From Patescibacteria group bacterium (GTDB lineage: Bacteria > Patescibacteriota > Minisyncoccia > Minisyncoccales > UBA5738): DNA of 57,119 bases. The notes below the pieces were generated by a model that saw only the letters and a program-made list of their open reading frames with translations, had not been told where the DNA came from and made no database searches. Below are positions 1-57,119 of this stretch, one piece after another (within the stretch, counting starts at the first letter, position 1; each line of letters opens with the position of its first letter). The stretch spans positions 1-57,119 of the forward strand of contig JAKLGH010000008.1 of NCBI GenBank assembly GCA_022710775.1, written 5' to 3'. A program made the translations under genes and the position numbers.

Positions 1-2
1 AT

Positions 3-71
3 TTGGAGCATTGCGCTCTTAACGGACTCACTCCCAATGAGGCGTTGAGAGTGCAAAATGTGTTTGCCTAA
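3..71 (+). pseudogene. C-terminal tail of an integrase-core (IS3/IS481-like) transposase, cut by the window edge
   Basis: An open frame enters from the left edge and stops at 69-71. Its last 22 residues end in ALNGLTPNEALRVQNVFA. This resembles the end of rve-type transposases of the IS3/IS481 group, which commonly finish with an (A)LNG-x-TP-x-E-x-L motif. Only this tail is visible, so it cannot be told whether the element is intact. No terminal inverted repeat could be recognised in the next 60 bases. Confidence 0.55.
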
Positions 72-131
72 AACAATCGTTATAGCTGCCGGCAATCTTG
101 AATATCCGCCAATTTCCTGTAAAATGTCTTT

Positions 132-1097
132 ATGAAAGTTGCGATCTTAGGCGGCGGAGTTTGCGGGCTGTATCTGGCGTCAAAACTCGCCAAATCCGGC
201 ATTGAAACGGAAGTTTTCGAAAAGAATTCCTTGATTGGAAAAAATTGCTGTTCCGGGCTGTTCTCGGAACGTTTGTTCGATTATATTCCCGAAAGCCGCG
301 AACTGGTTAAAAACGTCATTAGCCAGTGTTTTATCCATTTTCCAAAAAAAACTTTCAGGCTGGCTTTTAAAAAAAAATTTTATGTTATCGACCATGCCAA
401 GCTTGACCAGATGATGGCTCGGATCGCCCAGAAGGATACGGCGGTCATAACTCTGGGAAAAAAGATCGACCAGAACGCTATAGACGGCTTAAATCAAAAA
501 TTCGACCGGATTATCGGATGCGATGGAGCGCTATCGGCAGCGCGCAATTATTTAAAGCTGAAAAAACCTGGTTACAATCTCGGCATCCAGGCTTTCGTTG
601 ACCAAAGGGACGAAACGGATTATGTGGAAACCTGGGCAACCAATGGCGGTTTTATCTGGAAGATTCCCCGGGGTGAAAACCAGGAATACGGGATAATGGA
701 GCATCCCGACCGGGCCCGAGGATTATTCGACGGCTTTGTATCAAAAAAAGGCCTGATAACCATGGATCTAAAATCGGCTTTGATTCCGAATGGGTTTGCC
801 TTGCCGGATAACAAACGAATCACTTTATGCGGCGACGCTTCCGGCCTTACCAAACCCTGGTCGGGAGGGGGAGTTATCTGGGGGCTGGCCCAAGCCAGGA
901 TTTTATTGAAAAATTTCCCAGATTTTCTAAAATACAAGAATCGGGCGGATTACTGCTTTATCCCCGAGATCGCAGTATCAAAAATCGCGAAAAAAATAGT
1001 TTACACGGCGGGCTTCAGCGTGCCAAATCTGTTGCCGATAAATTACCGCATCGACGGCGACTTCATATTGCCGGCAATTTTTAGATTTAATCGCTAA
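132..1097 (+). CDS. FAD-dependent oxidoreductase, geranylgeranyl-reductase family-like
   Basis: This 321-aa flavoprotein opens with a Rossmann FAD-binding motif (GGGVCGLYLASKLAKSG, residues 8-24) followed by an acidic strand end (VFEK). A second FAD motif, GDASGLTKPWSGGG, lies near residue 235. That pair is typical of the geranylgeranyl reductase/halogenase branch of group A flavoproteins. Known members reduce isoprenoid double bonds. The gene ends 15 bases before uppS, so the two are probably co-transcribed, and a polyprenyl chain is a reasonable substrate guess (inference). It is somewhat shorter than typical geranylgeranyl reductases (about 390 aa). No Shine-Dalgarno is seen before the ATG. 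A general FAD monooxygenase is the alternative. Confidence 0.75.
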   Translation: MKVAILGGGVCGLYLASKLAKSGIETEVFEKNSLIGKNCCSGLFSERLFDYIPESRELVKNVISQCFIHFPKKTFRLAFKKKFYVIDHAKLDQMMARIAQKDTAVITLGKKIDQNAIDGLNQKFDRIIGCDGALSAARNYLKLKKPGYNLGIQAFVDQRDETDYVETWATNGGFIWKIPRGENQEYGIMEHPDRARGLFDGFVSKKGLITMDLKSALIPNGFALPDNKRITLCGDASGLTKPWSGGGVIWGLAQARILLKNFPDFLKYKNRADYCFIPEIAVSKIAKKIVYTAGFSVPNLLPINYRIDGDFILPAIFRFNR

Positions 1098-1112
1098 GAA
1101 ATAACTTATCCC

Positions 1113-1802
1113 ATGCCAAACAATACTGACCAATTACCGCGACATCTAGGCATTATAATTGACGGCAACCGACGCTGGGCCAAGGCATCGGGAAAACCCA
1201 CGCTCGAGGGCCATAAAAAAGGTTTCGATTCGGTAAAAACGATCATAGAAGCGTCGAGGAAAAGAGGAATAAAAACGCTCACTTTTTTTTGTTTTTCCAC
1301 GGAAAACTGGAAACGGTCCGAAGAAGAAGTCGGCTACCTGATGAATCTGCTTGAAACCGCCTTGATCGATTGTCTTAAAAAATTCGGGGATGAAGATGTG
1401 CGGATCAAGGTTATCGGACAGATCAAGCGCCTGCCTGATTCGATCCAGAAAGAAATCGCCAAGGTTGAAAAAGCCACCGAGAACAACAAATCGATGCTGG
1501 TAAACCTGGCCATCAGCTACGGCGGCCGGACCGAGATCGTTGAAGCCATTAAAAGCATTATCAAAAGCGGGGTCAACCCCGACGAGATCACCGAAGAAAC
1601 GGTCAAAGAACATCTTTGGACCTCCGACGTCGACCTGATCATCCGCACCGGCGGCGAGCAACGGCTGTCGGGATTCCTGTTATGGCACGCTGCCTATTCG
1701 GAATTTTTGTTTATAAAAAAATACTGGCCCGAATTCACCGAAGCCGACCTGGACGCGGCCCTGGCCGACTACGCCGCCAGATCCCGGCGCTTTGGAAAGT
1801 AA
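1113..1802 (+). CDS. uppS: Isoprenyl transferase / undecaprenyl diphosphate synthase
   Basis: This cis-prenyltransferase elongates farnesyl-PP with isopentenyl-PP to make the C55 carrier lipid for wall synthesis. All family signatures are present: IIIDGNRRWAK (residues 14-24, catalytic Asp17), FSTENW (61-66) and the C-terminal RTGGEQRLSGFLLW substrate-binding motif near residue 178, followed by YSEFLF. The length (229 aa) is normal to slightly short. The Asn usual in the RLSNFLLWQ consensus is Gly here, and the following Gln is His. It lies directly downstream of the GGR-like reductase. The carrier it makes would feed MraY and MurG encoded at 31.8 and 25.4 kb. Confidence 0.95.
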   Translation: MPNNTDQLPRHLGIIIDGNRRWAKASGKPTLEGHKKGFDSVKTIIEASRKRGIKTLTFFCFSTENWKRSEEEVGYLMNLLETALIDCLKKFGDEDVRIKVIGQIKRLPDSIQKEIAKVEKATENNKSMLVNLAISYGGRTEIVEAIKSIIKSGVNPDEITEETVKEHLWTSDVDLIIRTGGEQRLSGFLLWHAAYSEFLFIKKYWPEFTEADLDAALADYAARSRRFGK

Positions 1803-1925
1803 ATGACGGCGATCTGAACAATATTGCCAATACTAATCCGGCGGAGCCTGATATCGGGACCGCTTTTTTAAAACGTCTGACAAAAGACCAAAATAATTTG
1901 GCCGCCATCGGCGCAATAAATAAAT

Positions 1926-2267
1926 ATGAAATTCGTTAAAAAAAACAATGCTAAATTGTTTGAGGCAAGCAAGGCTTGCCGCGTTTTTGAATACCAGCTT
2001 GGTTATAAAGACATTGAAGGCGTAGCGGCCAAGATAACCGGCCGATATCCAGATAAAGGCTTTTGCGTTAATGAGATCAGCCGCGAGCTCGGTTATGTCA
2101 TTGAAGGCCAGGGGAAAGTCGTTATCAACGACACTGAAATATCGTTGAATACCGGCGACCTCGTTTGCATCGACCCTAATGAAAAATTCTTCTGGGAAGG
2201 TAATTTTACTCTCTTTCTGCCCTGTACCCCAGCCTGGAACCCAAATCAGCATAAATTCGTCGAATAA
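1926..2267 (+). CDS. Small cupin-domain protein
   Basis: A single-domain protein of 113 aa. The segment around ELGYVIEGQGKVVIND followed by LNTGDLVCIDPNEKFFWEG fits the two halves of a cupin beta-barrel. The classic metal-binding histidines of motif 1 are not evident, so a metal-dependent activity is doubtful. Single cupins often act as sugar isomerases, dioxygenases or ligand sensors, and nothing here selects between these. The 123 bases after uppS hold no other gene that can be defended. Confidence 0.7.
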   Translation: MKFVKKNNAKLFEASKACRVFEYQLGYKDIEGVAAKITGRYPDKGFCVNEISRELGYVIEGQGKVVINDTEISLNTGDLVCIDPNEKFFWEGNFTLFLPCTPAWNPNQHKFVE

Positions 2268-2325
2268 CTGGTAGTGCGATTTTTTCGATAAATATGCGAC
2301 ACGAGTGTTAAGTTATTATGTGGTT

Positions 2326-2354
2326 TTGACAAATATATGAAAAAGGTGTTAGAT
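2326..2354 (+). promoter_or_regulatory. Sigma70-type promoter for the 2389 gene
   Basis: TTGACA at 2326-2331 is followed after 17 bases by TTAGAT at 2349-2354. The gene start is 35 bases further, behind a GGGAGAAGG Shine-Dalgarno at 2378-2386. Confidence 0.6.
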
Positions 2355-2388
2355 ATTATCGGCTCTTTTTACAAATTGGGAGAAGGCA

Positions 2389-2856
2389 ATGTCGGTACTG
2401 ATCCAGTTGGAGGACGGCTCAATTTTGAATTACAAAACCACGCGCCGAGTAGTATATTGCGTAGAGTGCGGGCAAGAAGGCTGCACCGCAAGCGGAATCG
2501 ATCGCGAAGAGGACGTTAAATATGTGACACCCTGCGGCCTCGAAAATAAACGATCCGATTGGCCAGGGTGCGCTCATCTCGATTGCGCCATAAAACTCGC
2601 TCCAAATACCGAGGCCAGTTGCGTCGAAGCGCAATTGGGATATTTAATTGGTATACTGGTATTTTTATTTGGCTTTTTTGTACACCCGATGCTCGGATTT
2701 TTAGGTATCATAATATTCTTATTAAGCTACCGATCCGAAAAATCCCAAAACGAAATTGCCTCTAAAACAGCGTTGCAGCTGCTCGAGGAATTTAAAAGAT
2801 CGCAAACCATCTACGGCCGTCCGGCCAAAAAAATTAGTTCTTACCCGCGCCAATAG
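2389..2856 (+). CDS. ORFan with Cys-rich N-terminal domain and two membrane segments
   Basis: This 155-aa protein is not recognised. The first 80 residues are soluble and contain paired cysteines (CVECGQEGC, and later CGLE, CAHLDC), which could bind a metal or form disulfides. Two hydrophobic segments (LIGILVFLFGFFV and LGFLGIIIFLLSY, about residues 85-115) form a likely hairpin, followed by a charged tail. The start is supported by GGGAGAAGG ending 2 bases before ATG. The gene is a self-contained unit: its own consensus promoter upstream and a perfect terminator hairpin that overlaps its stop codon. That design recurs at 16.3, 18-21 and 29-30 kb. Confidence 0.8.
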   Translation: MSVLIQLEDGSILNYKTTRRVVYCVECGQEGCTASGIDREEDVKYVTPCGLENKRSDWPGCAHLDCAIKLAPNTEASCVEAQLGYLIGILVFLFGFFVHPMLGFLGIIIFLLSYRSEKSQNEIASKTALQLLEEFKRSQTIYGRPAKKISSYPRQ

Positions 2857-2867
2857 CGCGGTTTTTT
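2845..2867 (+). terminator. Rho-independent terminator of the 2389 gene
   Basis: CCGCGC (2845-2850), loop CAATA, GCGCGG (2856-2861), then six T. The stop codon of the gene (2854-2856) lies in the loop. Confidence 0.9.
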
Positions 2868-2930
2868 ATTAGCGTTAAAAATCCGAACCCAGGCGGATAA
2901 AATTTAAAAAATTTGTCGACACACTGGAAC

Positions 2931-2952
2931 CATTCGCGCGAATGTGCGAATC
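2931..2952. repeat. Truncated copy of the CATTCGCAC...GTGCGAATG palindrome
   Basis: The segment carries the centre and right arm (CATTCGCGCGAATGTGCGAA) of the perfect palindrome found complete at 2996, 3439 and 4048. The outer part of the left arm is missing. Confidence 0.85.
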
Positions 2953-2995
2953 AAGTCTGGCAGACGCAAAAAACTCGATAGTTTTTCAACCAATA

Positions 2996-3027
2996 CCATT
3001 CGCACATTCGCGCGAATGTGCGAATGG
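2996..3027. repeat. Perfect 32-bp palindrome upstream of the ArsR-type regulator (candidate operator)
   Basis: The half-site is CCATTCGCACATTCGC followed directly by its exact reverse complement. It ends 37 bases before the ATG at 3065, in the place expected for a promoter or operator. Autoregulation by the downstream gene is an inference. Confidence 0.9.
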
Positions 3028-3064
3028 TTGAATAGTTTTTTTAAATATTGTATATAGTTTGGCA

Positions 3065-3325
3065 ATGGATAAGCTGGAAAAAATATTAAAAGCTTTTGCC
3101 AGCCGCCGCCGTTTGGCGATCGTGCGGTATCTTTTGGATGGCCGGTTCGCCCCGGTTGGCGACATTGCGGCCAAGATCGGCCTGTCGCTTAAATCCACCT
3201 CCAAACACCTTATCATTTTGTATAACGCCGACATTTTGGAAAGGGAGCAAAAAGGCCCGCAAATGTATTACAAGATAGCCGGCAATGTTGAGCGGAAAGC
3301 CGCTGCAATCTTAAAACTATTGTAA
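3065..3325 (+). CDS. ArsR-type winged-helix transcriptional regulator
   Basis: A small DNA-binding repressor of 86 aa. The helix-turn-helix is seen as APVGDIAAKIGLSLKSTSKHL (about residues 28-48), preceded by the FASRRRLAIVRYLLDG helix typical of ArsR/SmtB proteins and followed by a wing (EREQKGPQMYYKI). It lacks the ELCVCDL metal-binding helix, so it is probably not a metal sensor. ATG 3065 was chosen; an in-frame TTG lies at 3059. Perfect palindromes flank the gene on both sides and recur upstream of the 4116 ORF at the same distance, which suggests a small local regulon. Confidence 0.85.
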   Translation: MDKLEKILKAFASRRRLAIVRYLLDGRFAPVGDIAAKIGLSLKSTSKHLIILYNADILEREQKGPQMYYKIAGNVERKAAAILKLL

Positions 3326-3438
3326 TCTTTGATGGCTTATAGGTTGTTTTGTTTTTTTGGCGCCCTAACACCCATCGCGCCCGTTAATATTTGTTTGTTC
3401 ATGTCTTTCTAATTTCACCCCTGTCTAACTTCTCAGTT

Positions 3439-3476
3439 CCTTCATTCGCACATTCGCGCGAATGTGCGAATGAAGG
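3439..3476. repeat. Perfect 38-bp palindrome, third copy of the family
   Basis: Half-site CCTTCATTCGCACATTCGC followed by its exact reverse complement. It shares the CATTCGCACATTCGC core and has a longer stem than the others. The following 120 bases are purine-rich and non-coding. Between 3326 and 3610 no gene can be supported. Confidence 0.9.
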
Positions 3477-3598
3477 TTTGGGAAAGTAAAGGAAAAAATA
3501 GGTACAGGAGAAAACGACTTGCTGGGTAAAGAGGGCAAGGGGGAAGAAGGGAAGAAGGGCAGGGAAAAGATGACAGTAAAATCCGGCGTTGATTGTGG

Positions 3599-3604
3599 TA
3601 TAAT
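3599..3604 (+). promoter_or_regulatory. -10 element of a predicted leaderless transcript
   Basis: A perfect TATAAT lies 6 bases before ATG 3611, so transcription should begin at or next to the start codon. A weak TTGATT-like sequence lies just upstream at too short a spacing. There is no room for a Shine-Dalgarno. Confidence 0.5.
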
Positions 3605-3610
3605 TATGGC

Positions 3611-3931
3611 ATGGACAAAAAAATTATTGCCATTGTAATTGTCGTTAGCGCGGCGATCGGAAGTTGCGTTTATGCCCAGGTTCCCGAAGTGCCCAAGCCG
3701 GTTTGCGTGCCGGTGCACCAGGACGGAATTGATATTCCTTGCCCCGGTGAAAACAGCCCCGCCCCAGCCGGCGAAAACAATCCAATCGAGGAATCGGGCA
3801 AAAGCCCAACTTATCAAAACCTGCTGCAAAATTTCTATCTCGCGGTCAATGACGGCATTGAAAGCCTGGCCGAAGCTATTCGCCAAGGCTTTGACAGCGC
3901 CGGGAATTTTTTAAAAAGTATCAAATTTTAA
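3611..3931 (+). CDS. Small exported protein of unknown function
   Basis: This 106-aa protein starts with a clear signal peptide (MDKKIIAIVIVVSAAIGSCVYAQ), with likely cleavage after VYA. The mature part is proline-rich (PEVPKPVCVPV, PAPAGENNP) and ends in an amphipathic helix (NDGIESLAEAIRQGFDSAGNFLKSI). No known family is recognised. ATG 3611 was preferred over the upstream ATG because it starts the signal peptide and suits the TATAAT at 3599. A terminator follows directly. Confidence 0.7.
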   Translation: MDKKIIAIVIVVSAAIGSCVYAQVPEVPKPVCVPVHQDGIDIPCPGENSPAPAGENNPIEESGKSPTYQNLLQNFYLAVNDGIESLAEAIRQGFDSAGNFLKSIKF

Positions 3932-3944
3932 AAAAAGCCTGCGG

Positions 3945-3968
3945 AAAATCCCCTTAACGGGGATTTTT
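3945..3968 (+). terminator. Terminator of the 3611 gene
   Basis: AAAATCCCC, loop TTAAC, GGGGATTTT with a T run: a 9-bp perfect stem directly after the exported-protein gene. Confidence 0.85.
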
Positions 3969-4047
3969 GTGTTCTTTAAACGCCAAAACCGGCGCTAAAA
4001 CGGCGCAGACTAACAGGTTTTGATATTCGCACGCCGGAGAACAAATT

Positions 4048-4077
4048 CATTCGCACATTCGCGCGAATGTGCGAATG
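4048..4077. repeat. Perfect 30-bp palindrome upstream of the 4116 ORF
   Basis: Half-site CATTCGCACATTCGC plus exact reverse complement. It ends 38 bases before ATG 4116, almost the same distance as the copy before the ArsR-type gene (37 bases). Confidence 0.9.
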
Positions 4078-4115
4078 GTTGGGCTGGATAATGATAAATA
4101 TATATATAAAATTTT

Positions 4116-4396
4116 ATGGAAAATGATGAAAAAAATGTTTTAAAGGGTGTTTCGGATGGGTGCGGGAAGACGGAAAAAATATTCGCGAATTATCCGAGGA
4201 AGAAGCAAAAAACTGCAAATCTTTGGGTGTCGCCTATGGCCGCGTCTTTGGATTTTGTTGGTTTATCGCTCAAAATCATTGCGAAAATTTCCGCCAACGG
4301 GTAATCGGATACAGAATCATTAAAAACGACCAAACCGCGTCAGTAATGGAAGATGCAACGAATTCTCAATATATTGCTGTGGAATTTTACGAATAA
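4116..4396 (+). pseudogene. Small ORF of about 93 codons broken by one base in an A7 run
   Basis: The frame starting at ATG 4116 begins MENDEKN, and the frame that carries the rest (REDGKNIRELSEEEAKNCKSL... ending in IAVEFYE at 4396) is offset by -1. Adding one A to the A7 run at 4129-4135 joins them into one ORF beginning MENDEKKCFKGCFGWVREDG. The downstream half alone has only a GTG (4160) without Shine-Dalgarno. Possible explanations are a sequencing error in the homopolymer, a real mutation, or -1 slippage on A-AAA-AAT. The product family is not recognised. Confidence 0.55.
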
Positions 4397-4496
4397 ATTT
4401 TGAGCAAATTCTTAGGTTCTTATCTTCAGATAGCTACTCAAACCTTGAAAGCTGAAAATTCGATGCCATTTAAGATAGCGGCGGTCTTAAATTGAA

Positions 4497-4520
4497 AAAA
4501 ATACTGAAAGTGGTATTTTT
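4497..4520. terminator. AT-rich hairpin before radC
   Basis: AAAAATAC and GTATTTTT form a stem with an 8-base loop. This could terminate the 4116 unit. A second small hairpin (TTTAAGA...TCTTAAA) lies just upstream near 4470-4493. Confidence 0.6.
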
Positions 4521-4566
4521 AGCTTATTAACCATTGGATTGGCTGGGGGAAACAGTCCTAACTAAA

Positions 4567-5223
4567 ATGGCAAAGATTAAGGATCTTCCCCGGGTTGATA
4601 GGCCGCGGAAAAAGTTGGAAAAATATGGCCCGGATAAGCTATCTAATCCAGAGCTTTTGGCGGTTTTGCTCGGTTCGGGCATTAAAGGTTTGAACGTGCT
4701 TTCGCTTTCCAAACGAATCGTTAAACTGATTGGAGAAATAGGCGTAAACAAAGTATCACTGGAAAAATTACTGGAAGAGAGGGGATTAGGCAAAGCAAAG
4801 GCGCTGCAAGTAATCGCGGCGCTGGAATTTAGCAAACGGATGAATTTAGACAAAAAACTAGAAATTTTATCTGCCGAAGATGTTTGGAAGTTGTGCGCGG
4901 ACATTCGTGCGTCAAAAAAAGAGCATTTCGTCGCTTTTTATCTGGATACGCAAAGCAAACTGATCGAACGCCAAATAATTTCCATCGGAACGCTCAACGC
5001 CAGCTTGATCCACCCGCGCGAAGTCTTTGAACCGGCCGTGGCGCTTCATGCGGCCAGCGTAATTGTGGCACATAACCACCCCGGCGGAGACCTGGAGCCG
5101 TCGCCGGAAGATTCCGCGGCAACAAAACGCCTTGCCGAGGCGGGGAAAATCCTGGGGATTGAGATAATTGACCACGTTATTGTTGCCGAAGCGGGATTTT
5201 TTAGCTTAAAACGCAAAATTTGA
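4567..5223 (+). CDS. radC: RadC-family protein (JAB/MPN metalloprotease fold)
   Basis: The N-terminal part contains the RadC UPF0758 start (KIKDLPRVDRPRKKLEKYG) and a helix-hairpin-helix-like segment (LEERGLGKAKALQVIAALE). The C-terminal JAB domain shows the metal motif HNHPGGDLEPSPED near residues 169-182. Length (218 aa) is normal. ATG 4567 was chosen over ATG 4534 because it matches the family N-terminus. RadC proteins were linked to DNA repair, but their true role is unsettled; they often sit near mobile or defence genes, as here beside a TA pair and a restriction locus. Confidence 0.9.
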   Translation: MAKIKDLPRVDRPRKKLEKYGPDKLSNPELLAVLLGSGIKGLNVLSLSKRIVKLIGEIGVNKVSLEKLLEERGLGKAKALQVIAALEFSKRMNLDKKLEILSAEDVWKLCADIRASKKEHFVAFYLDTQSKLIERQIISIGTLNASLIHPREVFEPAVALHAASVIVAHNHPGGDLEPSPEDSAATKRLAEAGKILGIEIIDHVIVAEAGFFSLKRKI

Positions 5224-5224
5224 T

Positions 5225-5259
5225 TTGACACCATATTTGATGTACGTTATTATGTACAT
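5225..5259 (+). promoter_or_regulatory. Promoter and operator of the toxin-antitoxin pair
   Basis: TTGACA (5225-5230), 17 bases, TATTAT (5248-5253). A dyad ATGTAC (5240-5245) / GTACAT (5254-5259) straddles the -10 element. That is the expected layout for autorepression by a Phd/YefM antitoxin. Confidence 0.75.
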
Positions 5260-5272
5260 ATAACAAAAATTT

Positions 5273-5635
5273 ATGGATCCCAAAACTACAATTTCAATTT
5301 CCGAGGCCAGAAAAAGGATTTTTGAAATCGCCGAGGAAGTGCAAAAACCGGATAACTATTTTACCCTAACTGAAAAGGGCCGACCCAAAGCGGTTTTAAT
5401 GTCGGCAGAACAGTTTGATTCCTGGCAAGAAACGCTAGAAGTGATGCGCGAATTCCCTAAACTTAATAAGGATGCCAAAGAAGTTAATGATGCGGTTAAA
5501 AGCGGCGAATATAAAAATTGGACAACGCTTGAACAACTTTTAGCCAAAGAAGGTTTCGTGGCCGCCGAAAAATCTGTAAAAAAATATGGCATACCAGCTA
5601 AGAATCAAGCCAAGCGCGGAAAAAGAGCTAAATAA
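5273..5635 (+). CDS. Type II antitoxin, Phd/YefM family
   Basis: The N-terminal region (ISISEARKRIFEIAEEVQ, then FTLTEKGRPKAVLMSAEQFDSW) matches the Phd/YefM DNA-binding fold: a short strand and helix followed by a GRPKAVLMS beta-hairpin. The remaining C-terminal half (to 120 aa) is longer than usual and should contain the toxin-binding tail. It overlaps the toxin gene by 50 bases. It probably represses its own promoter through the dyad at 5240-5259. ATG 5273 is the only sensible start. Confidence 0.85.
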   Translation: MDPKTTISISEARKRIFEIAEEVQKPDNYFTLTEKGRPKAVLMSAEQFDSWQETLEVMREFPKLNKDAKEVNDAVKSGEYKNWTTLEQLLAKEGFVAAEKSVKKYGIPAKNQAKRGKRAK

Positions 5636-5819
5636 CCTGCCCAAAAAGGATTATTACCGGGCTTTGGCGGCCTTTAGCGTCATCGCTGGCGATCCGTATG
5701 CGGGAAAAAAGCTTGAAGGCAAGCGCGCCGGCCAATACTCAATGCGCATCTGGCCCTACCGCATAATTTATTCGATTTATAAAACAGAACTGCTGATTGT
5801 AGTCATTTCCATCGGCTAG
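5586..5819 (+). CDS. RelE/ParE-type toxin truncated by an in-frame amber codon
   Basis: The 77-aa product (MAYQLRIKPSAEKELNNLPKKDYYRAL...) is a clear RelE/ParE fold protein up to the last strand, LLIVVISIG. The frame then hits TAG (5817-5819), but the next codons in the same frame read RQGIY before TAA at 5835-5837. In the family, ISIG is normally followed by H-R-x-x-x-Y. The Arg and Tyr of that tail correspond to catalytic residues in E. coli RelE (Arg81, Tyr87). The stop thus removes the catalytic end and probably disarms the toxin, unless the amber codon is read through. Confidence 0.85.
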   Translation: MAYQLRIKPSAEKELNNLPKKDYYRALAAFSVIAGDPYAGKKLEGKRAGQYSMRIWPYRIIYSIYKTELLIVVISIG

Positions 5820-5854
5820 CGCCAAGGAATTTACTAAAATTGCACACAAGCAAG

Positions 5855-6628
5855 ATGATACCGCAATTTGATCTTGATAAAATTAAATTTGGAGTTGACG
5901 AGGGCACTTGGAAGCGTGCGGTCGAGATTTACGAAGCAAAAAAAGTGACCAAATTCACGAATGATTTTGGCGGTTACTCTGCGGTGGTTTTGGGAACGCA
6001 TCCGTATAGCGTAAGTGTTTCATCACAGCACTATGACCGCGGCAATTGCGATTGCTATATGGGCCAGCAAGATATTTTATGCAAGCATATGGTCGCGGTT
6101 GCAATCTATGCGATTTTGCGAGGCAATCCAATTAAAGAAGAAGAAAAACAACAATTCAATCAGCCGAAATGCAGTGGCAAATTGGGTGAACTGACCGCGC
6201 TAGATCTAATAAAAACCAAAAAGGCGATTACCGAAGCCATGCGCAACGTTAAAGCATATTCCGGCCCGTCACGCACCTGGTTTGCCTACCAAAATTCGCT
6301 TTCCGAAGGCTGCAACCGCCTATCAAAAATCATTTGCGAACTACCGATCAGCCTGCAAACGACGACGCTTTTAGTTGACCTGCTTTTGCGGCTGGATAAA
6401 CGGGTTTGCTCGGGCGGGGTTGACGATTCCGATGGCACGGTTGGCGGGCTTATGACACAAACCGTGGAAGTACTAAAAGATTACGCAAAACTTGATCCCG
6501 ATTGCGCAAAATCGTTTAAAAAGCTCTGTGGCGTCGAAACTTGCTTTGGCTGGGAGAAACCGCTGGTTGAAATTTACAATAGTAAAAAATTCGCTAATTT
6601 ACAATTAAACACTAAAAATCCAAATTGA
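5855..6628 (+). CDS. SWIM zinc-finger domain protein
   Basis: A 257-aa protein with a SWIM motif, CDCYMGQQDILCKHM (C-x-C-x8-C-x-H), about 70 residues from the N-terminus. SWIM domains bind zinc and act in DNA or protein contacts. The rest is helical with no catalytic motif noted. ATG 5855 was preferred over an upstream TTG (5840), which would overlap the read-through tail of the toxin. The distance to the toxin is small, so it may be part of that transcript, but a functional link is not known. Confidence 0.75.
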   Translation: MIPQFDLDKIKFGVDEGTWKRAVEIYEAKKVTKFTNDFGGYSAVVLGTHPYSVSVSSQHYDRGNCDCYMGQQDILCKHMVAVAIYAILRGNPIKEEEKQQFNQPKCSGKLGELTALDLIKTKKAITEAMRNVKAYSGPSRTWFAYQNSLSEGCNRLSKIICELPISLQTTTLLVDLLLRLDKRVCSGGVDDSDGTVGGLMTQTVEVLKDYAKLDPDCAKSFKKLCGVETCFGWEKPLVEIYNSKKFANLQLNTKNPN

Positions 6629-6796
6629 AAAAAGGAGCCAAAAGTGATAGTTTGACCTATTAGGGTAAAAGAGGAAAATAAAAGGGAAAAGGCTGAAAAT
6701 CTCATCAATTTCAACTTACATTTGAAGCGAAGCACAACTCGTCCTGATTTTAGCGAAGGATCCGCCGGTGATTTTTTATAAAAACTTCTTTAAAAT

Positions 6797-9067
6797 ATGT
6801 TTCTTTCCGACAACGAAAAGCGCGACATAATAAAATACATTGAGGTAGGCAAACCTTTGCCGGATAAATACCGGTTTTTGTTGTTTGAGGATAAGCGCGA
6901 AGTAGAGCTGGTATGGAACGGAAAAACTAATGAAGTAACTAATGTGGTTTTGCCGTTTCAGACGATTGAACAGGTTGATGAGCCGCGCAGTGAAAAAGAA
7001 ATCAAAATGCAAAGATCGCTCTTTGATATTGATTCGCGAGGACGCCAGCTTAAAGGCTGGACCAATAAGTTGATCTGGGGTGACAACAAACTGATACTTT
7101 CGAGCTTGAAAAACGGGCCAATGCGAGAAGAAATTGAAAAACAAGGCGGCATTAAACTGATCTATATCGATCCGCCTTTTGATGTGGGCGCAGATTTTTC
7201 AATGAATATTGAAATCGGAAACGAAGAATTTACAAAAAAACCGAATGTTTTGGAGGAACTGGCTTATCGCGATACTTGGGGTAAGGGCGCGGACAGTTTT
7301 ATTGCGATGATTTACGAGCGCCTTTCCCTGATGCGCGACCTATTGGCTGATGACGGCAGTATTTATGTCCATTGCGATTATAGGCTTACACATTACGTGC
7401 GCGCTGTATTGGATGAGTTGTTTGATAAAAATAGATTCTTGAGTGAAATTATCTGGCAAGGTGCCGTTGGTGATACTTCCGCTAAAAATAAAAAATATAT
7501 TAAATCGCATGATACTATTTTTTTATATTCAAAGCTAGATGAATATATTTGGAATGATATTTTTCAAGCATACGGCGAGGCTAGTAATAAGCTTTATCGA
7601 TACGAAGATGAACAAGGTAGATATCGGTTGGTGCCGGTAGACAATCCAGGCGGTGGTGGATATATTTATAGCTTCGGTAAAGGAGAAAAACTGCCAGCAA
7701 ATGGTTATCGGATGCCAGAGTCAACGGCTAATCAATGGCTCAATGATGGAATTTTAATTGTTGAAAATGGTAAAGTGCCAAGTAGGAAGCAATATATGAA
7801 CGAAAGTGGTGTACGGTGTAAGGATGTTTGGGACGACATCTCATCATCGGTTGCCAAAGAATATCCTACGCAAAAACCAGAAGCATTACTTGAAAGAATC
7901 ATTAAAGCATCAACGAATGAAAATGATATTGTTGCAGATTTCTTTTGCGGATCGGGGACAACTTTGGCGGTGGCCGAAAAGTTAGGGAGAAAGTGGATCG
8001 GTTCGGACTTGGGTAAATTTGCGATCCACACCACGCGCAAGCGAATGATCGGGGTTCAGCGGCAGATGAAAAAAGACGGCAAAAATTTTCGCGCGTTTGA
8101 AATTTTAAACCTCGGAAAATATGAACGCCAGCATTATATTGGCATAAATCCGAATTTGCGCGACGAAGAAAAACAACAACAGATTGTACAACGCGAAAAG
8201 GATTTTATTTCATTGGTTTTATCAGCTTATAAAGCCGAAGCGTTTGATGGTTTCAAAACATTCCACGGCAAGAAAAGCTCGCGGTTGGTGGCAATTGGGC
8301 CAATAAATTTGCCAGTATCACGTTTATTTGTCGAAGAAGTTATCAATGAATGCTTGGAAAAGAAAATTACCAAAGCCGATATTTTGGCGTTTGAATTTGA
8401 GATGGGATTGTTTCCGAATATCCAAGAGGAGGCGAAAAGCAAAGGCATTGATCTGGCGTTAAAATATATTCCGCGCGATGTGTTTGACAAACGGGCGATT
8501 GAGAAAAACCAAGTGGTATTCCACGATGTTTCTTATATTGAAATAAAACCGATTATCAAAAAAAACACTTTAGCGATTGAGTTGGCCGATTTTTCGGTAT
8601 TCTATAACCAAGATTCGATTAAAGAAGTTGAGGAAAATTTGAAGAATGGTGGTAAAAAATTGATTGTCGAAAACGGCCAGATTATCAAAATTTCCAAAGA
8701 CAAAGACGGCATAATCGAGAAAGAAAATTTAGCCAAGGAATGGACCGACTGGATCGATTACTGGGCGGTTGATTTTGATTTTGAAAGCAAAAAAGAGATT
8801 ATTCGAGTACCGGTGAAGGAATCGGTGCAACCGAAGCTTGACGGATCAGCCGACCCCCATCAAGCAAAGTTACCGGATTTTGAGGAAAGATGGACCGGCG
8901 ATTATATTTTTGAAAACGAATGGCAATCTTTCCGCACCAAAAAAGACCGAAATCTTGAATTGATAAGCGTTGCCAAAGAAATGCCGGCCGGAAAACACAA
9001 AGTGGCGATTAAGGTCGTTGATATTTTCGGTAACGATACGTTGAAGATAATTGAGTTAAGAATATGA
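6797..9067 (+). CDS. mod: Type III restriction-modification DNA adenine methyltransferase (Mod)
   Basis: This 756-aa enzyme transfers a methyl group from S-adenosylmethionine to adenine and provides target recognition. The catalytic motif DPPF (residues 125-128) precedes the SAM-binding motif [21 protein letters not shown] (near 381-400), the order of beta-class amino-methyltransferases that includes Type III Mod proteins. The region between the two motifs should be the target recognition domain. A long C-terminal part of about 330 aa follows the catalytic core. Its TGA stop overlaps the ATG of the NYN gene (ATGA), so translation is probably coupled. The Res subunit is encoded 0.7 kb downstream. 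Confidence 0.92.
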
Positions 9068-9636
9068 ACGGTGGAAATTGCAAAACAATTTTTGTTTTTA
9101 TCGACGCATCAAACCTTTGGCAGGCGCAAAAAGCGAAGGGTCGGTTTTTCGATTACGAAAAATTAACTGCTTATTTGAAGGGAAAATTTTACAGTGACAA
9201 AATCAAGGTTTTTTATTATACTGCCTATCCGGCAGACGGCACCAGATCCTACAGCATCGATAGTAAGCACAAATTTTTTACATTTCTGAAAAAAGGATTG
9301 GGATTCACGGTTGTAAAAAAAGAATTAAAAAGAATCCAAATTGCCGCTGAAAATGGGGATGCGATCAAAGAAAAGGGGAATATGGACGTTGAAATAACCA
9401 TTGATGCCTTGCATCATATCGACAAATATAATGTTGCGGTGCTATTTAGCGGCGATGCCGATTTTCTTGCTTTGGTTAGTTATTTGAAGAATCGAGGTAA
9501 AGAAGTTTATATTTTTTCATCAAAAAATAATATTTCGCAGGAATTGCGTACGGGTGGAAATGGTTATTTTGACGTGCTTGAAATAGAGGCGAATATTTGG
9601 GGTCGTGATTTAAAGTATCGTTCCCGTGATTGTTAA
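9064..9636 (+). CDS. NYN-domain (LabA/PIN-like) predicted ribonuclease within the R-M locus
   Basis: A 190-aa protein with the NYN layout: [10 protein letters not shown] at the N-terminus with the first acidic residue, [17 protein letters not shown] in the middle, and [29 protein letters not shown] near residue 120-150. The conserved Asp residues at these three points are the metal-binding site of this PIN-like nuclease superfamily. It overlaps mod by 4 bases and lies before res. A defence role (an RNase acting with the restriction system) is attractive but is inference. The protein is complete and not frameshifted. Confidence 0.85.
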
Positions 9637-9680
9637 CAAAACAACCCTCCTCGCGGAAGGTTGTTCTTGGATGTAATACC

Positions 9681-9705
9681 CTTTCAGTTATGGATAAACT
9701 GAAAG
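9681..9705 (+). promoter_or_regulatory. Perfect hairpin/dyad in the res leader region
   Basis: CTTTCAGTT (9681-9689), 7-base spacer, AACTGAAAG (9697-9705), followed by an AT-rich tract (9711-9728, TATTATATATCATAATTT) that could hold a -10 element for res. An earlier imperfect hairpin (AACAACC...GGTTGTT, about 9638-9665) could end the mod-NYN transcript. The dyad may be an operator. No T run follows it. Confidence 0.5.
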
Positions 9706-9778
9706 ACAACTATTATATATCATAATTTAGGATCCAAAGCAAGCGGTCAAGAATAACGATTTATAAATATCAGAAATT

Positions 9779-12493
9779 ATGGCACTGCACAAGGATTTTC
9801 CAACTTCGCCTTATGAAATACTTGATCCGGCAATCAGATGGTTTCCGGCTGATGAAAATTTACGCGAAAAAGGGTATGAAAAGCTTTTGCCGCCGCTTGT
9901 TGCCGAACTTCGTAAGAAAGTTACTGCTTGGCGCGCGTCCGGCTACGAAGGGTTGAGCGAAACCAGCAAAGCGTTGCTTAATTGGTGGTTTTTGACGGAT
10001 CATCCGGTTGAGAATAAAGATGGCGAATTGTCTCTATTTAGATATTATTTTTCCCAGCGTGAAGCGGTAGAAACCGTTATTTGGCTTTACGAGGTTGCGA
10101 AGTCCAGGGATAAATACGATCTTATTCGGTACGATAGCTCTGGTGCGGTTTCAGCGGGAATGTTTGACGAGGATTGGACGCGCTATGTGATTAAAATGGC
10201 AACCGGCGCGGGCAAAACCAAGGTTTTGAGCTTGATGTTGGCGTGGAGTTATTTTCATAAATTATATGAAGCGGATTCAAATTTGGCCCGCAACTTTTTA
10301 ATTATTACGCCGAATATTATCGTGCTTGATCGTATTCGCACCGATTTTAACGGATTAAAAATTTTCTTTGCCGATCCCGTTTTGCCGGATAATGGATATT
10401 GCGGCCAAAACTGGCGCGATGATTTTCAATTAACATTGCATATCCAAGATGAGATCGGCACGGTAAGAAAAACTGGAAATATTTTTTTAACGAACATACA
10501 CCGCGTTTATGAGGGCGCGACCGAAGCGGCGGGATTTGACGATCAAGATACTGCCGACTATTTCCTGGGAAAGAAACCCGCGGGCGCGACCAATGAATCA
10601 AAACTTGATCTTGGTGATATTGTCCGTACTGTGGATGAGTTGGTAATTTTAAATGATGAGGCGCACCATATCCATGATCCGCGCCTGGCGTGGTTTAAAT
10701 CCGTGGGCGATATTCACAATCGGCTGAAAATGAAAGGCGGGGCGTTATCGTTGCAAATAGATGTTACGGCAACGCCAAAGCATAATAATGGCTCGATTTT
10801 CGTGCAAACAGTGAGCGATTATCCACTGGTTGAGGCCATACATCAAAATGTGGTTAAGCACCCGGTATTGCCCGATTCCGCCAGCCGCGCCAAGCTTCAA
10901 GAGCATAAATCATCAAATTATACCGAAAAATACAAAGATTATATCCATCTTGGGTATTTAGAATGGCAAAAGGTTTACGAAGAACACAAAAAGCTCGGCA
11001 AAAAAGCAGTGCTGTTTGTGATGACCGATGATACGAAAAATTGCGATGATGTGGCTCAATACCTTGAAAACACCTATCAGGATTTGAAAGGATCGGTTTT
11101 AGTAATTCATACGAAAAATAACGGCGAAATTTCCGAAAGCGCAAGCGGTAAAAAAGAAGAAGAATTGAAAGAATTGCGCCAAGCCGCTAATGCAATCGAT
11201 TCGATGGAAAGCCCGCATAAAGTTATTGTTTCAGTGTTGATGTTAAAAGAGGGTTGGGATGTCCGCAACGTAACGACAATTATTGGTTTGCGTCCCTATG
11301 GAAAAAACCAAAAGCAAAGAAGTGATATTTTGCCGGAACAAACGCTTGGCCGCGGTTTGCGGCGAATGTACCGCGACCCGGATTTGCCGGAGTTTGTCAG
11401 TGTTGTTGGAACAGATGCTTTTATGGATTTTGTGGAATCGATCAAAAGTGAAGGAGTCGAGCTCGAACATCGCAAGATGGGAGAAGGTTCGGGGCCGAAA
11501 TCGCCTATTGTAGTTGAAATAGATCGGGAAAATTTAAAAAAAGATATAGAGCAATTGGATATTGAAATACCGGTATTAACGCCTCGAATATACCGAGAAT
11601 ATAAAAATCTTTCGGAATTAGTGCCAGTGAATTTTGATTATAAGAAAATCGAGCTTAAAGAGTTTAGCGAAGAAGAAAAGCGGGAAATTGTTTTCCGCGA
11701 CATTGCCAGTGGAGAGATCACGCATAAAACCGAGTTGGACAGCAATTTTATTCCAAATTACCAAAGCGCAATCGGTTATTTTGCGCAGGTAATCATGAAA
11801 GAACTCCGTCTGGTTAGCGGTTACGATATTCTTTACGGTAAAGTAAAAGAATTTATCCAGAATTATTTATTTAACAACCCAATAGCCTTGGATAACCTTA
11901 ATTCGCTTCGCAATCTTTCAGAAATCGAAGCCTCAAGAACTGTTATCGAAACATTCAAGAAAGAAATCAATAAATTAACAGTACTTGATAAAGGCGAAGC
12001 TGAAATCCGCGATTATATTAAGATTAGCAAAAGTCGTCCGTTTGTGGTTAAAGATCAGGGATATATCGTACCCAAGAAGAGCATATTCAATAAAGTTGTC
12101 GGCGATAGCCATTTTGAGCTTGAATTCGCCAGCTTTCTTGAAAATTGCGAGAACATAATCTCATACGTTAAAAACTATTTTGCCGTCCATTTTAAGATTG
12201 ATTATAAAAATGCCGATGGCAATATCTCTGATTATTACCCGGATTTTATCGTAAAGATCTCGCCAAAAGAATATTACATCGTAGAAATAAAGGGCCGGGA
12301 GGATTTAGACGATATAGAAAAGATAAAACGGCTTGAGCAATGGTGTACGGATGTAAACATAAATCAAAAGAAAGCCAAATATCAGATGTTATACATCAGA
12401 CAGGAGGATTGGGAAAGGCAGTCCCAAAAACCAAAGAATTTTGGAGATTTAGTAAGAACATTTAGCGGCATGAGAACCTCACCAAGTAAATAA
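9779..12493 (+). CDS. res: Type III restriction enzyme, Res subunit (helicase-nuclease)
   Basis: A 904-aa SF2 translocase that works with Mod to cleave unmethylated DNA. Walker A is seen as ATGAGKTKVLS (near residue 141), the DEAH box as LNDEAHHIHD (near 293), and motif VI as LGRGLRRMYRD (near 523). A PD-(D/E)xK nuclease occupies the C-terminus: DYYPDFIVKI...YYIVEIKGRED. Length is close to that of EcoP15I Res (about 970 aa). The upstream dyad suggests that res can be transcribed separately from mod. No Shine-Dalgarno is seen. Confidence 0.92.
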   Translation: MALHKDFPTSPYEILDPAIRWFPADENLREKGYEKLLPPLVAELRKKVTAWRASGYEGLSETSKALLNWWFLTDHPVENKDGELSLFRYYFSQREAVETVIWLYEVAKSRDKYDLIRYDSSGAVSAGMFDEDWTRYVIKMATGAGKTKVLSLMLAWSYFHKLYEADSNLARNFLIITPNIIVLDRIRTDFNGLKIFFADPVLPDNGYCGQNWRDDFQLTLHIQDEIGTVRKTGNIFLTNIHRVYEGATEAAGFDDQDTADYFLGKKPAGATNESKLDLGDIVRTVDELVILNDEAHHIHDPRLAWFKSVGDIHNRLKMKGGALSLQIDVTATPKHNNGSIFVQTVSDYPLVEAIHQNVVKHPVLPDSASRAKLQEHKSSNYTEKYKDYIHLGYLEWQKVYEEHKKLGKKAVLFVMTDDTKNCDDVAQYLENTYQDLKGSVLVIHTKNNGEISESASGKKEEELKELRQAANAIDSMESPHKVIVSVLMLKEGWDVRNVTTIIGLRPYGKNQKQRSDILPEQTLGRGLRRMYRDPDLPEFVSVVGTDAFMDFVESIKSEGVELEHRKMGEGSGPKSPIVVEIDRENLKKDIEQLDIEIPVLTPRIYREYKNLSELVPVNFDYKKIELKEFSEEEKREIVFRDIASGEITHKTELDSNFIPNYQSAIGYFAQVIMKELRLVSGYDILYGKVKEFIQNYLFNNPIALDNLNSLRNLSEIEASRTVIETFKKEINKLTVLDKGEAEIRDYIKISKSRPFVVKDQGYIVPKKSIFNKVVGDSHFELEFASFLENCENIISYVKNYFAVHFKIDYKNADGNISDYYPDFIVKISPKEYYIVEIKGREDLDDIEKIKRLEQWCTDVNINQKKAKYQMLYIRQEDWERQSQKPKNFGDLVRTFSGMRTSPSK

Positions 12494-12499
12494 AAAACT

Positions 12500-12832
12500 A
12501 TGCATATACTTATTAATTGGATCGTTATGGCGTTTGCGGTGATTGTTTCGGCTTATGTTTTGCCGGGCGTTACTTTAAACGGGTTTTGGGCGGCGATTTT
12601 GGCCGCGCTGGTGCTGGGGGTCATTAATGTTTTCATTAAGCCCTTGCTCATTATTTTGACCTTGCCGATCAACATTCTGACTTTGGGGCTGTTTACGCTG
12701 GTCATTAACGCCCTAGTCATTATGATGGCTTCGGGTATTACTCCGGGATTCAAAGTGAACGGATTTTGGAACGCCTTGCTGTTCAGCATTGTGCTGTCGA
12801 TAGTGCTTTTTATAATTAATAAGGTCAAATAA
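12500..12832 (+). CDS. Membrane protein of the phage-holin-4-like (PF04020/YvlD) family
   Basis: A 110-aa protein with four hydrophobic segments. Alternating motifs AYVLPGVTLNGFWAAILAAL, GVINVFIKPLLIILTLPINIL and ITPGFKVNGFWNALLFSIVL are characteristic of this small 4-TM family, named after holins but found as ordinary membrane proteins in many bacteria. It begins 6 bases after res. Its last 14 codons are repeated almost unchanged at 13982-14026. Confidence 0.88.
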   Translation: MHILINWIVMAFAVIVSAYVLPGVTLNGFWAAILAALVLGVINVFIKPLLIILTLPINILTLGLFTLVINALVIMMASGITPGFKVNGFWNALLFSIVLSIVLFIINKVK

Positions 12833-12849
12833 CGGCTGGGTTTGGCGAA

Positions 12850-12892
12850 ATCGTATCAAAATGATACGATTAAGGCACTTAATTGATACGAT
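12850..12892. promoter_or_regulatory. Inverted and direct TGATACGAT repeats at the fic start
   Basis: ATCGTATCA-AAA-TGATACGAT (12850-12870) is a perfect dyad, and a third TGATACGAT half-site lies at 12884-12892, one base before the preferred ATG at 12894. Such an arrangement is typical of an autoregulatory operator. The Fic protein itself carries an N-terminal winged helix. Confidence 0.7.
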
Positions 12893-12893
12893 A

Positions 12894-13949
12894 ATGGATA
12901 AATTATCTCAAAAAGAACAAATTATCATCTCCATTCTCATCAAGAACGGAATGATGCAGTCATCAGCAATCAGCGGCGAGTTTAATAAAACCGGCGGCGC
13001 CGTTTCGCTGGTAACCATAAAAAGGGCCTTGACGGAAATGGCGGAAAAGAAATTGGTCGCGGTTTCCGGCTCCGGCCGGTCCACCGGCTACGCGATCACG
13101 GCTTTGGGCCGGTTAATTTCCGATATTGACGCAAAAGCTTATTGCAATGTGGAACCGGACAAACGTTATGGATTGAGCAGTTATAATTTCGACCTGTTTC
13201 CCGCCATTCCAACGGAAATTTTCAACAACAACGAATTGGCCGTAATGGATCTGGCGGCGGCCGATTACGAACAAAGAACCAGCAAGATATCGGAAACGAT
13301 TAGAAAAAAGGAATTGGAACGCTTCATCATTGAATTGTCCTGGAAATCCTCAAAAATAGAGGGAAATACCTATACGCTGCTGGATACCGAAAAATTGATT
13401 TTGGAAAACAAGGAAGCACCCGGCCACGACAAAAACGAAACACTCATGATCATCAACCACAAAGAAGCGTTGAATTTCGTTTTGGCCAATACCGGGGAAT
13501 TCAAAACGCTAACCCGCGCCAATCTCGAAAAACTTCACGAGGTGCTGGTAAAAGATATGGATGTTGCCTTGGAATTAAGAAAAGACGCGGTTGGCATTGC
13601 CGGCTCTAAATATCGGCCCCTGGGCACGGCTTATCAAATCCAAGAGGCGATCGCCCTTTTATCGGACGCCATCGAAAGAGCCGGCTCGCCTTACGCGAAA
13701 GCACTCTTGGCGGTCCTGGGAATAAGCTATATCCAGCCGTTCGAAGACGGCAACAAAAGAACCGCGCGCTTAATGGCAAACGCTTTTCTTTTTGCGCATC
13801 AAAAAACGCCACTCTCGTACCGAAGCGTCGATGAGGAAGAATACCGCGAGGCCGTGATCGTTTTTTACGAACTGAATTCCTTGACACCGTTCAAAAAAAT
13901 TTTTATCGCGCAATTCGACTTCGCGGCAAGAAACTACGCCTTAAGATAA
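12894..13949 (+). CDS. Fic-domain protein with N-terminal winged helix and a non-canonical active site
   Basis: A 351-aa protein. Residues 1-75 form a winged-helix DNA-binding domain (SQKEQIIISILIKNGMMQSS... IKRALTEMAEKKLVAVSG). The inhibitory helix motif (S/T)xxxE(G/N) is present as SSKIEGN. The Fic core reads IQPFEDGNKRTAR, where the canonical H-P-F-x-x-G-N-G-R has Gln281 in place of the catalytic His. AMPylation by the usual mechanism is therefore doubtful. ATG 12894 was chosen because an upstream ATG (12861) lies inside the dyad. The gene is bordered on both sides by the same holin-like 3' end, which suggests it arrived as a cassette. Confidence 0.88.
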   Translation: MDKLSQKEQIIISILIKNGMMQSSAISGEFNKTGGAVSLVTIKRALTEMAEKKLVAVSGSGRSTGYAITALGRLISDIDAKAYCNVEPDKRYGLSSYNFDLFPAIPTEIFNNNELAVMDLAAADYEQRTSKISETIRKKELERFIIELSWKSSKIEGNTYTLLDTEKLILENKEAPGHDKNETLMIINHKEALNFVLANTGEFKTLTRANLEKLHEVLVKDMDVALELRKDAVGIAGSKYRPLGTAYQIQEAIALLSDAIERAGSPYAKALLAVLGISYIQPFEDGNKRTARLMANAFLFAHQKTPLSYRSVDEEEYREAVIVFYELNSLTPFKKIFIAQFDFAARNYALR

Positions 13950-13981
13950 CCGGTTAAAAATTTTGGCAGCGATCATCCGGA

Positions 13982-14026
13982 ATTGTGCTGTCGATAGTGC
14001 TTTTTATCATCAACCGGGTCAAATAG
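13982..14026 (+). pseudogene. Remnant 3' end of a second holin-like gene
   Basis: The first 26 bases (13982-14007) equal 12788-12813 of the intact gene, and the frame continues as IVLSIVLFIINRVK plus stop, against IVLSIVLFIINKVK in the intact copy. Nothing upstream of 13982 resembles the rest of that gene, so only the tail survives after the fic gene. Confidence 0.85.
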
Positions 14027-14061
14027 GCTGGCGGTGAGGGCAAATAATCATAAAAAATATT

Positions 14062-14271
14062 ATGAAACTGACGCGTGAAAACTTTTTAAACTTTATTTTG
14101 ATCGATACGGTGTTTTGGGCGGCTATGTGGTATTTTGTCCTGCCAAAATACCTGCAAGAAGCGTTGATCGATCCTTTGATAAAAAATTTCTATTACTACG
14201 CGCTACCCCTGCTTTGGATAATAGCAAACGTCTACATATTCTTTTCCTTCAAGCCAAAAAAACGCAATTGA
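14062..14271 (+). CDS. Small two-TM membrane protein
   Basis: A 69-aa protein with two hydrophobic segments (FILIDTVFWAAMWYFVLP and YYYALPLLWIIANVYIFFSF) joined by a short loop, ending in KPKKRN. No family is recognised. It has a clear terminator behind it. Confidence 0.65.
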   Translation: MKLTRENFLNFILIDTVFWAAMWYFVLPKYLQEALIDPLIKNFYYYALPLLWIIANVYIFFSFKPKKRN

Positions 14272-14313
14272 TTAATTTTTAACGGCCGACGAAACCCGGA
14301 CACCGAAGCAAAG

Positions 14314-14337
14314 AAATCGCCGACAGGGCGGTTTTTT
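14314..14337 (+). terminator. Terminator of the 14062 gene
   Basis: AAATCGCC, loop GACAG, GGCGGTTT followed by more T. The stem contains one G-T wobble. Confidence 0.75.
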
Positions 14338-14352
14338 GCTAAAATAAGCTAT

Positions 14353-14481
14353 ATGAACAAATACACGCCCAAGAAATTCAATAAGGTCGCGAAAAACAAG
14401 CAACAGCTTAATCCGGTTTGCCGTTTCCAAAATCTGGCCTCGCGGCTGGAGCGGCGGACATCCAGAGGGAAAAAGAAGTAA
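14353..14481 (+). CDS. Tiny basic peptide (42 aa)
   Basis: The reading frame encodes [17 protein letters not shown]... ending in RGKKK: 42 residues, very rich in Lys and Arg. It is supported by a second, decayed copy at 15535-15663 where the amino-acid sequence is mostly kept ([17 protein letters not shown] identical, with conservative changes after). This strong basicity suggests nucleic-acid or ribosome binding (inference). No Shine-Dalgarno. It is too short for most gene finders. Confidence 0.6.
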   Translation: MNKYTPKKFNKVAKNKQQLNPVCRFQNLASRLERRTSRGKKK

Positions 14482-14525
14482 AATATAAAAATTACAAATT
14501 TGGATTTGGATAAATAAAAAATTAT

Positions 14526-15515
14526 ATGGATAACGAAAAGCCAAAAAAGATGAGCTTGTGGAAATTTGTTTTAAGCGATCCTAAATTTTCCGCTTTTAAC
14601 CGAGCGGAATACGTTTTATTCAACGCGTCCGCCTTGGCGGCGCTCGCAATGCTGGTAACGGCTTTATGGTATCTTAATTTTTCGCCCTGGATTATAGCGG
14701 GCGGGTTGATGGTTTTTTTATGGTCGGTCAGGATAACCATAAAATTCATTTTACCTTACGTCAAAACGCAGGGAATCACCCCGCAAGAAACCGCACGGCA
14801 GGAGAAAAAAATGATCCCCATTGCCATTATTTTTTTTATAGCGCTACTGGTCGGAGTTCCCTTTTTATTGAATTACCGCTACCAGGCGCTAACGGGACAC
14901 AGCGTTCTTGATTTTTTTGGCGGCACGCCAAAAAACGTGCAGCCGATCGCGAGTGATAAGTTCGTTCTCTTGCAGATCACGGCCGATTCCGACGACCTGT
15001 CGGATAATCCCGCCTATGAATCGAGCTTTTTCTCTTTTGACAGAAACAGCGGCACACTCACCTTTAACAACTTTAACGCGGAAAAAAAGCTAGACCAGAC
15101 GCTAAAAAGCTATTATACCGATCCGGAAGTCATGGTTATGACCATTGAGGACAACAAGACCGGCCGGGAGTTCCCCGGAAGCGACGCGTATACGCTTTTG
15201 CCGTCAAATCTTCCTTATTTCCTGTCTTTTGAAACCCATGAATACGACCGGCCCAGGTTAACCGCCATCGGCCAAAACGGCGAAATATACGTTACCCAAA
15301 AAAGATTGGACTTAAAAACTTTGGAACTGGAAAAAAATATGATGCGAAAAAATAATGCCGGGATAATAACCGAAACGGTAAAGATTGAGCCAAACCAATC
15401 CTATAAATTCATTGATAAAACCGGTACCACGCTAAAACTGGTCCATTTGGGCGTTTTTGAAAAATCAAAAATCACTTATTCTCCCGCCGCCAGCCAAACC
15501 CAGAAACTTAACTAA
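14526..15515 (+). CDS. Membrane protein with three N-terminal TM segments and an extracytoplasmic domain
   Basis: A 329-aa protein of unknown family. Hydrophobic segments occur at about residues 34-50 ([17 protein letters not shown]), 53-69 and 100-117 ([19 protein letters not shown]), followed by about 210 soluble residues rich in charged and aromatic positions (for example [18 protein letters not shown]). No catalytic motif is noted. It lies between the intact and decayed copies of the tiny basic-peptide gene. Confidence 0.75.
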
Positions 15516-15534
15516 AAAACCGCGGAATACTTAA

Positions 15535-15663
15535 GCAAACAAATACACGCCCAAAAAATTCAATAAGGTCGCTAAAAACAAGCAACAGTTTGATCCGGTT
15601 CGCCGTTTCCAAAATCTCGCCACTCGGGTCGAATATTCCAAATCAAAAGGGAAGAAGAAATAG
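15535..15663 (+). pseudogene. Decayed copy of the tiny basic-peptide gene
   Basis: The frame reads (A)[17 protein letters not shown]...KGKKK and ends at TAG 15661-15663. The start ATG is replaced by GCA and an in-frame TAA stands just before it, so it cannot start as the 14353 copy does. The two copies are about 80% identical in DNA. Confidence 0.7.
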
Positions 15664-15679
15664 TCTGCTAATATTAAAT

Positions 15680-16231
15680 ATGAAAATAACCACTTTGGCT
15701 ATTTTAATACTTGGCTTGTCTTTCGCGGAAGCGGTTTTTGCGCAAGATTGCCCGTTTGGCGTGGTTGACGATCCCTATCCGGGCCAGTGCGGACGCTATA
15801 TCGATGCCGATAATAACGGATTCTGCGACCACAGCCAGGAATTAACCTTGGACAAAGTTATAAACAGCCAGTCTGCCAGCCAGGCGGCAGGCGAACAAGC
15901 TTTGGAAAAAAACCGGCCGCTCATTGATTATTATTTTTGGCAAATCACGCTAGCGATCGGCGCCGCCTGGTTTTTCAGCGTCCGGCTTGCCAAAATGGGA
16001 AAGCTGAAACTTTCAACCCAAAGGAAATTTTGGAACTTGATGCTTTTAGCCGCTTTTCTGGCTACGTCTGCCACTTCGATCATAATCCTATTGAACGCAA
16101 GCTACGGTACCGCCATTAAAACGCCCTTCGACCTTGGTTTTTGGCACATCGAAACCGGCCTGGCTATGATAATAATCTCGGTTTTGCATATCTTTTGGCA
16201 TATCCCGTATTTTAAATCCTATTTTTCTTAA
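15680..16231 (+). CDS. Exported membrane protein with His-rich C-terminal TM bundle
   Basis: 183 aa. A signal peptide ([21 protein letters not shown]) is followed by a Cys-containing segment with a calcium-loop-like [15 protein letters not shown]. Three membrane segments follow ([38 protein letters not shown] and [18 protein letters not shown]). Histidines in the last helices ([17 protein letters not shown]) recall the small DUF4405-type putative haem-binding membrane proteins; this likeness is only at motif level. ATG 15680 begins the signal peptide. Confidence 0.65.
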
Positions 16232-16242
16232 TAATTGATAAT

Positions 16243-16280
16243 TTGTTCCCCGGGCTTGCCCGTGGTCTGAAAATTAATAA
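16243..16280. repeat. Dispersed CCCCGGGCTTG hairpin repeat, copy 1
   Basis: TTGTTCCCCGGGCTTGCCCG...ATTAATAA matches 41884-41922 at most positions, and a shorter relative occurs at 44171-44195. The core can fold as CCCCGGG / CCCGTGG. Confidence 0.7.
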
Positions 16281-16283
16281 AAA

Positions 16284-16301
16284 ACCGGTTGAATGGCCGG
16301 T
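16284..16301 (-). terminator. Terminator of the minus-strand 16322 gene
   Basis: On the minus strand ACCGG and CCGGT pair around an 8-base loop and are followed by a T run. Confidence 0.7.
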
Positions 16302-16321
16302 CATTTCTTCACGAAAAACAA

Positions 16322-16810
16322 TTACCAGTATTTCACCCGGCTTGGATTCAACCCACCATCCTTATAATAGTAAGCTGTGCGCGATATCCAAATAACGGCT
16401 TCTATTGCGGCAACGCCAAAAAAGATCAATTGAGAGTTCAATGGAATCGAGACTATAAAAGAAGCCGCAAGGAATATCATAAGAAGTATTTTGAAGAATT
16501 CCGTACAAACAAACGGCAAAGCAACGTGAACCTGGCGCGCCGGATAACCTTTGATGGTTCCACTTGCAATAAACTCCGTGATATCCTCTTTCTCTTCTTT
16601 TGCCCGCTCCCTGTCTTTTTGATTACCCGATCCGGCCAAATACCACTCTGCCGCTTCCAACACACAGTTTATGTGTTCACAGTCGTTCTCTCCGCACGGC
16701 ATTTCATACCAGCCTCTTTGGCTTTTGACGTAATCTTCCGGGTTGGTAACGTAATATACGCTCATACCATAAGCTTCTATCACGCCGCCCGCCAATATAT
16801 ATACGGTCAC
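16322..16810 (-). CDS. ORFan with two C-terminal membrane segments
   Basis: Read from GTG 16810, the product has 162 aa. GTG was chosen because AGAGGTG ends 5 bases before it on the minus strand, behind a promoter-like TTGACT / TTATCT pair. The N-terminal half is soluble (TVYILAGGVIEAYGMSVYYV..., with CGENDCEHINC), and two hydrophobic stretches follow (FFKILLMIFLAASFIVSI and LIFFGVAAIEAVIWIS). The topology resembles that of the 2389 protein. It is the only minus-strand gene in the first 22 kb and has its own terminator. Not recognised. The overlapping plus-strand frame was rejected. Confidence 0.7.
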   Translation of the reverse strand: MTVYILAGGVIEAYGMSVYYVTNPEDYVKSQRGWYEMPCGENDCEHINCVLEAAEWYLAGSGNQKDRERAKEEKEDITEFIASGTIKGYPARQVHVALPFVCTEFFKILLMIFLAASFIVSIPLNSQLIFFGVAAIEAVIWISRTAYYYKDGGLNPSRVKYW

Positions 16811-16939
16811 CTTAACACCTCTTTTAAAGGAACTTGAGCTATAGATAACATCGGTTGATGTTGCAGTCAACTAGATAGAACCTTGCCAAAACCAGCTTGT
16901 ATTTTGAATCAAAACAGGCAATAATAAGTTTGTTTTAAA

Positions 16940-17012
16940 ATCCTTAATCACTAATCCTTAATCTTTAACTAGGGTTCTTTTGGTCAAAGATTAAAAGATC
17001 AAGGATTAATGA
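16940..17012. repeat. Imperfect inverted repeat with AATCCTTAATCTTTAAC arms
   Basis: The left arm (AATCCTTAATCTTTAAC) pairs imperfectly with the right arm (GTCAAAGATTAAAAGATCAA followed by GGATTAATGATC). A close relative lies at 22262-22325. It sits immediately upstream of ychF. Confidence 0.6.
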
Positions 17013-17025
17013 TCACTCAATAACT

Positions 17026-18093
17026 ATGTCTTTACATGTCGGAATCGTGGGTCTGCCCAATGTGGGAAAGTCCACATTGTTTAAAGCGATCACCAAGAAA
17101 CAGGTGGATTGCGCCAATTATCCGTTTTGCACCATCGACCCGAACGTCGGGGTGGTTGCCGTACAGGATAATAGGGTAGACAGCCTGGCTGAACTGACCA
17201 AATCGGCGAAAAAAATCTATACCACGGTGGAATTCGTGGATATTGCCGGGCTCGTAAAGGGAGCAGCGCAGGGGGAGGGGCTGGGCAATAAGTTTTTGAC
17301 CAATATCCGGGAAACCGACGCTACGCTTTATATTCTGCGCGGCTTTAAGAACGAAAAGATCATCAATACCGAAGAAAATATCGATCCATTGCGCGACAAA
17401 GGGATTCTTGATACCGAACTGGCCTTAAAAGATTTGGAAACCGTGACCAAGCGGGTTTTAAACCTCGAAAGCGACGTGCGCGGACGAAAACCGGAAGCAA
17501 TCAAGGAAATGGAGGTGCTGCCCAAAGCTAAAACCCTGCTGGAAGAAGGAAGGATCTTAAGCGAGATCGAGTGGACCGCCGATGAAAAAAAAGTTTTGGA
17601 TAGCTACCAACTGCTCACCATGAAGCCGCGGCTATATGTGATCAACGCCGCCGAAAACGAAATAGCGCCTGCCACTTTAGAAGCTTTCCAAAAAAACAAC
17701 TGGCCTTACGTGATCATTGATATTCTCGAAGAAAGCGACGCCGAAGGTCTGTCACCCGCGGAGCGGAAAGAGCTTGGCTTGCCCGAAGACTCTAAGCTGG
17801 AAACGCTGATCAAGAAATCATACGAACTATTAAACCTCATTACGTTTTTCACCACCGGGCCCGACGAAACCCGCGCCTGGACGCTAAAGAAGGGGAGCAC
17901 GGCCCCGCAAGCCGGAGGCGTGATCCACAGCGACTTTGAACGGTGTTTCATCCGCGCCGAAGTGATCAACTGGCTCGACCTGATATCGGCCGGAGGGTTT
18001 ACGCAAGCGCGCGAAAGGGCCCTGCTGCGGACCGAAGGCAAGGAATATATTGTCCAGGACGGAGACGTGATCGAGATCAAAGCCAACGCCTAA
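17026..18093 (+). CDS. ychF: Redox-regulated ATPase YchF (OLA1 family)
   Basis: A TRAFAC-class P-loop protein of 355 aa that binds ATP rather than GTP and associates with ribosomes. The P-loop GLPNVGKST (residues 8-16), switch II DIAGLVKGAAQGEGLGNKFL (near 71), the altered G4 position (NAAENE) and the C-terminal TGS domain ending in KEYIVQDGDVIEIKANA are all present. Length is normal (E. coli 363). No Shine-Dalgarno is visible; an AT-rich inverted repeat precedes the start. Confidence 0.97.
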   Translation: MSLHVGIVGLPNVGKSTLFKAITKKQVDCANYPFCTIDPNVGVVAVQDNRVDSLAELTKSAKKIYTTVEFVDIAGLVKGAAQGEGLGNKFLTNIRETDATLYILRGFKNEKIINTEENIDPLRDKGILDTELALKDLETVTKRVLNLESDVRGRKPEAIKEMEVLPKAKTLLEEGRILSEIEWTADEKKVLDSYQLLTMKPRLYVINAAENEIAPATLEAFQKNNWPYVIIDILEESDAEGLSPAERKELGLPEDSKLETLIKKSYELLNLITFFTTGPDETRAWTLKKGSTAPQAGGVIHSDFERCFIRAEVINWLDLISAGGFTQARERALLRTEGKEYIVQDGDVIEIKANA

Positions 18094-18117
18094 CCGCATT
18101 CAACCTACAGGTAGCTG

Positions 18118-18146
18118 TTGACAAATTTTCATAATCAGATGATAAC
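18118..18146 (+). promoter_or_regulatory. Promoter of the 18179 gene
   Basis: TTGACA (18118-18123), 17 bases, GATAAC (18141-18146). GGAGG follows at 18167-18171, 7 bases before ATG. Confidence 0.65.
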
Positions 18147-18178
18147 AAAAACAGTGTTTTTAAACCGGAGGTTTAAAG

Positions 18179-18505
18179 ATGGCCGCCAAAACTAACTTGG
18201 GAAGCGAGGAAAGGGTAAGCGCGGTATTAGCCGCAGTGACTAAGGCCGTTTTATCGGGAAATTGGGCCGGAGACGAAGAAATAGCGAGCATCGTTAATAA
18301 CATCGGGGCCAACGCGGAAAACGCCAGATATATTTATACTTTGGAATCGTTGCTTAAGGACAGCCCCGAGGATTCGGCAACAGCCCGCGCATTGAGCGAG
18401 CTCGTCGGAAAACTTAATCAATGCCAGCAAGCTTGCCAAGGTGGCAGCGCCGACAATCATTATCATACTGCGCGCAAAGGATCGGTTGTAGGAATATTGG
18501 GCTAA
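18179..18505 (+). CDS. Small helical ORFan, unit 1 of the tandem cassette cluster
   Basis: A 108-aa protein that resembles the 18991 product over about 60 residues: NWAGDEEIASIVNNIGANAENARYIY..., then SPEDSATARALSELVGKL against NWSNDEEIAAKIKK... and APKNSKTAKALTKLIEKL. The predicted structure is all-helical, like a short HEAT/TPR-type repeat with cap. No function is known. The start is certain: GGAGG with 7-base spacing to ATG. It has its own promoter and terminator. Confidence 0.8.
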   Translation: MAAKTNLGSEERVSAVLAAVTKAVLSGNWAGDEEIASIVNNIGANAENARYIYTLESLLKDSPEDSATARALSELVGKLNQCQQACQGGSADNHYHTARKGSVVGILG

Positions 18506-18532
18506 TAATAATCGGGCTTGCCAAATCATCCT

Positions 18533-18558
18533 AAAGGCTTTAACAGCCTTTTTATTTT
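18533..18558 (+). terminator. Terminator of unit 1
   Basis: AAAGGCT, loop TTAAC, AGCCTTT and TTATTTTT. Confidence 0.85.
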
Positions 18559-18603
18559 TGAGCCGCCAAATTGGCGGGCTTTGCTCCTGCCAATTGAGCC
18601 GGA

Positions 18604-18631
18604 TTGACTTTGCGCAAAAATCGGCTAATAT
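18604..18631 (+). promoter_or_regulatory. Promoter of unit 2
   Basis: TTGACT (18604-18609), 16 bases, TAATAT (18626-18631). GGAGG at 18648-18652 follows. Confidence 0.7.
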
Positions 18632-18659
18632 TTCAGCCAGCACCATAGGAGGGAAAAGA

Positions 18660-18863
18660 ATACCGAATCAAGTGATTCCGAAAAAAGAATTTGAAAGCGG
18701 ATTGGAAGAAGTTGACCGAATATACAATAGCCCGGAATTCCAAGAACAAACGAGACAATTCATCAGAGATTCAAGCACTATTCCGGAAAACGAGTTTGAC
18801 CAGCCAATGTCTACCATATCAAGCTGCCCGATAATGCTGGCATCAATCGTTCCCAAAGAATAA
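18660..18863 (+). CDS. Small ORFan, unit 2, with a likely AUA start codon
   Basis: The frame (PNQVIPKKEFESGLEEVDRIY... ending in MLASIVPKE, 67 aa counting the start) has GGAGG at 18648-18652. Exactly 7 bases later, the normal spacing in this cluster, stands ATA rather than ATG. The next usual start in frame is GTG 18672, 19 bases from the Shine-Dalgarno, which is too far. An AUA start is therefore the simplest reading. It has its own promoter (18604) and terminator (18889). The product is not recognised and is unrelated to units 1 and 3. Confidence 0.6.
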   Translation: MPNQVIPKKEFESGLEEVDRIYNSPEFQEQTRQFIRDSSTIPENEFDQPMSTISSCPIMLASIVPKE

Positions 18864-18888
18864 CGCGACTAGCAAGCTTTAGCCAGCC

Positions 18889-18913
18889 GAGCCGGAAAAC
18901 GGCTCTTTTTTTT
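18889..18913 (+). terminator. Terminator of unit 2
   Basis: GAGCCG, loop GAAAA, CGGCTC followed by eight T. Confidence 0.92.
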
Positions 18914-18930
18914 CGGATCGGGCCAAAACA

Positions 18931-18958
18931 TTGACACAACGGCCAATTACGATAATAT
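18931..18958 (+). promoter_or_regulatory. Promoter of unit 3
   Basis: TTGACA (18931-18936), 16 bases, TAATAT (18953-18958). Confidence 0.75.
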
Positions 18959-18990
18959 CGAACCAGCATCTTAAAAAGGAGGCCAAATAA

Positions 18991-19266
18991 ATGCCTTGGG
19001 AAAAAGAAGAGGCTGAACCGTGCGAAATTGGAATTTTGCTGGCCGATATCGCCTGCGCCAAACCTCTTTACAACTGGTCCAACGACGAGGAAATAGCGGC
19101 CAAAATCAAAAAAATTAAACCATGCGAGGCCAATTTCCGCTATATGGAACTTTTTAAATCCTGGCTAACAAAGGCCCCAAAAAATTCAAAAACGGCGAAA
19201 GCTTTGACCAAGCTTATCGAAAAGCTTGAAAAATACGAACGTTCCCACCGGATCTACATTCTTTAA
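18991..19266 (+). CDS. Small helical ORFan, unit 3, paralogue of unit 1
   Basis: A 91-aa protein. It shares with the 18179 product the N-W-x-x-D-E-E-I-A segment, a second helix pair and the ending S-x-T-A-[RK]-A-L-[ST]-[EK]-L-[VI]-x-K-L. It carries an extra pair of Cys at the start (EPCEIGILLADIACAK). GGAGG stands 8 bases before ATG. No clear terminator follows, so it may be co-transcribed with the next gene. Confidence 0.8.
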   Translation: MPWEKEEAEPCEIGILLADIACAKPLYNWSNDEEIAAKIKKIKPCEANFRYMELFKSWLTKAPKNSKTAKALTKLIEKLEKYERSHRIYIL

Positions 19267-19323
19267 ACGAATGATAATCGGCGCGAATCCGTTAATCTTA
19301 TAGTAAAGAAGGAGGCGACATGG

Positions 19324-19854
19324 ATGGACAGGAAATATTGGCCAGATGAATTAGTCAAGCTGCTGGATAGTTACTTGAAAACCAAAAGCGAAAAAGACTT
19401 TGACAAACTGTTGCGGTGGCTCAAAAAACCATGGATGGATTTTAACATCCTCTACAACGTATATACCGAGCTTAAGGAGCGCGATATAAGAATCATGGCG
19501 GCGGATTTGCCGGAAAAGTATTTGGATCTGCGGCAAAAAATTATCGAGCTAATGCTCCGCGGCGCCGTGCACAACCGCTACGACCGCTACAAACTATACA
19601 GCTTATACGAGATCGCCGAAAAAGAAGGCAAAGCGGATGAGGTACTGGCAATCATCGACCATTGTGCGGAAATCGGCCACAAAGGATACGACGCCAAAAC
19701 TTGGAGGTTTTTCTGGGCCAGTTTCCCGGATACCAAGCTTTCAAAACTGGCCGAGCAAAAATTGGCTGAATTGGGCAAGCCGTTGCCCGAAATGACGGAA
19801 GATGAAAAAAACCTGTTTGTGATCCAGTCAATAGTCGGATCGTTTGCCGCGTAA
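19324..19854 (+). CDS. Helical-repeat ORFan, unit 4
   Basis: A 176-aa all-helical protein. Its C-terminal part (GKADEVLAIIDHCAEIGHKGYDAKT...SFPDTKLSKLAEQKLAEL) has the spacing of HEAT/TPR-like helical pairs, and its end resembles that of unit 5 (SYPEISRQAQSKLDKM). GGAGG at 19311-19315 gives 8 bases to ATG 19324. Another ATG at 19320 would give only a 9-codon peptide. Function unknown. The terminator stem includes its last two codons. Confidence 0.78.
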   Translation: MDRKYWPDELVKLLDSYLKTKSEKDFDKLLRWLKKPWMDFNILYNVYTELKERDIRIMAADLPEKYLDLRQKIIELMLRGAVHNRYDRYKLYSLYEIAEKEGKADEVLAIIDHCAEIGHKGYDAKTWRFFWASFPDTKLSKLAEQKLAELGKPLPEMTEDEKNLFVIQSIVGSFAA

Positions 19855-19870
19855 ATCGCGGCTTTTAATT
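19846..19870 (+). terminator. Terminator of unit 4 overlapping its stop codon
   Basis: GCCGCG, loop TAAAT containing the TAA stop, CGCGGC and TTTTAATTT. Confidence 0.88.
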
Positions 19871-19897
19871 TAGCGGCGCGCGCCGGGCCAAGCTTAA

Positions 19898-19925
19898 TTG
19901 ACAAGCTATAAAAAAATGTTATCAT
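19898..19925 (+). promoter_or_regulatory. Promoter of unit 5
   Basis: TTGACA (19898-19903), 16 bases, TATCAT (19920-19925). Confidence 0.7.
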
Positions 19926-19955
19926 AATCAATCGTACCTTAAAGGAGGAAGACGC

Positions 19956-20474
19956 ATAAACGTTAAAAGCGAACCGGCCGGCGCCGGAAATATTGAAATA
20001 TTTAGAATCGAAGATTTAATCGAGATAGCCGGCATCGGAAATTTGATTGGCGCTAGCCTGGCTCATTTACCCGAAGACATTTTGAAAAAAACCGTCTTCA
20101 TGGATGTGCTAAAAATCCACAATACCGCGCGCTCCGGCTCAAATATCCGGCGCAGGGCCCGGGAAGAATTGCTTAGCCGAAACCGGCCTTTCTACGTGTG
20201 GGAAGGCCTGTATCTCAGCAAAGCCAAACCCGGAACTCTGTTACGAAAATTTGCCGCGCTCAAAATGCTGGAACTGGCAGACAGCGATATTGAGGGTAGG
20301 ATCGCTTACGATGCAGTTTATCGGCTTGCGCCGGAACTACGAATAGAAGCAGGGGAGAAAATCCTGGAAAAGATCGATGATCCAAAGACTTTGCGCAATA
20401 TTGTTACGCAAAAGAGTTACCCGGAAATAAGCCGGCAAGCCCAAAGCAAATTGGATAAAATGTTCACCCTATGA
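19956..20474 (+). CDS. Helical-repeat ORFan, unit 5, with a likely AUA start codon
   Basis: Read from ATA 19956 the protein has 172 aa, close to unit 4 (176). AAAGGAGG (GGAGG at 19944-19948) lies exactly 7 bases before this ATA, and no ATG, GTG or TTG occurs in frame before TTG 20043, which is 94 bases from the Shine-Dalgarno. The added N-terminus (NVKSEPAGAGNIEIFRIEDL) is stop-free. The C-terminal two thirds consist of regular helical pairs (LLRKFAALKMLELADSD..., LRIEAGEKILEKIDD..., SYPEISRQAQSKLDKM), HEAT-like in spacing. Function unknown. Confidence 0.65.
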   Translation: MNVKSEPAGAGNIEIFRIEDLIEIAGIGNLIGASLAHLPEDILKKTVFMDVLKIHNTARSGSNIRRRAREELLSRNRPFYVWEGLYLSKAKPGTLLRKFAALKMLELADSDIEGRIAYDAVYRLAPELRIEAGEKILEKIDDPKTLRNIVTQKSYPEISRQAQSKLDKMFTL

Positions 20475-20500
20475 ATCGCCAGTCGGCGATTCTTCTTTTT
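20474..20500 (+). terminator. Terminator of unit 5
   Basis: AATCGCC, loop AGTC, GGCGATT and CTTCTTTTT. Nearly the same sequence ends unit 6 at 21302. Confidence 0.9.
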
Positions 20501-20614
20501 GGCAAGCGATTGTTGAGGCGCTAACCGTTTCCGCAAATCAGTGAAGGGTTGGCCTCGCAATCCAAAATCTTTGGGTCAAACCCCCACAAATTTGCCTGTT
20601 GTTTTTACCAAATC

Positions 20615-20642
20615 TTGACAAAATAAATATTTGATATATAAT
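20615..20642 (+). promoter_or_regulatory. Consensus promoter of unit 6
   Basis: TTGACA (20615-20620), 16 bases, TATAAT (20637-20642): perfect match in both boxes. Confidence 0.85.
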
Positions 20643-20669
20643 AATTAGTACGATTTAGAGGTGAATTAG

Positions 20670-21302
20670 ATGGAAAGAAGGAACGCGGCAATCTTTGCGG
20701 CCGTAATTACGATCCTGATAATGTCATTATACCAGATCGGTTATATGGCCGAGGGATTTGTCGGAGTAAAAGAGAAAAACGGTGTTGTTGATGTTAACGA
20801 GATTACGCCCGGACATTTTTACGTCCTGCCAAAATCGGTCAACATCACCATGTATAGCACGGATGAACAAAGAATAGAGCTGGTCGCGAATATAAAAACA
20901 AACGAAGACTTTGCTGCCGAACTATACGCGGATATAGTATATATTTTAGACGGTAACAAAGCGGGCGAGCTGCAAAGAGACTATAAAAACGGCAAGCTTT
21001 TTGCCACGGTTTGGAATCAAACCGGTGGCGAAAGCATACCGCCCGGTACGGCTCGTGAGACTCAGCTAAGACTGCCCGAAGCGATCTTGGCGGCCGCCTG
21101 CAATCAGGCCGCAAGTAATTTATACGCCAAAGATCTCTTTACCGACCAGCTTGAAAACGAAACGCTCGCCAACCTGAAAAACAATAACTTAACGCGCGTC
21201 TACGGCTTGAATGTGACGCATTGTATTTTCAGAGGCATTCGTTTGACAGATGAATCAGAGGAAAAAATAGAAAATGCCGTTAGAGCACGGCAGAACCTAT
21301 GA
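20670..21302 (+). CDS. Membrane-anchored SPFH/Band-7-like protein, unit 6
   Basis: A 210-aa protein with one N-terminal membrane segment (AAIFAAVITILIMSLYQIGYM) followed by a beta-rich domain. The order GFVGVKEKNGVV...ITPGHFYVLPKSVNITMYSTDEQRIEL and then a helix ending EEKIENAVRARQNL is like the SPFH/Band 7 fold of stomatins and prohibitins. This is a fold-level likeness only. AGAGGTG lies 6 bases before ATG. Promoter and terminator are its own. Confidence 0.7.
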   Translation: MERRNAAIFAAVITILIMSLYQIGYMAEGFVGVKEKNGVVDVNEITPGHFYVLPKSVNITMYSTDEQRIELVANIKTNEDFAAELYADIVYILDGNKAGELQRDYKNGKLFATVWNQTGGESIPPGTARETQLRLPEAILAAACNQAASNLYAKDLFTDQLENETLANLKNNNLTRVYGLNVTHCIFRGIRLTDESEEKIENAVRARQNL

Positions 21303-21330
21303 ATCGCCCGACCGGCGATTCTTCTTTTTG
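21302..21330 (+). terminator. Terminator of unit 6
   Basis: AATCGCC, loop CGACC, GGCGATT and CTTCTTTTT, almost identical to the terminator at 20474. Confidence 0.9.
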
Positions 21331-21375
21331 GCTTTTCTTTTTACAAGGTTTTTTGATATCATTTACTAAATATCC

Positions 21376-21399
21376 GCCGGAAAGCTTTTGCGCTCCGGC
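21376..21399 (+). promoter_or_regulatory. Hairpin directly before the deacetylase start
   Basis: GCCGGA and TCCGGC form a stem with a 12-base loop, ending 10 bases before ATG 21410. It could affect translation. Its role is unknown. Confidence 0.35.
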
Positions 21400-21409
21400 C
21401 AAATAGGGA

Positions 21410-22261
21410 ATGACCACAAAAATCATTTTTTCCAAAATTTGCCTTGAATATACCTGCCCGGGTTCTCCGGAAACCGCCGAACGGATCGGTTGGGCCGTAA
21501 AATTTTTGAAAACAAAAAAATTCACTTTCATAAAACCGGAACCTTGCGCCGACGACGACCTGCTCCTGGCCCACAGCCCGGCTTACGTAAAAGCGGTCAA
21601 AAAAGGGGAGATCGGCGACGCTGACAGCCCGGCTATCAGCGGAATATACGACTATGCCAAGCTTTCTGCCGGAGCGGCGATCGCCGCGGCCAAAAATAAC
21701 GCTTTTTGCCTGATGCGGCCGCCCGGCCACCATGTTGGGATCAATGGCGCCGCGCTTGGCGTTACCACCCGCGGATTTTGCTATTTCAACAACATCGCCA
21801 TCGCCGTAAAAGCTTTAGGGAAAAAGACTTTGATCATTGATTTTGACGGCCACCACGGAAACGGCACCGAGGAAATTTTCTTGGGCGATGAAAACGTGTC
21901 TTACCTTTCCGTCCACCGTCTGGGAATTTACCCTTGGACTGGCAAGACCAGCCGCCAGAATTGCATAAATTTCGGCTTGCCAGACAAATCCGGAGACGGA
22001 TTATATGTTGAAACGCTTAAAAATGCCCTTCTTAGCCTTGATTTTGCCAAATTCGAACAGATAGGCGTTTCTGCCGGTTTTGACACTCATGATGGCGACC
22101 TGGCCTCTATCGGCCTAAGCTCAAAAGGATTTTCAGAGATTGGTAAACTGATCGGCAAATTGGGCAAACCAACCTTTTTCGTGTTTGAGGGCGGGTACGA
22201 CGGAGAAACCGTCGGCAAGGATATCTACGCTTTCCTGAAAGGATTCGAGAATGCGGATTGA
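21410..22261 (+). CDS. Histone-deacetylase-family (arginase/deacetylase fold) zinc hydrolase
   Basis: A 283-aa amidohydrolase of the HDAC/AcuC/acetylpolyamine type. Diagnostic motifs are MRPPGHHVG (residues 103-111, active-site His pair), GFCYFNNIAIAV, IDFDGHHGNGTEEIF (zinc ligands Asp and His) and VSAGFDTHDGD with the third zinc ligand, then FVFEGGYD. The set of catalytic residues is complete. Substrates of bacterial members include acetyl-polyamines and acetylated proteins, and context does not select one. It converges with the Xer gene across an inverted repeat. Confidence 0.9.
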   Translation: MTTKIIFSKICLEYTCPGSPETAERIGWAVKFLKTKKFTFIKPEPCADDDLLLAHSPAYVKAVKKGEIGDADSPAISGIYDYAKLSAGAAIAAAKNNAFCLMRPPGHHVGINGAALGVTTRGFCYFNNIAIAVKALGKKTLIIDFDGHHGNGTEEIFLGDENVSYLSVHRLGIYPWTGKTSRQNCINFGLPDKSGDGLYVETLKNALLSLDFAKFEQIGVSAGFDTHDGDLASIGLSSKGFSEIGKLIGKLGKPTFFVFEGGYDGETVGKDIYAFLKGFENAD

Positions 22262-22325
22262 TCATTAATCATTGATCCTTGATCTTTAACATTGGCTAAG
22301 GATTAATGATTAAAGGTTAATGATT
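22262..22325. repeat. Inverted repeat between convergent genes, relative of 16940-17012
   Basis: The arms ATCATTAATCATTGATCCTT and AAGGATTAATGATTAAAGG followed by TTAATGAT are inverted. The core ATCCTTGATCTTTAA is shared with the repeat before ychF in either orientation. It may serve as a bidirectional terminator or be a small dispersed element. Confidence 0.6.
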
Positions 22326-22332
22326 ATTACCA

Positions 22333-23304
22333 TCATCCGTTTTTCAACCGTTTTCCGCTATGGAACTGGCGATGGATATCGCGCAAGCGTTTATTTGTTA
22401 CATGGGTGTAGATCTGGGTCGTGGAAATATTCCGGTGACCCAGAAATTCTTGGATCGACCGCAGGTCAACGCCCTGGGAAAGCAGATCCGTAGCCATGGA
22501 ATGCCGGAGGGTGTGGGGAGTGGTTGATAGCGGTACTCCACCCAACACAGCGTAGTTTTTTACAATTTGCTCAATAGCCGCCTTTGTTAGGCGGTTTTCG
22601 TCGCTTTTTTTTGAAAATATGTGCACAAATAACGCTTTGTCCTCGGGCGTACAATACCCGGATCTTACTTCCAAATATTTTTTTATCCAAGTTAAAGCGC
22701 GCTCGGAAAAATAAACGGTGCGCGGATGGGAACCCTTGCCAATAATACTAAGCTCGAGATCTTTTTTTTGCTTTAAATTAACAAATTGCTCGGCATTCAA
22801 GGCAACCAGCTCGGCTATGCGCAAACCAGTGGAAAAAAGCGATTCCAAGATCGCCCGGTCGCGAATGCCCTTAGGCGTTTCAACATCGGGAGCCAGCAAT
22901 AGCTTCTCTATCTGTTCCAAGGTCAAAAACTTCACTTTTTTTTCGCGCCTTACGTCCTTGGGCAAAGAAATCTTATCCGACGGCAGCGAAACTATATCTT
23001 TGGCCGCAAAGTAGCTAAGAAGGCCCCGCAAAGCGATCAAGTAATAGTTTTGGGTCGCTTTGCTTAATTCTTTGCCTTTGGAGTTCAAATTTTTTGACAG
23101 ATATACCCTATACCCCCAAATATCGTCGGCCGTAAGCTGGTGGGGAAGCAAGTCCTCCTTATTGGCGGTCTTCAACCATAAGACGAACTTTTGGAGGAAT
23201 TTAGCGTAGTTTTCCTGGGTTTTGGAGGATAAGCCTTTTTCAATGTCGCAATATTCCAAATACGCCGGAATATGGCAGATCATCGGCAGTTTTGATTCTT
23301 TCAT
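22333..23304 (-). CDS. Tyrosine recombinase, XerC/XerD type
   Basis: A 323-aa site-specific recombinase. The N-terminal SAM-like core-binding domain (YLEYCDIEKGLSSKTQENY) is followed by the catalytic domain with Arg in STGLRIAEL, Lys in IGKGSHPRTVYF, HTLRHSMAT (His and Arg), LGHRNISTTQIYTHV (His and the nucleophile Tyr). The complete R-K-H-R-H-Y set suggests an active enzyme, probably for chromosome-dimer resolution. ATG 23304 (MKESKLPM...) was chosen; the longer frame adds 33 residues overlapping the leader. Confidence 0.92.
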   Translation of the reverse strand: MKESKLPMICHIPAYLEYCDIEKGLSSKTQENYAKFLQKFVLWLKTANKEDLLPHQLTADDIWGYRVYLSKNLNSKGKELSKATQNYYLIALRGLLSYFAAKDIVSLPSDKISLPKDVRREKKVKFLTLEQIEKLLLAPDVETPKGIRDRAILESLFSTGLRIAELVALNAEQFVNLKQKKDLELSIIGKGSHPRTVYFSERALTWIKKYLEVRSGYCTPEDKALFVHIFSKKSDENRLTKAAIEQIVKNYAVLGGVPLSTTPHTLRHSMATDLLSQGVDLRSIQEFLGHRNISTTQIYTHVTNKRLRDIHRQFHSGKRLKNG

Positions 23305-23465
23305 AAATATTTTAATAATAATTATTTCAAGAAAATAGCGCACTCCGACACTTCTCTCAAAACATAAAAAAGAAGAAAGGGGAACGCGATTCGCCGCAAA
23401 CACATAGTTTAACCCACAAGGATTGAATTAATGTAGGTTAATTAAATCCTTTTATTATAAATAAT

Positions 23466-23482
23466 AGCACCCCGCATGGGTG
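23466..23482 (-). terminator. Hairpin behind the 23522 gene
   Basis: GCACCC and GGGTGC pair around ATGCG and are followed on the minus strand by the T-rich TATTATTTATAAT, which may also hold the -10 box of the xer gene. Confidence 0.6.
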
Positions 23483-23521
23483 CGTCAATATCCTTCCCCT
23501 CCAGGCCCGAACAATCCAAAA

Positions 23522-23851
23522 TTATCTGGTTTTAAAAAGAGTATCGATCCAATCACTGAAACTGGCCTTTATTTTGGCGCTGGAGGCCGATCTTGCCTGC
23601 TCCTTGATGTTTTCCACGTCTTTCGCTATTTCGGCCCGCAGCTGGCCAGCCTCGGTTGAAACCTTGGAAACCACCAGTGGATATTGCCTGCTAACCGCAG
23701 TTTGAACGGAATTTGACCAGTTTATCGCGGCCCGGCTCGTAGTGGATATGAAATCGTCGGGTATATACAGGAACGCCAAACCCATCAAGGCCGCCAAGAT
23801 AACCAGTTTAAGCAGCAAATACGCAGTCCTTTCTTTAAAATCGCTAAGCAT
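23522..23851 (-). CDS. Single-TM protein with coiled C-terminal region
   Basis: 109 aa with one membrane segment (LLLKLVILAALMGLAFLYI, residues 12-30) and a long amphipathic tail (SKVSTEAGQLRAEIAKDVENIKEQARSAS). Function unknown. Its ATG overlaps the gltX stop region. A TATAAT on the minus strand (23862-23857) ends 5 bases before the ATG, so it may also be made from a leaderless transcript. Confidence 0.65.
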   Translation of the reverse strand: MLSDFKERTAYLLLKLVILAALMGLAFLYIPDDFISTTSRAAINWSNSVQTAVSRQYPLVVSKVSTEAGQLRAEIAKDVENIKEQARSASSAKIKASFSDWIDTLFKTR

Positions 23852-23857
23852 TGGATA

Positions 23858-25390
23858 TTATAATGATAATGAATCTATGGCAGCCCTAAACCTTAATAAA
23901 GTTTTTTGCTTGCCAAGGACGTCGGCAATTTCAAACGGCCCCAAAGACATTTTCTTGGCGCTCAACGCGGCCCTCATCGGCCAAAGCAAATAGCCCCGGT
24001 CCCATTCGGTTTTGTTTATTTTTTTGGAAAAGCTTTCCGACGCGGGCAGAATTGCCTGTTCTATTTTTTCCTTGGTCCATTCCCCTTCCCCAATTTTAGA
24101 AACTAAATTAATTAATTCGTCAAGGGCAAGTTTGGTATTTTCGGCCGTGGCATCTTTCCATTTCAACATGTCGATACCCGTCTCCAAGTCCCTGGCAAAA
24201 AAATAATCTGCCAATTCCGAAATCTCCGCCAGCTTTTTTAGGCGCGGCTGTAGATATCCGGCGATCTTTTCCAGGTAATCGAAACCGATCCGCTCCCCCG
24301 TCGCTACGATCTCATAGGCGTTTTTATCGTCTTCATCTAAAGCGATCAATCCGCTTTCGGCCAGATATGGAACGCAAAGTTCCGCCAAAGCTTTCGCGGA
24401 ATGCCGGCGGATGTAAAAACCGTTCAAATAATCCAGGCGCTTGGCATTGAAAACCGCTCCGCCTTTTTGGATCTTTTCCAATGAGAAATCGCGGATCAAG
24501 CCTTGAATCGAATAAACCTCTTCTTCGGTACCGGGATTCCAGCCCAAAAACGCCATAAAATTGATCATGGCCTCCGGAAGGTAGCCCATTTTTTTGTATT
24601 CGGTGACCGAGGTCGCCCCATGCCTCTTGGAAAGCTTGCTCCGGTCCGGGCCCAAAATCAAAGGCAAATGGGCATAAACGGGAATCGGAAAACCCAGCGC
24701 TTCCTGGATCAATATTTGTTTCGGGGTATTGGGAAGAACATCCTCTCCCCTGATCACATGAGTAATGCCCATCACACTGTCATCGATCGTTGAAACAAAA
24801 TTGTACAGCGCGTTATCAAGATCCTTGGCAATCACGAAATCCCCCAGCAAGGCCGAATCAAAGGATAATTCACCCCTGACAATATCATTGAATTCGATTT
24901 TTTTGATTTTGGTCCTGAAACGGATTACCGCCCGCTCCCCTTTTGACAGTCTTGCTTCTGCTTCTTCTAAGGATATTCCGGAGCATTTGCCCGAATACAC
25001 CGGAGGCTCGCTCCGGGACATCTGGTATTGCCTTTGAGCTTCCAAGTCCTCGCGAGAGCAAAAACAATAATAGGCATTTCCGTCTTTCAGCAGTTTTTTT
25101 AGGAATCCGGCGTAAACCGGACCTCGCTGCGACTGGTAATAAGGGCCGTCGTCATAGGTTATGCCAAGCCAGCCCAGCCCATCAATGATGTCCTGAATGT
25201 ATTCCGGTTTAGACCGCTCCTTGTCGGTATCGTCAAGGCGGAAGACCAAGCGTCCGTTATGCTGTTTGGAAAATATGTAATTGAAAAGCGCCAGCCGGGC
25301 CGTGCCCAGGTGCATCAGTCCCGTCGGGGAGGGAGGAAAACGGACGCAAACTTTTCCGTTCCTGGCTTCTGTTTGATCTTTTTCTTCCAT
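23858..25390 (-). CDS. gltX: Glutamyl-tRNA synthetase
   Basis: A class I synthetase of 510 aa. HIGH-type motif PSPTGLMHLGTARLALFNY (residues 20-38), the glutamate-binding region VFRLDDTDKERS, and the KMSKS-type motif KLSKRHG are present. Length is normal for bacterial GltX with an anticodon-binding C-terminus. It charges tRNA-Glu; whether it is discriminating cannot be decided here. It follows murG on the minus strand by 38 bases. No Shine-Dalgarno. Confidence 0.97.
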   Translation of the reverse strand: MEEKDQTEARNGKVCVRFPPSPTGLMHLGTARLALFNYIFSKQHNGRLVFRLDDTDKERSKPEYIQDIIDGLGWLGITYDDGPYYQSQRGPVYAGFLKKLLKDGNAYYCFCSREDLEAQRQYQMSRSEPPVYSGKCSGISLEEAEARLSKGERAVIRFRTKIKKIEFNDIVRGELSFDSALLGDFVIAKDLDNALYNFVSTIDDSVMGITHVIRGEDVLPNTPKQILIQEALGFPIPVYAHLPLILGPDRSKLSKRHGATSVTEYKKMGYLPEAMINFMAFLGWNPGTEEEVYSIQGLIRDFSLEKIQKGGAVFNAKRLDYLNGFYIRRHSAKALAELCVPYLAESGLIALDEDDKNAYEIVATGERIGFDYLEKIAGYLQPRLKKLAEISELADYFFARDLETGIDMLKWKDATAENTKLALDELINLVSKIGEGEWTKEKIEQAILPASESFSKKINKTEWDRGYLLWPMRAALSAKKMSLGPFEIADVLGKQKTLLRFRAAIDSLSL

Positions 25391-25428
25391 ATTTCTTACT
25401 TGTTATCTTGCCTGATGATGGCCTAAAA

Positions 25429-26553
25429 TCAAGGCTTGGTCAAGTAGCTTTTGATATACTCGGCAATGATCTTGGCGGCTTTAGGCCTGGCGAAACGGGC
25501 AGCCGCCTCCGACATAGCTCGCATTTTTTGCGAATCCTCGAAAAGGTCATTGATCTTGGCCTGAAAAAAATTAACGGTAAAATTATTTTCTTCAATAATC
25601 AAAGCGGCGCCATATTGCGCATAAGCCATCGCGTTCTTTGCCTGATGGTTCTGGGCCGCTTCCGGCAATGGTATGATAACGCTTGGCTTTTTGTTGGCGG
25701 CAATCTCGAAAATACTGCCCCCTCCGGCGCGGCTGACAACAAGATCAGCGGCCGCGTAAGCCTGCGCGATCGTGTTTTCATCGGCGTAAGCTATGGGATG
25801 GTAAAAAGCTTCGTTGCTTTTAATAACAGCTTTCGATTCCTTTATTACGTCTTTAAAATTCCGCTTTCCCGTAAGATGGATGATCTCGTACTTGCCAAGC
25901 AAGAAAGGCAGCGCGTCCAAAAGCTTGTCATTGATGCGCTGGGCGCCTAAAGATCCGCCTTCCACGAATATGACGGGCCGGGTACCCGAAAGATTAAAGG
26001 TTTTTTTGGCTTCCGCCCTCGATCCGGAATATACCGTTTCCCGGATCGGATTACCGGTTAAAATAAGCTTGTTCTGGTTGAAAAATTCCGTTTTCGGGAA
26101 CGATGAAAAAATTTCCAGCGCTTGGCTTGCAACCTTGCGGCTGGCCAAACCCGGAGCTACATCCGATTCCTGTAAAAAAATCGGAACGCCTAAAATCCAG
26201 GCCGATATCGTAATCGGATAAGAACCGAAGCCGCATTTTGAATAGACCAAATCGGGATTTAGAACAAAAATGTAAAAAAAAGACTGCAATACGCCGATCG
26301 GTATCATCACAAAAACATCGATGATGTTTTGCAAAAAAGCAGCCAGGCTGAAATAACGCCTGATCTTTCCGCAGACCACGTGCCTGATCTTGATTCCTTC
26401 CGCCGCCAGCGCCGCGTCGCTGAACGCGTCTTTCGGGCCAATGTAAATAATGCTCAGGTCTTTTCCCGAACAGCTCTTTTGCAATTCCCTGATCACGGCG
26501 ATAATCGGATAAAGATGGCCGCCGCTTCCTCCCCCGGTGAATATGATTTTCAT
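25429..26553 (-). CDS. murG: UDP-GlcNAc:lipid I N-acetylglucosaminyltransferase MurG
   Basis: A GT28 enzyme of 374 aa that converts lipid I to lipid II on the cytoplasmic face. The N-terminal glycine-rich loop FTGGGSGGHLYPIIAV (residues 4-19) and the C-terminal UDP-GlcNAc site VVSRAGGGSIFEIAANKKPSVIIPLPEAAQNHQ are intact. ATG 26553 was chosen because it starts directly at the conserved MKIIFTGGG; the longer frame adds 10 residues. It stands behind ftsW in the usual dcw order. Confidence 0.97.
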   Translation of the reverse strand: MKIIFTGGGSGGHLYPIIAVIRELQKSCSGKDLSIIYIGPKDAFSDAALAAEGIKIRHVVCGKIRRYFSLAAFLQNIIDVFVMIPIGVLQSFFYIFVLNPDLVYSKCGFGSYPITISAWILGVPIFLQESDVAPGLASRKVASQALEIFSSFPKTEFFNQNKLILTGNPIRETVYSGSRAEAKKTFNLSGTRPVIFVEGGSLGAQRINDKLLDALPFLLGKYEIIHLTGKRNFKDVIKESKAVIKSNEAFYHPIAYADENTIAQAYAAADLVVSRAGGGSIFEIAANKKPSVIIPLPEAAQNHQAKNAMAYAQYGAALIIEENNFTVNFFQAKINDLFEDSQKMRAMSEAAARFARPKAAKIIAEYIKSYLTKP

Positions 26554-26659
26554 AAGTATTGCGATTATTGGCTGGCTAAACACCCCAAGCCTTTTTATCT
26601 GGTTCCGATTAGCTTAATTATAATCCCGATCAATTGATTTATCGAGGCCGGATCATTAA

Positions 26660-27784
26660 TTACAGCCGCGGCCGCTTGCTGATATTAAGCATTATTCCAA
26701 CCGCGACCAGCTCCGCCATCAAAGCCGTACCGCCGTAACTGATGAACGGAAGCGGAACGCCGCTTAACGGTATCAAGCGCGAAGTCGAAGCTATATTGAT
26801 CAGCGACTGCAGGGCAATCCAGAATGTTATTCCTGAAACCACCAGGCGTGAAAATTTATCCTCGGTAAATTTGGCGATCTTAAAACCCCGCCAAATAAAA
26901 AATGAAAATAAAAAGATTAAAACCGCGCATCCGACAAAACCCATTTCCAAGGCGTACGGCGCAAAAACCGAGTCTCCGATAAGCTCCGGAATATGGGCGG
27001 CTTTTTGGCTGGAAGCCCCGAACCCCTGTCCGAAAATCCCGCCGGAACCCACGGTGATCAAAGCTTGATTGGGCTGAAAATTGTTCCCCATCGGATCCAT
27101 TTCCGGCGACAGCCACGACATCAGGCGATCGAACCGGTAAGGTTCAAGCGCGACCAGCGCCAATAAACCGATCGCGCCCAGGAAAACGATCAAGGCTGTG
27201 TGTTTCAGCGGCGTGCCGGAAAGAAAATACATGCATAAAGCCGTCAATGTAATAATGCCAAACGTGCTGATATCGGGCTGGAAAATAAGAAAAACACCAA
27301 CTAATCCGACAACCGCCATGAAACCCATAAGTGTTTCGCTAAATCCTTTTTTGGCAATCTTTTTTTGGGACTTTTCGGTTTTTGATGCCAGCCAGCTGGC
27401 AAGATAAAGAATAAATACCGGCTTTAAGATCTCGGATGGCTGAACCGTAAACGTGCCGAAATTAAGCCATCTCTGCGCTCCGCCGGCCGAAAAGCCGATT
27501 CCGGGGACAAAAACCAAAGCCATCAACACAATGGTTCCTAAAAGGCAAACCGGGGCGACTTTTCTGATCTTTTCCAAGCTCATAAAATAAGCGACGGTGC
27601 CCAGGATAAGGCCGGGAATAATGCCATTCGTGATCTGATGGACAAGCAAATAGTAGCTGTTGTGGAATTTCGCCTGCGACAAAATTGCCGAAGCGCTGGA
27701 TAGGATCAGCACTCCGATGACCAAAAGCGAGATAACCGCGATTAAAAGAAAATAATCGGGTACTTTATTTTCAACTTTCATCAT
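26660..27784 (-). CDS. ftsW: SEDS-family lipid II polymerase, FtsW type
   Basis: A 374-aa integral membrane protein with about ten hydrophobic segments. The SEDS signature LSGVPLPFISYGGTALMAELVAVG near the C-terminus and the GGAQRWLNFGTFTVQPSEILKPVFILY segment (near residue 105) are present. Location between murD and murG favours FtsW over RodA. Its start overlaps the murD stop (ATGA), which shows translational coupling. Known members polymerise glycan strands with a partner class b PBP, which is not in this window. Confidence 0.93.
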   Translation of the reverse strand: MMKVENKVPDYFLLIAVISLLVIGVLILSSASAILSQAKFHNSYYLLVHQITNGIIPGLILGTVAYFMSLEKIRKVAPVCLLGTIVLMALVFVPGIGFSAGGAQRWLNFGTFTVQPSEILKPVFILYLASWLASKTEKSQKKIAKKGFSETLMGFMAVVGLVGVFLIFQPDISTFGIITLTALCMYFLSGTPLKHTALIVFLGAIGLLALVALEPYRFDRLMSWLSPEMDPMGNNFQPNQALITVGSGGIFGQGFGASSQKAAHIPELIGDSVFAPYALEMGFVGCAVLIFLFSFFIWRGFKIAKFTEDKFSRLVVSGITFWIALQSLINIASTSRLIPLSGVPLPFISYGGTALMAELVAVGIMLNISKRPRL

Positions 27785-29169
27785 TGTTTTTTCAGATTAG
27801 GAAGACAGCTGGCTTTCTTTACGTTTGATTTCAAGCTTTCCTTAAACAAACGCGCTTTTTCTTCGTAATTTTTAAAAAGGCTGAAACTCGATGAAGCGCA
27901 AGACATTAAAGCGATCTTGCCGTCTGCGGTATTGTCCAAAGCCGCCCTCACCGCCTCATCCATGGTGCAAGAAAAAATAAACTTGATGCCTTTGAATCTT
28001 GCGACCCGCCCGGACCGGCCGGCCAGAGCGGATATTTCTTTTAAAATGCGCTCGCCGGTCGTTGGAAACAGAATTACGGTTTTAATTTTTGAGTCCAGAA
28101 TCTTTTCGGCAAGCTTGCAAAAAGGCTGGCCGCGGTCAAAACCGCCGGCAATCAGCGTTTCAACCCTATCCCCCAATCCGCCGATCGCCGCGACCGCGCT
28201 TTCTTGGATCGTTGACAAAGAATCATTATAAAACTCTATGCCGTTAAAAACTCCAACCGGCTCAAGCCGGTGCTTCAAAGGTTTGAATTTTTTTAGCGCC
28301 GCCGCGATTGTTTTTTTATCGATTTTCAGAATTTCCCCTACTATTGCCGCGATCTTCGCGTTCTGGTAGTTGAATTCCCCCATCAGCGGCAGATCGGACG
28401 CTTTAAAATCCCAATCACGCTTATCAAATGCGATCTTTTGGGCGCGGGATCTTTCTGCGATTGCCGCAGTTTCGGCATTGCCGGAATTGTATATCAGAAA
28501 ATCATCCGCCGACTGGTGAAGCGCTATGTTTGCCTTCGCAGCCGCGTATTCCGAAAAATCACGGTAATAATCCAAATGTTCTTCGTATAGATTGATTAAA
28601 ACGCCGATATGCGGACTTTTGCCTAGGCCGAATAATTGGTGGCTGGACAGTTCCAAAACAAAAAAATCGTTTTTTTTAGCTCCCAGCAGATCCATTAAAA
28701 TCGGCTTTCCGATATTGCCTAAAAGCTTTACGGGTTTTTTGGCTTTTTTAAGCACGGCATGGATCAAGGCGGACGTAGTGCTTTTTCCCTTGGTTCCGGT
28801 AATCCCGATAATCGTGCCCGGGCAAAAATCAAAAAAAATCTTGGTTTGCCAAATAATCTTGCCGGCGGCGTATGCTTTCTCGATCTCGGGAAGATGGATC
28901 GGAATACCCGGCGCTTTAACTGCCAGGTCGTATTTTTCTATGGCTTGCAAATAATTTTCTCCCAAATGAAGCTTCAGGCGCTTGTCTTGAGCGATTTTTT
29001 TTTGAAAAACTGGATCCAGCCGTTCCAATGGGTTTCTGTCAGCCAGGCCAATGGTCATCTTGGGGAAAAGAAGCCGGAAAAACAAAAAACTGTCCAAGCC
29101 TTCCTGGCCTAAACCCAGAATCAGGATTTTCTTATCCTTAAAACTTTTTTTGATGGTTTGTTTGTTCAT
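27781..29169 (-). CDS. murD: Mur ligase, MurD2-like (UDP-MurNAc-L-Ala:L-Glu ligase)
   Basis: A 462-aa ATP-dependent Mur ligase. N-terminal GLGQEGLDS, the ATP loop GITGTKGKSTTSALIH (near residue 125) and the catalytic LYEEHLDYY are seen. At the position where E. coli-type MurD has N-D-S-K-A-T-N, this protein has YNDSLSTIQES (near 313), and AGGFDRGQPF follows; this pattern fits the MurD2 branch that adds L-Glu. The presence of murL in the same cluster supports that reading. Assignment to MurD2 is inference from motif memory. ATG 29169 (MNKQTIKK) was preferred to the frame start at 29190. Confidence 0.9.
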   Translation of the reverse strand: MNKQTIKKSFKDKKILILGLGQEGLDSFLFFRLLFPKMTIGLADRNPLERLDPVFQKKIAQDKRLKLHLGENYLQAIEKYDLAVKAPGIPIHLPEIEKAYAAGKIIWQTKIFFDFCPGTIIGITGTKGKSTTSALIHAVLKKAKKPVKLLGNIGKPILMDLLGAKKNDFFVLELSSHQLFGLGKSPHIGVLINLYEEHLDYYRDFSEYAAAKANIALHQSADDFLIYNSGNAETAAIAERSRAQKIAFDKRDWDFKASDLPLMGEFNYQNAKIAAIVGEILKIDKKTIAAALKKFKPLKHRLEPVGVFNGIEFYNDSLSTIQESAVAAIGGLGDRVETLIAGGFDRGQPFCKLAEKILDSKIKTVILFPTTGERILKEISALAGRSGRVARFKGIKFIFSCTMDEAVRAALDNTADGKIALMSCASSSFSLFKNYEEKARLFKESLKSNVKKASCLPNLKKQ

Positions 29170-29250
29170 GCAATATATCCAATTTATCACAAATTAAGCC
29201 TGAATTGAAGCAGAATATTGCCAATTGGGAAAATACCTGTTTTTACAAAA

Positions 29251-29271
29251 AATCTTCCTTTTGGGAAGATT
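29251..29271 (-). terminator. Terminator of the 29284 unit
   Basis: On the minus strand AATCTTCC, loop CAAAA, GGAAGATT and TTTT. Confidence 0.88.
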
Positions 29272-29283
29272 CAGAGGTTTTTT

Positions 29284-29637
29284 CTAACGTCCGTCAACTT
29301 TTATCCATTTGACCAAGCGGATTTTTTTGCGGAAAGCCGCAAGCTCTTCCCTAAGACGGAAGATCTCTTCTTTCATTTCCGGATCAGCCGTGTCGATCAA
29401 AAGCCGGAAAAAATCTTTTTTCGCCAGCGGATCAAGAACGAGGCTGATAGCCAGCTCGGGAGATTGAGGCACGGATTTTTTCAATTCAGCATCGGTCCAA
29501 TCCCGCGAAATATTAAGAAGCTTTGAAAACCACTCGTTTCCGCGGTAATTTGCCAACACGGCATTGATCCTGGGCAAAATTTCAAGCCAGTCAGACTTGA
29601 GGCCGTCGGGCGTCAACGGATTTTTTTTAAGGCGCAA
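29284..29637 (-). CDS. ORFan cassette unit with TTG start, inside the dcw cluster
   Basis: A 117-aa soluble protein rich in helices (ELAISLVLDPLAKKDFFRLL, DPEMKEEIFRLREELAAFRKKIRL). Not recognised. The start TTG 29637 lies 7 bases after GGAGG on the minus strand; the longer frame from 29724 would begin inside the neighbour's terminator. TTGACA (29684-29679) and ATAATA (29661-29656) are spaced by 17 bases. Promoter, strong Shine-Dalgarno and terminator make it a self-contained unit between murL and murD. Confidence 0.72.
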   Translation of the reverse strand: MRLKKNPLTPDGLKSDWLEILPRINAVLANYRGNEWFSKLLNISRDWTDAELKKSVPQSPELAISLVLDPLAKKDFFRLLIDTADPEMKEEIFRLREELAAFRKKIRLVKWIKVDGR

Positions 29638-29655
29638 TATTTTTCCTCCGCTTTG

Positions 29656-29684
29656 TATTATTGGGTTTTCTCCATTATTGTCAA
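29656..29684 (-). promoter_or_regulatory. Promoter of the 29284 unit
   Basis: Minus strand TTGACA (29684-29679), 17 bases, ATAATA (29661-29656). Confidence 0.6.
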
Positions 29685-29697
29685 GAACGCCGGCGCG

Positions 29698-29724
29698 CAA
29701 AAAAAATGTTGCGGACCGCAACAT
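29698..29724 (-). terminator. Terminator of the 29725 unit
   Basis: On the minus strand ATGTTGCG, loop GTC, CGCAACAT and a run of T, directly after the stop codon. Confidence 0.9.
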
Positions 29725-30252
29725 TTAAAATGTCTTGCCTAATACGTGGAGCGCCAGCCCGGCAAGCAATAAGATAATTAAAATGAATAACCAAGTCAGG
29801 TCCGTTTTCTTTGTTTTATATCTCAGCGCCGTCGCGTTTAATTCTTTGAAAACATAACCTCCTTCGAGTATGCAATATGTCTCCGACCGGGTAACCCATG
29901 GACCGCCGCGCTTGTTAAAAGCATAAAAGTTCCTGGTCAAGCATGGCAAATCCAGAACATCGACGTATCTGATGGTATCCAAGCTGAGATTTATCGTTTC
30001 GTTCAAGAAAGCGCTTAAATTGTTCTGCCTTATTTCGGGAACTGCGGCGCCGCCGGCCCCGCCGAAAGCAACGTGACCTACCCAGATATTTGTTACATCA
30101 TCCGCTCTCTTAAAATCAATTCCGTGCTCGGCTGCGTGCCGCGCGATGCTTTGATCAAGCAGAATTACTTTTTCTTCGTAGCCGTCATTATGTTCGCTGC
30201 CGCAGCCGCACGCGCATGCCGCGAACAGCAGGATCAACAAAATAAATTTCAA
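29725..30252 (-). CDS. Predicted lipoprotein-like ORFan unit with TTG start
   Basis: A 175-aa protein. The N-terminus MKFILLILLFAACACGCGSE looks like a type II signal peptide (candidate lipobox FAAC or ACGC), and a membrane segment ends the protein (WLFILIILLLAGLALHVLG). No domain is recognised. The start is TTG with AAGGAAGG 8 bases before it, so Shine-Dalgarno and promoter both support it. It has its own terminator and breaks the dcw gene order between murL and murD. Confidence 0.75.
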   Translation of the reverse strand: MKFILLILLFAACACGCGSEHNDGYEEKVILLDQSIARHAAEHGIDFKRADDVTNIWVGHVAFGGAGGAAVPEIRQNNLSAFLNETINLSLDTIRYVDVLDLPCLTRNFYAFNKRGGPWVTRSETYCILEGGYVFKELNATALRYKTKKTDLTWLFILIILLLAGLALHVLGKTF

Positions 30253-30287
30253 CTCTATCGCCTTCCTTTTTAAAAATTACTGGTTTT

Positions 30288-30316
30288 TATATAAGACTTA
30301 GCTTTAATTTTGTCAA
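30288..30316 (-). promoter_or_regulatory. Promoter of the 29725 unit
   Basis: Minus strand TTGACA (30316-30311), 17 bases, TATATA (30293-30288). Confidence 0.75.
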
Positions 30317-30391
30317 GGCCATGTAAACCCCGCCGGTTGACTTTCATCCGCACGCCTCAATATGGGCCAAAATATGGCCCAAGCCGAAAAA

Positions 30392-31774
30392 CTATCGAAG
30401 CAAAAAAGAACGCAAAACTTTTGCCAGCGGCGATGGAATAAAATTTCTTTTATCCCAGGCGGAAAGCAGGGTTTTGGCCTGGCTTTCGATCCGCGGATAT
30501 TTAGGCAAGATATTATTTTTGAAATGTTCCAGAACCGGCGGCAGGCTGCCATAGCCTTCTTCTTTTTTCAAGGAAAGGTAAAAAGCGGCTGCGGTTTCGG
30601 CGCGCGTTCCGACGCATTCAAAAGGCTTCACCTCCCCCACCAATTCCTCCATCAGCGGAATAAGGCCTTTGTCCTCAAATAGATCAGCGCCAATGATCTT
30701 GATCATTTGCTCTTTTGCGCAAAACGGATATAAAGCCGCGTAAGTGAACAGGCATTTCGGACATTTTTTACACCAAGTGGCCTGCGAGGAATCCGTTATC
30801 CGGTAAGGCTTGTTGCAGCTTAAAAAATACGGGAAGTATTTTGGAAAACGACAAAAAATCTTAGCGATCTGGATCTCATACAGCGGCCGCAAGCTGCTGA
30901 AAAATTCTATATTTGCCGCCAAATATTTCTTTGAATAAAACCGGAATTTCTTTTCGAATTCAAAACTTTTGGAATACTGGTGGTTGATCTTTTGACCCCG
31001 GTATTCCACATTGCCCTCGCTGGAACTGCGCTCCTGGGATATGGCAATATATTTTTTATCGAACAAAGCGGCCAAAGCTACGCTGAGAAACGCCAGATAG
31101 GAAGAAAACGGAGTGTGGCCGTTCAAAAAACCTTTTTTATTCAATGTAAAAAGGCGGCGATCAACCGTCCTGTATATCCTGATATCCTCCGCGCCGGTCG
31201 CCTTAACCAGTCTTTGAAGCGGCGCGTTTGCGTTCAGCACGAATATTGCGGCCTTTTTTTTCGCGGCTTTGACCGCTTCGTATGTTACCAAAGCATCCTT
31301 CCCTCCCCCGACCGGCACTAAAAAATCGGGGCTGAATTTTTTTCTTATCGCGGGGGAAATCCCGGGTTTGGACGCCTGGATTTTGAAAACCGGCGAAAAC
31401 GGTTTCAATCCGTTCTCGTAAAAAAACTGGCCCATGCCGTTTAAAAACAATCCTTTCCAAAAACGGATCTGGGCAGAATCGAGATAACCGCATTCAACAA
31501 CAATCTCTTTGGGCGCGGCCGTTTTCCAATAACTTGGTATTTCGGCCAGGCCAAGGTGGAAGACAAGATTATCCAGGCCGTCCTTGCCCAATTTTTTTAC
31601 CGCGGCCGCAGAAACGTTTTCGATCGACAACTTTGGCTCAAACAGCAGGTTTGGTTGGATAGAAAAATTAAACGCCGCCTTTAGGGCGCCGTCAGCATAA
31701 ACCCAGGAATACCCGCTATAAATCAATTTAGGATACCTTTTTTGCAAGGTTTGAAGATCCATAGTGTTAACCAA
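30392..31774 (-). CDS. murL: MurL-type UDP-MurNAc-L-Ala-L-Glu epimerase
   Basis: A 460-aa protein. Motifs recalled for MurL are in order: VPVGGGKDALV (residues 154-164, an ATP-pyrophosphatase-like loop), NKKGFLNGHTPFSSYLAF, SQERSSSEGN (246-255), INHQYSKSFEFE (263-274), SSLRPLYEIQIAKIF and CKKCPKC (Cys335, 338, 341). In Xanthomonas, MurL inverts L-Glu to D-Glu in UDP-MurNAc-L-Ala-L-Glu made by MurD2, replacing glutamate racemase. It overlaps the mraY end by 8 bases, and a MurD2-like ligase lies 1.2 kb downstream. One loop residue is Ala where Ser is usual (GGGKDA). Confidence 0.85.
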   Translation of the reverse strand: MVNTMDLQTLQKRYPKLIYSGYSWVYADGALKAAFNFSIQPNLLFEPKLSIENVSAAAVKKLGKDGLDNLVFHLGLAEIPSYWKTAAPKEIVVECGYLDSAQIRFWKGLFLNGMGQFFYENGLKPFSPVFKIQASKPGISPAIRKKFSPDFLVPVGGGKDALVTYEAVKAAKKKAAIFVLNANAPLQRLVKATGAEDIRIYRTVDRRLFTLNKKGFLNGHTPFSSYLAFLSVALAALFDKKYIAISQERSSSEGNVEYRGQKINHQYSKSFEFEKKFRFYSKKYLAANIEFFSSLRPLYEIQIAKIFCRFPKYFPYFLSCNKPYRITDSSQATWCKKCPKCLFTYAALYPFCAKEQMIKIIGADLFEDKGLIPLMEELVGEVKPFECVGTRAETAAAFYLSLKKEEGYGSLPPVLEHFKNNILPKYPRIESQAKTLLSAWDKRNFIPSPLAKVLRSFLLR

Positions 31775-32846
31775 GCAGTTTTATGGCCGCGCCTAAAGAC
31801 GCCAGCACTATTCCAATAAGCCAGAAACGCATCGTAATCTGGCAAGGCGTCCAGCCAATGGCTTCCAGATGGTGATGGATCGGAGTCGATTGCCAGATCT
31901 TTTTTTTGCGGAATTTCTTGGACAGCAGTTGAATGATCACTGATCCGGTCTCCAGCACCAATAAGCCAGCAATAATTGGAAGGACCACGATTGAATCAGT
32001 TAAAAAAGCAACCACAGTCATTGTTGAAGTCAATCCCAGGATTCCGGTCTCGCCCATGTAAAAACGGGCGGGAGGAATGTTAAACCACAAAAAAGCAAAA
32101 AGCGTTCCGCAAATAATCGCGCAAAAAGTTGCCAAATCTGTTTTGCCCTGGACAAACGCAATGACGGCGAAAGCGCCAAAAATTGCCGAAAAAGTGCCGC
32201 CAGCCAAGCCGTCTAATCCGTCGATGACGCCTCCGGCCCAGGCAGCCAGCATCACGATAACGAACAAAGGAACATAAAACCAGCCGATGTAAATATCGAT
32301 ACCGGACGGAAAATTATAAATAAGGGGAATATGCATTGTCACCCAGTCGAGTTTGTAATAAAACCAAAGGCCGCCGATCAGCCCGATCGCGGAAACGATT
32401 GCCATCCGCCGCCAAAAACTCAATCCGCCGCCGATATATTTCCCGCCGCCGTACACCGTAAGCACATCGTCAAACAAACCAACCAATGATCCGACGATCA
32501 AAGTGAACATCGGCAGCCAGGTTTCCTTGCGCGACATAAAATCAAGCAATTTCATCCACCAGGGATTCGGCACGAACGATAATGCCCAAAACAGCGCCGC
32601 AACGATCGCGACCGAAGTCCAGATCATAATACCGCCGCCGCGCGGCACGGTTGTTTCCCTCACTTTATGCAACGAATGGAATACAGAAGCAATTTCTCCC
32701 GAAATTGCCTTTAGCCGCGCTTCCTTTTTCCAAAATTTAATTTTGTACAGAAAATTTATCAGGTAAGGAGAAATTACCAGCGATGTAATTGCGGCAATTG
32801 CCGAAAAAGCCAGTATTCTGATAACTTCAAAAGTCGCCAATGTCAT
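31767..32846 (-). CDS. mraY: Phospho-MurNAc-pentapeptide transferase MraY
   Basis: A 359-aa polytopic membrane enzyme that forms lipid I from UDP-MurNAc-pentapeptide and undecaprenyl phosphate. Motifs seen: HSLHKVRETTVPRGGGIMIW (near residue 58), the Asp pair in LFDDVLTVYGG, DGLDGLAGG and PIHHHLEAIGW (near 326). In the third catalytic region the family F-M-G-D-T-G reads YMGETG, so the usual Asp is Glu. The gene precedes murL with an 8-base overlap. Confidence 0.96.
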   Translation of the reverse strand: MTLATFEVIRILAFSAIAAITSLVISPYLINFLYKIKFWKKEARLKAISGEIASVFHSLHKVRETTVPRGGGIMIWTSVAIVAALFWALSFVPNPWWMKLLDFMSRKETWLPMFTLIVGSLVGLFDDVLTVYGGGKYIGGGLSFWRRMAIVSAIGLIGGLWFYYKLDWVTMHIPLIYNFPSGIDIYIGWFYVPLFVIVMLAAWAGGVIDGLDGLAGGTFSAIFGAFAVIAFVQGKTDLATFCAIICGTLFAFLWFNIPPARFYMGETGILGLTSTMTVVAFLTDSIVVLPIIAGLLVLETGSVIIQLLSKKFRKKKIWQSTPIHHHLEAIGWTPCQITMRFWLIGIVLASLGAAIKLLG

Positions 32847-32859
32847 TGATTATCTTTAA

Positions 32860-33816
32860 TTAATTGTTGGACAAATTGATCAATTTTTGCATTTCCCGCA
32901 CGCGGCTTTCGGCGGAATCGGCTCCAAAAACCGCGTTGATGTAAGTTGTGTTTTGCGAATTCCGCGAAACAACGATCATGCACCCTCCGGCTTTGGCGGT
33001 ATAGCCTGTCTTTCCGCCAACCAGAACCTGGCCGTCCCAAAATTCCAGGCTATGGATTCCGTTAACGGTCAGATAGGCCGGCATCCGGGCGGTCATCTCA
33101 AGAATCTCTGAATGGTTTTCAAGAATATACTCGGTCAAATCAACCATATCCTTGGGAGAGGACATATTCGTGTCGCCATTGCTTAAATCAAGGCCGGACG
33201 GATTGAAAAAAACAGTCGAATCCAATCCCAGCTCCGCGGCTTTATTGTTCATTTTATCAACAAAGTTCGAGGTGCCGATCACTTCCGACAGCTGGAAAGC
33301 GGCATCATTGGAGGAATATTGGAGCATTAATTCCAATAATTCCTTGATCGTATACTCATCTTTAGCCGTTAAATTACCGAAGACCGGAACATCATCTTGG
33401 GAAGCGGCGGCGGACGAAACTAAAACCAACTCATCGTAATCGTACCGGTCTTTGTTTTCCAGCACAATGGTCGCGGTCATAAGCTTGGTCAGCGATGCCA
33501 AAGGTATGGGATCGTCCCCATCAAGCTTGTATATAAATTTCTCCCGGCCGTTAGCCCCGATTTTCTTAACCAGCGCCGCTTTGGCTTTTATTTCCAGAGG
33601 TGCCTCGCTTGAACGCGCGGAACTCGCCAGCGCCAGATTCGCGATCGGCCGGCTGATATCGGCGTATAAATAACTTTCCAGACCGTTCTGCGCCGAATTC
33701 AAGCTCCAGAAAACCAGCGCGCTAAAGATAAACCCTTGCATAAAAAAAACAACGCGCCGCTTGTTGGGCGATGTTTTTTTCATTTCCTCTTCGCAGAAAG
33801 TTGATTGAGTGTCCAT
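32860..33816 (-). CDS. Membrane-anchored D-alanyl-D-alanine carboxypeptidase (S11/PBP5-like)
   Basis: A 318-aa exported enzyme that trims the terminal D-Ala of wall pentapeptides. One N-terminal membrane segment (VVFFMQGFIFSALVFWSL) is followed by the serine hydrolase motifs SLTK in PLASLTKLMTATIV, SSN in LMLQYSSNDAAF and KTG in VGGKTGYTAKAGGC. It lacks an obvious C-terminal PBP5 beta domain or anchor, since it ends soon after the core. An alternative start is ATG 33783. It lies 5 bases after aspS, in one transcript with it. Confidence 0.92.
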   Translation of the reverse strand: MDTQSTFCEEEMKKTSPNKRRVVFFMQGFIFSALVFWSLNSAQNGLESYLYADISRPIANLALASSARSSEAPLEIKAKAALVKKIGANGREKFIYKLDGDDPIPLASLTKLMTATIVLENKDRYDYDELVLVSSAAASQDDVPVFGNLTAKDEYTIKELLELMLQYSSNDAAFQLSEVIGTSNFVDKMNNKAAELGLDSTVFFNPSGLDLSNGDTNMSSPKDMVDLTEYILENHSEILEMTARMPAYLTVNGIHSLEFWDGQVLVGGKTGYTAKAGGCMIVVSRNSQNTTYINAVFGADSAESRVREMQKLINLSNN

Positions 33817-33821
33817 TAATG

Positions 33822-35228
33822 CTATTGTTTATCGGCAGCTTTCGGAATTTCCGTTCTTATGTGAAGTTCTTTCAGCCGCGATTCCTCGATTTCAGCGGGA
33901 CTGCCGAGCATTAAATCGCGGTTATCGCCGGTTTTCGGAAAAGCAATCACTTCGCGGATATTGGGTTCGTTCATGATCACCGACAAAAAACGGTCAATTC
34001 CGGGCGCCATCCCTCCATGCGGCGGAACACCATAGGAAAAAGCTTCGAAGTAATGTTTGAATTCTTTTCTCACCTCCTCGGGAGCGTGGCCGGTCACTTC
34101 AAATACTGCCGTGAACGTATCCATGTTGGTATTCCTGATGCTGCCGCTGAATATCTCAAACCCGTTCAGCGCCATATCTTGCTGATAGGCGTAGATTTCC
34201 TCCGGATGGGCCTTGATCTGTTCCGGATCGTCGCATTTAGGCAAAGTGAAAGGATGGTGCATCGCGTTCCATTTCTTGTCGCCCGACAGCCACTCAAACA
34301 TAGGAAAATCAACAATAAAACAAAATGCCAATTCATTAGGATCGTTCTTGTTTTTGCGCAAATCCGGCTTGTCGGTTCCGTAACGTTCTTGCGCTTCCTT
34401 GTAGGTCATGCGAGGGAACGGCGTTTGCGTAATGGTTTTTTCCGGATAGAGCTCCTTAACAAGGCTGGTAAAAAGCCGTTCGGCCAAGTCCAGAATTTCT
34501 TCTTGGCTGGCGAACGACATCTCAACATCAAGCTGGGTATGCTCCGCCTGCCGGTCTGACCTCGGATCTTCGTCGCGCAAACAGCGCGCCACCTGGAAAT
34601 AACGCTCGATGCCTGCGACCATCAGCAGCTGTTTATATTGTTGGGGGCTTTGCGGCAACGCGTAGAACTTGCCAGGCTGAATGCGGGCCGGAACAACGAA
34701 ATCGCGGGCGCCTTCGGGCGTTGACTTGGTCAGCATGGGTGTTTCAACCTCGATAAAATTTTCCTTGGTTAGAAATTGTCTCATAAAACTGATAACACGG
34801 TGGCGTTCCGTCAAGTTCCTTTTCAGCCGGGAGCGGCGCAAATCAAGATAGCGGTACGTAAGCCGCTTTTCTTCATCTATATCATAGCCGTCGGTGTCTA
34901 TGGGAAAAGGCAGCGTTTCGGCTTTGGAAAATATCTCCAGGCCTTCGGCCAGCATTTCAACTTTTCCGGTTTCGATCTTGTCATTCACCATGTTCTGGGG
35001 CCGCTGGTTTACCGTACCCTCAATGGCAACTACCCACTCGGAACGCACTTCTTTTGCCTGCTCAAAAAATTCCTTATTGGGCATGACAACGATCTGGATA
35101 ATGCCGGTTTTATCGCGCAAATCGAAAAAAATTATTTTGCCATGGGTTCTCACCGTCTGGATCCAGCCGCACACACGGACTTTTTCGCCGATTTTATTCG
35201 GCGTTTCATTGATAAATATTCTCTTCAT
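33822..35228 (-). CDS. aspS: Aspartyl-tRNA synthetase without the GAD insertion
   Basis: A class IIb synthetase of 468 aa with an N-terminal OB fold (KVRVCGWIQTVRTHGKIIFF), bacterial-type YRYLDLRR, motif 2 FQVARCLRDEDPRSDRQAEHTQ and motif 3 GMAPGIDRFLSVIM. Bacterial AspRS has about 590 aa because of a GAD domain between the G-x-D-K-P-D-L-R segment and the D-F-P-M-F segment. Here TDKPDLRKNKNDP runs almost straight into FCFIVDFPMFEW, so this domain is missing. Two TATATAAGACC copies in tandem (35228-35252) precede the start. Confidence 0.95.
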   Translation of the reverse strand: MKRIFINETPNKIGEKVRVCGWIQTVRTHGKIIFFDLRDKTGIIQIVVMPNKEFFEQAKEVRSEWVVAIEGTVNQRPQNMVNDKIETGKVEMLAEGLEIFSKAETLPFPIDTDGYDIDEEKRLTYRYLDLRRSRLKRNLTERHRVISFMRQFLTKENFIEVETPMLTKSTPEGARDFVVPARIQPGKFYALPQSPQQYKQLLMVAGIERYFQVARCLRDEDPRSDRQAEHTQLDVEMSFASQEEILDLAERLFTSLVKELYPEKTITQTPFPRMTYKEAQERYGTDKPDLRKNKNDPNELAFCFIVDFPMFEWLSGDKKWNAMHHPFTLPKCDDPEQIKAHPEEIYAYQQDMALNGFEIFSGSIRNTNMDTFTAVFEVTGHAPEEVRKEFKHYFEAFSYGVPPHGGMAPGIDRFLSVIMNEPNIREVIAFPKTGDNRDLMLGSPAEIEESRLKELHIRTEIPKAADKQ

Positions 35229-35287
35229 ATATAAGACCTATATAAGACCTAAGATTATTTGGTCATTCCCCCAATAAATCAAGGATA

Positions 35288-37459
35288 CTAAATCTTGGGC
35301 CAATTTTCAACTATCAGGGGTTTCTTGTTTTTAACCGGAATGATCGAATAGATCTCTTCGGTAATAAAAGGGATAAACGGATGTAAAAGCTTCAACGAGT
35401 TCGCGAGAACGTATATCAAAGACGCGCGCAAATTGTCGGCCTCTTTCGGCGATTTGGCGTCGCGGATCGCGACCTTGGCCTTTTCGATGTAAATATCGCA
35501 AAAATCATGCCAAAAGAATTCGTACAGCTCCTTGGCAGCCGCGCCAAACGCGTAAGATTCAATTTTTTTGGAAACGGATTTTTCGATTTTTTTCAGCTTT
35601 TTTAAAATCAAGCGCGTGTCTTTTGCCGCCGCCGCCGGTTCGGTGTCCGCGGAATATTCCCTGGCTTTCGCTCCCTGAAGCTGCATCAACGCAAATCGCG
35701 AAGCGTTCCACAATTTATTGCAGAATTTCTTCCCGGCCAGCATGTTATCTTCGTTAAAGTGCAGATCTTGGGATTCCGTGATCTGCCAAGCCAGCCCGAA
35801 GCGCATTCCGTCAGCGCCGTATTTATCGATCAGCAGCAACGGATCAATGCCGGTGCCAAGAGATTTGGACATCCGGCGCCCGTCCTTGGTAAGGACCGTG
35901 GCATGGATGATGACATCGGAAAATGGGATTTTTCCGGTAAGCTCCAAGCTGCAAAAAATCATCCGGGCCACCCAGAGATTGATAATGTCCCGCGCCGTGC
36001 TCAAAACCGAGGTCGGAAAGAAATTATCCAGGTCTTTTGCGGCCTTGGGCCAGCCGAAAGACGCAAACGGCCAAAGAGCCGATGAAAACCAGGTATCAAA
36101 AACATCCGTTGATCTTTCCATCGCGCACTTTTTGCAAAACGGGCACTTTTTCGGTTCGCGAGCGGATACAACGTAATTATCAGGTTCTTTTTGGCAGAAC
36201 CAAACCGGAAGCCGCTCCCCCCACCAAAGCTGGCGGGATACGCACCAATCGCGGGTGTTCCGCTGCCAGTCGAAAAATACCTTTTCCCAGCGCTTGGGAT
36301 GGAATCTCACTTTATTCGATCTTACCGCCTTGATGGCTGTCTTGGACAAGTCTTCCATTTTCACAAACCATTGTTTTGAAGGAATAAGTTCGATGGTCGA
36401 ATTGCACCGGTAGCATTTGGGCACCTGATGGACATAAGGCTCGATCTTCTCGATCAATCCGGCCGCTGTAAGCTCCTCTACGATCATTTGCCTTGCTTCC
36501 GCGGCCTTGAGCCCCCGGTAAGCAACAGCAACATCATCGGCCATCCGCGCGTTTTCATTGATTACCTTAATTACGGGCAAATTATGGCGCCGCCCTATCT
36601 CGGCATCGGTGAGGTCGTGGGCCGGCGTCACCTTTACGGCGCCAGTTCCGAATTCCAGATCAACCAGGCTGTCGGCTACTATGGGAATCACGCGGTTTGC
36701 GATCGGCAAAACCAGATTTTTCCCGACCAGGTCTTTATAACGGATGTCTTTGGGATTTACGGCCACGGCCGAATCGCCAAGCATGGTTTCGGGCCGGGTA
36801 GTAGCCACAACGACAAATTTTTTTTCATCCCCAAGCAGCGGATATTTAATATGCCAAAGGCTTGATTTCTCTTCTGAATGCTCCAATTCAAGATCGGAAA
36901 GGCTGGTTTTGCAGCGGGGACACCAGTTTACCACTCGCTCAGCACGGTATACCCAGCCCTTTTCATGGAAATGGATGAATGCTTTATCGATGGCTTTTAT
37001 ATATCCCGGATCCATCGTAAAAGCGGTGCGCGACCAATCACAGCTAGCGCCGATTTTTTTTAATTGAGCCAAGATCTTGTTTCCGTATTCTTCGCGCCAT
37101 TCCCAAACCTTCTCCAGGAATTTTTCCCGGCCAAGCTCGAATTTGTTGATACCTTCTTTGTGGAGTTTTTTCCCAACCACGCTCTCCGCCGATATCCCGC
37201 CGTGGTCCGTACCGGGCAACCAGACCGTATGATACCCGTTCATCCGGTAATACCGCACCAGAATATCCTGGATCACCGAATTCAATGCGTGCCCCATATG
37301 GAGGCTTCCGGTAATGTTGGGAGGAGGCAGAACTATGGAAAAATTTTTTTTGGGCCGGGGCTTTATTTTATCCGGGTCAAAAAAACCTTTTTTCGTCCAG
37401 AAAGCGTAAATTTTCTCCTCGGTAATTTTTGGATCGTATTGGGAATTTAGATTGTCCAT
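35288..37459 (-). CDS. valS: Valyl-tRNA synthetase, compact form
   Basis: A class I synthetase of 723 aa. HIGH motif in PPPNITGSLHMGHALNS (near residue 43), editing domain with TTRPETMLGDSAVAVNP, and KMSKS as DGRRMSKSLGTGIDP are all present. Zinc-type Cys pairs occur in NWCPRCKTSL and CPFCKKC. Most bacterial ValRS have about 880-950 aa with a C-terminal coiled-coil arm; this protein ends at VENWPKI and lacks it. ATG 37459 was chosen; the longer frame overlaps the kinase gene. A weak AAGGA precedes it. Confidence 0.96.
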   Translation of the reverse strand: MDNLNSQYDPKITEEKIYAFWTKKGFFDPDKIKPRPKKNFSIVLPPPNITGSLHMGHALNSVIQDILVRYYRMNGYHTVWLPGTDHGGISAESVVGKKLHKEGINKFELGREKFLEKVWEWREEYGNKILAQLKKIGASCDWSRTAFTMDPGYIKAIDKAFIHFHEKGWVYRAERVVNWCPRCKTSLSDLELEHSEEKSSLWHIKYPLLGDEKKFVVVATTRPETMLGDSAVAVNPKDIRYKDLVGKNLVLPIANRVIPIVADSLVDLEFGTGAVKVTPAHDLTDAEIGRRHNLPVIKVINENARMADDVAVAYRGLKAAEARQMIVEELTAAGLIEKIEPYVHQVPKCYRCNSTIELIPSKQWFVKMEDLSKTAIKAVRSNKVRFHPKRWEKVFFDWQRNTRDWCVSRQLWWGERLPVWFCQKEPDNYVVSAREPKKCPFCKKCAMERSTDVFDTWFSSALWPFASFGWPKAAKDLDNFFPTSVLSTARDIINLWVARMIFCSLELTGKIPFSDVIIHATVLTKDGRRMSKSLGTGIDPLLLIDKYGADGMRFGLAWQITESQDLHFNEDNMLAGKKFCNKLWNASRFALMQLQGAKAREYSADTEPAAAAKDTRLILKKLKKIEKSVSKKIESYAFGAAAKELYEFFWHDFCDIYIEKAKVAIRDAKSPKEADNLRASLIYVLANSLKLLHPFIPFITEEIYSIIPVKNKKPLIVENWPKI

Positions 37460-37463
37460 GTGT

Positions 37464-39149
37464 TTATCCTTCGTTTTGTTTGATGGGAATAGTGATGATG
37501 AATCTGGATCCTTTATCCGGACCGTCAGATTCGACGCGCATTTTTCCTCCCTGGCTGGCAACGATCTGCGAGGTAAGATACATACTAATTCCTTTTCCGC
37601 CCTCATGGACGCTTTGAGCGCGCTTTCCCCGTTCGAAAGTTTTTGAAAACAAGCCGCTTCGTTCATCCTCATCCATGCCGATGCCCGTATCGGAAATAGA
37701 AATGACAATGCTGTCTTCCTCTACGCCGGCTTCCATCGTTATGCCTCCTTTTGCGGTATATCGTATAGCATTATCTATGATATTGCAAAGGCCGCTTTTC
37801 AGCCGGCGGCTGTCCAGCATCAACTCCGGCAGCGCGTTTTTCGGCTCTTCAAATTTCAGATAAAGGCCCTTATTTTCCGCCAAGCTCTGGAATTCATCGG
37901 CCACTTCCCGCAGCAGCGCGTCTATCCGGATGCTTTCTTTCATAAATTCACCCTTGCCCATCTGGTATTTGGCAACATCAAGGATATCGTCAACCGTCTT
38001 AATCAGTTTCTCGGCCACTTCCATGCTCGAAGCAATCCGCTTTTTGGCATTCGCGTTAATCTTGCCGAAAGATCCTCCGTAAAGCAGGTCCATATAGCCT
38101 TTAATAACGGAAAGGGGCAAACGCAAATTGTGCTCGGCCGACAGCATAAACTCGGTCTTGGCTTCGTTCAGCCTTTTTAAATCGTTGGCCAGTTTTTCCG
38201 CCTCGATTCTCAACCGGCTTTCCTCCGCGGCGATGCTTTCAGCCTCTTCCCGGCGCTTTTCCTCGCTTTGCGTAGCCTTGATCAAATAATATCCGATCAA
38301 AACAGCGATGGCCAAAGCAAGGATGGTCAGAATGCGGTTGGTAGGGTTTATTACGAAAAAAAGCTGGGAACCGATCAACAAGATCAAAGAGCCGACCAGC
38401 GCCTCGGTGGCAAAAAGCCGGATATTGAAAACCCGGTATTCCACTATCAGATAAACCAGGAAGGCCAGGAATATCGGCATTCCGAATTGCCCGTATTGGA
38501 TAATATACCAATCCAGCGTAATGCTGCTGATTATGTTGCTCCACGAAAAAGCCATGAGGCACAGCTCAATTCCGATCGTAAGCAATAAGATTTGTTTTTT
38601 AAATTCCTTGTCGGCTTTCCTGTATCTTGAATACGCAAGCGCCAATATCCAAACGGATACTATCACCCCCAGGAAATAATAGTATCCCAAGAAAGCCTCT
38701 CCTTCCATAGGTTCGCAATTAACCAGATCGAAACCGGTCAAATTATAAGCCGTGGGAGTAAGCAACAAGGTTGGAAGCAGCAGCAAAGCCATTAAGCATT
38801 TCTTCGCGAAGGAAAGATCCTTTTTATCCACGAAAACATAGTAGAAATATAAGTTTAAAATATAAAATAGCGCAAACAAGATACCCAATAAAGACCACGA
38901 AAACATGGTCAGCGGGCTGTTGTATCCGTATTCCCAGATCAAAAGGTCGAAAAAAAGCCACAAAGAAAAAACTGTTGTGATCGAAAACAATATCCGGCCC
39001 AGCAGCTGCCTGTTTTTGGACAAAACATAAAATCCGATCAGCATTGAAACTATAGCGACGGGTATATGGGAAAAATAGATCAAAAACATGGGAACCGCTT
39101 CCTTGTATAAATGGCAAATTTCAATATTTGAAACTAAATTGTAATCCAT
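37464..39149 (-). CDS. Sensor histidine kinase with seven-TM-like sensory region
   Basis: A 561-aa kinase. About eight hydrophobic segments fill residues 20-290, similar to the 7TM sensor regions of histidine kinases. A coiled linker (EEKRREEAESIAAEESRLRIEAEKLANDL is the region) leads to the HisKA box SAEHNLRLPLSVIKGYM with the phospho-accepting His, and a HATPase domain with N box NIIDNAIRYTAKGG and G boxes SDTGIGMDED and HEGGKGISMY. No response regulator is adjacent. It shares its catalytic half with the kinase at 40609. Confidence 0.92.
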   Translation of the reverse strand: MDYNLVSNIEICHLYKEAVPMFLIYFSHIPVAIVSMLIGFYVLSKNRQLLGRILFSITTVFSLWLFFDLLIWEYGYNSPLTMFSWSLLGILFALFYILNLYFYYVFVDKKDLSFAKKCLMALLLLPTLLLTPTAYNLTGFDLVNCEPMEGEAFLGYYYFLGVIVSVWILALAYSRYRKADKEFKKQILLLTIGIELCLMAFSWSNIISSITLDWYIIQYGQFGMPIFLAFLVYLIVEYRVFNIRLFATEALVGSLILLIGSQLFFVINPTNRILTILALAIAVLIGYYLIKATQSEEKRREEAESIAAEESRLRIEAEKLANDLKRLNEAKTEFMLSAEHNLRLPLSVIKGYMDLLYGGSFGKINANAKKRIASSMEVAEKLIKTVDDILDVAKYQMGKGEFMKESIRIDALLREVADEFQSLAENKGLYLKFEEPKNALPELMLDSRRLKSGLCNIIDNAIRYTAKGGITMEAGVEEDSIVISISDTGIGMDEDERSGLFSKTFERGKRAQSVHEGGKGISMYLTSQIVASQGGKMRVESDGPDKGSRFIITIPIKQNEG

Positions 39150-39186
39150 TTTATGTGTCTTTTATGTTAGCTTTTATAATTGGCTT

Positions 39187-40059
39187 TTAGATTTGGCTAT
39201 TTTTAAACGCGGTTGCTATTTTCCGGGGATAATACTGCCAATACAGATCATTTTGCGATTCCAAGGGAACCGTTGGCACGATCAACGGCTTGACCCCGAA
39301 AATATTTTGCACCCTCTTAAAACTGGGAATAACGACTTCCCGAAAAAAAACTCTCTCCTCTCTATTCCCGATTAAAAAGTTCTCGAACAAAACGGCGTTG
39401 CATACGAATAATGACAAAAACTTTTCGTAAAACTCAACGGGCCGGCCGCCGTTCCTTATTATCCAGTCCGAAAAGTCACAAATGTTCGCCAGCAATCCGG
39501 GACACAGAAGATTAAGCAGCTTATGGTGGAAACCGATAAAATCTTCGTTCCAGACGGTTTTTATTTCGGAAAATTTTTTTCCTTCCGATCCGCTGATATC
39601 AATTATCGTTTTAGTTTCTATTTTCTGGCCGCCTTTCTTTCCTTTGCCGCCATACAGGAAAAGCCTGGCGATATAATATTTGCACTCGTTCTTTGAAACG
39701 TACTTGTCTTTCCTGTATTCGGGAATCGCGCAAAGCAAATTCATTTCTTTGCTCGCCTTTAAATATTCCAAAAAACCATAGTTTGGGCTCGCTACGTGAG
39801 CAGCCAGATAAGCTTTCGGACCGTCCGTTAAAAAAGGAGGGATATCCCCGTTCAGATAACGATTAACCTTTTCCCTTAGAATTCTGTTGTTCCATCTTTG
39901 CCATATTTCATCTTTTGCCAGATTGAGATTCGTATATACGTTCAAACAGCCTTCCAAATGATTTTCTTTGTTTGCTCTATTCCCTTCATTCAACATAAGC
40001 TCATTGGCGATTAACCGATAATGCGAACACCGATGCTCAAAACAGTATCGGCGGGCCAA
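39187..40059 (-). CDS. Protein of unknown function
   Basis: A 290-aa soluble protein that is not recognised. Cys/His residues cluster at the N-terminus (YCFEHRCSHYRL), and a conserved-looking aromatic region lies in the second half (VWNEDFIGFHHKLLNLLCPGL, YWQYYPRKIATAF). The frame starts at TTG 40059, with a minus-strand TATAAT 13 bases upstream that suggests a very short leader; ATG 39996 (MLNEGNRANKENH) is the alternative. Confidence 0.55.
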   Translation of the reverse strand: MARRYCFEHRCSHYRLIANELMLNEGNRANKENHLEGCLNVYTNLNLAKDEIWQRWNNRILREKVNRYLNGDIPPFLTDGPKAYLAAHVASPNYGFLEYLKASKEMNLLCAIPEYRKDKYVSKNECKYYIARLFLYGGKGKKGGQKIETKTIIDISGSEGKKFSEIKTVWNEDFIGFHHKLLNLLCPGLLANICDFSDWIIRNGGRPVEFYEKFLSLFVCNAVLFENFLIGNREERVFFREVVIPSFKRVQNIFGVKPLIVPTVPLESQNDLYWQYYPRKIATAFKNSQI

Positions 40060-40105
40060 GAATGGCTTTTAGATTATAATTTAGAGGCGATCATCAAACA
40101 TGGTC

Positions 40106-40555
40106 CTACCGGAAATCTCCTGGATCGCTGCACGCTTCTCCCCCGGCTTCATTCGATTCTTCGCAGAATATCTCTTCGCAATCTTCGCCCTGGTCGCAAA
40201 CCAATCCCGTACAACCAATGGTTTCGCAAGGCGGCATATTGTAAGCTTTTTTCTTTATTAATTTATAATAACTCACGCGGTCTTCCTGGCTAGCATTAAG
40301 GCATTCTTCATCGTATTCGGGATCGCACTCATAAATGAAACATCTTTCGGTTTTTAAGTCGCAAGCGGTCTGGGCGATAATATAATAATCGGATAAAACG
40401 TAATATTTATAAAACGCAAAACCGACAACGGCAGTAATAAGAGCCATGAAAACGATAAATAATATTTGAGATTTGTTGTCCAAAATTTTTAATTTTTTGA
40501 TGATTGTCGATAATTGCCAAAAATCGGCTTTATGGTATTTTACTGCAAATTTCAT
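40106..40555 (-). CDS. Single-TM protein with Cys-rich extracytoplasmic domain
   Basis: 149 aa with one membrane segment (SQILFIVFMALITAVVGFAFYKYYV, about residues 30-53) followed by a domain with ten Cys, several in pairs (CDLKTERCFIYECDPEYDEEC, and CETIGCTGLVCDQGEDCEEIFC). Disulfide bonding outside the cell is likely. No family is recognised. It lies between the unknown 39187 gene and a histidine kinase. Confidence 0.65.
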   Translation of the reverse strand: MKFAVKYHKADFWQLSTIIKKLKILDNKSQILFIVFMALITAVVGFAFYKYYVLSDYYIIAQTACDLKTERCFIYECDPEYDEECLNASQEDRVSYYKLIKKKAYNMPPCETIGCTGLVCDQGEDCEEIFCEESNEAGGEACSDPGDFR

Positions 40556-40608
40556 TCCGGCGCTATGGCCCTGATTTCTAAAAACCGCGATGGTCCGACC
40601 GTCCGGTC

Positions 40609-41589
40609 TTATTTTTTTTCGTTGCCGTCGGCGGCCGGAAGCTGGATGTAAAAAGTGCTGCCTTTGTCCGGACCGTCCGATTCGACGCGGATATTCCCGC
40701 CATGGCTGGCTATTGTCCGGGATGCCAGGTATAATCCAATCCCTTTTCCATGGGTATTGGTTTTCCAGGCCCTTTTTCCCCTCCTAAACGTTTTTGAGAA
40801 AATGTCCTTTTTTTCCGCTTCTTCCAAACCGATGCCGGTATCGCTCACCGTAATCTCCAAATAGTCGCTTGCCGCCGCGATCTTCACTTTTACCCCGCCT
40901 TCTTCCGTGTATTTGATCGCGTTATCGATGATATTGTAAAAAGCCTCCTTTAAAGACGTGTATTCGCCCAAAACTTTTGGAGCCGGCATTCCAACTTCTT
41001 CGAGGTCCAAATAAAGGTCGCTGGCGCGCGCATAAGCCAGTAAATCGGTGGTTATTTCCTTGATCATGCCGGGTATATCAATCTCGCTTTTTTGCGGAAT
41101 ATTATTGTCCATCCGGTATTTAACCACATCAAGGAATTCATTAACGATCTTGATCATCTTTTGGGTCTCTTCAAGGGATGCTTTGATCTTCGTCCGGGCT
41201 TTTTCGTTTATTCTTCCGTAGGCCCCGTCCAAGACCAGGCTCAAATAGCCTTGAACCACCGTAAGAGGGCCGCGTAAATGATGCTGGGTCGACAAAATAA
41301 ATTGCGTTTTTGCGTTCTCAAGATGTTCCTGTTCGTCTTGTCCGTGTTCCGAAGCCGCGGATTTGGCGGCGCGCCCTGCTTCGCTATTTTTCCGGACATT
41401 CCCTTGTTTTAACATTTTCAAATAATCGACGCTGAAAGCAAGAAAACCAAAAAAGAGGAACAGCCTCCAGCCGGCTTCATAGGTGTAAAAATTGCGCAAA
41501 ACATCAACAAAAAGCAAAACGCTCACCAGTGCCGCCAAGCTGGCCTTGACCATAAAATCCGTTTCTGACCTATTATGCTTTTTTTTCAT
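40609..41589 (-). CDS. Sensor histidine kinase with short membrane region
   Basis: A 326-aa kinase with two N-terminal hydrophobic segments (LAALVSVLLFVDVLRNF and WRLFLFFGFLAFSVDYL), no evident extracellular sensor, a HisKA box STQHHLRGPLTVVQGYLSL, and a HATPase domain (NIIDNAIKYTEEGG, SDTGIGLEEAE, THGKGIGLYLASRTIASHGG). The last part matches the 37464 kinase closely (ASHGGNIRVESDGPDKGS against ASQGGKMRVESDGPDKGS). Both are orphans, so a distant response regulator may be shared. Confidence 0.92.
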   Translation of the reverse strand: MKKKHNRSETDFMVKASLAALVSVLLFVDVLRNFYTYEAGWRLFLFFGFLAFSVDYLKMLKQGNVRKNSEAGRAAKSAASEHGQDEQEHLENAKTQFILSTQHHLRGPLTVVQGYLSLVLDGAYGRINEKARTKIKASLEETQKMIKIVNEFLDVVKYRMDNNIPQKSEIDIPGMIKEITTDLLAYARASDLYLDLEEVGMPAPKVLGEYTSLKEAFYNIIDNAIKYTEEGGVKVKIAAASDYLEITVSDTGIGLEEAEKKDIFSKTFRRGKRAWKTNTHGKGIGLYLASRTIASHGGNIRVESDGPDKGSTFYIQLPAADGNEKK

Positions 41590-41694
41590 TTTTAATATTT
41601 TTATTCAACCGCCGCCATGCTGGATTTTTTACCCGGAATCGCTGTCGTCTTTCCGGCAAATAAAATCCACCGCCAGCTAGCAGTCCTGGCAACA

Positions 41695-41801
41695 ATCGAA
41701 TTTATATTTTTCTATCGGTATTTCGCCTCCCGGGGTACGAACCCCCGGCGGTGACCGAAGGAAATCCCGAAGCATTGAGGGGCGACCAGAGGATGTTTCC
41801 T
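41695..41801. repeat. About 107-bp dispersed repeat, copy A1
   Basis: It matches 44044-44151 at roughly 80% of positions. Shared blocks are ATTTCGCC, GACCGAAGGA, ATTGAGGGGCG and CCAGAGGATGTTTCC. Internal stems (CCGGGG...CCCCGG; CCC...GGG) can form in both copies. With the hairpin array that follows, it accounts for the gene-free stretch 41590-41932. Confidence 0.75.
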
Positions 41802-41802
41802 C

Positions 41803-41907
41803 CCCCGCAGGATGCGGGGCGGAGTACCTAAGTCCTCCTCATTTCTGCCCGCTTTTTGCGGGCAGGAAGCCTAAGGCTTCATTTTGTTCCCCGGGCTTGT
41901 CCCGGAG
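41803..41907. repeat. Array of four tandem hairpins
   Basis: H1 41803-41819 (CCCCGCA / TGCGGGG, loop GGA), H2 41845-41865 (CTGCCCGC / GCGGGCAG, loop TTTTT), H3 41866-41880 (GAAGCC / GGCTTC, loop TAA) and H4 41889-41907 (CCCCGGG / CCCGGAG, one mismatch). H4 belongs to the repeat also found at 16243 and 44171. The array lies between the 37-aa gene and the kinase on the minus strand. Confidence 0.85.
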
Positions 41908-41922
41908 TCTACAAATTAATAA
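41884..41922. repeat. Dispersed CCCCGGGCTTG hairpin repeat, copy 2
   Basis: TTGTTCCCCGGGCTTGTCCCG...ATTAATAA, matching copy 1 at 16243-16280 in order and spacing. Confidence 0.75.
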
Positions 41923-41932
41923 AGGTTTGGCG

Positions 41933-42046
41933 TTAATCCAAGATAAAGCTGATCACCGACTTGACCGCCGGCAAATTGGCCATCAAAAGGATGAACAGAA
42001 CAACAATATAAAAAATGACGGTTACCGTATCTAAAAACTTAGACAT
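41933..42046 (-). CDS. 37-aa single-pass membrane peptide overlapping murC
   Basis: The frame MSKFLDTVTVIFYIVVLFILLM... to SVISFILD has one strong membrane segment in the middle. Its ATG overlaps the murC stop by 8 bases (ATGTCTAA), a layout typical of coupled genes. It is too short for routine gene calling. Alternatives are a SecE-like or division-related micropeptide, but nothing proves this. Confidence 0.55.
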   Translation of the reverse strand: MSKFLDTVTVIFYIVVLFILLMANLPAVKSVISFILD

Positions 42047-43373
42047 TTTTTTTAACGGATCCAAATAAGGATTCCGACAGGCCGTAAATATCTCCGGCTC
42101 CCATAATTACCAGCACTTCACCGGCCTTGACATTGCCAGCGATCCATTCGGCCAGAACGCTCCGGCCGATATAGATAACCGACTTTTTTTTGGCGGCTTC
42201 AACCAAGCTTTTCGAACTTACTTTGGCTGTGCCGGCTTCTTCCCTGCCGGCTACCCCATATATATCGGTCACAACGATCCGGTCTGCCGGCGCCGCGTTC
42301 AAAACATTGGCAAAGTCGCTGAATAAAGAAAGGGTGCGCTGATATTGGTGCGGCTGGAATACAACTGTAATAAATCGGCGGGGCCATTTTAAACGCGCGG
42401 CGCTGATCGTAGCCGACACCTCGGTTGGATGATGGCCGTAATCGGAAACCAGGGTAACGTTTTCTCCTTTTATCATTATCTCATTAATCTGGAAGCGCCG
42501 CCAAGCCCCCTTGAATTTGGAAACGGCTTTGATCGCGTCTTCAGTTTTCACCCCGAGCATTCGCGCCGCCGATACCGCAGCCAAAGCGTTGTAAACATTA
42601 TGAATTCCGGGAACCTGCAAAACGGTTTTTAATTGTTCGAATTCCGGCAAGCTCGATCCGTATTCGATTATTTTGTAATCATTTTTACGGCTTTGCTTAA
42701 TAAGCGCGGCCGCGTTCTTATCGTCGGCATTAACCGCTAAAATACCTCCGCCGTCCAAATGTTTAGCAAACTCCAGAAACGCGCGCCGGTAATTACCTTC
42801 ATTCTTGTAATAATCTAGATGGTCAGCCTCGATATTCGTAACAACGATGATCTTTGGCCAGTAATTCAAAAAAGAGCCCAGATGTTCGCAGGCTTCTATC
42901 ACCAAGTATTCAGAACGGCCCCGGCGGAAATTGGTATCGCCAAATTCTTTGATCTTTGTGCCGACCACCACGGTCGGATCAAGCCCGGCTTCGGCCATCG
43001 CGAGAGCAAGCATGGCCGTAGTTGTACTTTTTCCGTGAGTTCCGCAGACGGCGATCGTAAAATAGTTCTTGGTAATCCGGCCCAGGGCTTCAGGATAGCT
43101 CAAGCATTCGATACCCATGCCCCTGGCCTGTATCAGCTCCGGATTGTCAGCGGGAACCGCGGGGCTGTAAACCAGCAGCGCGGGCTTTAATTTTTTTAGG
43201 TCTTGAGCATTTTCATAAAAAAAAGCGCCGGCGGTTTTTAAGCTGTCAGTTATCTCGCTTTTCGCGATGTCGCTTCCGAAAACATCCCAGCCTTCGCTTA
43301 GATAGTATCGGGCCAAGGCCGAAACGCCGATCCCGCCCAATCCGATAAAATAAATTTTTTTTCTGTTTCGCAT
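42039..43373 (-). CDS. murC: UDP-N-acetylmuramate--L-alanine ligase MurC
   Basis: A 444-aa Mur ligase that adds L-Ala to UDP-MurNAc. N-terminal FIGLGGIGVSALARYYLSEG (residues 9-28), ATP loop CGTHGKSTTTAMLALAM (near 109), and YGHHPTEVSATISAAR in the C-terminal domain are diagnostic of MurC. Unlike most genes here it has a fair Shine-Dalgarno (AAGGGAG, 5 bases before ATG). It lies apart from the dcw block, flanked on both sides by copies of the 107-bp repeat. Confidence 0.96.
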   Translation of the reverse strand: MRNRKKIYFIGLGGIGVSALARYYLSEGWDVFGSDIAKSEITDSLKTAGAFFYENAQDLKKLKPALLVYSPAVPADNPELIQARGMGIECLSYPEALGRITKNYFTIAVCGTHGKSTTTAMLALAMAEAGLDPTVVVGTKIKEFGDTNFRRGRSEYLVIEACEHLGSFLNYWPKIIVVTNIEADHLDYYKNEGNYRRAFLEFAKHLDGGGILAVNADDKNAAALIKQSRKNDYKIIEYGSSLPEFEQLKTVLQVPGIHNVYNALAAVSAARMLGVKTEDAIKAVSKFKGAWRRFQINEIMIKGENVTLVSDYGHHPTEVSATISAARLKWPRRFITVVFQPHQYQRTLSLFSDFANVLNAAPADRIVVTDIYGVAGREEAGTAKVSSKSLVEAAKKKSVIYIGRSVLAEWIAGNVKAGEVLVIMGAGDIYGLSESLFGSVKKNV

Positions 43374-43391
43374 AGGTCTCCCTTCTTTGCG

Positions 43392-43973
43392 CTATTCGGT
43401 TCCCAGTGTTGCGCTTTCAAGAACGGTATAGACAGGTCCTCCTTTTTTTAATTCGCTTTCCATTACTTCGATCGACTCGGCCGTAAAAGAAATGGAAATG
43501 TTTTCGTCAATGCCGGGTACCTCTTCTGGATCCATTTTCCTGATTTCGAATTGGTTTATCCTCGCCAAAGTGATATGCGGGCTGAATTGCGGAACCCCGT
43601 TTTTTTCCATCTGGCCCGCCCCGAGGTCGTAGAGCGTATGTTCAAGATCCTGGCGCAGTCCGGCCAATTCCGCGGACGCAGAACCTTTAGCCCAAACCAT
43701 CCGGGGCGGGACTTTTTTGGGCGGCCCGTAAACGATCCGCTTAAAATCAAGGGTTAAAGGCTCGTGCCGTTTGGCTACAGCAGAAACCGCATTGCAAATA
43801 TCGGCCGTTTCCTGGTCGCTGGCGTTGCCGATAAATAGCAATGTTACGTGAAGATTTTCCTTTCTGGTCCAATTTGCCGGCAAATCAAGCCATTGGTCCT
43901 GGTAATCGAATAAAGCCTGCCTTACCCGCTCCGGAAGATTAATTGCCAAAAAGATGCGGTGGAGATTGTTCAT
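43392..43973 (-). CDS. thpR: RNA 2',3'-cyclic phosphodiesterase (2H family)
   Basis: A 193-aa 2H phosphoesterase. The two catalytic motifs are HVTLLFIG (near residue 43) and HITLARIN (near 135), each H-x-T. The N-terminal RIFLAINLPERVRQAL is typical of LigT/ThpR. It lies 18 bases upstream of murC in the same direction. Family members open 2',3'-cyclic phosphates at RNA ends. Confidence 0.9.
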   Translation of the reverse strand: MNNLHRIFLAINLPERVRQALFDYQDQWLDLPANWTRKENLHVTLLFIGNASDQETADICNAVSAVAKRHEPLTLDFKRIVYGPPKKVPPRMVWAKGSASAELAGLRQDLEHTLYDLGAGQMEKNGVPQFSPHITLARINQFEIRKMDPEEVPGIDENISISFTAESIEVMESELKKGGPVYTVLESATLGTE

Positions 43974-44043
43974 TTTTTTGATTTTCGTTCTTTTACCGGC
44001 GGCGTGCCTTAGAGTTATTCATTATAGCGCATTTTTAAGAAAA

Positions 44044-44151
44044 ATCGATTATATATTTTTTTATTTGAAATTTCGCCTTCCTGGTTACGATCCCCGGGGC
44101 TGCGACCGAAGGAGACCCCGCAGAATTGAGGGGCGGCCAGAGGATGTTTCC
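44044..44151. repeat. About 107-bp dispersed repeat, copy A2
   Basis: Counterpart of 41695-41801. The stretch 43974-44346 holds no gene. Besides this repeat it contains a shortened CCCCGG hairpin copy at 44171-44195 (TTCCCCGGCAAGCCCGGGTC). Confidence 0.75.
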
Positions 44152-44170
44152 TTTGGACTTCCCACCCATC

Positions 44171-44195
44171 GGTTCCCCGGCAAGCCCGGGTCTGC
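44171..44195. repeat. Dispersed CCCCGG hairpin repeat, copy 3 (shortened)
   Basis: GGTTCCCCGGCAAGCCCGGGTC resembles copies 1 and 2. The hairpin centre is altered and the ATTAATAA tail is absent. Confidence 0.55.
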
Positions 44196-44346
44196 TTCTG
44201 GATTCAGGTTTGCCTCCTTTTGCCAGCCAGGCTTCCGGCTTTGCAGCCCAGCCGCCCCCCTTGTAGCGGCGGCAATATAATAATAAAATAATATAATGAT
44301 GTCTATTTACGATAAAAAGACAATAAACATTCATAAAAAATCAAAT

Positions 44347-45597
44347 ATGAATCATTTTTTGTTTTCGAAAAAAAACGTTTTGGCCGCGGCCGCGGCAGCC
44401 GGTTCACTCTCGCTGGTCTGCATTCTTGGCACAGTGCTTGCCGCCTGGAATGATCCAAATTCATTTCCGCCCAACGATAACGTTGAGGCGCCGATCAATG
44501 TTTCTTCGTCCAGCCAGACCAAGGCCGGCAACTTTAGCGTCGGCGGCGGGCTCGACTATTGGATTACCAAAGACGGAGACAGTTTCGTCCTGCAAAATGA
44601 CGCCGGAGCCGACAAATTAATTATCGGGCAGGATGGAAACATGACGGTTAACGGCCGGATAAAAATCACCGGAGGCTCGCCGGGAAACAATAAAGTCCTG
44701 GTATCCGACATTAACGGTCTGGCCGCTTGGCAAGCGCTGCCGGTGACCTTGCCGGCCGGGGCTTCGGGCCAAACCCTCCGCCACGACGGCACCGGCTGGA
44801 TTGGCAGCGTCGTTCTTTATAATGACGGTACCAATATCGGGATCGGAACCTCGGCTCCCGGATCCAAGCTTGAGGTGGCTGGCCAGATCAAAATTACCGG
44901 CGGAACCCCGGGTTTAAACAAGCTTCTGGTATCCGATGCTTCCGGCTTGGCTTCTTGGAAAACCGCGGCGGATGTCGGAATCAGCGGATCGCTGCCAGCC
45001 GGTGCCAACGGCCAAACGCTTAGGCATAACGGTACCGATTGGATCGCCAATAGCGTTATCTCCAACGATGGAACCAATGTGGGCATTGGAACAAATTCCC
45101 CGGCGGGAAAATTGGATATAAATTCGGCGGACGCTTTATTCGTGTTGGGGCAGAACGTACTTTCCCATGTTTTCGCGGGCAGCACTTATCTTAAGGCTCC
45201 CAGCGGACAAACGATCGCTTTCCAGATACCCAGCGGCACGACCGTCGCTTCGATCGACTCAACGGGAATTTCGGCCCCGGCTTTTTATTACACCTCCGAC
45301 AGAAGATTAAAGAATAACATCCGTCCGATCGCGGAAAGCTTGGCTAAAATCCAGGAACTTGACGGAGTGTATTTCAATTGGGTCGCAGACCAATCTCCTT
45401 CGATCGGCCTGATCGCCCAAGACGTCGAGAAAATATTCCCGGAGGCGGTTGCCACAAACCCGGAAACAGGTTTAAAATCGATCGATTACGGAAAATTGAT
45501 CGCTCCCCTTATCGAGGCGGTAAAAACTCAGCAATCGCAAATTCAGGAACTGAAACAAGAGATCGATGATCTTAAAAACAGCGCCAATTGCCAGTAA
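44347..45597 (+). CDS. Exported fibre-like surface protein with S74 intramolecular chaperone domain
   Basis: A 416-aa protein. Signal peptide (LAAAAAAGSLSLVCILGTVLAA), then the stalk module WNDPN...PPNDNVEAPINV with repeated GLDYWITKDGDSFVLQNDAGADKLI, ITGGSPGNNKVLVSD and NDGTNIGIGT segments. The C-terminus is a Peptidase_S74 autoprocessing chaperone: YTSDRRLKNNI keeps the Ser317 and Lys322 dyad at the known +5 spacing, and a coiled coil (KTQQSQIQELKQEIDDLKNS) ends the protein. S74 domains trimerise phage tail fibres and some bacterial fibres and then cleave themselves off. The stalk is shared with the 52047 and 53791 proteins. Confidence 0.88.
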   Translation: MNHFLFSKKNVLAAAAAAGSLSLVCILGTVLAAWNDPNSFPPNDNVEAPINVSSSSQTKAGNFSVGGGLDYWITKDGDSFVLQNDAGADKLIIGQDGNMTVNGRIKITGGSPGNNKVLVSDINGLAAWQALPVTLPAGASGQTLRHDGTGWIGSVVLYNDGTNIGIGTSAPGSKLEVAGQIKITGGTPGLNKLLVSDASGLASWKTAADVGISGSLPAGANGQTLRHNGTDWIANSVISNDGTNVGIGTNSPAGKLDINSADALFVLGQNVLSHVFAGSTYLKAPSGQTIAFQIPSGTTVASIDSTGISAPAFYYTSDRRLKNNIRPIAESLAKIQELDGVYFNWVADQSPSIGLIAQDVEKIFPEAVATNPETGLKSIDYGKLIAPLIEAVKTQQSQIQELKQEIDDLKNSANCQ

Positions 45598-45602
45598 AAA
45601 CC

Positions 45603-46259
45603 ATGAAACTGTTTTTTTTGCGTAAAAAAAACAAGTGGACCTCGCGGCGCATGGCAATTCTAGCGTTAATTGTTTTAATAATTTTATTGTTGGCGGGATC
45701 ATACTTCTATCATAAGCAAATAGCTTCCGCGCCCTTAGACGATGAAATTGAACCGGCCGATACGGCGATACTTGATCGCGGCGCTTCTGAATTGGCGGAT
45801 AAACAGGAACGTGAATTCAACGCTCTTAAGGAAGATCTTGATTCTCCGGAAAAAGTTGCCGCTTATATCAAAGATAATTTTGCGATTACCACAGACAGCA
45901 GCCAGACTGCCCTGGCGCCAAAAGAACTTTTTATAAAAAATTCGGGCGGACCGCAGGATATTGCCGTATTCACGGCTTTTCTTCTGGATTGGAACGGCTA
46001 CGAAGCCGGCGTTCTGGAATATGCCTGGTTGGAAAACGGACAAAAAAAATACTACGCAGTCGCGGTTTTCAGGGATGGCGATACGCCAAAATACCTGATT
46101 GCGACTCCGGCTAAGATCGACCTTATAGCGCACGGCTGGTCATTTAAAGACTTGATCCAAAAAGAAGAAGCGCGAACGGGCATTAAAATTGAAGAATATG
46201 CGTTTTTTGAACCTGGCCAAATCAACCTCATAACAAATGATTGGGCTAAAAATCAGTGA
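45603..46259 (+). CDS. Membrane-anchored transglutaminase-like protein lacking the catalytic Cys
   Basis: 218 aa with one N-terminal membrane segment (ILALIVLIILLLAGSYFYH) and an extracytoplasmic domain. SPEKVAAYIKDNFAI... followed by GGPQDIAVFTAFLLDWNGYEAGVLEYAW resembles the core helix of transglutaminase-like proteins, whose usual G-x-C-x-D here reads GGPQD, with Pro in place of Cys. It is probably a non-catalytic binding or structural domain. It starts 5 bases after the S74 protein gene and overlaps the next gene region, so the three are likely one operon. Confidence 0.65.
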   Translation: MKLFFLRKKNKWTSRRMAILALIVLIILLLAGSYFYHKQIASAPLDDEIEPADTAILDRGASELADKQEREFNALKEDLDSPEKVAAYIKDNFAITTDSSQTALAPKELFIKNSGGPQDIAVFTAFLLDWNGYEAGVLEYAWLENGQKKYYAVAVFRDGDTPKYLIATPAKIDLIAHGWSFKDLIQKEEARTGIKIEEYAFFEPGQINLITNDWAKNQ

Positions 46260-46261
46260 TT

Positions 46262-47899
46262 ATGAAAAAAACGCTATTTCTAACATCAATCATTGTTGTT
46301 CTGGGTATCATTTCCGGATCTGATGCCCTTACCTCTTCTTCTTACCGAGCCAACCAGGCGTCAACCGTAACGGTCGACGAATGGAGCGAATGCCGCCTGG
46401 TCACCAACCAGCCCGCGGCCAAGGATACCTTTGTCCCCACCAATACCGCCCTGGAATGGTCGGAATTCCGCATCCATTACCCCAGCCACATTTCCCTTGA
46501 CGCATGCAACAGAACCCTCGCCGTGGCTATGGCCGGCACGGGTGCCGGCACGGTAACCAGCAGTCCGGCGGGTATTGATTGCGGCACAACCTGCTCGGCA
46601 ACATTCAATATTAGCGATACAGTAACTCTCACCGCCACTCCCGCGGTCGGTTCCACTTTTACAGGCTGGTCGGGCGGCGACTGTTCGGGAACCGGAGCCT
46701 GTACGGTCACATTGGCTAATGATACCGATGTTACGGCCACATTCACGGTGAATATCTACAAATTAACCGTAATAAAATCCGGTAACGGCTCTGGCGTTGT
46801 TTCTTCCGGCCCCGCGGGTATTGATTGCGGCGCAACGTGTTTGGCAACTTATGCTCACGGGACCAGTATAACGCTAACCAACAATGATGATGTCGGTTCC
46901 CTGATTACCGGCTGGTCGGGCGGCGGCTGTTCGGGTACAACTCCCTGCGTTTTCACTATTACCGGCGACACCACCGTTACCGCCACGTTCACCTTGACAA
47001 ATTTTACTCTTACGGTCACTAAATCCGGCTTTGGCACAGGCACGGTGACCAGCAATCCGGCCGGCATCAATTGCGGTACCGACTGCTTGGAAATCTACCC
47101 TGCTCACGCTCCCGTCACGCTTACGGCCTCTCCGGGCGCTGGTTCGGTATTCGCCCGCTGGTCCGGCGCTTGCACCGGGGGAAACAACTGCGTAATAAAA
47201 ATGGACTCTGATTTATCGGTAAACGCGTATTTTAGTTACCCTGATTGCAAAGTTACGCCCCCGGGCGGAAAGCGTATTTTCACCACCAGCTGGAGAGGAA
47301 TGTACAAAGGCAATGAAGTGCGCACCTATGCCATAGCCGATAATTATTGCCAAACTTTGGCTACCGATGCCGGGCTACCCGGAACTTACAAAGCATTGAT
47401 TTATCTGGGCGGACGCCTGCCCGAAACGGTTTTGCCTCTCGGATTTGCTTTTTATAACGGGGAAGATAACGGCAGTTACTGCGACTGGCACCTAGTGGCT
47501 AACAGCCGGGCTGACATGTGGGTCTTGCCTCTTAAAAGTTCGATCCAATACGACGAATTTGGACACGATACTGCTGTTATTTATGTTTGGACTAATTTTA
47601 AATCCCATGGCGATGGAACCTATGAAACAATAGATTATTGCGATTCGGTGGATACCGATCCTTGTCCAACCAGTTCTTGGCCCTGCACCTTGGCTGTCAT
47701 TAAATTTTCGGGGCTTTCACGATGGGCCAACTGCGTTCAATCATATTATGGTTATTCAGAAAAAACTAACGTAGAATGGAGCGGAAAGCTTTGGTGGGCA
47801 CAAAATGCCTGGTCTACCAAATATCCGGGTTGCGTATGGCCAAGCATAATGGATCACTGTAATGCATTAATTAAAGGTTTGTATTGCGTTCAACAATAA
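46262..47899 (+). CDS. Exported surface protein: three InlB-like B-repeats plus DUF1554 domain
   Basis: 545 aa. A signal peptide (KKTLFLTSIIVVLGIISGSDA) precedes a module with YRANQASTVTVDEWSECRLV and ALEWSEFRIHYPSHISL. Three repeats of about 80 aa follow, each with G-T-G-x-G-x-V-x-S-x-P-A-G-I-[DN]-C, F-x-G-W-S-G and T-V-T-A-T-F patterns and four Cys, as in divergent InlB B-repeats. The C-terminal domain begins GGKRIFTTSWRGMYKG and ends GLYCVQQ, matching DUF1554 of Leptospira surface proteins. The start is ATG 46262, just after the previous stop. Confidence 0.88.
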   Translation: MKKTLFLTSIIVVLGIISGSDALTSSSYRANQASTVTVDEWSECRLVTNQPAAKDTFVPTNTALEWSEFRIHYPSHISLDACNRTLAVAMAGTGAGTVTSSPAGIDCGTTCSATFNISDTVTLTATPAVGSTFTGWSGGDCSGTGACTVTLANDTDVTATFTVNIYKLTVIKSGNGSGVVSSGPAGIDCGATCLATYAHGTSITLTNNDDVGSLITGWSGGGCSGTTPCVFTITGDTTVTATFTLTNFTLTVTKSGFGTGTVTSNPAGINCGTDCLEIYPAHAPVTLTASPGAGSVFARWSGACTGGNNCVIKMDSDLSVNAYFSYPDCKVTPPGGKRIFTTSWRGMYKGNEVRTYAIADNYCQTLATDAGLPGTYKALIYLGGRLPETVLPLGFAFYNGEDNGSYCDWHLVANSRADMWVLPLKSSIQYDEFGHDTAVIYVWTNFKSHGDGTYETIDYCDSVDTDPCPTSSWPCTLAVIKFSGLSRWANCVQSYYGYSEKTNVEWSGKLWWAQNAWSTKYPGCVWPSIMDHCNALIKGLYCVQQ

Positions 47900-47934
47900 C
47901 GAAAGATTTAATCAGATTATGACGGCAAAACTAT

Positions 47935-49719
47935 ATGGTTAAAAACGCGTTAAAATTAATTTTTCTTGCTTTGTTGTTTGTTCTAGTGTTTCCCGCCGAC
48001 TTAAATGCCGCCACTTCCTACCGGGCCAACCAGGCCTCAACCATAACGGTCAACGAATGGAGCGAATGCCGTTTGGTTACCAACCAGGCCGCGGCTAAAG
48101 ACACGTTCGTACCAACGAATACCGCTCTGGAATGGTCGGAGTTCCGCATCCATTATCCAAGCCATATCAGCCTGGCTGCCTGTTCTTTGTCGCTCTCTGT
48201 TTCTAAGGCCGGCACGGGCGCCGGCACGGTAACCAGCAGTCCGGCGGGCATCAACTGCGGGGCGGCTTGCAGCGCGAACTTCGCGGCCGGAGCGACCATC
48301 ACCCTCACCGCTGTGCCCAATGCCAGCTCAACTTTTTCCGGCTGGTCGGGCGGAGGATGTTCGGGAACTGGAATATGCACGGTAATGCTTAGTTCAAATA
48401 CGACCGTAACCGCAACGTTCAATATTATCACCTACGCGCTCTCTGTTTCTAAGGCCGGCACGGGTGCCGGCACGGTAACCAGCAGTCCGGCGGGCATTAA
48501 CTGCGGGGCGGCATGCAGCGCTAACTACAGCTCGGGCGCGTCGGTAACGCTTACTGCGGCTGCCGATGTAGGCTCCGCTTTCGTTGGCTGGTCGGGCGCC
48601 GGATGTTCCGGAACCGGGACGTGCACGGTGACAATGTCGGCCAACGAAACGGTGACAGCGACGTTTAATGTTGCTAATTACACGCTTACGGTAACGAAAT
48701 CGGGTCTGGGCGCCGGCACGGTAACCAGCAGTCCGGCGGGCATTAACTGCGGGGCGGCTTGCAATTCGATATTTGGCGGAGGCACTTCTGTTACCCTCAC
48801 CGCAACACCGAATGCCAGTTCCAAGTTCGCCGGCTGGTCGGGCGGAGGATGTTCGGGAACTGGGACGTGCACGGTGGCGTTGAATGCCGATACCGCCATT
48901 GACGCCAAATTCAATCCCGCCACTTGCACGGTCGTGCCCGGAGGAGGAAAAAGGGTTTTTGTCACCTCCGCGACATACAAGGGCGCCTCGGTCCGCACTA
49001 ATGCCGCCGCTAATACTCTTTGCCAAAACTTAGCTTCCGCTGCCGGCCTTTCAGGCACGTATAAAGCCATGATTTACCTGAATGCCGCAACGCCCGATAC
49101 CATTATTCCGGCCGGAAAACCGATATATAACGGCGGGCTCACGCTAAACGGATGCGAGTGGAACCTGGTCGGCAACGATCGAACCGATATGTTTAACTGT
49201 GATAACTGCCAGCCAGCCGTAGCCGACGGATTTGAGCCTTATTTGCGCAATCCCATCAAATACGATGAAACGGGAACCGAACGGTCTTATTCGGTCTGGA
49301 CCAATATCAAACCGTGGAACGGCAGTTGGGATATTTCACTGGTTCAGCTCTTATATAATTCGACGGCCGCCTGCAACCACACGCCCGACAGATTGTTTTC
49401 TTGCTGTTCTTATGCAACTTGCCTGCCCTGCATGACTCACATTGATATAGTACCCGCTAAAAATGGTCCGTCGATAGACTGCACTAAAACATCAACTTGG
49501 GACTATTTTATCAGAAACAGTGACGGCAGCGTGAAATCCCTGGTGGTTGCGGGAGACAGCCAATCGGCTACCCAAAGATGGAGCGGCGACGCTCAAACCG
49601 GTAAAACCTATTTTATGGGCACGGGTTATACGTTGGCAAGCGGCTGCGCCCGCGCGATCGATAAAACCTATTCAATATGCGATAACATGAATATGGGCCT
49701 TTACTGTTTCCAGCAATAA
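47935..49719 (+). CDS. Exported surface protein: three InlB-like B-repeats plus DUF1554 domain (paralogue)
   Basis: 594 aa with the same architecture as the 46262 protein. The YRANQAST...EWSECRLVTNQ module is almost unchanged. Its three B-repeats are more alike among themselves (KAGTGAGTVTSSPAGINCG occurs in the first two, KSGLGAGTVTSSPAGINCG in the third), and their DNA is nearly identical in part (GCCGGCACGGTAACCAGCAG recurs). The DUF1554-type head is longer, with extra Cys (DNCQPAV, FSCCSYATCLPC), and ends GLYCFQQ. Confidence 0.88.
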   Translation: MVKNALKLIFLALLFVLVFPADLNAATSYRANQASTITVNEWSECRLVTNQAAAKDTFVPTNTALEWSEFRIHYPSHISLAACSLSLSVSKAGTGAGTVTSSPAGINCGAACSANFAAGATITLTAVPNASSTFSGWSGGGCSGTGICTVMLSSNTTVTATFNIITYALSVSKAGTGAGTVTSSPAGINCGAACSANYSSGASVTLTAAADVGSAFVGWSGAGCSGTGTCTVTMSANETVTATFNVANYTLTVTKSGLGAGTVTSSPAGINCGAACNSIFGGGTSVTLTATPNASSKFAGWSGGGCSGTGTCTVALNADTAIDAKFNPATCTVVPGGGKRVFVTSATYKGASVRTNAAANTLCQNLASAAGLSGTYKAMIYLNAATPDTIIPAGKPIYNGGLTLNGCEWNLVGNDRTDMFNCDNCQPAVADGFEPYLRNPIKYDETGTERSYSVWTNIKPWNGSWDISLVQLLYNSTAACNHTPDRLFSCCSYATCLPCMTHIDIVPAKNGPSIDCTKTSTWDYFIRNSDGSVKSLVVAGDSQSATQRWSGDAQTGKTYFMGTGYTLASGCARAIDKTYSICDNMNMGLYCFQQ

Positions 49720-49809
49720 TCGCGCCAAATAAAACTGCCTTTAGACGATTATGTTCAACGGCATAAACGCAACTTTAAATTTTAAACTTAAAAAACCTGG
49801 AATTAACTT

Positions 49810-50823
49810 ATGAAAGAAGCGTATCTGTATGAAAAAACGGCTAAAAAAAGGGTAAAATGCCTGAATTGCGCCCATTATTGCGAAATGGCTCCGGGAATCC
49901 GCGGAGCCTGCGGCGTCCGGGAAAATGTCAACGGGAAGCTTTACGCCCTCAATTACGGCCGGACTGTCGCCGTACAGGTGGATCCGGTTGAAAAAAAACC
50001 GCTATTCCATTTCCTGCCCGGTTCGCTTACCTTATCGATCGCGGCCGCCGGCTGCAATTTTACCTGTGTAAACTGCCAGAACTTTGAAATTTCCCAAACT
50101 CCGAAAAAGATGAAGGATATTCCGGGACAGGAAGTTTCGCCGCAGGAAATAATCGAACTGGCCAAAAGCCTTAACGTGCCCAGCATATCATATACTTACG
50201 TGGAACCGACGATTTTTTCGGATTACGCTTTGGATGTAATGAAGCTGGCTAAAGAGCAAAAAATCAGGAATATCTGGGTAACGAACGGATTTCTTTCAAA
50301 AGAAGCGTTCGATCTAGTTTCCCCGTTTCTAGATGCCGCCAATGTCGATATCAAGGGCTTTACGGAAGAATTTTACCAAAAAAATTGCGGCGGACGGCTC
50401 GAGCCGGTACTCGAAACCTGCAAGAGAATGAAGCGCGCCGGCATTTGGATAGAAATAACCACGCTGGTCATTCCAACCTTAAACGATTCGCGTTTTGTCC
50501 TCGAAGACATTGCCAGGTTCATCGCTCAAGATCTTGGTAAAGACGTACCTTGGCATGTTACCCAATTCAGCGGGCTGATATCGTGGAAACTGAAAAGCTT
50601 GCCCCAAACCCCGGCTAAGGTTCTGAAAATGGCTTATGATATCGGTAAAGCCGCCGGTTTAAAATATGTTTATACCGGCAATATTCCTGGGCTAGCCTAC
50701 GAAAATACGATGTGCCCCGCGTGCGGTGAAATCTGCGTGGAACGCGAAGGTTATATCATCAGCCGCCACGATAAAAACGGCAAGTGCGGAAATTGCGGCG
50801 AAGAACTGAATATTGTCGATTAA
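49810..50823 (+). CDS. amrS: AmmeMemoRadiSam system radical SAM enzyme
   Basis: A 337-aa radical SAM protein. A Cys pair region precedes the core (CLNCAHYCEM, GACGVR); the cluster motif is AAGCNFTCVNCQNFEISQ (C-x3-C-x2-C, near residue 80). TYVEPTIFSDYALDVMKLA and NVDIKGFTEEFY are family-typical, and a zinc-ribbon-like tail (CPACGEICVERE... CGNCGEEL) ends the protein. The natural substrate of AmmeMemoRadiSam systems is unknown. The partner encoded downstream begins 79 bases after the stop. Confidence 0.92.
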   Translation: MKEAYLYEKTAKKRVKCLNCAHYCEMAPGIRGACGVRENVNGKLYALNYGRTVAVQVDPVEKKPLFHFLPGSLTLSIAAAGCNFTCVNCQNFEISQTPKKMKDIPGQEVSPQEIIELAKSLNVPSISYTYVEPTIFSDYALDVMKLAKEQKIRNIWVTNGFLSKEAFDLVSPFLDAANVDIKGFTEEFYQKNCGGRLEPVLETCKRMKRAGIWIEITTLVIPTLNDSRFVLEDIARFIAQDLGKDVPWHVTQFSGLISWKLKSLPQTPAKVLKMAYDIGKAAGLKYVYTGNIPGLAYENTMCPACGEICVEREGYIISRHDKNGKCGNCGEELNIVD

Positions 50824-50902
50824 CCCCTTTCCTCGCTTTTCTTGCTCTTCTTGCTTTCTCGCTTTCTTGCTTTTCCGGCTTTCTCGCTTATTATCTAATC
50901 CA
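50824..50902 (+). other. Pyrimidine-rich low-complexity spacer
   Basis: The spacer consists of CTTGCTTTCTCGCTTTCTTG-type near-repeats on the plus strand. It separates the radical SAM and Memo/LigB-like genes and encodes nothing convincing. Confidence 0.6.
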
Positions 50903-51526
50903 ATGATCTCTTTCGCCTGTATTTCCCCCCATCCGCCTCTGCTTCTGCCAGATATCGGTTCAAAAACTGACCGTTCGGCCGTGGCTAAAACCATTGAGTC
51001 GCTGGAAAAATTAGGAAGCCTATTGGCGGCCATCCAACCGCAAACGATCGTCATCTCTTCTCCCCACCCGGACTGGGGCTTTAATGTGCCGTTGCATTTT
51101 TTGGCAAACGGGATTTCCCCCGAAGTGATAACGGTTCTTTGCGGGCTGGAACCGCCCGATGAATATTTCAAAAAAGGAGCCGAATTTTATTTAAAACAAC
51201 TAAAAAATCTCGCGGATAAAATCGCTTTGATCGCGTCCGGCGACTTGTCGCACCGCCTCAAGGTCGACGGTCCCTACGGATTCCACGAGCAAGGACCCTT
51301 GTTCGACAAAAAACTGGTCGCGAGCCTAAAGAATAGCGACGTTAAAACCATCATCGGCCTGGAAAATGAATTTCCTGAGGCTGGAGAATGCGGCTTGCGT
51401 TCTTTTTGTTTTTTGCTAGGCATCCTCGAAGGAGCGAAAATCGGCTGGCAGGCCGACATTCTTTCTTACGAGAGCCCTTTTGGCGTCGGCTACCTGGTCG
51501 CCAACTTTGATCTTAAAACTCAATAA
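50903..51526 (+). CDS. LigB/Memo-like extradiol-dioxygenase-superfamily protein of the AmmeMemoRadiSam pair
   Basis: 207 aa. FACISPHPPLLLPDIGSK at the N-terminus, VISSPHPDWGFNVPLHF, IASGDLSHRLKVDGPYGFHEQG and FPEAGECGLRSFCFLLGIL carry the His/Glu positions of the LigB fold as used in AmmeMemoRadiSam system proteins. ATG 50903 starts directly at the first motif; the longer frame translates the pyrimidine-rich spacer. The third family component, AMMECR1, is absent both as a fusion and as a neighbour. Confidence 0.82.
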   Translation: MISFACISPHPPLLLPDIGSKTDRSAVAKTIESLEKLGSLLAAIQPQTIVISSPHPDWGFNVPLHFLANGISPEVITVLCGLEPPDEYFKKGAEFYLKQLKNLADKIALIASGDLSHRLKVDGPYGFHEQGPLFDKKLVASLKNSDVKTIIGLENEFPEAGECGLRSFCFLLGILEGAKIGWQADILSYESPFGVGYLVANFDLKTQ

Positions 51527-51527
51527 C

Positions 51528-51842
51528 ATGAAAATTACAATTAAAGGGCCGTTAAAAGACAATATCAATAACCTGGCGCGAAAGCTTGGATACCAATTCC
51601 AGCGGGCAAAAAAAGACGAAAATGGCATAGACGAGCTGGAATTCTCGCGCGTTATGAGCGCGTCCGGCTATCCTCGCTTTCATCTTTTCTTGAAATCCGA
51701 GGGTGAAAATCTGGTCTTCACTCTTCATTTGGATCAAAAAAAACCAAGCTATTCCGGGTCGTCGGCCCATGCCGGAGAATATAGCGGAACGATCGTCGAA
51801 GAAGAAGCGAAAAGGATAAGAACGCTAATGGAAGGAACTTAG
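51528..51842 (+). CDS. Small conserved-looking protein of unknown function
   Basis: 104 aa (MKITIKGPLKDNINNLARKLGY..., ELEFSRVMSASGYPRFHLFL, SYSGSSAHAGEYSGTIVEEE). Alternating hydrophobic strands and two His in SSAHAGEY suggest a compact alpha/beta fold. Its ATG lies one base after the stop of the LigB-like gene, so it is part of the same operon. No family is recognised. The following 200 bases (51843-52046) hold no gene. Confidence 0.7.
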   Translation: MKITIKGPLKDNINNLARKLGYQFQRAKKDENGIDELEFSRVMSASGYPRFHLFLKSEGENLVFTLHLDQKKPSYSGSSAHAGEYSGTIVEEEAKRIRTLMEGT

Positions 51843-52046
51843 AAAAACGGAGTGTCAATTCGGCTTAAGTTCGCTTGATCGCACCGAACCTGTGCTATTA
51901 TTGGCCGGGTTTATTTAATCGGAGCAAAACTGTTGCAATGGATATATTTGCTAGTAGCGGATAAATTGGATAAAATGAACCAATATATTTAAAAACGAAT
52001 GCATTTAACTTCGTAAATATTATTTTTTCATTTTTTCAAAATTTAT

Positions 52047-53780
52047 ATGGAATATTTCAATAGTTTTAAAAATCCGCTAAACGTATTAATAATATTAATG
52101 TTTGCAGCGTTTCTGGCTGTTTCTTCCGAAGTCCTGGCTTGGAACAACCCCAATACCGACCCGCCCAACGACAATGTTGATCCTCCCATCAACGTATCGG
52201 GAGACCCGCAGAAAAAATCCGGCGATCTTAACATCGGCGGCGGGCTTGATTATTGGATTACCAAGGACGGAGACAGCTTTGCCCTTAAAAACGACGCCGG
52301 AGCCGATAAATTCATTGTAGGCCAGGACGGCAATATCATCGTCAACGGACAAATAAAGATCACGGGCGGAACGCCGGGATTGAACAAACTGCTGGTTTCC
52401 GACGCCGCCGGATTGGCGTCCTGGAAGACGGCGGCGGACGCGGGTATCACAGGCTCTTTGCCGGCCGGAATGTTGGGCCAAACCTTGAGGCATGACGGAT
52501 TTAGCTGGATAGCCAACAGCGTCATCTTCAATAACGGTACGGATGTCGGAATCGGAACAAACGCGCCCGCAGCCAAGCTTGATATCAATGGTCAGATTAT
52601 GATCCGCGGCGGCTTGCCGGGAGCCGGCAAGGTTTTGGTTTCCGACGCAAACGGCCTGGCTTCTTGGGAAGCGCCCTCTGCCGGAGTGATTGCTTCATCC
52701 TGCTCCGCGGGAACTGTCGTTACCGGCATCGACTCCGGCGGTAATCTGGTTTGCGGACGGCAGATAATTTCGGGAGCCTGCGCCGGGAATAAGTTCGTTA
52801 AAGGCATCGATGGCGCGGGAAATATCATTTGCGACGATCTCCCGCCGATTTGCGCCGCTTCAACTTGCACTTCGCTTGGTTATAACTGCGGAAATTGGCC
52901 CGATGGTTGCGGCAACACGATTAGCTGCGGAAACTGCGTGAGTCCTCAAATCTGCGCTTCCGGCGTATGCGCCGCCAGCTGCACCCCGAAAACTTGCGCC
53001 CAGCAGGGTTTTGCCTGTGGCAGCCAGACTGACGGGTGCGGAAACGCTATTAATTGCGGTAATTGCGCGTCCGGCCAAACCTGCGTAAGCGGTACTTGCA
53101 AAGACGAGGACTGCAAAGGCAATAATTTAGGGGGTAAAAGAATTTTCGTCACAAGTGCGGGCTACAGCGGTTCCCAAGTCCGCAACGACGCGGCCGCCGA
53201 TACGCTCTGCCAAACCCATGCAACTACCGCCGGTTTGCCCGGCACCTATAAAGCCTTGATTTACTTGGGTAGCCGCCTGCCCGAAACAGCACTGCCTCTG
53301 GGCTATGCTTTTTATAACGGTCAATATACCGGCAGCTATTGCGACTGGAAATTGGTGGCTGGCAGCCGGGCATTGATGTGGTCGCTGCCGCTGGCCAATC
53401 CCATCCGTTACGACGAATTCGGCAACAGCGTAGTCCTTAATAGCGTTTGGACCAACTTTAAATCGGGCGGCAGCGGAACATACAACGTTATTGCGAGCTG
53501 TGGTTCCGGCTTTTGGGGCGATCAATGTCCTCCAAGTGGAACACTCGCATGCTGGCCCTGCCGGGCAGGAGCAATCCAGTGTGGCGGTACTTGGTGCTAC
53601 ACCCCTTGCGTTACCGCCTATTATGGAAATCCAATGTCTACTAACGTTGCCTGGAGCGGAACACTGTATAGCGTCACAGGATCAGCTCAAACTGATATCA
53701 TTGCCGCAAAAAATCAGGCCACATCCATACTGAACACCTGCCAAGCGTTCCAGCGCGCCCTCTACTGCGTGGAGCAATAA
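52047..53780 (+). CDS. Exported surface protein: stalk module, Cys-rich knots and DUF1554 head
   Basis: 577 aa. Signal peptide (VLIILMFAAFLAVSSEVLA), then the same stalk as the 44347 protein (WNNPNTDPPNDNVDPPINV, GLDYWITKDGDSFALKND, GTPGLNKLLVSD). Two Cys-rich repeats of the type C-x4-C-x3-G-[FY]-x-CG...DGCGN...CGNC follow (near residues 270-350). A DUF1554 head begins GGKRIFVTSAGYSGSQVR and ends ALYCVEQ. Bases 52159-52636 are repeated at 53900-54377 without a difference that I could see. Confidence 0.88.
   Translation: MEYFNSFKNPLNVLIILMFAAFLAVSSEVLAWNNPNTDPPNDNVDPPINVSGDPQKKSGDLNIGGGLDYWITKDGDSFALKNDAGADKFIVGQDGNIIVNGQIKITGGTPGLNKLLVSDAAGLASWKTAADAGITGSLPAGMLGQTLRHDGFSWIANSVIFNNGTDVGIGTNAPAAKLDINGQIMIRGGLPGAGKVLVSDANGLASWEAPSAGVIASSCSAGTVVTGIDSGGNLVCGRQIISGACAGNKFVKGIDGAGNIICDDLPPICAASTCTSLGYNCGNWPDGCGNTISCGNCVSPQICASGVCAASCTPKTCAQQGFACGSQTDGCGNAINCGNCASGQTCVSGTCKDEDCKGNNLGGKRIFVTSAGYSGSQVRNDAAADTLCQTHATTAGLPGTYKALIYLGSRLPETALPLGYAFYNGQYTGSYCDWKLVAGSRALMWSLPLANPIRYDEFGNSVVLNSVWTNFKSGGSGTYNVIASCGSGFWGDQCPPSGTLACWPCRAGAIQCGGTWCYTPCVTAYYGNPMSTNVAWSGTLYSVTGSAQTDIIAAKNQATSILNTCQAFQRALYCVEQ
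52159..52636 (+). repeat. 478-bp identical tract, copy 1 (copy 2 at 53900-54377)
   Basis: Line-by-line comparison shows no mismatch between 52159-52636 and 53900-54377 (offset 1741). Both copies encode the stalk module. Sequences diverge at once outside the tract, at the signal peptide side and at the Cys-rich side. A second shared tract of about 75 bases lies near 53080-53150 / 54745-54810. Confidence 0.92.
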
Positions 53781-53790
53781 TATTATTAAA

Positions 53791-55428
53791 ATGCATAACT
53801 TATCCACTGCTAAAAACATTAAAGCGGCAAGCCTCTTGATCATTACAGCTTTAATCGCTTATGTTTCCAGCGTCCTGGCTTGGAATAACCCAAATACAAA
53901 CCCGCCCAACGACAATGTTGATCCTCCCATCAACGTATCGGGAGACCCGCAGAAAAAATCCGGCGATCTTAACATCGGCGGCGGGCTTGATTATTGGATT
54001 ACCAAGGACGGAGACAGCTTTGCCCTTAAAAACGACGCCGGAGCCGATAAATTCATTGTAGGCCAGGACGGCAATATCATCGTCAACGGACAAATAAAGA
54101 TCACGGGCGGAACGCCGGGATTGAACAAACTGCTGGTTTCCGACGCCGCCGGATTGGCGTCCTGGAAGACGGCGGCGGACGCGGGTATCACAGGCTCTTT
54201 GCCGGCCGGAATGTTGGGCCAAACCTTGAGGCATGACGGATTTAGCTGGATAGCCAACAGCGTCATCTTCAATAACGGTACGGATGTCGGAATCGGAACA
54301 AACGCGCCCGCAGCCAAGCTTGATATCAATGGTCAGATTATGATCCGCGGCGGCTTGCCGGGAGCCGGCAAGGTTTTAACTTCAAACGCAGTCGGGCTCG
54401 CGAGCTGGGAAACACCGGCATCAGGAACCGCAAGCGGTTCCTGCCCGGCTGGCGCGGTTGTAACCGGTATTGATGTTTCCGGAAAAATAATATGCACGCC
54501 TCTTTCTTCGCTTTGCACTCCAACCACTTGCTCAAATTTGGGCTATAACTGCGGCTCCTGGCCTGACGGGTGCGGCAATACCCTTGACTGCGGCACCTGC
54601 CCGACCGGCCAAACCTGCGCAAGCGGTACCTGCGCTACCTCTTGCACACCCAAGACTTGCGCCCAGCAGGGCTTTACCTGCGGCAGCCAAAACGATACGT
54701 GCGGAGGATCGCTTAACTGCGGCACCTGCCCGACCGGCCAAACCTGCGTAAGCGGTACTTGCAAAGACGAGGACTGCAAAGGCAATAATTTAGGGGGTAA
54801 AAGAATTTTTGTCACAAGTGCCGGATATACAGGGCACCAAGTTAGAACTAACGCGGATGCGGACGCTATATGCCAGGATCATGCCAGCACGGCTGGCCTT
54901 ACCGGCACCTACAAAGCTTTGGTCTATTTGGATGAAGATCTGCCAGAAACCGTTTTGCCTCTGGGTTATGCCTTCTATAATGGTCAATATACCGGAAGCT
55001 ACTGCAATTGGCGGGAGGTGGCTGGCAGCCGAGCGCTTATGTGGTCGTTGCCGTTAAAAAACCCAATCCTCTACGATGAATACGGCAACATCGCGGTTCT
55101 TCAAAGCGTTTGGACAAATTTCATATCGGGGGGCAGCGGAACTTATACCGTTCTCGACATCTGCGGATGGGCGTCTCAAGCCTTTGGATTAGCCTGGCCT
55201 TGCCTTCCGGGAGCTACGGGCTCGAATGTAACGTCTAATTATAAAGTGTATCCATGCGTCACGGCCTATTACGGAGATCCGACAAAAACCGATGTAAATT
55301 GGAGTGGTATTTTTTATCACACTACGGCTGGTCTATGTACTGACGTTAATTGTGCGTGGAATGAAATGTCCTCTATGACAGAAACCTGCCAGAACTTCCA
55401 GCGCGCACTCTACTGCGTGCAACAATAA
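53791..55428 (+). CDS. Exported surface protein: stalk module, Cys-rich knots and DUF1554 head (paralogue)
   Basis: 545 aa. The signal peptide differs from that of the 52047 protein (LLIITALIAYVSSVLA), but the stalk is identical over the 478-bp tract. The Cys-rich part has repeats with CGTCPTGQTCASGTC and CTPKTCAQQGFTCGSQ. The DUF1554 head begins GGKRIFVTSAGYTGHQVR and ends ALYCVQQ, clearly diverged from its neighbour. It starts 10 bases after the previous stop and has no Shine-Dalgarno. Confidence 0.88.
   Translation: MHNLSTAKNIKAASLLIITALIAYVSSVLAWNNPNTNPPNDNVDPPINVSGDPQKKSGDLNIGGGLDYWITKDGDSFALKNDAGADKFIVGQDGNIIVNGQIKITGGTPGLNKLLVSDAAGLASWKTAADAGITGSLPAGMLGQTLRHDGFSWIANSVIFNNGTDVGIGTNAPAAKLDINGQIMIRGGLPGAGKVLTSNAVGLASWETPASGTASGSCPAGAVVTGIDVSGKIICTPLSSLCTPTTCSNLGYNCGSWPDGCGNTLDCGTCPTGQTCASGTCATSCTPKTCAQQGFTCGSQNDTCGGSLNCGTCPTGQTCVSGTCKDEDCKGNNLGGKRIFVTSAGYTGHQVRTNADADAICQDHASTAGLTGTYKALVYLDEDLPETVLPLGYAFYNGQYTGSYCNWREVAGSRALMWSLPLKNPILYDEYGNIAVLQSVWTNFISGGSGTYTVLDICGWASQAFGLAWPCLPGATGSNVTSNYKVYPCVTAYYGDPTKTDVNWSGIFYHTTAGLCTDVNCAWNEMSSMTETCQNFQRALYCVQQ
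53900..54377 (+). repeat. 478-bp identical tract, copy 2
   Basis: Partner of 52159-52636. Identity this long between flanking diverged segments points to a recent duplication or gene conversion. Confidence 0.92.
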
Positions 55429-55441
55429 CGCCGGTTATTTA

Positions 55442-55470
55442 ATACGGCCCCGCTAACCGCGGGGCCGTAT
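55442..55470 (+). terminator. Strong GC hairpin ending the surface-protein cluster
   Basis: ATACGGCCCCGC, loop TAACC, GCGGGGCCGTAT: 12-bp perfect stem. No T run follows, so it may be a factor-dependent terminator or an mRNA-stabilising structure. Confidence 0.75.
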
Positions 55471-55493
55471 GCGTTAAGCCACTCGATTTGCGG

Positions 55494-55522
55494 TTGACTT
55501 AAAGCTGGTTTAAAGTTAAATA
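55494..55522 (+). promoter_or_regulatory. Promoter of the tsaC gene, predicted leaderless
   Basis: TTGACT (55494-55499), 17 bases, TAAATA (55517-55522). The ATG at 55531 lies 8 bases further, so the transcript would start at or near the start codon. Confidence 0.6.
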
Positions 55523-55530
55523 ATGGCCTA

Positions 55531-56139
55531 ATGGCCAAATCTTATACTGTTATGGATATAATCAATCTATCAGCTAACAACCGTCAAAAAGTTTTGAAAC
55601 AGGCGGCATCGGCTTTGGCTTCATCAAAAAACGTTATCTGCCCCACCGATACTGTTTACGGTTTGCTGGCAAACGCAACGGATAACCGGGCCGTAGCCAA
55701 GGTTTACCGTATCAAACAACGCGATCCAAACAAGCCTCTCCCGGTATTCCTTGAAAGCATCGAAGCGGCGGAAGCGATCGCGGCCGTCAGCCCCGGTGAT
55801 CAAAAAAAACTGCGCGCGGCCTGGCCCGGAAAAACGACCTTTGTCCTGGACTTAAAACCGGGAATCGACATTCCGGCGGCGGAAGGAAAAAAGATCGCCT
55901 TAAGGGTTCCAAGCCATGAGTTCCTTTTGGATTTGCTAAAAATGGTGAATTTCCCCGTAACCGCAACCTCAGCCAATATCGCTGGGTCCGGCCCATATGT
56001 TGAAATTGCCGATGTTTTGGCGGAATTCAAAATCCGGAATGAACAACCCGATCTGGTAATCGATGCCGGAAATTTGCCGCCGACAAAACCGTCAACGATC
56101 GTTGACCTGACGGATAACGAAAAAATTTTACGCCCATGA
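55531..56139 (+). CDS. tsaC: L-threonylcarbamoyladenylate synthase (TsaC/Sua5/YrdC family)
   Basis: A 202-aa enzyme for the first step of t6A37 tRNA modification (Thr + bicarbonate + ATP). VICPTDTVYGLLANATD (near residue 35), KVYRIKQRDPNKPLPVFL with the KR-x-x-x-K-P pattern, ALRVPSHEFLLDLL and ATSANIAGSG match the YrdC domain. It has the single-domain length of TsaC. It overlaps the next gene by 4 bases. Confidence 0.93.
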   Translation: MAKSYTVMDIINLSANNRQKVLKQAASALASSKNVICPTDTVYGLLANATDNRAVAKVYRIKQRDPNKPLPVFLESIEAAEAIAAVSPGDQKKLRAAWPGKTTFVLDLKPGIDIPAAEGKKIALRVPSHEFLLDLLKMVNFPVTATSANIAGSGPYVEIADVLAEFKIRNEQPDLVIDAGNLPPTKPSTIVDLTDNEKILRP

Positions 56140-56846
56140 CCAAAAAAACCGGCAACACCATTAAAAAAAGCCAGGAACTCTCCATATTGAAAGAGATCAT
56201 CGAAACCATCAGCTACAACCTTGATCTAAAGGAGGTTTTGGCGCGCATCGTGCAAATAGTCAGCGGCGTCACCCGGGCCGATTCCTGCTTTTTATATCTT
56301 GTCGACGGCGATACGCTGATACTCCGGGCTTCACTGAATCCAAAGCCGCTAGAGATTAACAGCATCAAGCTGAAATTAAGCGAAGGCATCACCGGCTGGG
56401 TGGCGCGCAACAAAAAAACCGTTGCCATTGAAAATAAGGCTTACGACGACAAACGGTTCAAATTCGTCAACAGCCTGCCCGAAGATAAATTTGAAGGCTT
56501 TCTCTCGGTTCCGATCATTTACCGCGACCGTGTTTTGGGGGTTATCAACGTCCAACACTCCAAGCCAAAAAAGTATTCCAAAAACGAAGTTGTTTTGTTT
56601 GAGCTGGTCGCCAAAGCCACCGGCGGCGCCATCGAAAACGCCCTGCTTTTTTCGGAAAAAGAAGCTTTAAAAGAAGCGCTGGAAACCCGGAAAGTCATTG
56701 AGAAAGCCAAAGGCATCCTGATGAAGGAATACAACCTCTCCGAAGACAAGGCCTATAAGCTTCTCCACAAAAAAAGCATGGATAAAAGAATATCCATGAA
56801 AGAAGTGGCCACCGCCATCATCATCTCCAACGAATTCAAACCCTAA
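56136..56846 (+). CDS. GAF-ANTAR protein, predicted RNA-binding antiterminator
   Basis: 236 aa. A GAF sensory domain covers about residues 25-165 (ILKEIIETISYNLDLKEVL..., DSCFLYLVDGD, EGITGWVARNKKTVAIEN, SVPIIYRDRVLGVINVQHS). The C-terminal ANTAR domain (KAKGILMKEYNLSEDKAYKLLHKKS, RISMKEVATAIII) is the three-helix RNA-binding domain of NasR/AmiR/EutV regulators that prevents termination at paired hairpins. Ligand and RNA targets are unknown. It is translationally coupled to tsaC (ATGA overlap). Confidence 0.9.
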   Translation: MTKKTGNTIKKSQELSILKEIIETISYNLDLKEVLARIVQIVSGVTRADSCFLYLVDGDTLILRASLNPKPLEINSIKLKLSEGITGWVARNKKTVAIENKAYDDKRFKFVNSLPEDKFEGFLSVPIIYRDRVLGVINVQHSKPKKYSKNEVVLFELVAKATGGAIENALLFSEKEALKEALETRKVIEKAKGILMKEYNLSEDKAYKLLHKKSMDKRISMKEVATAIIISNEFKP

Positions 56847-56916
56847 ACCTTATTTTTGGTATTGATTGCGGCAGGCCGCTTCCCGGCTTTTTTAGCATGG
56901 AAAAAAAACGCCAATC

Positions 56917-56960
56917 AAAAAGCGAATTCGTGAAGGTTTAACCTCAAGAATTCGCTTTTT
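56917..56960. terminator. Bidirectional terminator between convergent genes
   Basis: AAAAAGCGAATTC (56917-56929) pairs with GAATTCGCTTTTT (56948-56960); the 18-base interior can pair further (TGAAGGTT/AACCTCA). A and T runs suit both directions. Confidence 0.9.
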
Positions 56961-56976
56961 TAAGGTCAATCCTCCA

Positions 56977-57119
56977 CTAATTCGCGGCGTTCGGTTGCGC
57001 GAACGCATTGCCAAGCCCGCCTGAAATCAAATATCCTCTCCCCCGTTTTCTAACCAGCACCTTGGAATCACTTTTGAAGTATTTCTTCCGGAGTTTTGAG
57101 ATCGATTCCCATGTGTAAT
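56977..57119 (-). CDS. C-terminus of an OmpR-type response regulator (5' part outside the window)
   Basis: The open minus-strand frame reads YTWESISKLRKKYFKSDSKV, then LVRKRGRGYLISGG, and stops at TAG 56979-56977. The I-S-K-L-R-K-K helix and the R-G-R-G-Y-L-I wing are typical of the trans_reg_C winged helix of OmpR/PhoB regulators. Only 46 residues are visible. It could be the partner of one of the orphan kinases, but that is a guess. Confidence 0.75.
   Translation of the reverse strand, partial: YTWESISKLRKKYFKSDSKVLVRKRGRGYLISGGLGNAFAQPNAAN

Follow-up and report, generated by a model that had tools for sequence, protein, structure and literature searches.

The window, a stretch of 57,119 nucleotides of a Patescibacteria genome (contig JAKLGH010000008.1; the genome is called G000 below), contains a row of six small genes on the forward strand at 18179–21302, which we compared with the genus's one other sampled species (G001) and with the sister genus (G002). 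An earlier note on this DNA had ascribed promoters, Shine-Dalgarno sequences (SDs) and terminators to these genes, and our re-measurement bears this out: five have a TTGACA or TTGACT box with a spacing of 16–17 to the −10 box, the gene at 19324 lacking one as claimed; GGAGG stands 7–8 nt ahead of five starts, with GAGGTG (within AGAGGTG) 6 nt ahead of the start at 20670; and stem-loop/T-run terminators follow five of the six units, the gene at 18991 being without one.

Unit 1 consists of a TTGACA-17-GATAAC promoter (18118–18146), a GGAGG 7 nt upstream of ATG (18167–18171), an ORF of 108 aa (18179–18505) that is a paralogue of unit 3 (34% identity), and a hairpin with T-run (18533–18560; the limits of this terminator and of those of units 2, 4, 5 and 6 are approximate). 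A TTGACT-16-TAATAT promoter (18604–18631) and a GGAGG 7 nt upstream of ATA (18648–18652) precede the 67 aa ORF of unit 2 (18660–18863), which ends in a hairpin and T-run (18889–18914). Unit 3 has a TTGACA-16-TAATAT promoter (18931–18958), whose −35 and −10 boxes are kept in G001 together with the leader, a GGAGG 8 nt upstream of ATG (18978–18982) and an ORF of 91 aa (18991–19266) with no visible terminator. The ORF of unit 4 (176 aa, 19324–19854) has a GGAGG 8 nt upstream of its ATG (19311–19315), no clear promoter, and a terminator hairpin that overlaps the stop (19847–19872); its product is predicted to adopt an all-helical repeat fold, the model resembling helical repeats in general, with no match in the PDB at E ≤ 0.001. 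Unit 5 comprises a TTGACA-16-TATCAT promoter (19898–19925), a GGAGG 7 nt upstream of ATA (19944–19948), an ORF of 172 aa (19956–20474), for which structure prediction gave too poor a model, and a terminator overlapping the stop codon (20473–20502). In unit 6, a TTGACA-16-TATAAT promoter (20615–20642) and a GAGGTG 6 nt upstream of ATG (20658–20663) lead into an ORF of 210 aa with a hydrophobic N-terminal stretch and weak SPFH/Band 7 similarity (20670–21302), and the terminator (21301–21330) is near-identical to that of unit 5. The ATA at the start position of units 2 and 5, in place of ATG, GTG or TTG, had gone unmentioned before; their orthologues in G001 start with ATG, and a search for a genome-wide role of AUA starts yielded no support.

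Isolated units of the same build had also been reported elsewhere in the window. Three of the four show both promoter and SD: one at 2389–2856 (+) with a TTGACA promoter and an SD-like GGGAGA, one at 29284–29637 (−) with TTGACA-16-AATAAT and GGAGG 7 nt upstream of TTG, whose orthologue in G001 is also SD-led, and one at 29725–30252 (−) with a TTGACA promoter and AAGGAAGG 8 nt upstream of TTG. The fourth (16322–16810, −) falls short of this description, having GAGGTG 5 nt upstream of GTG but no good promoter.

Conservation and spread of the units

A comparison of the locus between relatives, as the earlier note had proposed, found the units in place in G001 but not in all relatives: the cluster is syntenic in G001, at the same position from ychF to an HDAC-like gene, and is not present in G002. 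The G001 cluster carries a tandem duplication, and unit 4 has two tandem orthologues there; the orthologue of unit 5 is 58% identical. Where dS is estimable, dN/dS against G001 is 0.13–0.32, with dS running from 1.5 to saturated, marking the window units as real coding genes. In most pairs of SD-led orthologues from the two genomes, with amino acid identities of about 27–68%, the SD has been retained; with synonymous divergence saturated, SDs are still shared between the species. The families are narrowly spread: of 246 genomes from the order, 2 have that of unit 4, and the family of unit 5 occurs in 2 of 59.

Like integron cassettes or acquired single-gene modules, the units form a row of small ORFans of uniform build, and they had been described as cassette-like and as possible single acquired modules. 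This description is not supported. Integron cassettes share a repeated site and hold promoterless genes, whereas the window units have their own promoters and terminators with no repeated recombination site between them (the sole exact long repeat is the terminator common to units 5 and 6), and the cluster, tandem duplication included, is conserved in place in a second species; we reject an integron or cassette array. A phage or viral origin is likewise rejected, as the tested units have no viral relatives: the families of units 1/3, 4 and 5 have no homologue in IMG/VR, unit 5 has none in phages, and PHROGs returned a match for unit 6 alone, which is SPFH-like.

A genome-wide class of SD-led genes

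We counted SDs in 686 kb of the 1.16 Mb of G000 (59%, read base by base). An SD precedes 58 of 254 genes without a homologue in G002 versus 5 of 346 conserved genes (p = 2.5e-18); a control window placed 45 nt further upstream gives 8 for the former and 21 for the latter. Among promoter-proximal conserved genes the count is 2 of 220, against 51 of 192 for genes with no homologue in the sister genus (p = 1e-16). The SD class occurs only among such orphans, of which about a quarter are SD-led. An SD is likewise found before 18 of 83 genes without a G002 homologue in G001, versus 3 of 130 conserved genes; G002 itself has no SD class, its SDs not exceeding the control. An artefact of start-codon choice is rejected, since the SD played no part in calling the starts and the control was shifted by 45 nt. 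SDs are not equally frequent before conserved genes in the genome-wide scan of promoters and SDs suggested earlier, and the proposal of two initiation regimes, the strong one being that of the ORFans, has strong support both genome-wide and in the second species.

The other signals follow the same division. A promoter was found for 52% of SD orphans versus 13% of core genes, and a terminator for 51% versus 19%; the combined pattern TTGACW-N16-18-TANNNT-N14-40-GGAGG occurs 43 times in G000 and its reversed form not once, and the promoter-plus-SD pattern is enriched across many genomes of the order. Core genes are without an SD and have an A/T-rich start context of the AATAA type. This split between SD-led and core genes is also found in another family (f9). 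The SD class extends to purA/B/C-like, nadB-like and NAD-kinase-like genes; of 246 genomes from the order, 14 have the purA family, which is SD-led in f9 and g1 alone among those read.

The position of the SD is tied to the start codon and not to the promoter, the SD-to-start distance having a mode of 7 nt and a standard deviation of 1.8, versus 13.3 for the distance from −10 box to SD. The commonest k-mers before orphans are GGAGG, AGGAG, AGGTG, GAGGT, AAGGA and GGTGA, and matches of at least 7 nt to AAAGGAGGTGATC precede 28 of 257 orphans (0 in the control region) and 0 of 303 core genes (2 in the control region). All registers of AAAGGAGGTGA are used, with spacing moving with register as pairing to the canonical tail 5'-UCACCUCCUUU-3' predicts; the correlation is moderate, and weaker toward the GGTGAT end (rho = −0.42, p = 4e-5).

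The 16S rRNA and what might read the SDs

The sole 16S rRNA gene found in G000 ends in a tail without an anti-SD (GGATCAATTAATTT) and holds no CCUCC in its tail or elsewhere; CCTCC is absent across 3.6 kb of the locus. The tail lacks CCTCC in G000, G001, G002 and G004 alike, as do all 16S tails of the order that could be read (some 25 genomes, spanning many families). With a 16S that has no anti-SD, the SD class is paradoxical, and as the encoded molecule has no CCUCC anywhere, pairing of these SDs with its tail is impossible. A second 16S gene, or an anti-SD displaced by an intron, was rejected as an answer, none being found; the search for a second gene covered G000 and G012, both incomplete MAGs. 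Whole-genome searches, again of incomplete MAGs, found no 16S-like GGATCACCTCC end: the matches in f22 fall within rRNA-like sequence (probably the antisense strand of 23S), and the one in G000 is the antisense strand of an SD unit. Nor did these incomplete MAGs, with 59% of G000 read base by base, yield a convincing non-coding RNA with CCTCC. An intergenic repeat family with CCTCC, considered as a trans-acting anti-SD RNA, was set aside, as most copies share one orientation relative to the genes beside them, in which the transcript would contain GGAGG; it matches no Rfam family.

We favour, at a probability of roughly 0.4, the reading that the SDs are functional signals on accessory, self-contained units, and that an RNA or ribosome with CCUCC, distinct from the encoded 16S tail, reads them. 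The six ORFs then fall into an accessory gene class that spans the genome and whose units are each largely self-contained: a TTGACA/TATAAT promoter, a canonical SD some 7 nt upstream of the start and, often, an intrinsic terminator. The SD would be a working translation signal, and its reader some CCUCC-bearing RNA besides the encoded 16S tail, present either in these cells or at whatever site these mRNAs are translated. Most likely that reader would be an anti-SD RNA acting in trans, a minority ribosome, or a 16S whose 3' end has been replaced or added to within the same cell, and it could serve to keep the expression of accessory genes separate from that of core genes. Against this reading, SD-led orphans are no more than about a quarter of all orphans, the link between register and spacing is moderate, and the searches above gave no second 16S gene, no 16S-like GGATCACCTCC end and no convincing CCTCC RNA.

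These lineages might instead have acquired the units from a pool of genes that took shape in bacteria with ordinary ribosomes, in which case SD, promoter and terminator stem from the donors and have been retained, or renewed through repeated exchange. The accessory, patchy distribution of SD genes (as in the purA family), the metabolic genes among them and the absence of the units from the sister genus fit this account, but the cluster is syntenic between G000 and G001 and under purifying selection, and an unused GGAGG would have decayed, so that SDs still present at a dS of at least 1.5 count against it; the tested units also lack homologues in phage and viral collections, and we consider the account rather unlikely. 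That a protein, such as a ribosomal protein or a CsrA-like regulator, reads GGAGG/GAGGTG in place of an RNA tail would accommodate a 16S without any CCUCC, yet the sub-registers flanking the core (AAAGG, AGGTGA), with their shifted spacing, suit base pairing better than one protein motif, and we hold a protein reader to be unlikely.

MAG assembly often loses or splits rRNA genes, and the 16S of G001 is itself split across contigs C20 and C2, so the organisms could possess a second, CCUCC-tailed 16S gene that is missing from the assemblies. This is quite improbable, given that G000 has one 16S, that G012 has a single, contig-internal copy in an assembly of 6 contigs with 41 SD promoters, and that the GGATCACCTCC searches gave no 16S end. 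Finally, the units might be destined for expression outside their own cell, say in a bacterial host whose sigma70 polymerase and anti-SD ribosomes are of the ordinary kind, in the way that T-DNA genes of Agrobacterium bear plant signals; their promoters, SDs and terminators are of the type canonical in ordinary bacteria, unlike the signals of core genes. The units are, however, scattered single genes with native codon usage, metabolic enzymes among them, and we saw no transfer machinery or border repeats, which makes this very improbable.

Extending the preferred reading of a separate CCUCC-bearing reader, we suggest only tentatively that members of the order have two initiation systems: core genes would be served by a core ribosome lacking the anti-SD, and accessory genes by a distinct CCUCC-bearing reader, which may be a trans-acting RNA, a minority ribosome or a 16S tail acquired post-transcriptionally. 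As outlined in surveys of anti-SD-less bacteria, loss of the anti-SD is accompanied by loss of SDs (PMC3522020, Lim et al. 2012; PMC6107228, 2018; PMC10783764, 2024), and the 2024 survey lists CPR examples (SR1, Campbellbacteria, Wolfebacteria, Peribacter; PMC10783764). The organisms studied here resemble those bacteria in a 16S tail without CCUCC, in most genes being without an SD and in their small genomes, and their core genes conform; the orphans do not, a conserved gene class retaining canonical SDs where the surveys' outline has them lost. Measured against canonical SD-led genes, the fixed distance and pairing-consistent registers are present, but the CCUCC tail is not. Strong SDs limited to special genes in organisms otherwise ignoring SDs are also seen for rpsU (bS21) in Flavobacteriales, where the 16S keeps the anti-SD or a covarying variant, occluded by bS21 (PMC9976891); here the 16S has none, and dozens of accessory genes are concerned.

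The accepted rule is that SDs vanish once the 16S anti-SD is lost, and a selected, register-flexible SD class in an anti-SD-less order breaks it. The class points either to an undiscovered anti-SD carrier together with specialised translation or to accessory genes that have to satisfy the ribosomes of other cells, and either answer bears on how very small genomes handle acquired genes.

A six-ORF cluster kept in place within the genus

Six ORFs, starting at 18179, 18660, 18991, 19324, 19956 and 20670 on the forward strand (units 1-6; units 1 and 3 are paralogues), sit between ychF (17026-18093; 5' flank) and an HDAC-like gene (21410-22261; 3' flank). The promoters, Shine-Dalgarno sequences (SDs) and terminators described in the earlier note proved correct on re-measurement: a TTGACA/T box lies 16-17 bp from a -10 box ahead of five ORFs, GGAGG stands 7-8 nt upstream of the start in five (GAGGTG in the remaining one), and a terminator hairpin closes five. 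The terminators of units 5 and 6 (20473-20502, 21301-21330) are near-identical and overlap the stop codon; both orthologues in G001, a public MAG from the one further species sampled in this genus, also carry a very similar terminator.

G001 holds the same cluster (contig CAINCQ010000018.1), flanked by the same two genes. Units 2, 3 (of the unit 1/3 family), 5 and 6 each have an orthologue there and unit 4 has two in tandem; one additional ORF completes the cluster, and most of its genes come with a promoter, SD and terminator of their own. In G002 and G003, of the sister genus, a single unrelated gene occupies the site 3' of ychF. The cluster genes are under purifying selection, with dN/dS of 0.13-0.32 against G001 (dS 1.5-2.5 where estimable, saturated elsewhere). 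Mobility of single units, raised earlier, is not supported, given this shared location, our finding no repeated junction sequence between units, and the lack of viral relatives of the units tested.

ATA occupies the start position of the 18660 and 19956 ORFs, both of whose G001 orthologues start with ATG. The interval from the SD of unit 5 to its G001-conserved stretch contains no ATG, GTG or TTG, so ATA or a nearby codon is its likeliest start. Including these two, we noted five SD-led ORFs of this kind (the others at C5:12050(-) and C12:36820(+) of the same genome, G000, and C2:544 of G001), three with ATA and two with ATC at or near optimal SD distance; near-cognate starts are possibly tolerated behind strong SDs.

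Two initiation regimes

We read 686 kb of the 1.16-Mb G000 genome and 286 kb of G001, calling genes from codon usage without using SDs and scoring a gene as conserved when tblastn matched it to G002. This genome is complete and was the one from the sister genus used for scoring; all the others, G000 included, are draft assemblies. SDs precede 5/346 conserved genes vs 58/254 others in G000, and 3/130 vs 18/83 in G001; they are thus confined largely to genes without a G002 hit, bearing out the proposal of two regimes in one genome. Promoter-proximal genes of G000 show the same split (2/220 vs 51/192, p = 1e-16), size-matched bins follow the same trend, and SDs in G002 itself (~2% of genes) are at or below control. 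TTGACA promoters accompany 52% of SD-led orphans (genes without a G002 homologue) vs 13% of core genes, and terminators 51% vs 19%; a TTGAC peak at -65 to -55 is confined to the SD-orphan class. Besides ORFans, the SD class contains purA-, purB-, purC-, nadB- and NAD-kinase-like genes and a kinase-like protein. At C1:169742-176886 of G000, a cluster kept in G001 encodes a purA-like gene, a von Willebrand A-like protein and a J-domain/kinase-like protein, several of its genes being SD-led; it resembles a kinase/vWA signalling island.

Across the order, many genomes hold a composite promoter-SD pattern in excess of its reversed control (counts per genome: G001 73 vs 1, G145 50 vs 0, G012 41 vs 1, G154 26 vs 1); the sister genus shows weak enrichment (G002 5 vs 0). 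At loci of another family (f9) fetched for having this pattern, SDs precede 22/48 genes without a G002 hit vs 1/25 conserved genes; purA is SD-led there, unlike in five other families with a readable purA start region.

SD signals are restricted and conserved, and the anti-SD is absent

SD-to-start distance is tight (mode 7, sd 1.8) and SD-to--10-box distance loose (sd 13.3). Enriched k-mers span the entire complement of the canonical tail, AAAGG through GGTGA, and a register further 3' goes with shorter spacing to the start (rho -0.42, p = 4e-5). Most SD-led orthologue pairs keep the SD in both leaders; in the clearest, 18991, the -35, -10, leader and SD are all kept and the spacer has diverged. 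Such persistence is hard to explain without selection. In this genus and other families, SD leaders matching the promoter-SD pattern often carry CAG(T/C)NCTTTAAAAAGGAGG; located between the SD and the presumed TSS, this stretch is boxA-like (GCTCTTTAACA). The C12:13960-15470 stretch of G000 holds four or five AGGAGGTGA motifs, one of them (TTAAGGAGGTGATC) a long complement of a canonical 16S tail; its frames are mostly short or broken, perhaps decaying SD units.

The one 16S gene found in G000 ends in GGATCAATTAATTTATTTTTTG and contains no CCTCC anywhere. G001, G002 and G004 share a AATTAATTTA tail, and CCTCC is absent from every readable 16S tail of the order (about 25 genomes, many families). 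Anti-SD loss in such bacteria is already known (PMC10783764), and according to published surveys it is accompanied by SD loss (PMC3522020, PMC6107228). Genome size and the published cases lacking an anti-SD suggest that the organism belongs to Patescibacteria/CPR. Core genes follow this rule: 0/303 have a match of at least 7 nt to the SD consensus, fewer than in the control region. An SD-led gene class without a 16S anti-SD is a paradox.

Searches for a second 16S gene and for a displaced 16S tail found neither, though a second 16S might be present but unassembled. No convincing small RNA candidate emerged as CCUCC reader; a protein could instead read the SDs. Alternatively, the SD-led genes might be expressed in another cell, or belong to a pool of genes sustained by bacteria whose ribosomes are ordinary. 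Intergenic repeats about 100-160 nt long, made up of several hairpins and mostly fixed in orientation to flanking genes, form a family with copies at 41741-41900 and 44097-44153 of the window, at C1:65625, 71211, 71522 and 93713, C5:7599, C12:25861(-) and C2:18208 of G000, and in G001; we found it in this genus, not in G002, and without an Rfam match.

We infer that the SD signals of the accessory class would work in translation; if so, there would exist a CCUCC reader distinct from the encoded 16S tail.

Follow-up and report, generated by a model that had tools for sequence, protein, structure and literature searches.

A gene cluster in an uncultured, ultrasmall, Paceibacterota-type CPR bacterium appears to encode mosaic fibre adhesins resembling the mosaic adhesive trimer (MAT) proteins of Bdellovibrio, with gene-converted stalks and exchanged heads, a reading to which we assign a probability of about 0.7. 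The window analysed here, 57,119 nucleotides in length, is the entire contig C32 of the source genome (G000; 1.16 Mb, 98.9% complete, 33 contigs). Among named relatives, its GAF-domain gene is closest to that of uncultured bacterium AM-2014-D8_bin-0821 (87%), with further matches in Patescibacteria group bacterium UBA6102 and Candidatus Paceibacterota bacterium STB_91 (77%), placing the genome with the Patescibacteria.

One stalk family with alternative tips

The cluster is flanked by thpR and murC on one side and by Sua5 and the GAF gene on the other, and all of its features described here lie on the forward strand. It comprises five surface proteins predicted to be exported, which we call A, B, D, E and F, interspersed with one small membrane-anchored protein and three ordinary genes. 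The small membrane-anchored protein (45588–46259), which also adjoins the S74 gene in the same-genus genome G001 (L041, 425–1096), has only sub-threshold similarity to a transglutaminase-like family.

Gene A (44347–45597) encodes a stalk with two collar repeats, delimited by alignment (44434–45267), followed by a C-terminal S74 trimerization/autoprotease domain (45295–45450). The Peptidase_S74 assignment (PF13884) is well above threshold (E = 1.4e-16; 60.9 bits against a cut-off of 22), the SDRRLK sequence at residue 317 corresponds to the catalytic SDxxxK motif, and the gene matches phage tail-fibre PHROGs with E values down to 1e-32. In MAT and phage fibres, the S74 domain promotes trimerization and cleaves itself off (PMC10769870). 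Genes E (52047–53780) and F (53791–55428) combine a stalk with a Cys-rich linker and an endostatin-like head (E, 53112–53777, from head alignment and family search; F, 54775–55425, modelled). A, E and F have the W-N-x-P-N...PPNDNV start in common, as the original prediction had noted, and their stalks are related, A being 59% identical to F; a single stalk family thus carries exchanged tips, S74 in A and the endostatin-like head in E and F.

A profile built from six stalks had as its best match among solved structures the Bdellovibrio fibre Bd2133 (8ond; E = 1.6e-13). The next matches were 8on4, 8oml and 8ol4, deposited as cell wall surface anchor family proteins, which we take from their neighbouring entry codes to be MAT structures as well. 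A control profile from reversed sequences recovered none of these four. Judged by sequence profile, the collar-repeat stalk is homologous to the trimeric β-helical fibres of Bdellovibrio MAT proteins. A monomer model of the stalk had low confidence (pLDDT 63.5), so trimerization is proposed from this homology.

Genes B (46262–47899) and D (47935–49719) have a different architecture, in which an N-terminal module precedes three InlB-type B-repeats and an endostatin-like head. Three stretches in each protein match PF18998 (B, E = 3.3e-19, 69.1 bits; D, E = 2.5e-25, 88.7 bits; cut-off 23.6). The N-terminal module of B (YRANQAST...EWSEFRIHYPSHISL; 46338–46506) is 83% identical to that of D (48014–48182), and sequence comparison gives the repeat array of D (48191–48915) a period of 246 bp. 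The heads of B (47246–47896, from alignment) and D (48925–49716, from head alignment) belong to the family found on E and F, with amino acid identities of 50–55% and 41–46%, respectively, in keeping with the earlier proposal that one head family sits on two kinds of N-terminal module.

The head has a predicted endostatin-like fold

The heads had been labelled DUF1554, a family linked to the endostatin-like Len adhesins in a Leptospira paper (PMC2387172). The fold implied by this label held up, whereas membership of the Pfam family did not. Structure prediction of the F head, which had been suggested as a check, yielded a confident endostatin-type domain (AlphaFold2 pLDDT 92.2, pTM 0.90) that aligned with endostatin 1dy0 over 157 residues (Z 15.7, 2.9 Å). 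Five endostatin entries scored Z 14.2–15.7, and C-type lectins and other folds came next at below 4 (best 3.9); a Foldseek search gave E = 9e-4. At the family level, PF07588 had no match at E ≤ 1 in B, D, E or F, matched one of 13 head homologues (E = 0.013), and in the source genome found only another protein, below the cut-off. The heads therefore fall short of the Pfam gathering score for DUF1554. The Len proteins are reported to bind host matrix proteins and to show diversity generated via recombination (PMC2063517).

Identical tracts in diverged genes

Two exact tracts join E and F. Tract 1, in the stalk, spans 478 bp without a mismatch (52159–52636 in E; 53900–54377 in F), as originally reported. 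Tract 2, at the Cys-rich/head junction, had been put at about 75 bp and is exact over 76 bp (53071–53146 in E; 54734–54809 in F). Between the tracts, the alignment reaches roughly 60–80% at best. Tract 1 is unchanged at all of its 111.7 synonymous and 362 non-synonymous sites, compared with pS values outside it of 0.51 in the short N-terminus, 0.72 in the linker and 0.78 in the head. Permuting the variable sites 100,000 times gave no identical run longer than 62 across the whole gene or 63 across the linker and head; both observed tracts therefore exceed chance, and these statistics exclude a simple tandem duplication with uniform divergence. The E and F heads differ mainly at synonymous sites (pS 0.78, pN 0.23), suggesting that purifying selection acts on tips that are old and distinct, rather than that each head is changing rapidly.

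Homogenized segments recur in related genomes

In G001, a syntenic cluster is found on contigs C18 and C34, the ends of which overlap by exactly 141 bp. Here, the stalk genes s1 (7933–8760) and s2 (from 8825) replace E and F between the LigB neighbourhood and Sua5. Their pS is 0.24 in the stalk and 0.83–0.87 in the flanks. Between the species, the stalks of E and F are saturated relative to those of s1 and s2 (pS 0.74–0.76), indicating that homogenization arose separately within each genome and ruling out nucleotide-level constraint (an RNA or DNA element) and codon constraint as the source of stalk identity. The comparison with G001 also contradicts an identical architecture with equal divergence, the pattern that the original prediction had set against itself. 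A frame break between the stalk and head of s2 suggests that some cluster members may be decaying or misassembled.

Beyond E/F and s1/s2, five further pairs in four genomes (G000, G001, G002 and G003) display this pattern. In G001, two genes have in common a 170-bp N-module at 95% identity (pS 0.05) and carry different heads, one of them being a DUF2341 protein; the S74 gene and the gene at 3644 in the same genome show a similar dip in pS. A pair in G002 is 94% identical over 388 bp (pS 0.00–0.10) with unrelated C-termini, and similar dips are present in a G003 pair and in a tandem pair on contig C23 of G000. The G002 assembly is a single 1.16-Mb contig, making a general assembly artefact an unlikely source of the pattern. 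With zero synonymous divergence in the tract, saturated flanks and independent homogenization in G001, intragenomic gene conversion or segmental copying, the former already suspected in the original prediction, is well supported by the sequences.

Heads and stalks have different histories

In a tree of 13 heads, the head of B grouped with those of E and F (support 96/93), with D outside. Because the compared groupings were named after the tree had been seen and several branches are long, the p-values serve as a guide: grouping the heads of B and D was rejected (AU p = 0.02), as was grouping B with the G001 B-repeat head (p = 0.003), and a group of E, F and G001 s2 heads that excluded B had lower likelihood, at a borderline p = 0.054. 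The placement of the B head with E and F, and not with D, indicates that head and stalk have different histories. These relationships support a reshuffling of heads between stalk types rather than co-inheritance with the B-repeat module, and the rejection of B/D head co-inheritance bears out the module shuffling that the original prediction had read from the architecture.

Comparison with known surface fibres

The MAT fibres of Bdellovibrio bacteriovorus (Caulton et al. 2024, PMC10769870) resemble the cluster proteins in several respects: a collar-repeat β-helical stalk, recognized in Bd2133 by sequence profile, a repertoire that combines S74 with non-S74 tips and includes the SDxxxK motif, a C-type-lectin-fold tip as one option (Bd2740 in Bdellovibrio), and pairs of members with a common stalk and a different tip (Bd2133 and Bd1334, 75% identical in the fibre). 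However, the cluster proteins are much shorter (416–577 amino acids, compared with about 1,000), have a Cys-rich linker before the head and an endostatin-type head, and are encoded by clustered genes with near-identical converted tracts in an organism that differs in phylum and cell envelope. A hallmark of MAT proteins is a conserved, β-rich N-terminal domain of around 130 amino acids immediately after the signal peptide, for which no structure has been solved. The W..P..PP..N start of the cluster proteins looks different from it; we propose that these proteins would work like a MAT fibre and do not claim MAT membership.

The leptospiral endostatin-like (Len) proteins (DUF1554/PF07588; Stevenson et al. 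2007, PMC2063517; PMC2387172) likewise have an endostatin-like fold; they serve as adhesins in Leptospira, and their several paralogues show signs of recombination. They differ in being outer-surface lipoproteins of a spirochaete, whereas the heads described here score under the PF07588 cut-off and are borne on fibre or B-repeat stalks. B and D are similar to InlB B-repeat surface proteins (PF18998) in their three above-cut-off repeats, but they have an endostatin-like tip and no leucine-rich repeats were found in them. S74-chaperone phage tail fibres and tailspikes, such as the T5 L-shaped fibre and K1F endosialidase, have the S74 domain and collar-type repeats in common with the cluster; they differ from its genes, which are chromosomal, have signal-sequence-like starts and lie away from phage genes.

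A proposed route of tip exchange

We propose that the signal-sequence-like starts direct export and that the proteins would be displayed on the surface as short trimeric fibres with exchangeable tips, the stalk near the cell and the tip distal. An S74 tip would act as a trimerization chaperone that cuts itself off, and the endostatin-like head, of C-type-lectin type, probably binds either a polymer or a ligand on the surface of another cell, be it host, partner or prey. Stalk segments would be swapped between neighbouring genes through RecA-dependent gene conversion (equivalently, segmental copying), which would keep the stalks alike while the heads stay old and diverse; in addition, heads have moved between stalk types. 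RecA is present in all five genomes of the family, and reverse transcriptase (PF00078) is absent from the 98.9%-complete source genome, excluding a diversity-generating retroelement as the driver and leaving homologous recombination between neighbouring stalks as the simplest putative agent.

Contact with a host or partner cell, which the original prediction had expected of these proteins, is an inference by analogy, strengthened by the stalk's sequence resemblance to the MAT fibres of Bdellovibrio and by the endostatin-like head fold. For the recognition of partner cells by uncultured CPR bacteria, this locus provides candidate proteins whose tip fold is predicted and which are linked by sequence to proven prey-binding fibres of Bdellovibrio, together with a concrete route of repertoire reshuffling. 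Recombinant heads could be assayed for binding to glycans or partner cells, which would open recognition to study without culture. We offer as speculation, unlikely on present evidence, that the host-recognition repertoire of CPR bacteria is predator-like, with the shared stalk as a recombination platform on which neighbouring genes trade tips; gene conversion, rather than point mutation or retroelements, could then alter the range of partners.

Alternative explanations

A single recent partial duplication, in which the stalk was copied once or a tandem duplicate later gained a foreign head, would require no continuing conversion. A lone copying event would account just as well for an identical tract in a single pair, and E and F are direct neighbours at a spacing of 1.7 kb. 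However, this pair has two tracts with diverged sequence between them, the stalk segment has been homogenized independently in G001, and the pairs in G002, G003 and on C23 of G000 are of different ages; we regard a single duplication as distinctly unlikely. The identity itself could have been created during assembly, by a collapse or mis-fill that turned merely similar stalks identical: the draft is in 33 contigs, a 478-bp repeat is difficult for short reads, and the exact overlap of C18 and C34 in G001 is typical of a k-mer break in a repeat cluster. Collapse cannot, however, yield the non-identical tracts (86–95%) with the same flank pattern seen in other genomes, including the single-contig G002, and the 76-bp tract would require a second artefact. 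If near-identical copies were merged by a short-read assembler, the identity of E and F may be less exact than it looks, but an artefactual origin is very improbable.

Possible, though doubtful, is that these are mosaic surface proteins without a role in contact, with heads that bind environmental polymers or a cluster that forms a coat layer. In its favour, this is an uncultured bacterium with no known partner, folds of the C-type-lectin type accept a wide range of ligands, and other exported Cys-rich proteins of these genomes bear enzyme-like domains. Against this, the closest stalk relatives are predator–prey fibres, in Leptospira this head fold belongs to host-protein-binding adhesins (PMC2063517), and cultivated Patescibacteria are all obligate episymbionts according to PMC12206443. 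The S74 domain matches phage tail-fibre families and the stalk repeat matches a Nocardia phage protein (40% over 61%; two Nocardia phages, the sole phage match), as would be expected if the genes were tail fibres of a prophage remnant. Yet their starts are signal-sequence-like, the housekeeping neighbours are conserved in G001, and neither the head nor the full protein has a phage or viral-contig match; with no other phage genes around the cluster, we set aside a phage origin, which is scarcely credible.

Distribution of the cluster

Among the papers searched, none joined CPR bacteria with DUF1554 or with gene conversion of surface proteins, and a scan of protein F against named genomes gave no match. 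In UBA6102 and STB_91 the flanking genes are present but the cluster is not, suggesting that it is genus-specific or has been lost elsewhere. In a phylum-wide sample of 286 genomes, 23 have the stalk family (E ≤ 1e-8); the head family occurs in 13 of 247 genomes of the order (E ≤ 1e-5), with three or four head copies found only in genomes of the window's own family. Within that family, the head is also carried by a Tyr/Gly-rich protein (L042) and by other stalks.

Additional fibre genes and other loci

The genome that carries the window holds a second tandem pair of stalk-protein genes, which adjoins recA on contig C23 (locus L055, 3113-5850). The C-termini of this pair are Peptidase_G2-like at sub-threshold similarity, Peptidase_G2 being another self-cleaving fibre chaperone, and the pair includes one DUF2341 insert. 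It also displays the local homogenisation seen in other stalk pairs. In G001, a genome of the same genus, the stalk and head of gene s2 are separated by a frame break (locus L040, 9700-9960). The break could be genuine gene loss or a switch, or it could stem from misassembly.

The S74 fibre gene adjoins a gene for a small protein that is membrane-anchored and faintly resembles transglutaminases (window 45588-46259; G001 locus L041, 425-1096), and this adjacency is kept in both genomes. Stalk genes of other genomes adjoin genes that, read by eye, appear to encode type IV pilus components, comprising pilT, pilC, pilins and a prepilin peptidase, as well as a pilB-like ATPase (L052, 568-7475; L049, 1835-9274), a proximity hinting at a connection of the fibres with pili.

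Exported Cys-rich proteins with differing enzyme-like N-termini have in common a C-terminal Cys-rich module (L047, 4941-5429 and 7595-8077; L048, L049 and L050; L079, 10771-11202) and an amphipathic tail of the pattern TRAEILxKIAxI..LIxQLIAELQKQL. In genome G003, two adjacent genes match each other at 95% identity across 489 bp of this region. Module and tail may constitute a sorting or anchoring signal in these CPR bacteria.

A separate protein, found in both genera of the family, combines a KNH-like Ig domain with an endostatin/DUF1554-like domain (L054, 2865-3974; L050, 4239-5336). The window also carries an apparent type III restriction-modification pair, recognized by eye as a DNA methylase and a helicase/nuclease (6797-12493).
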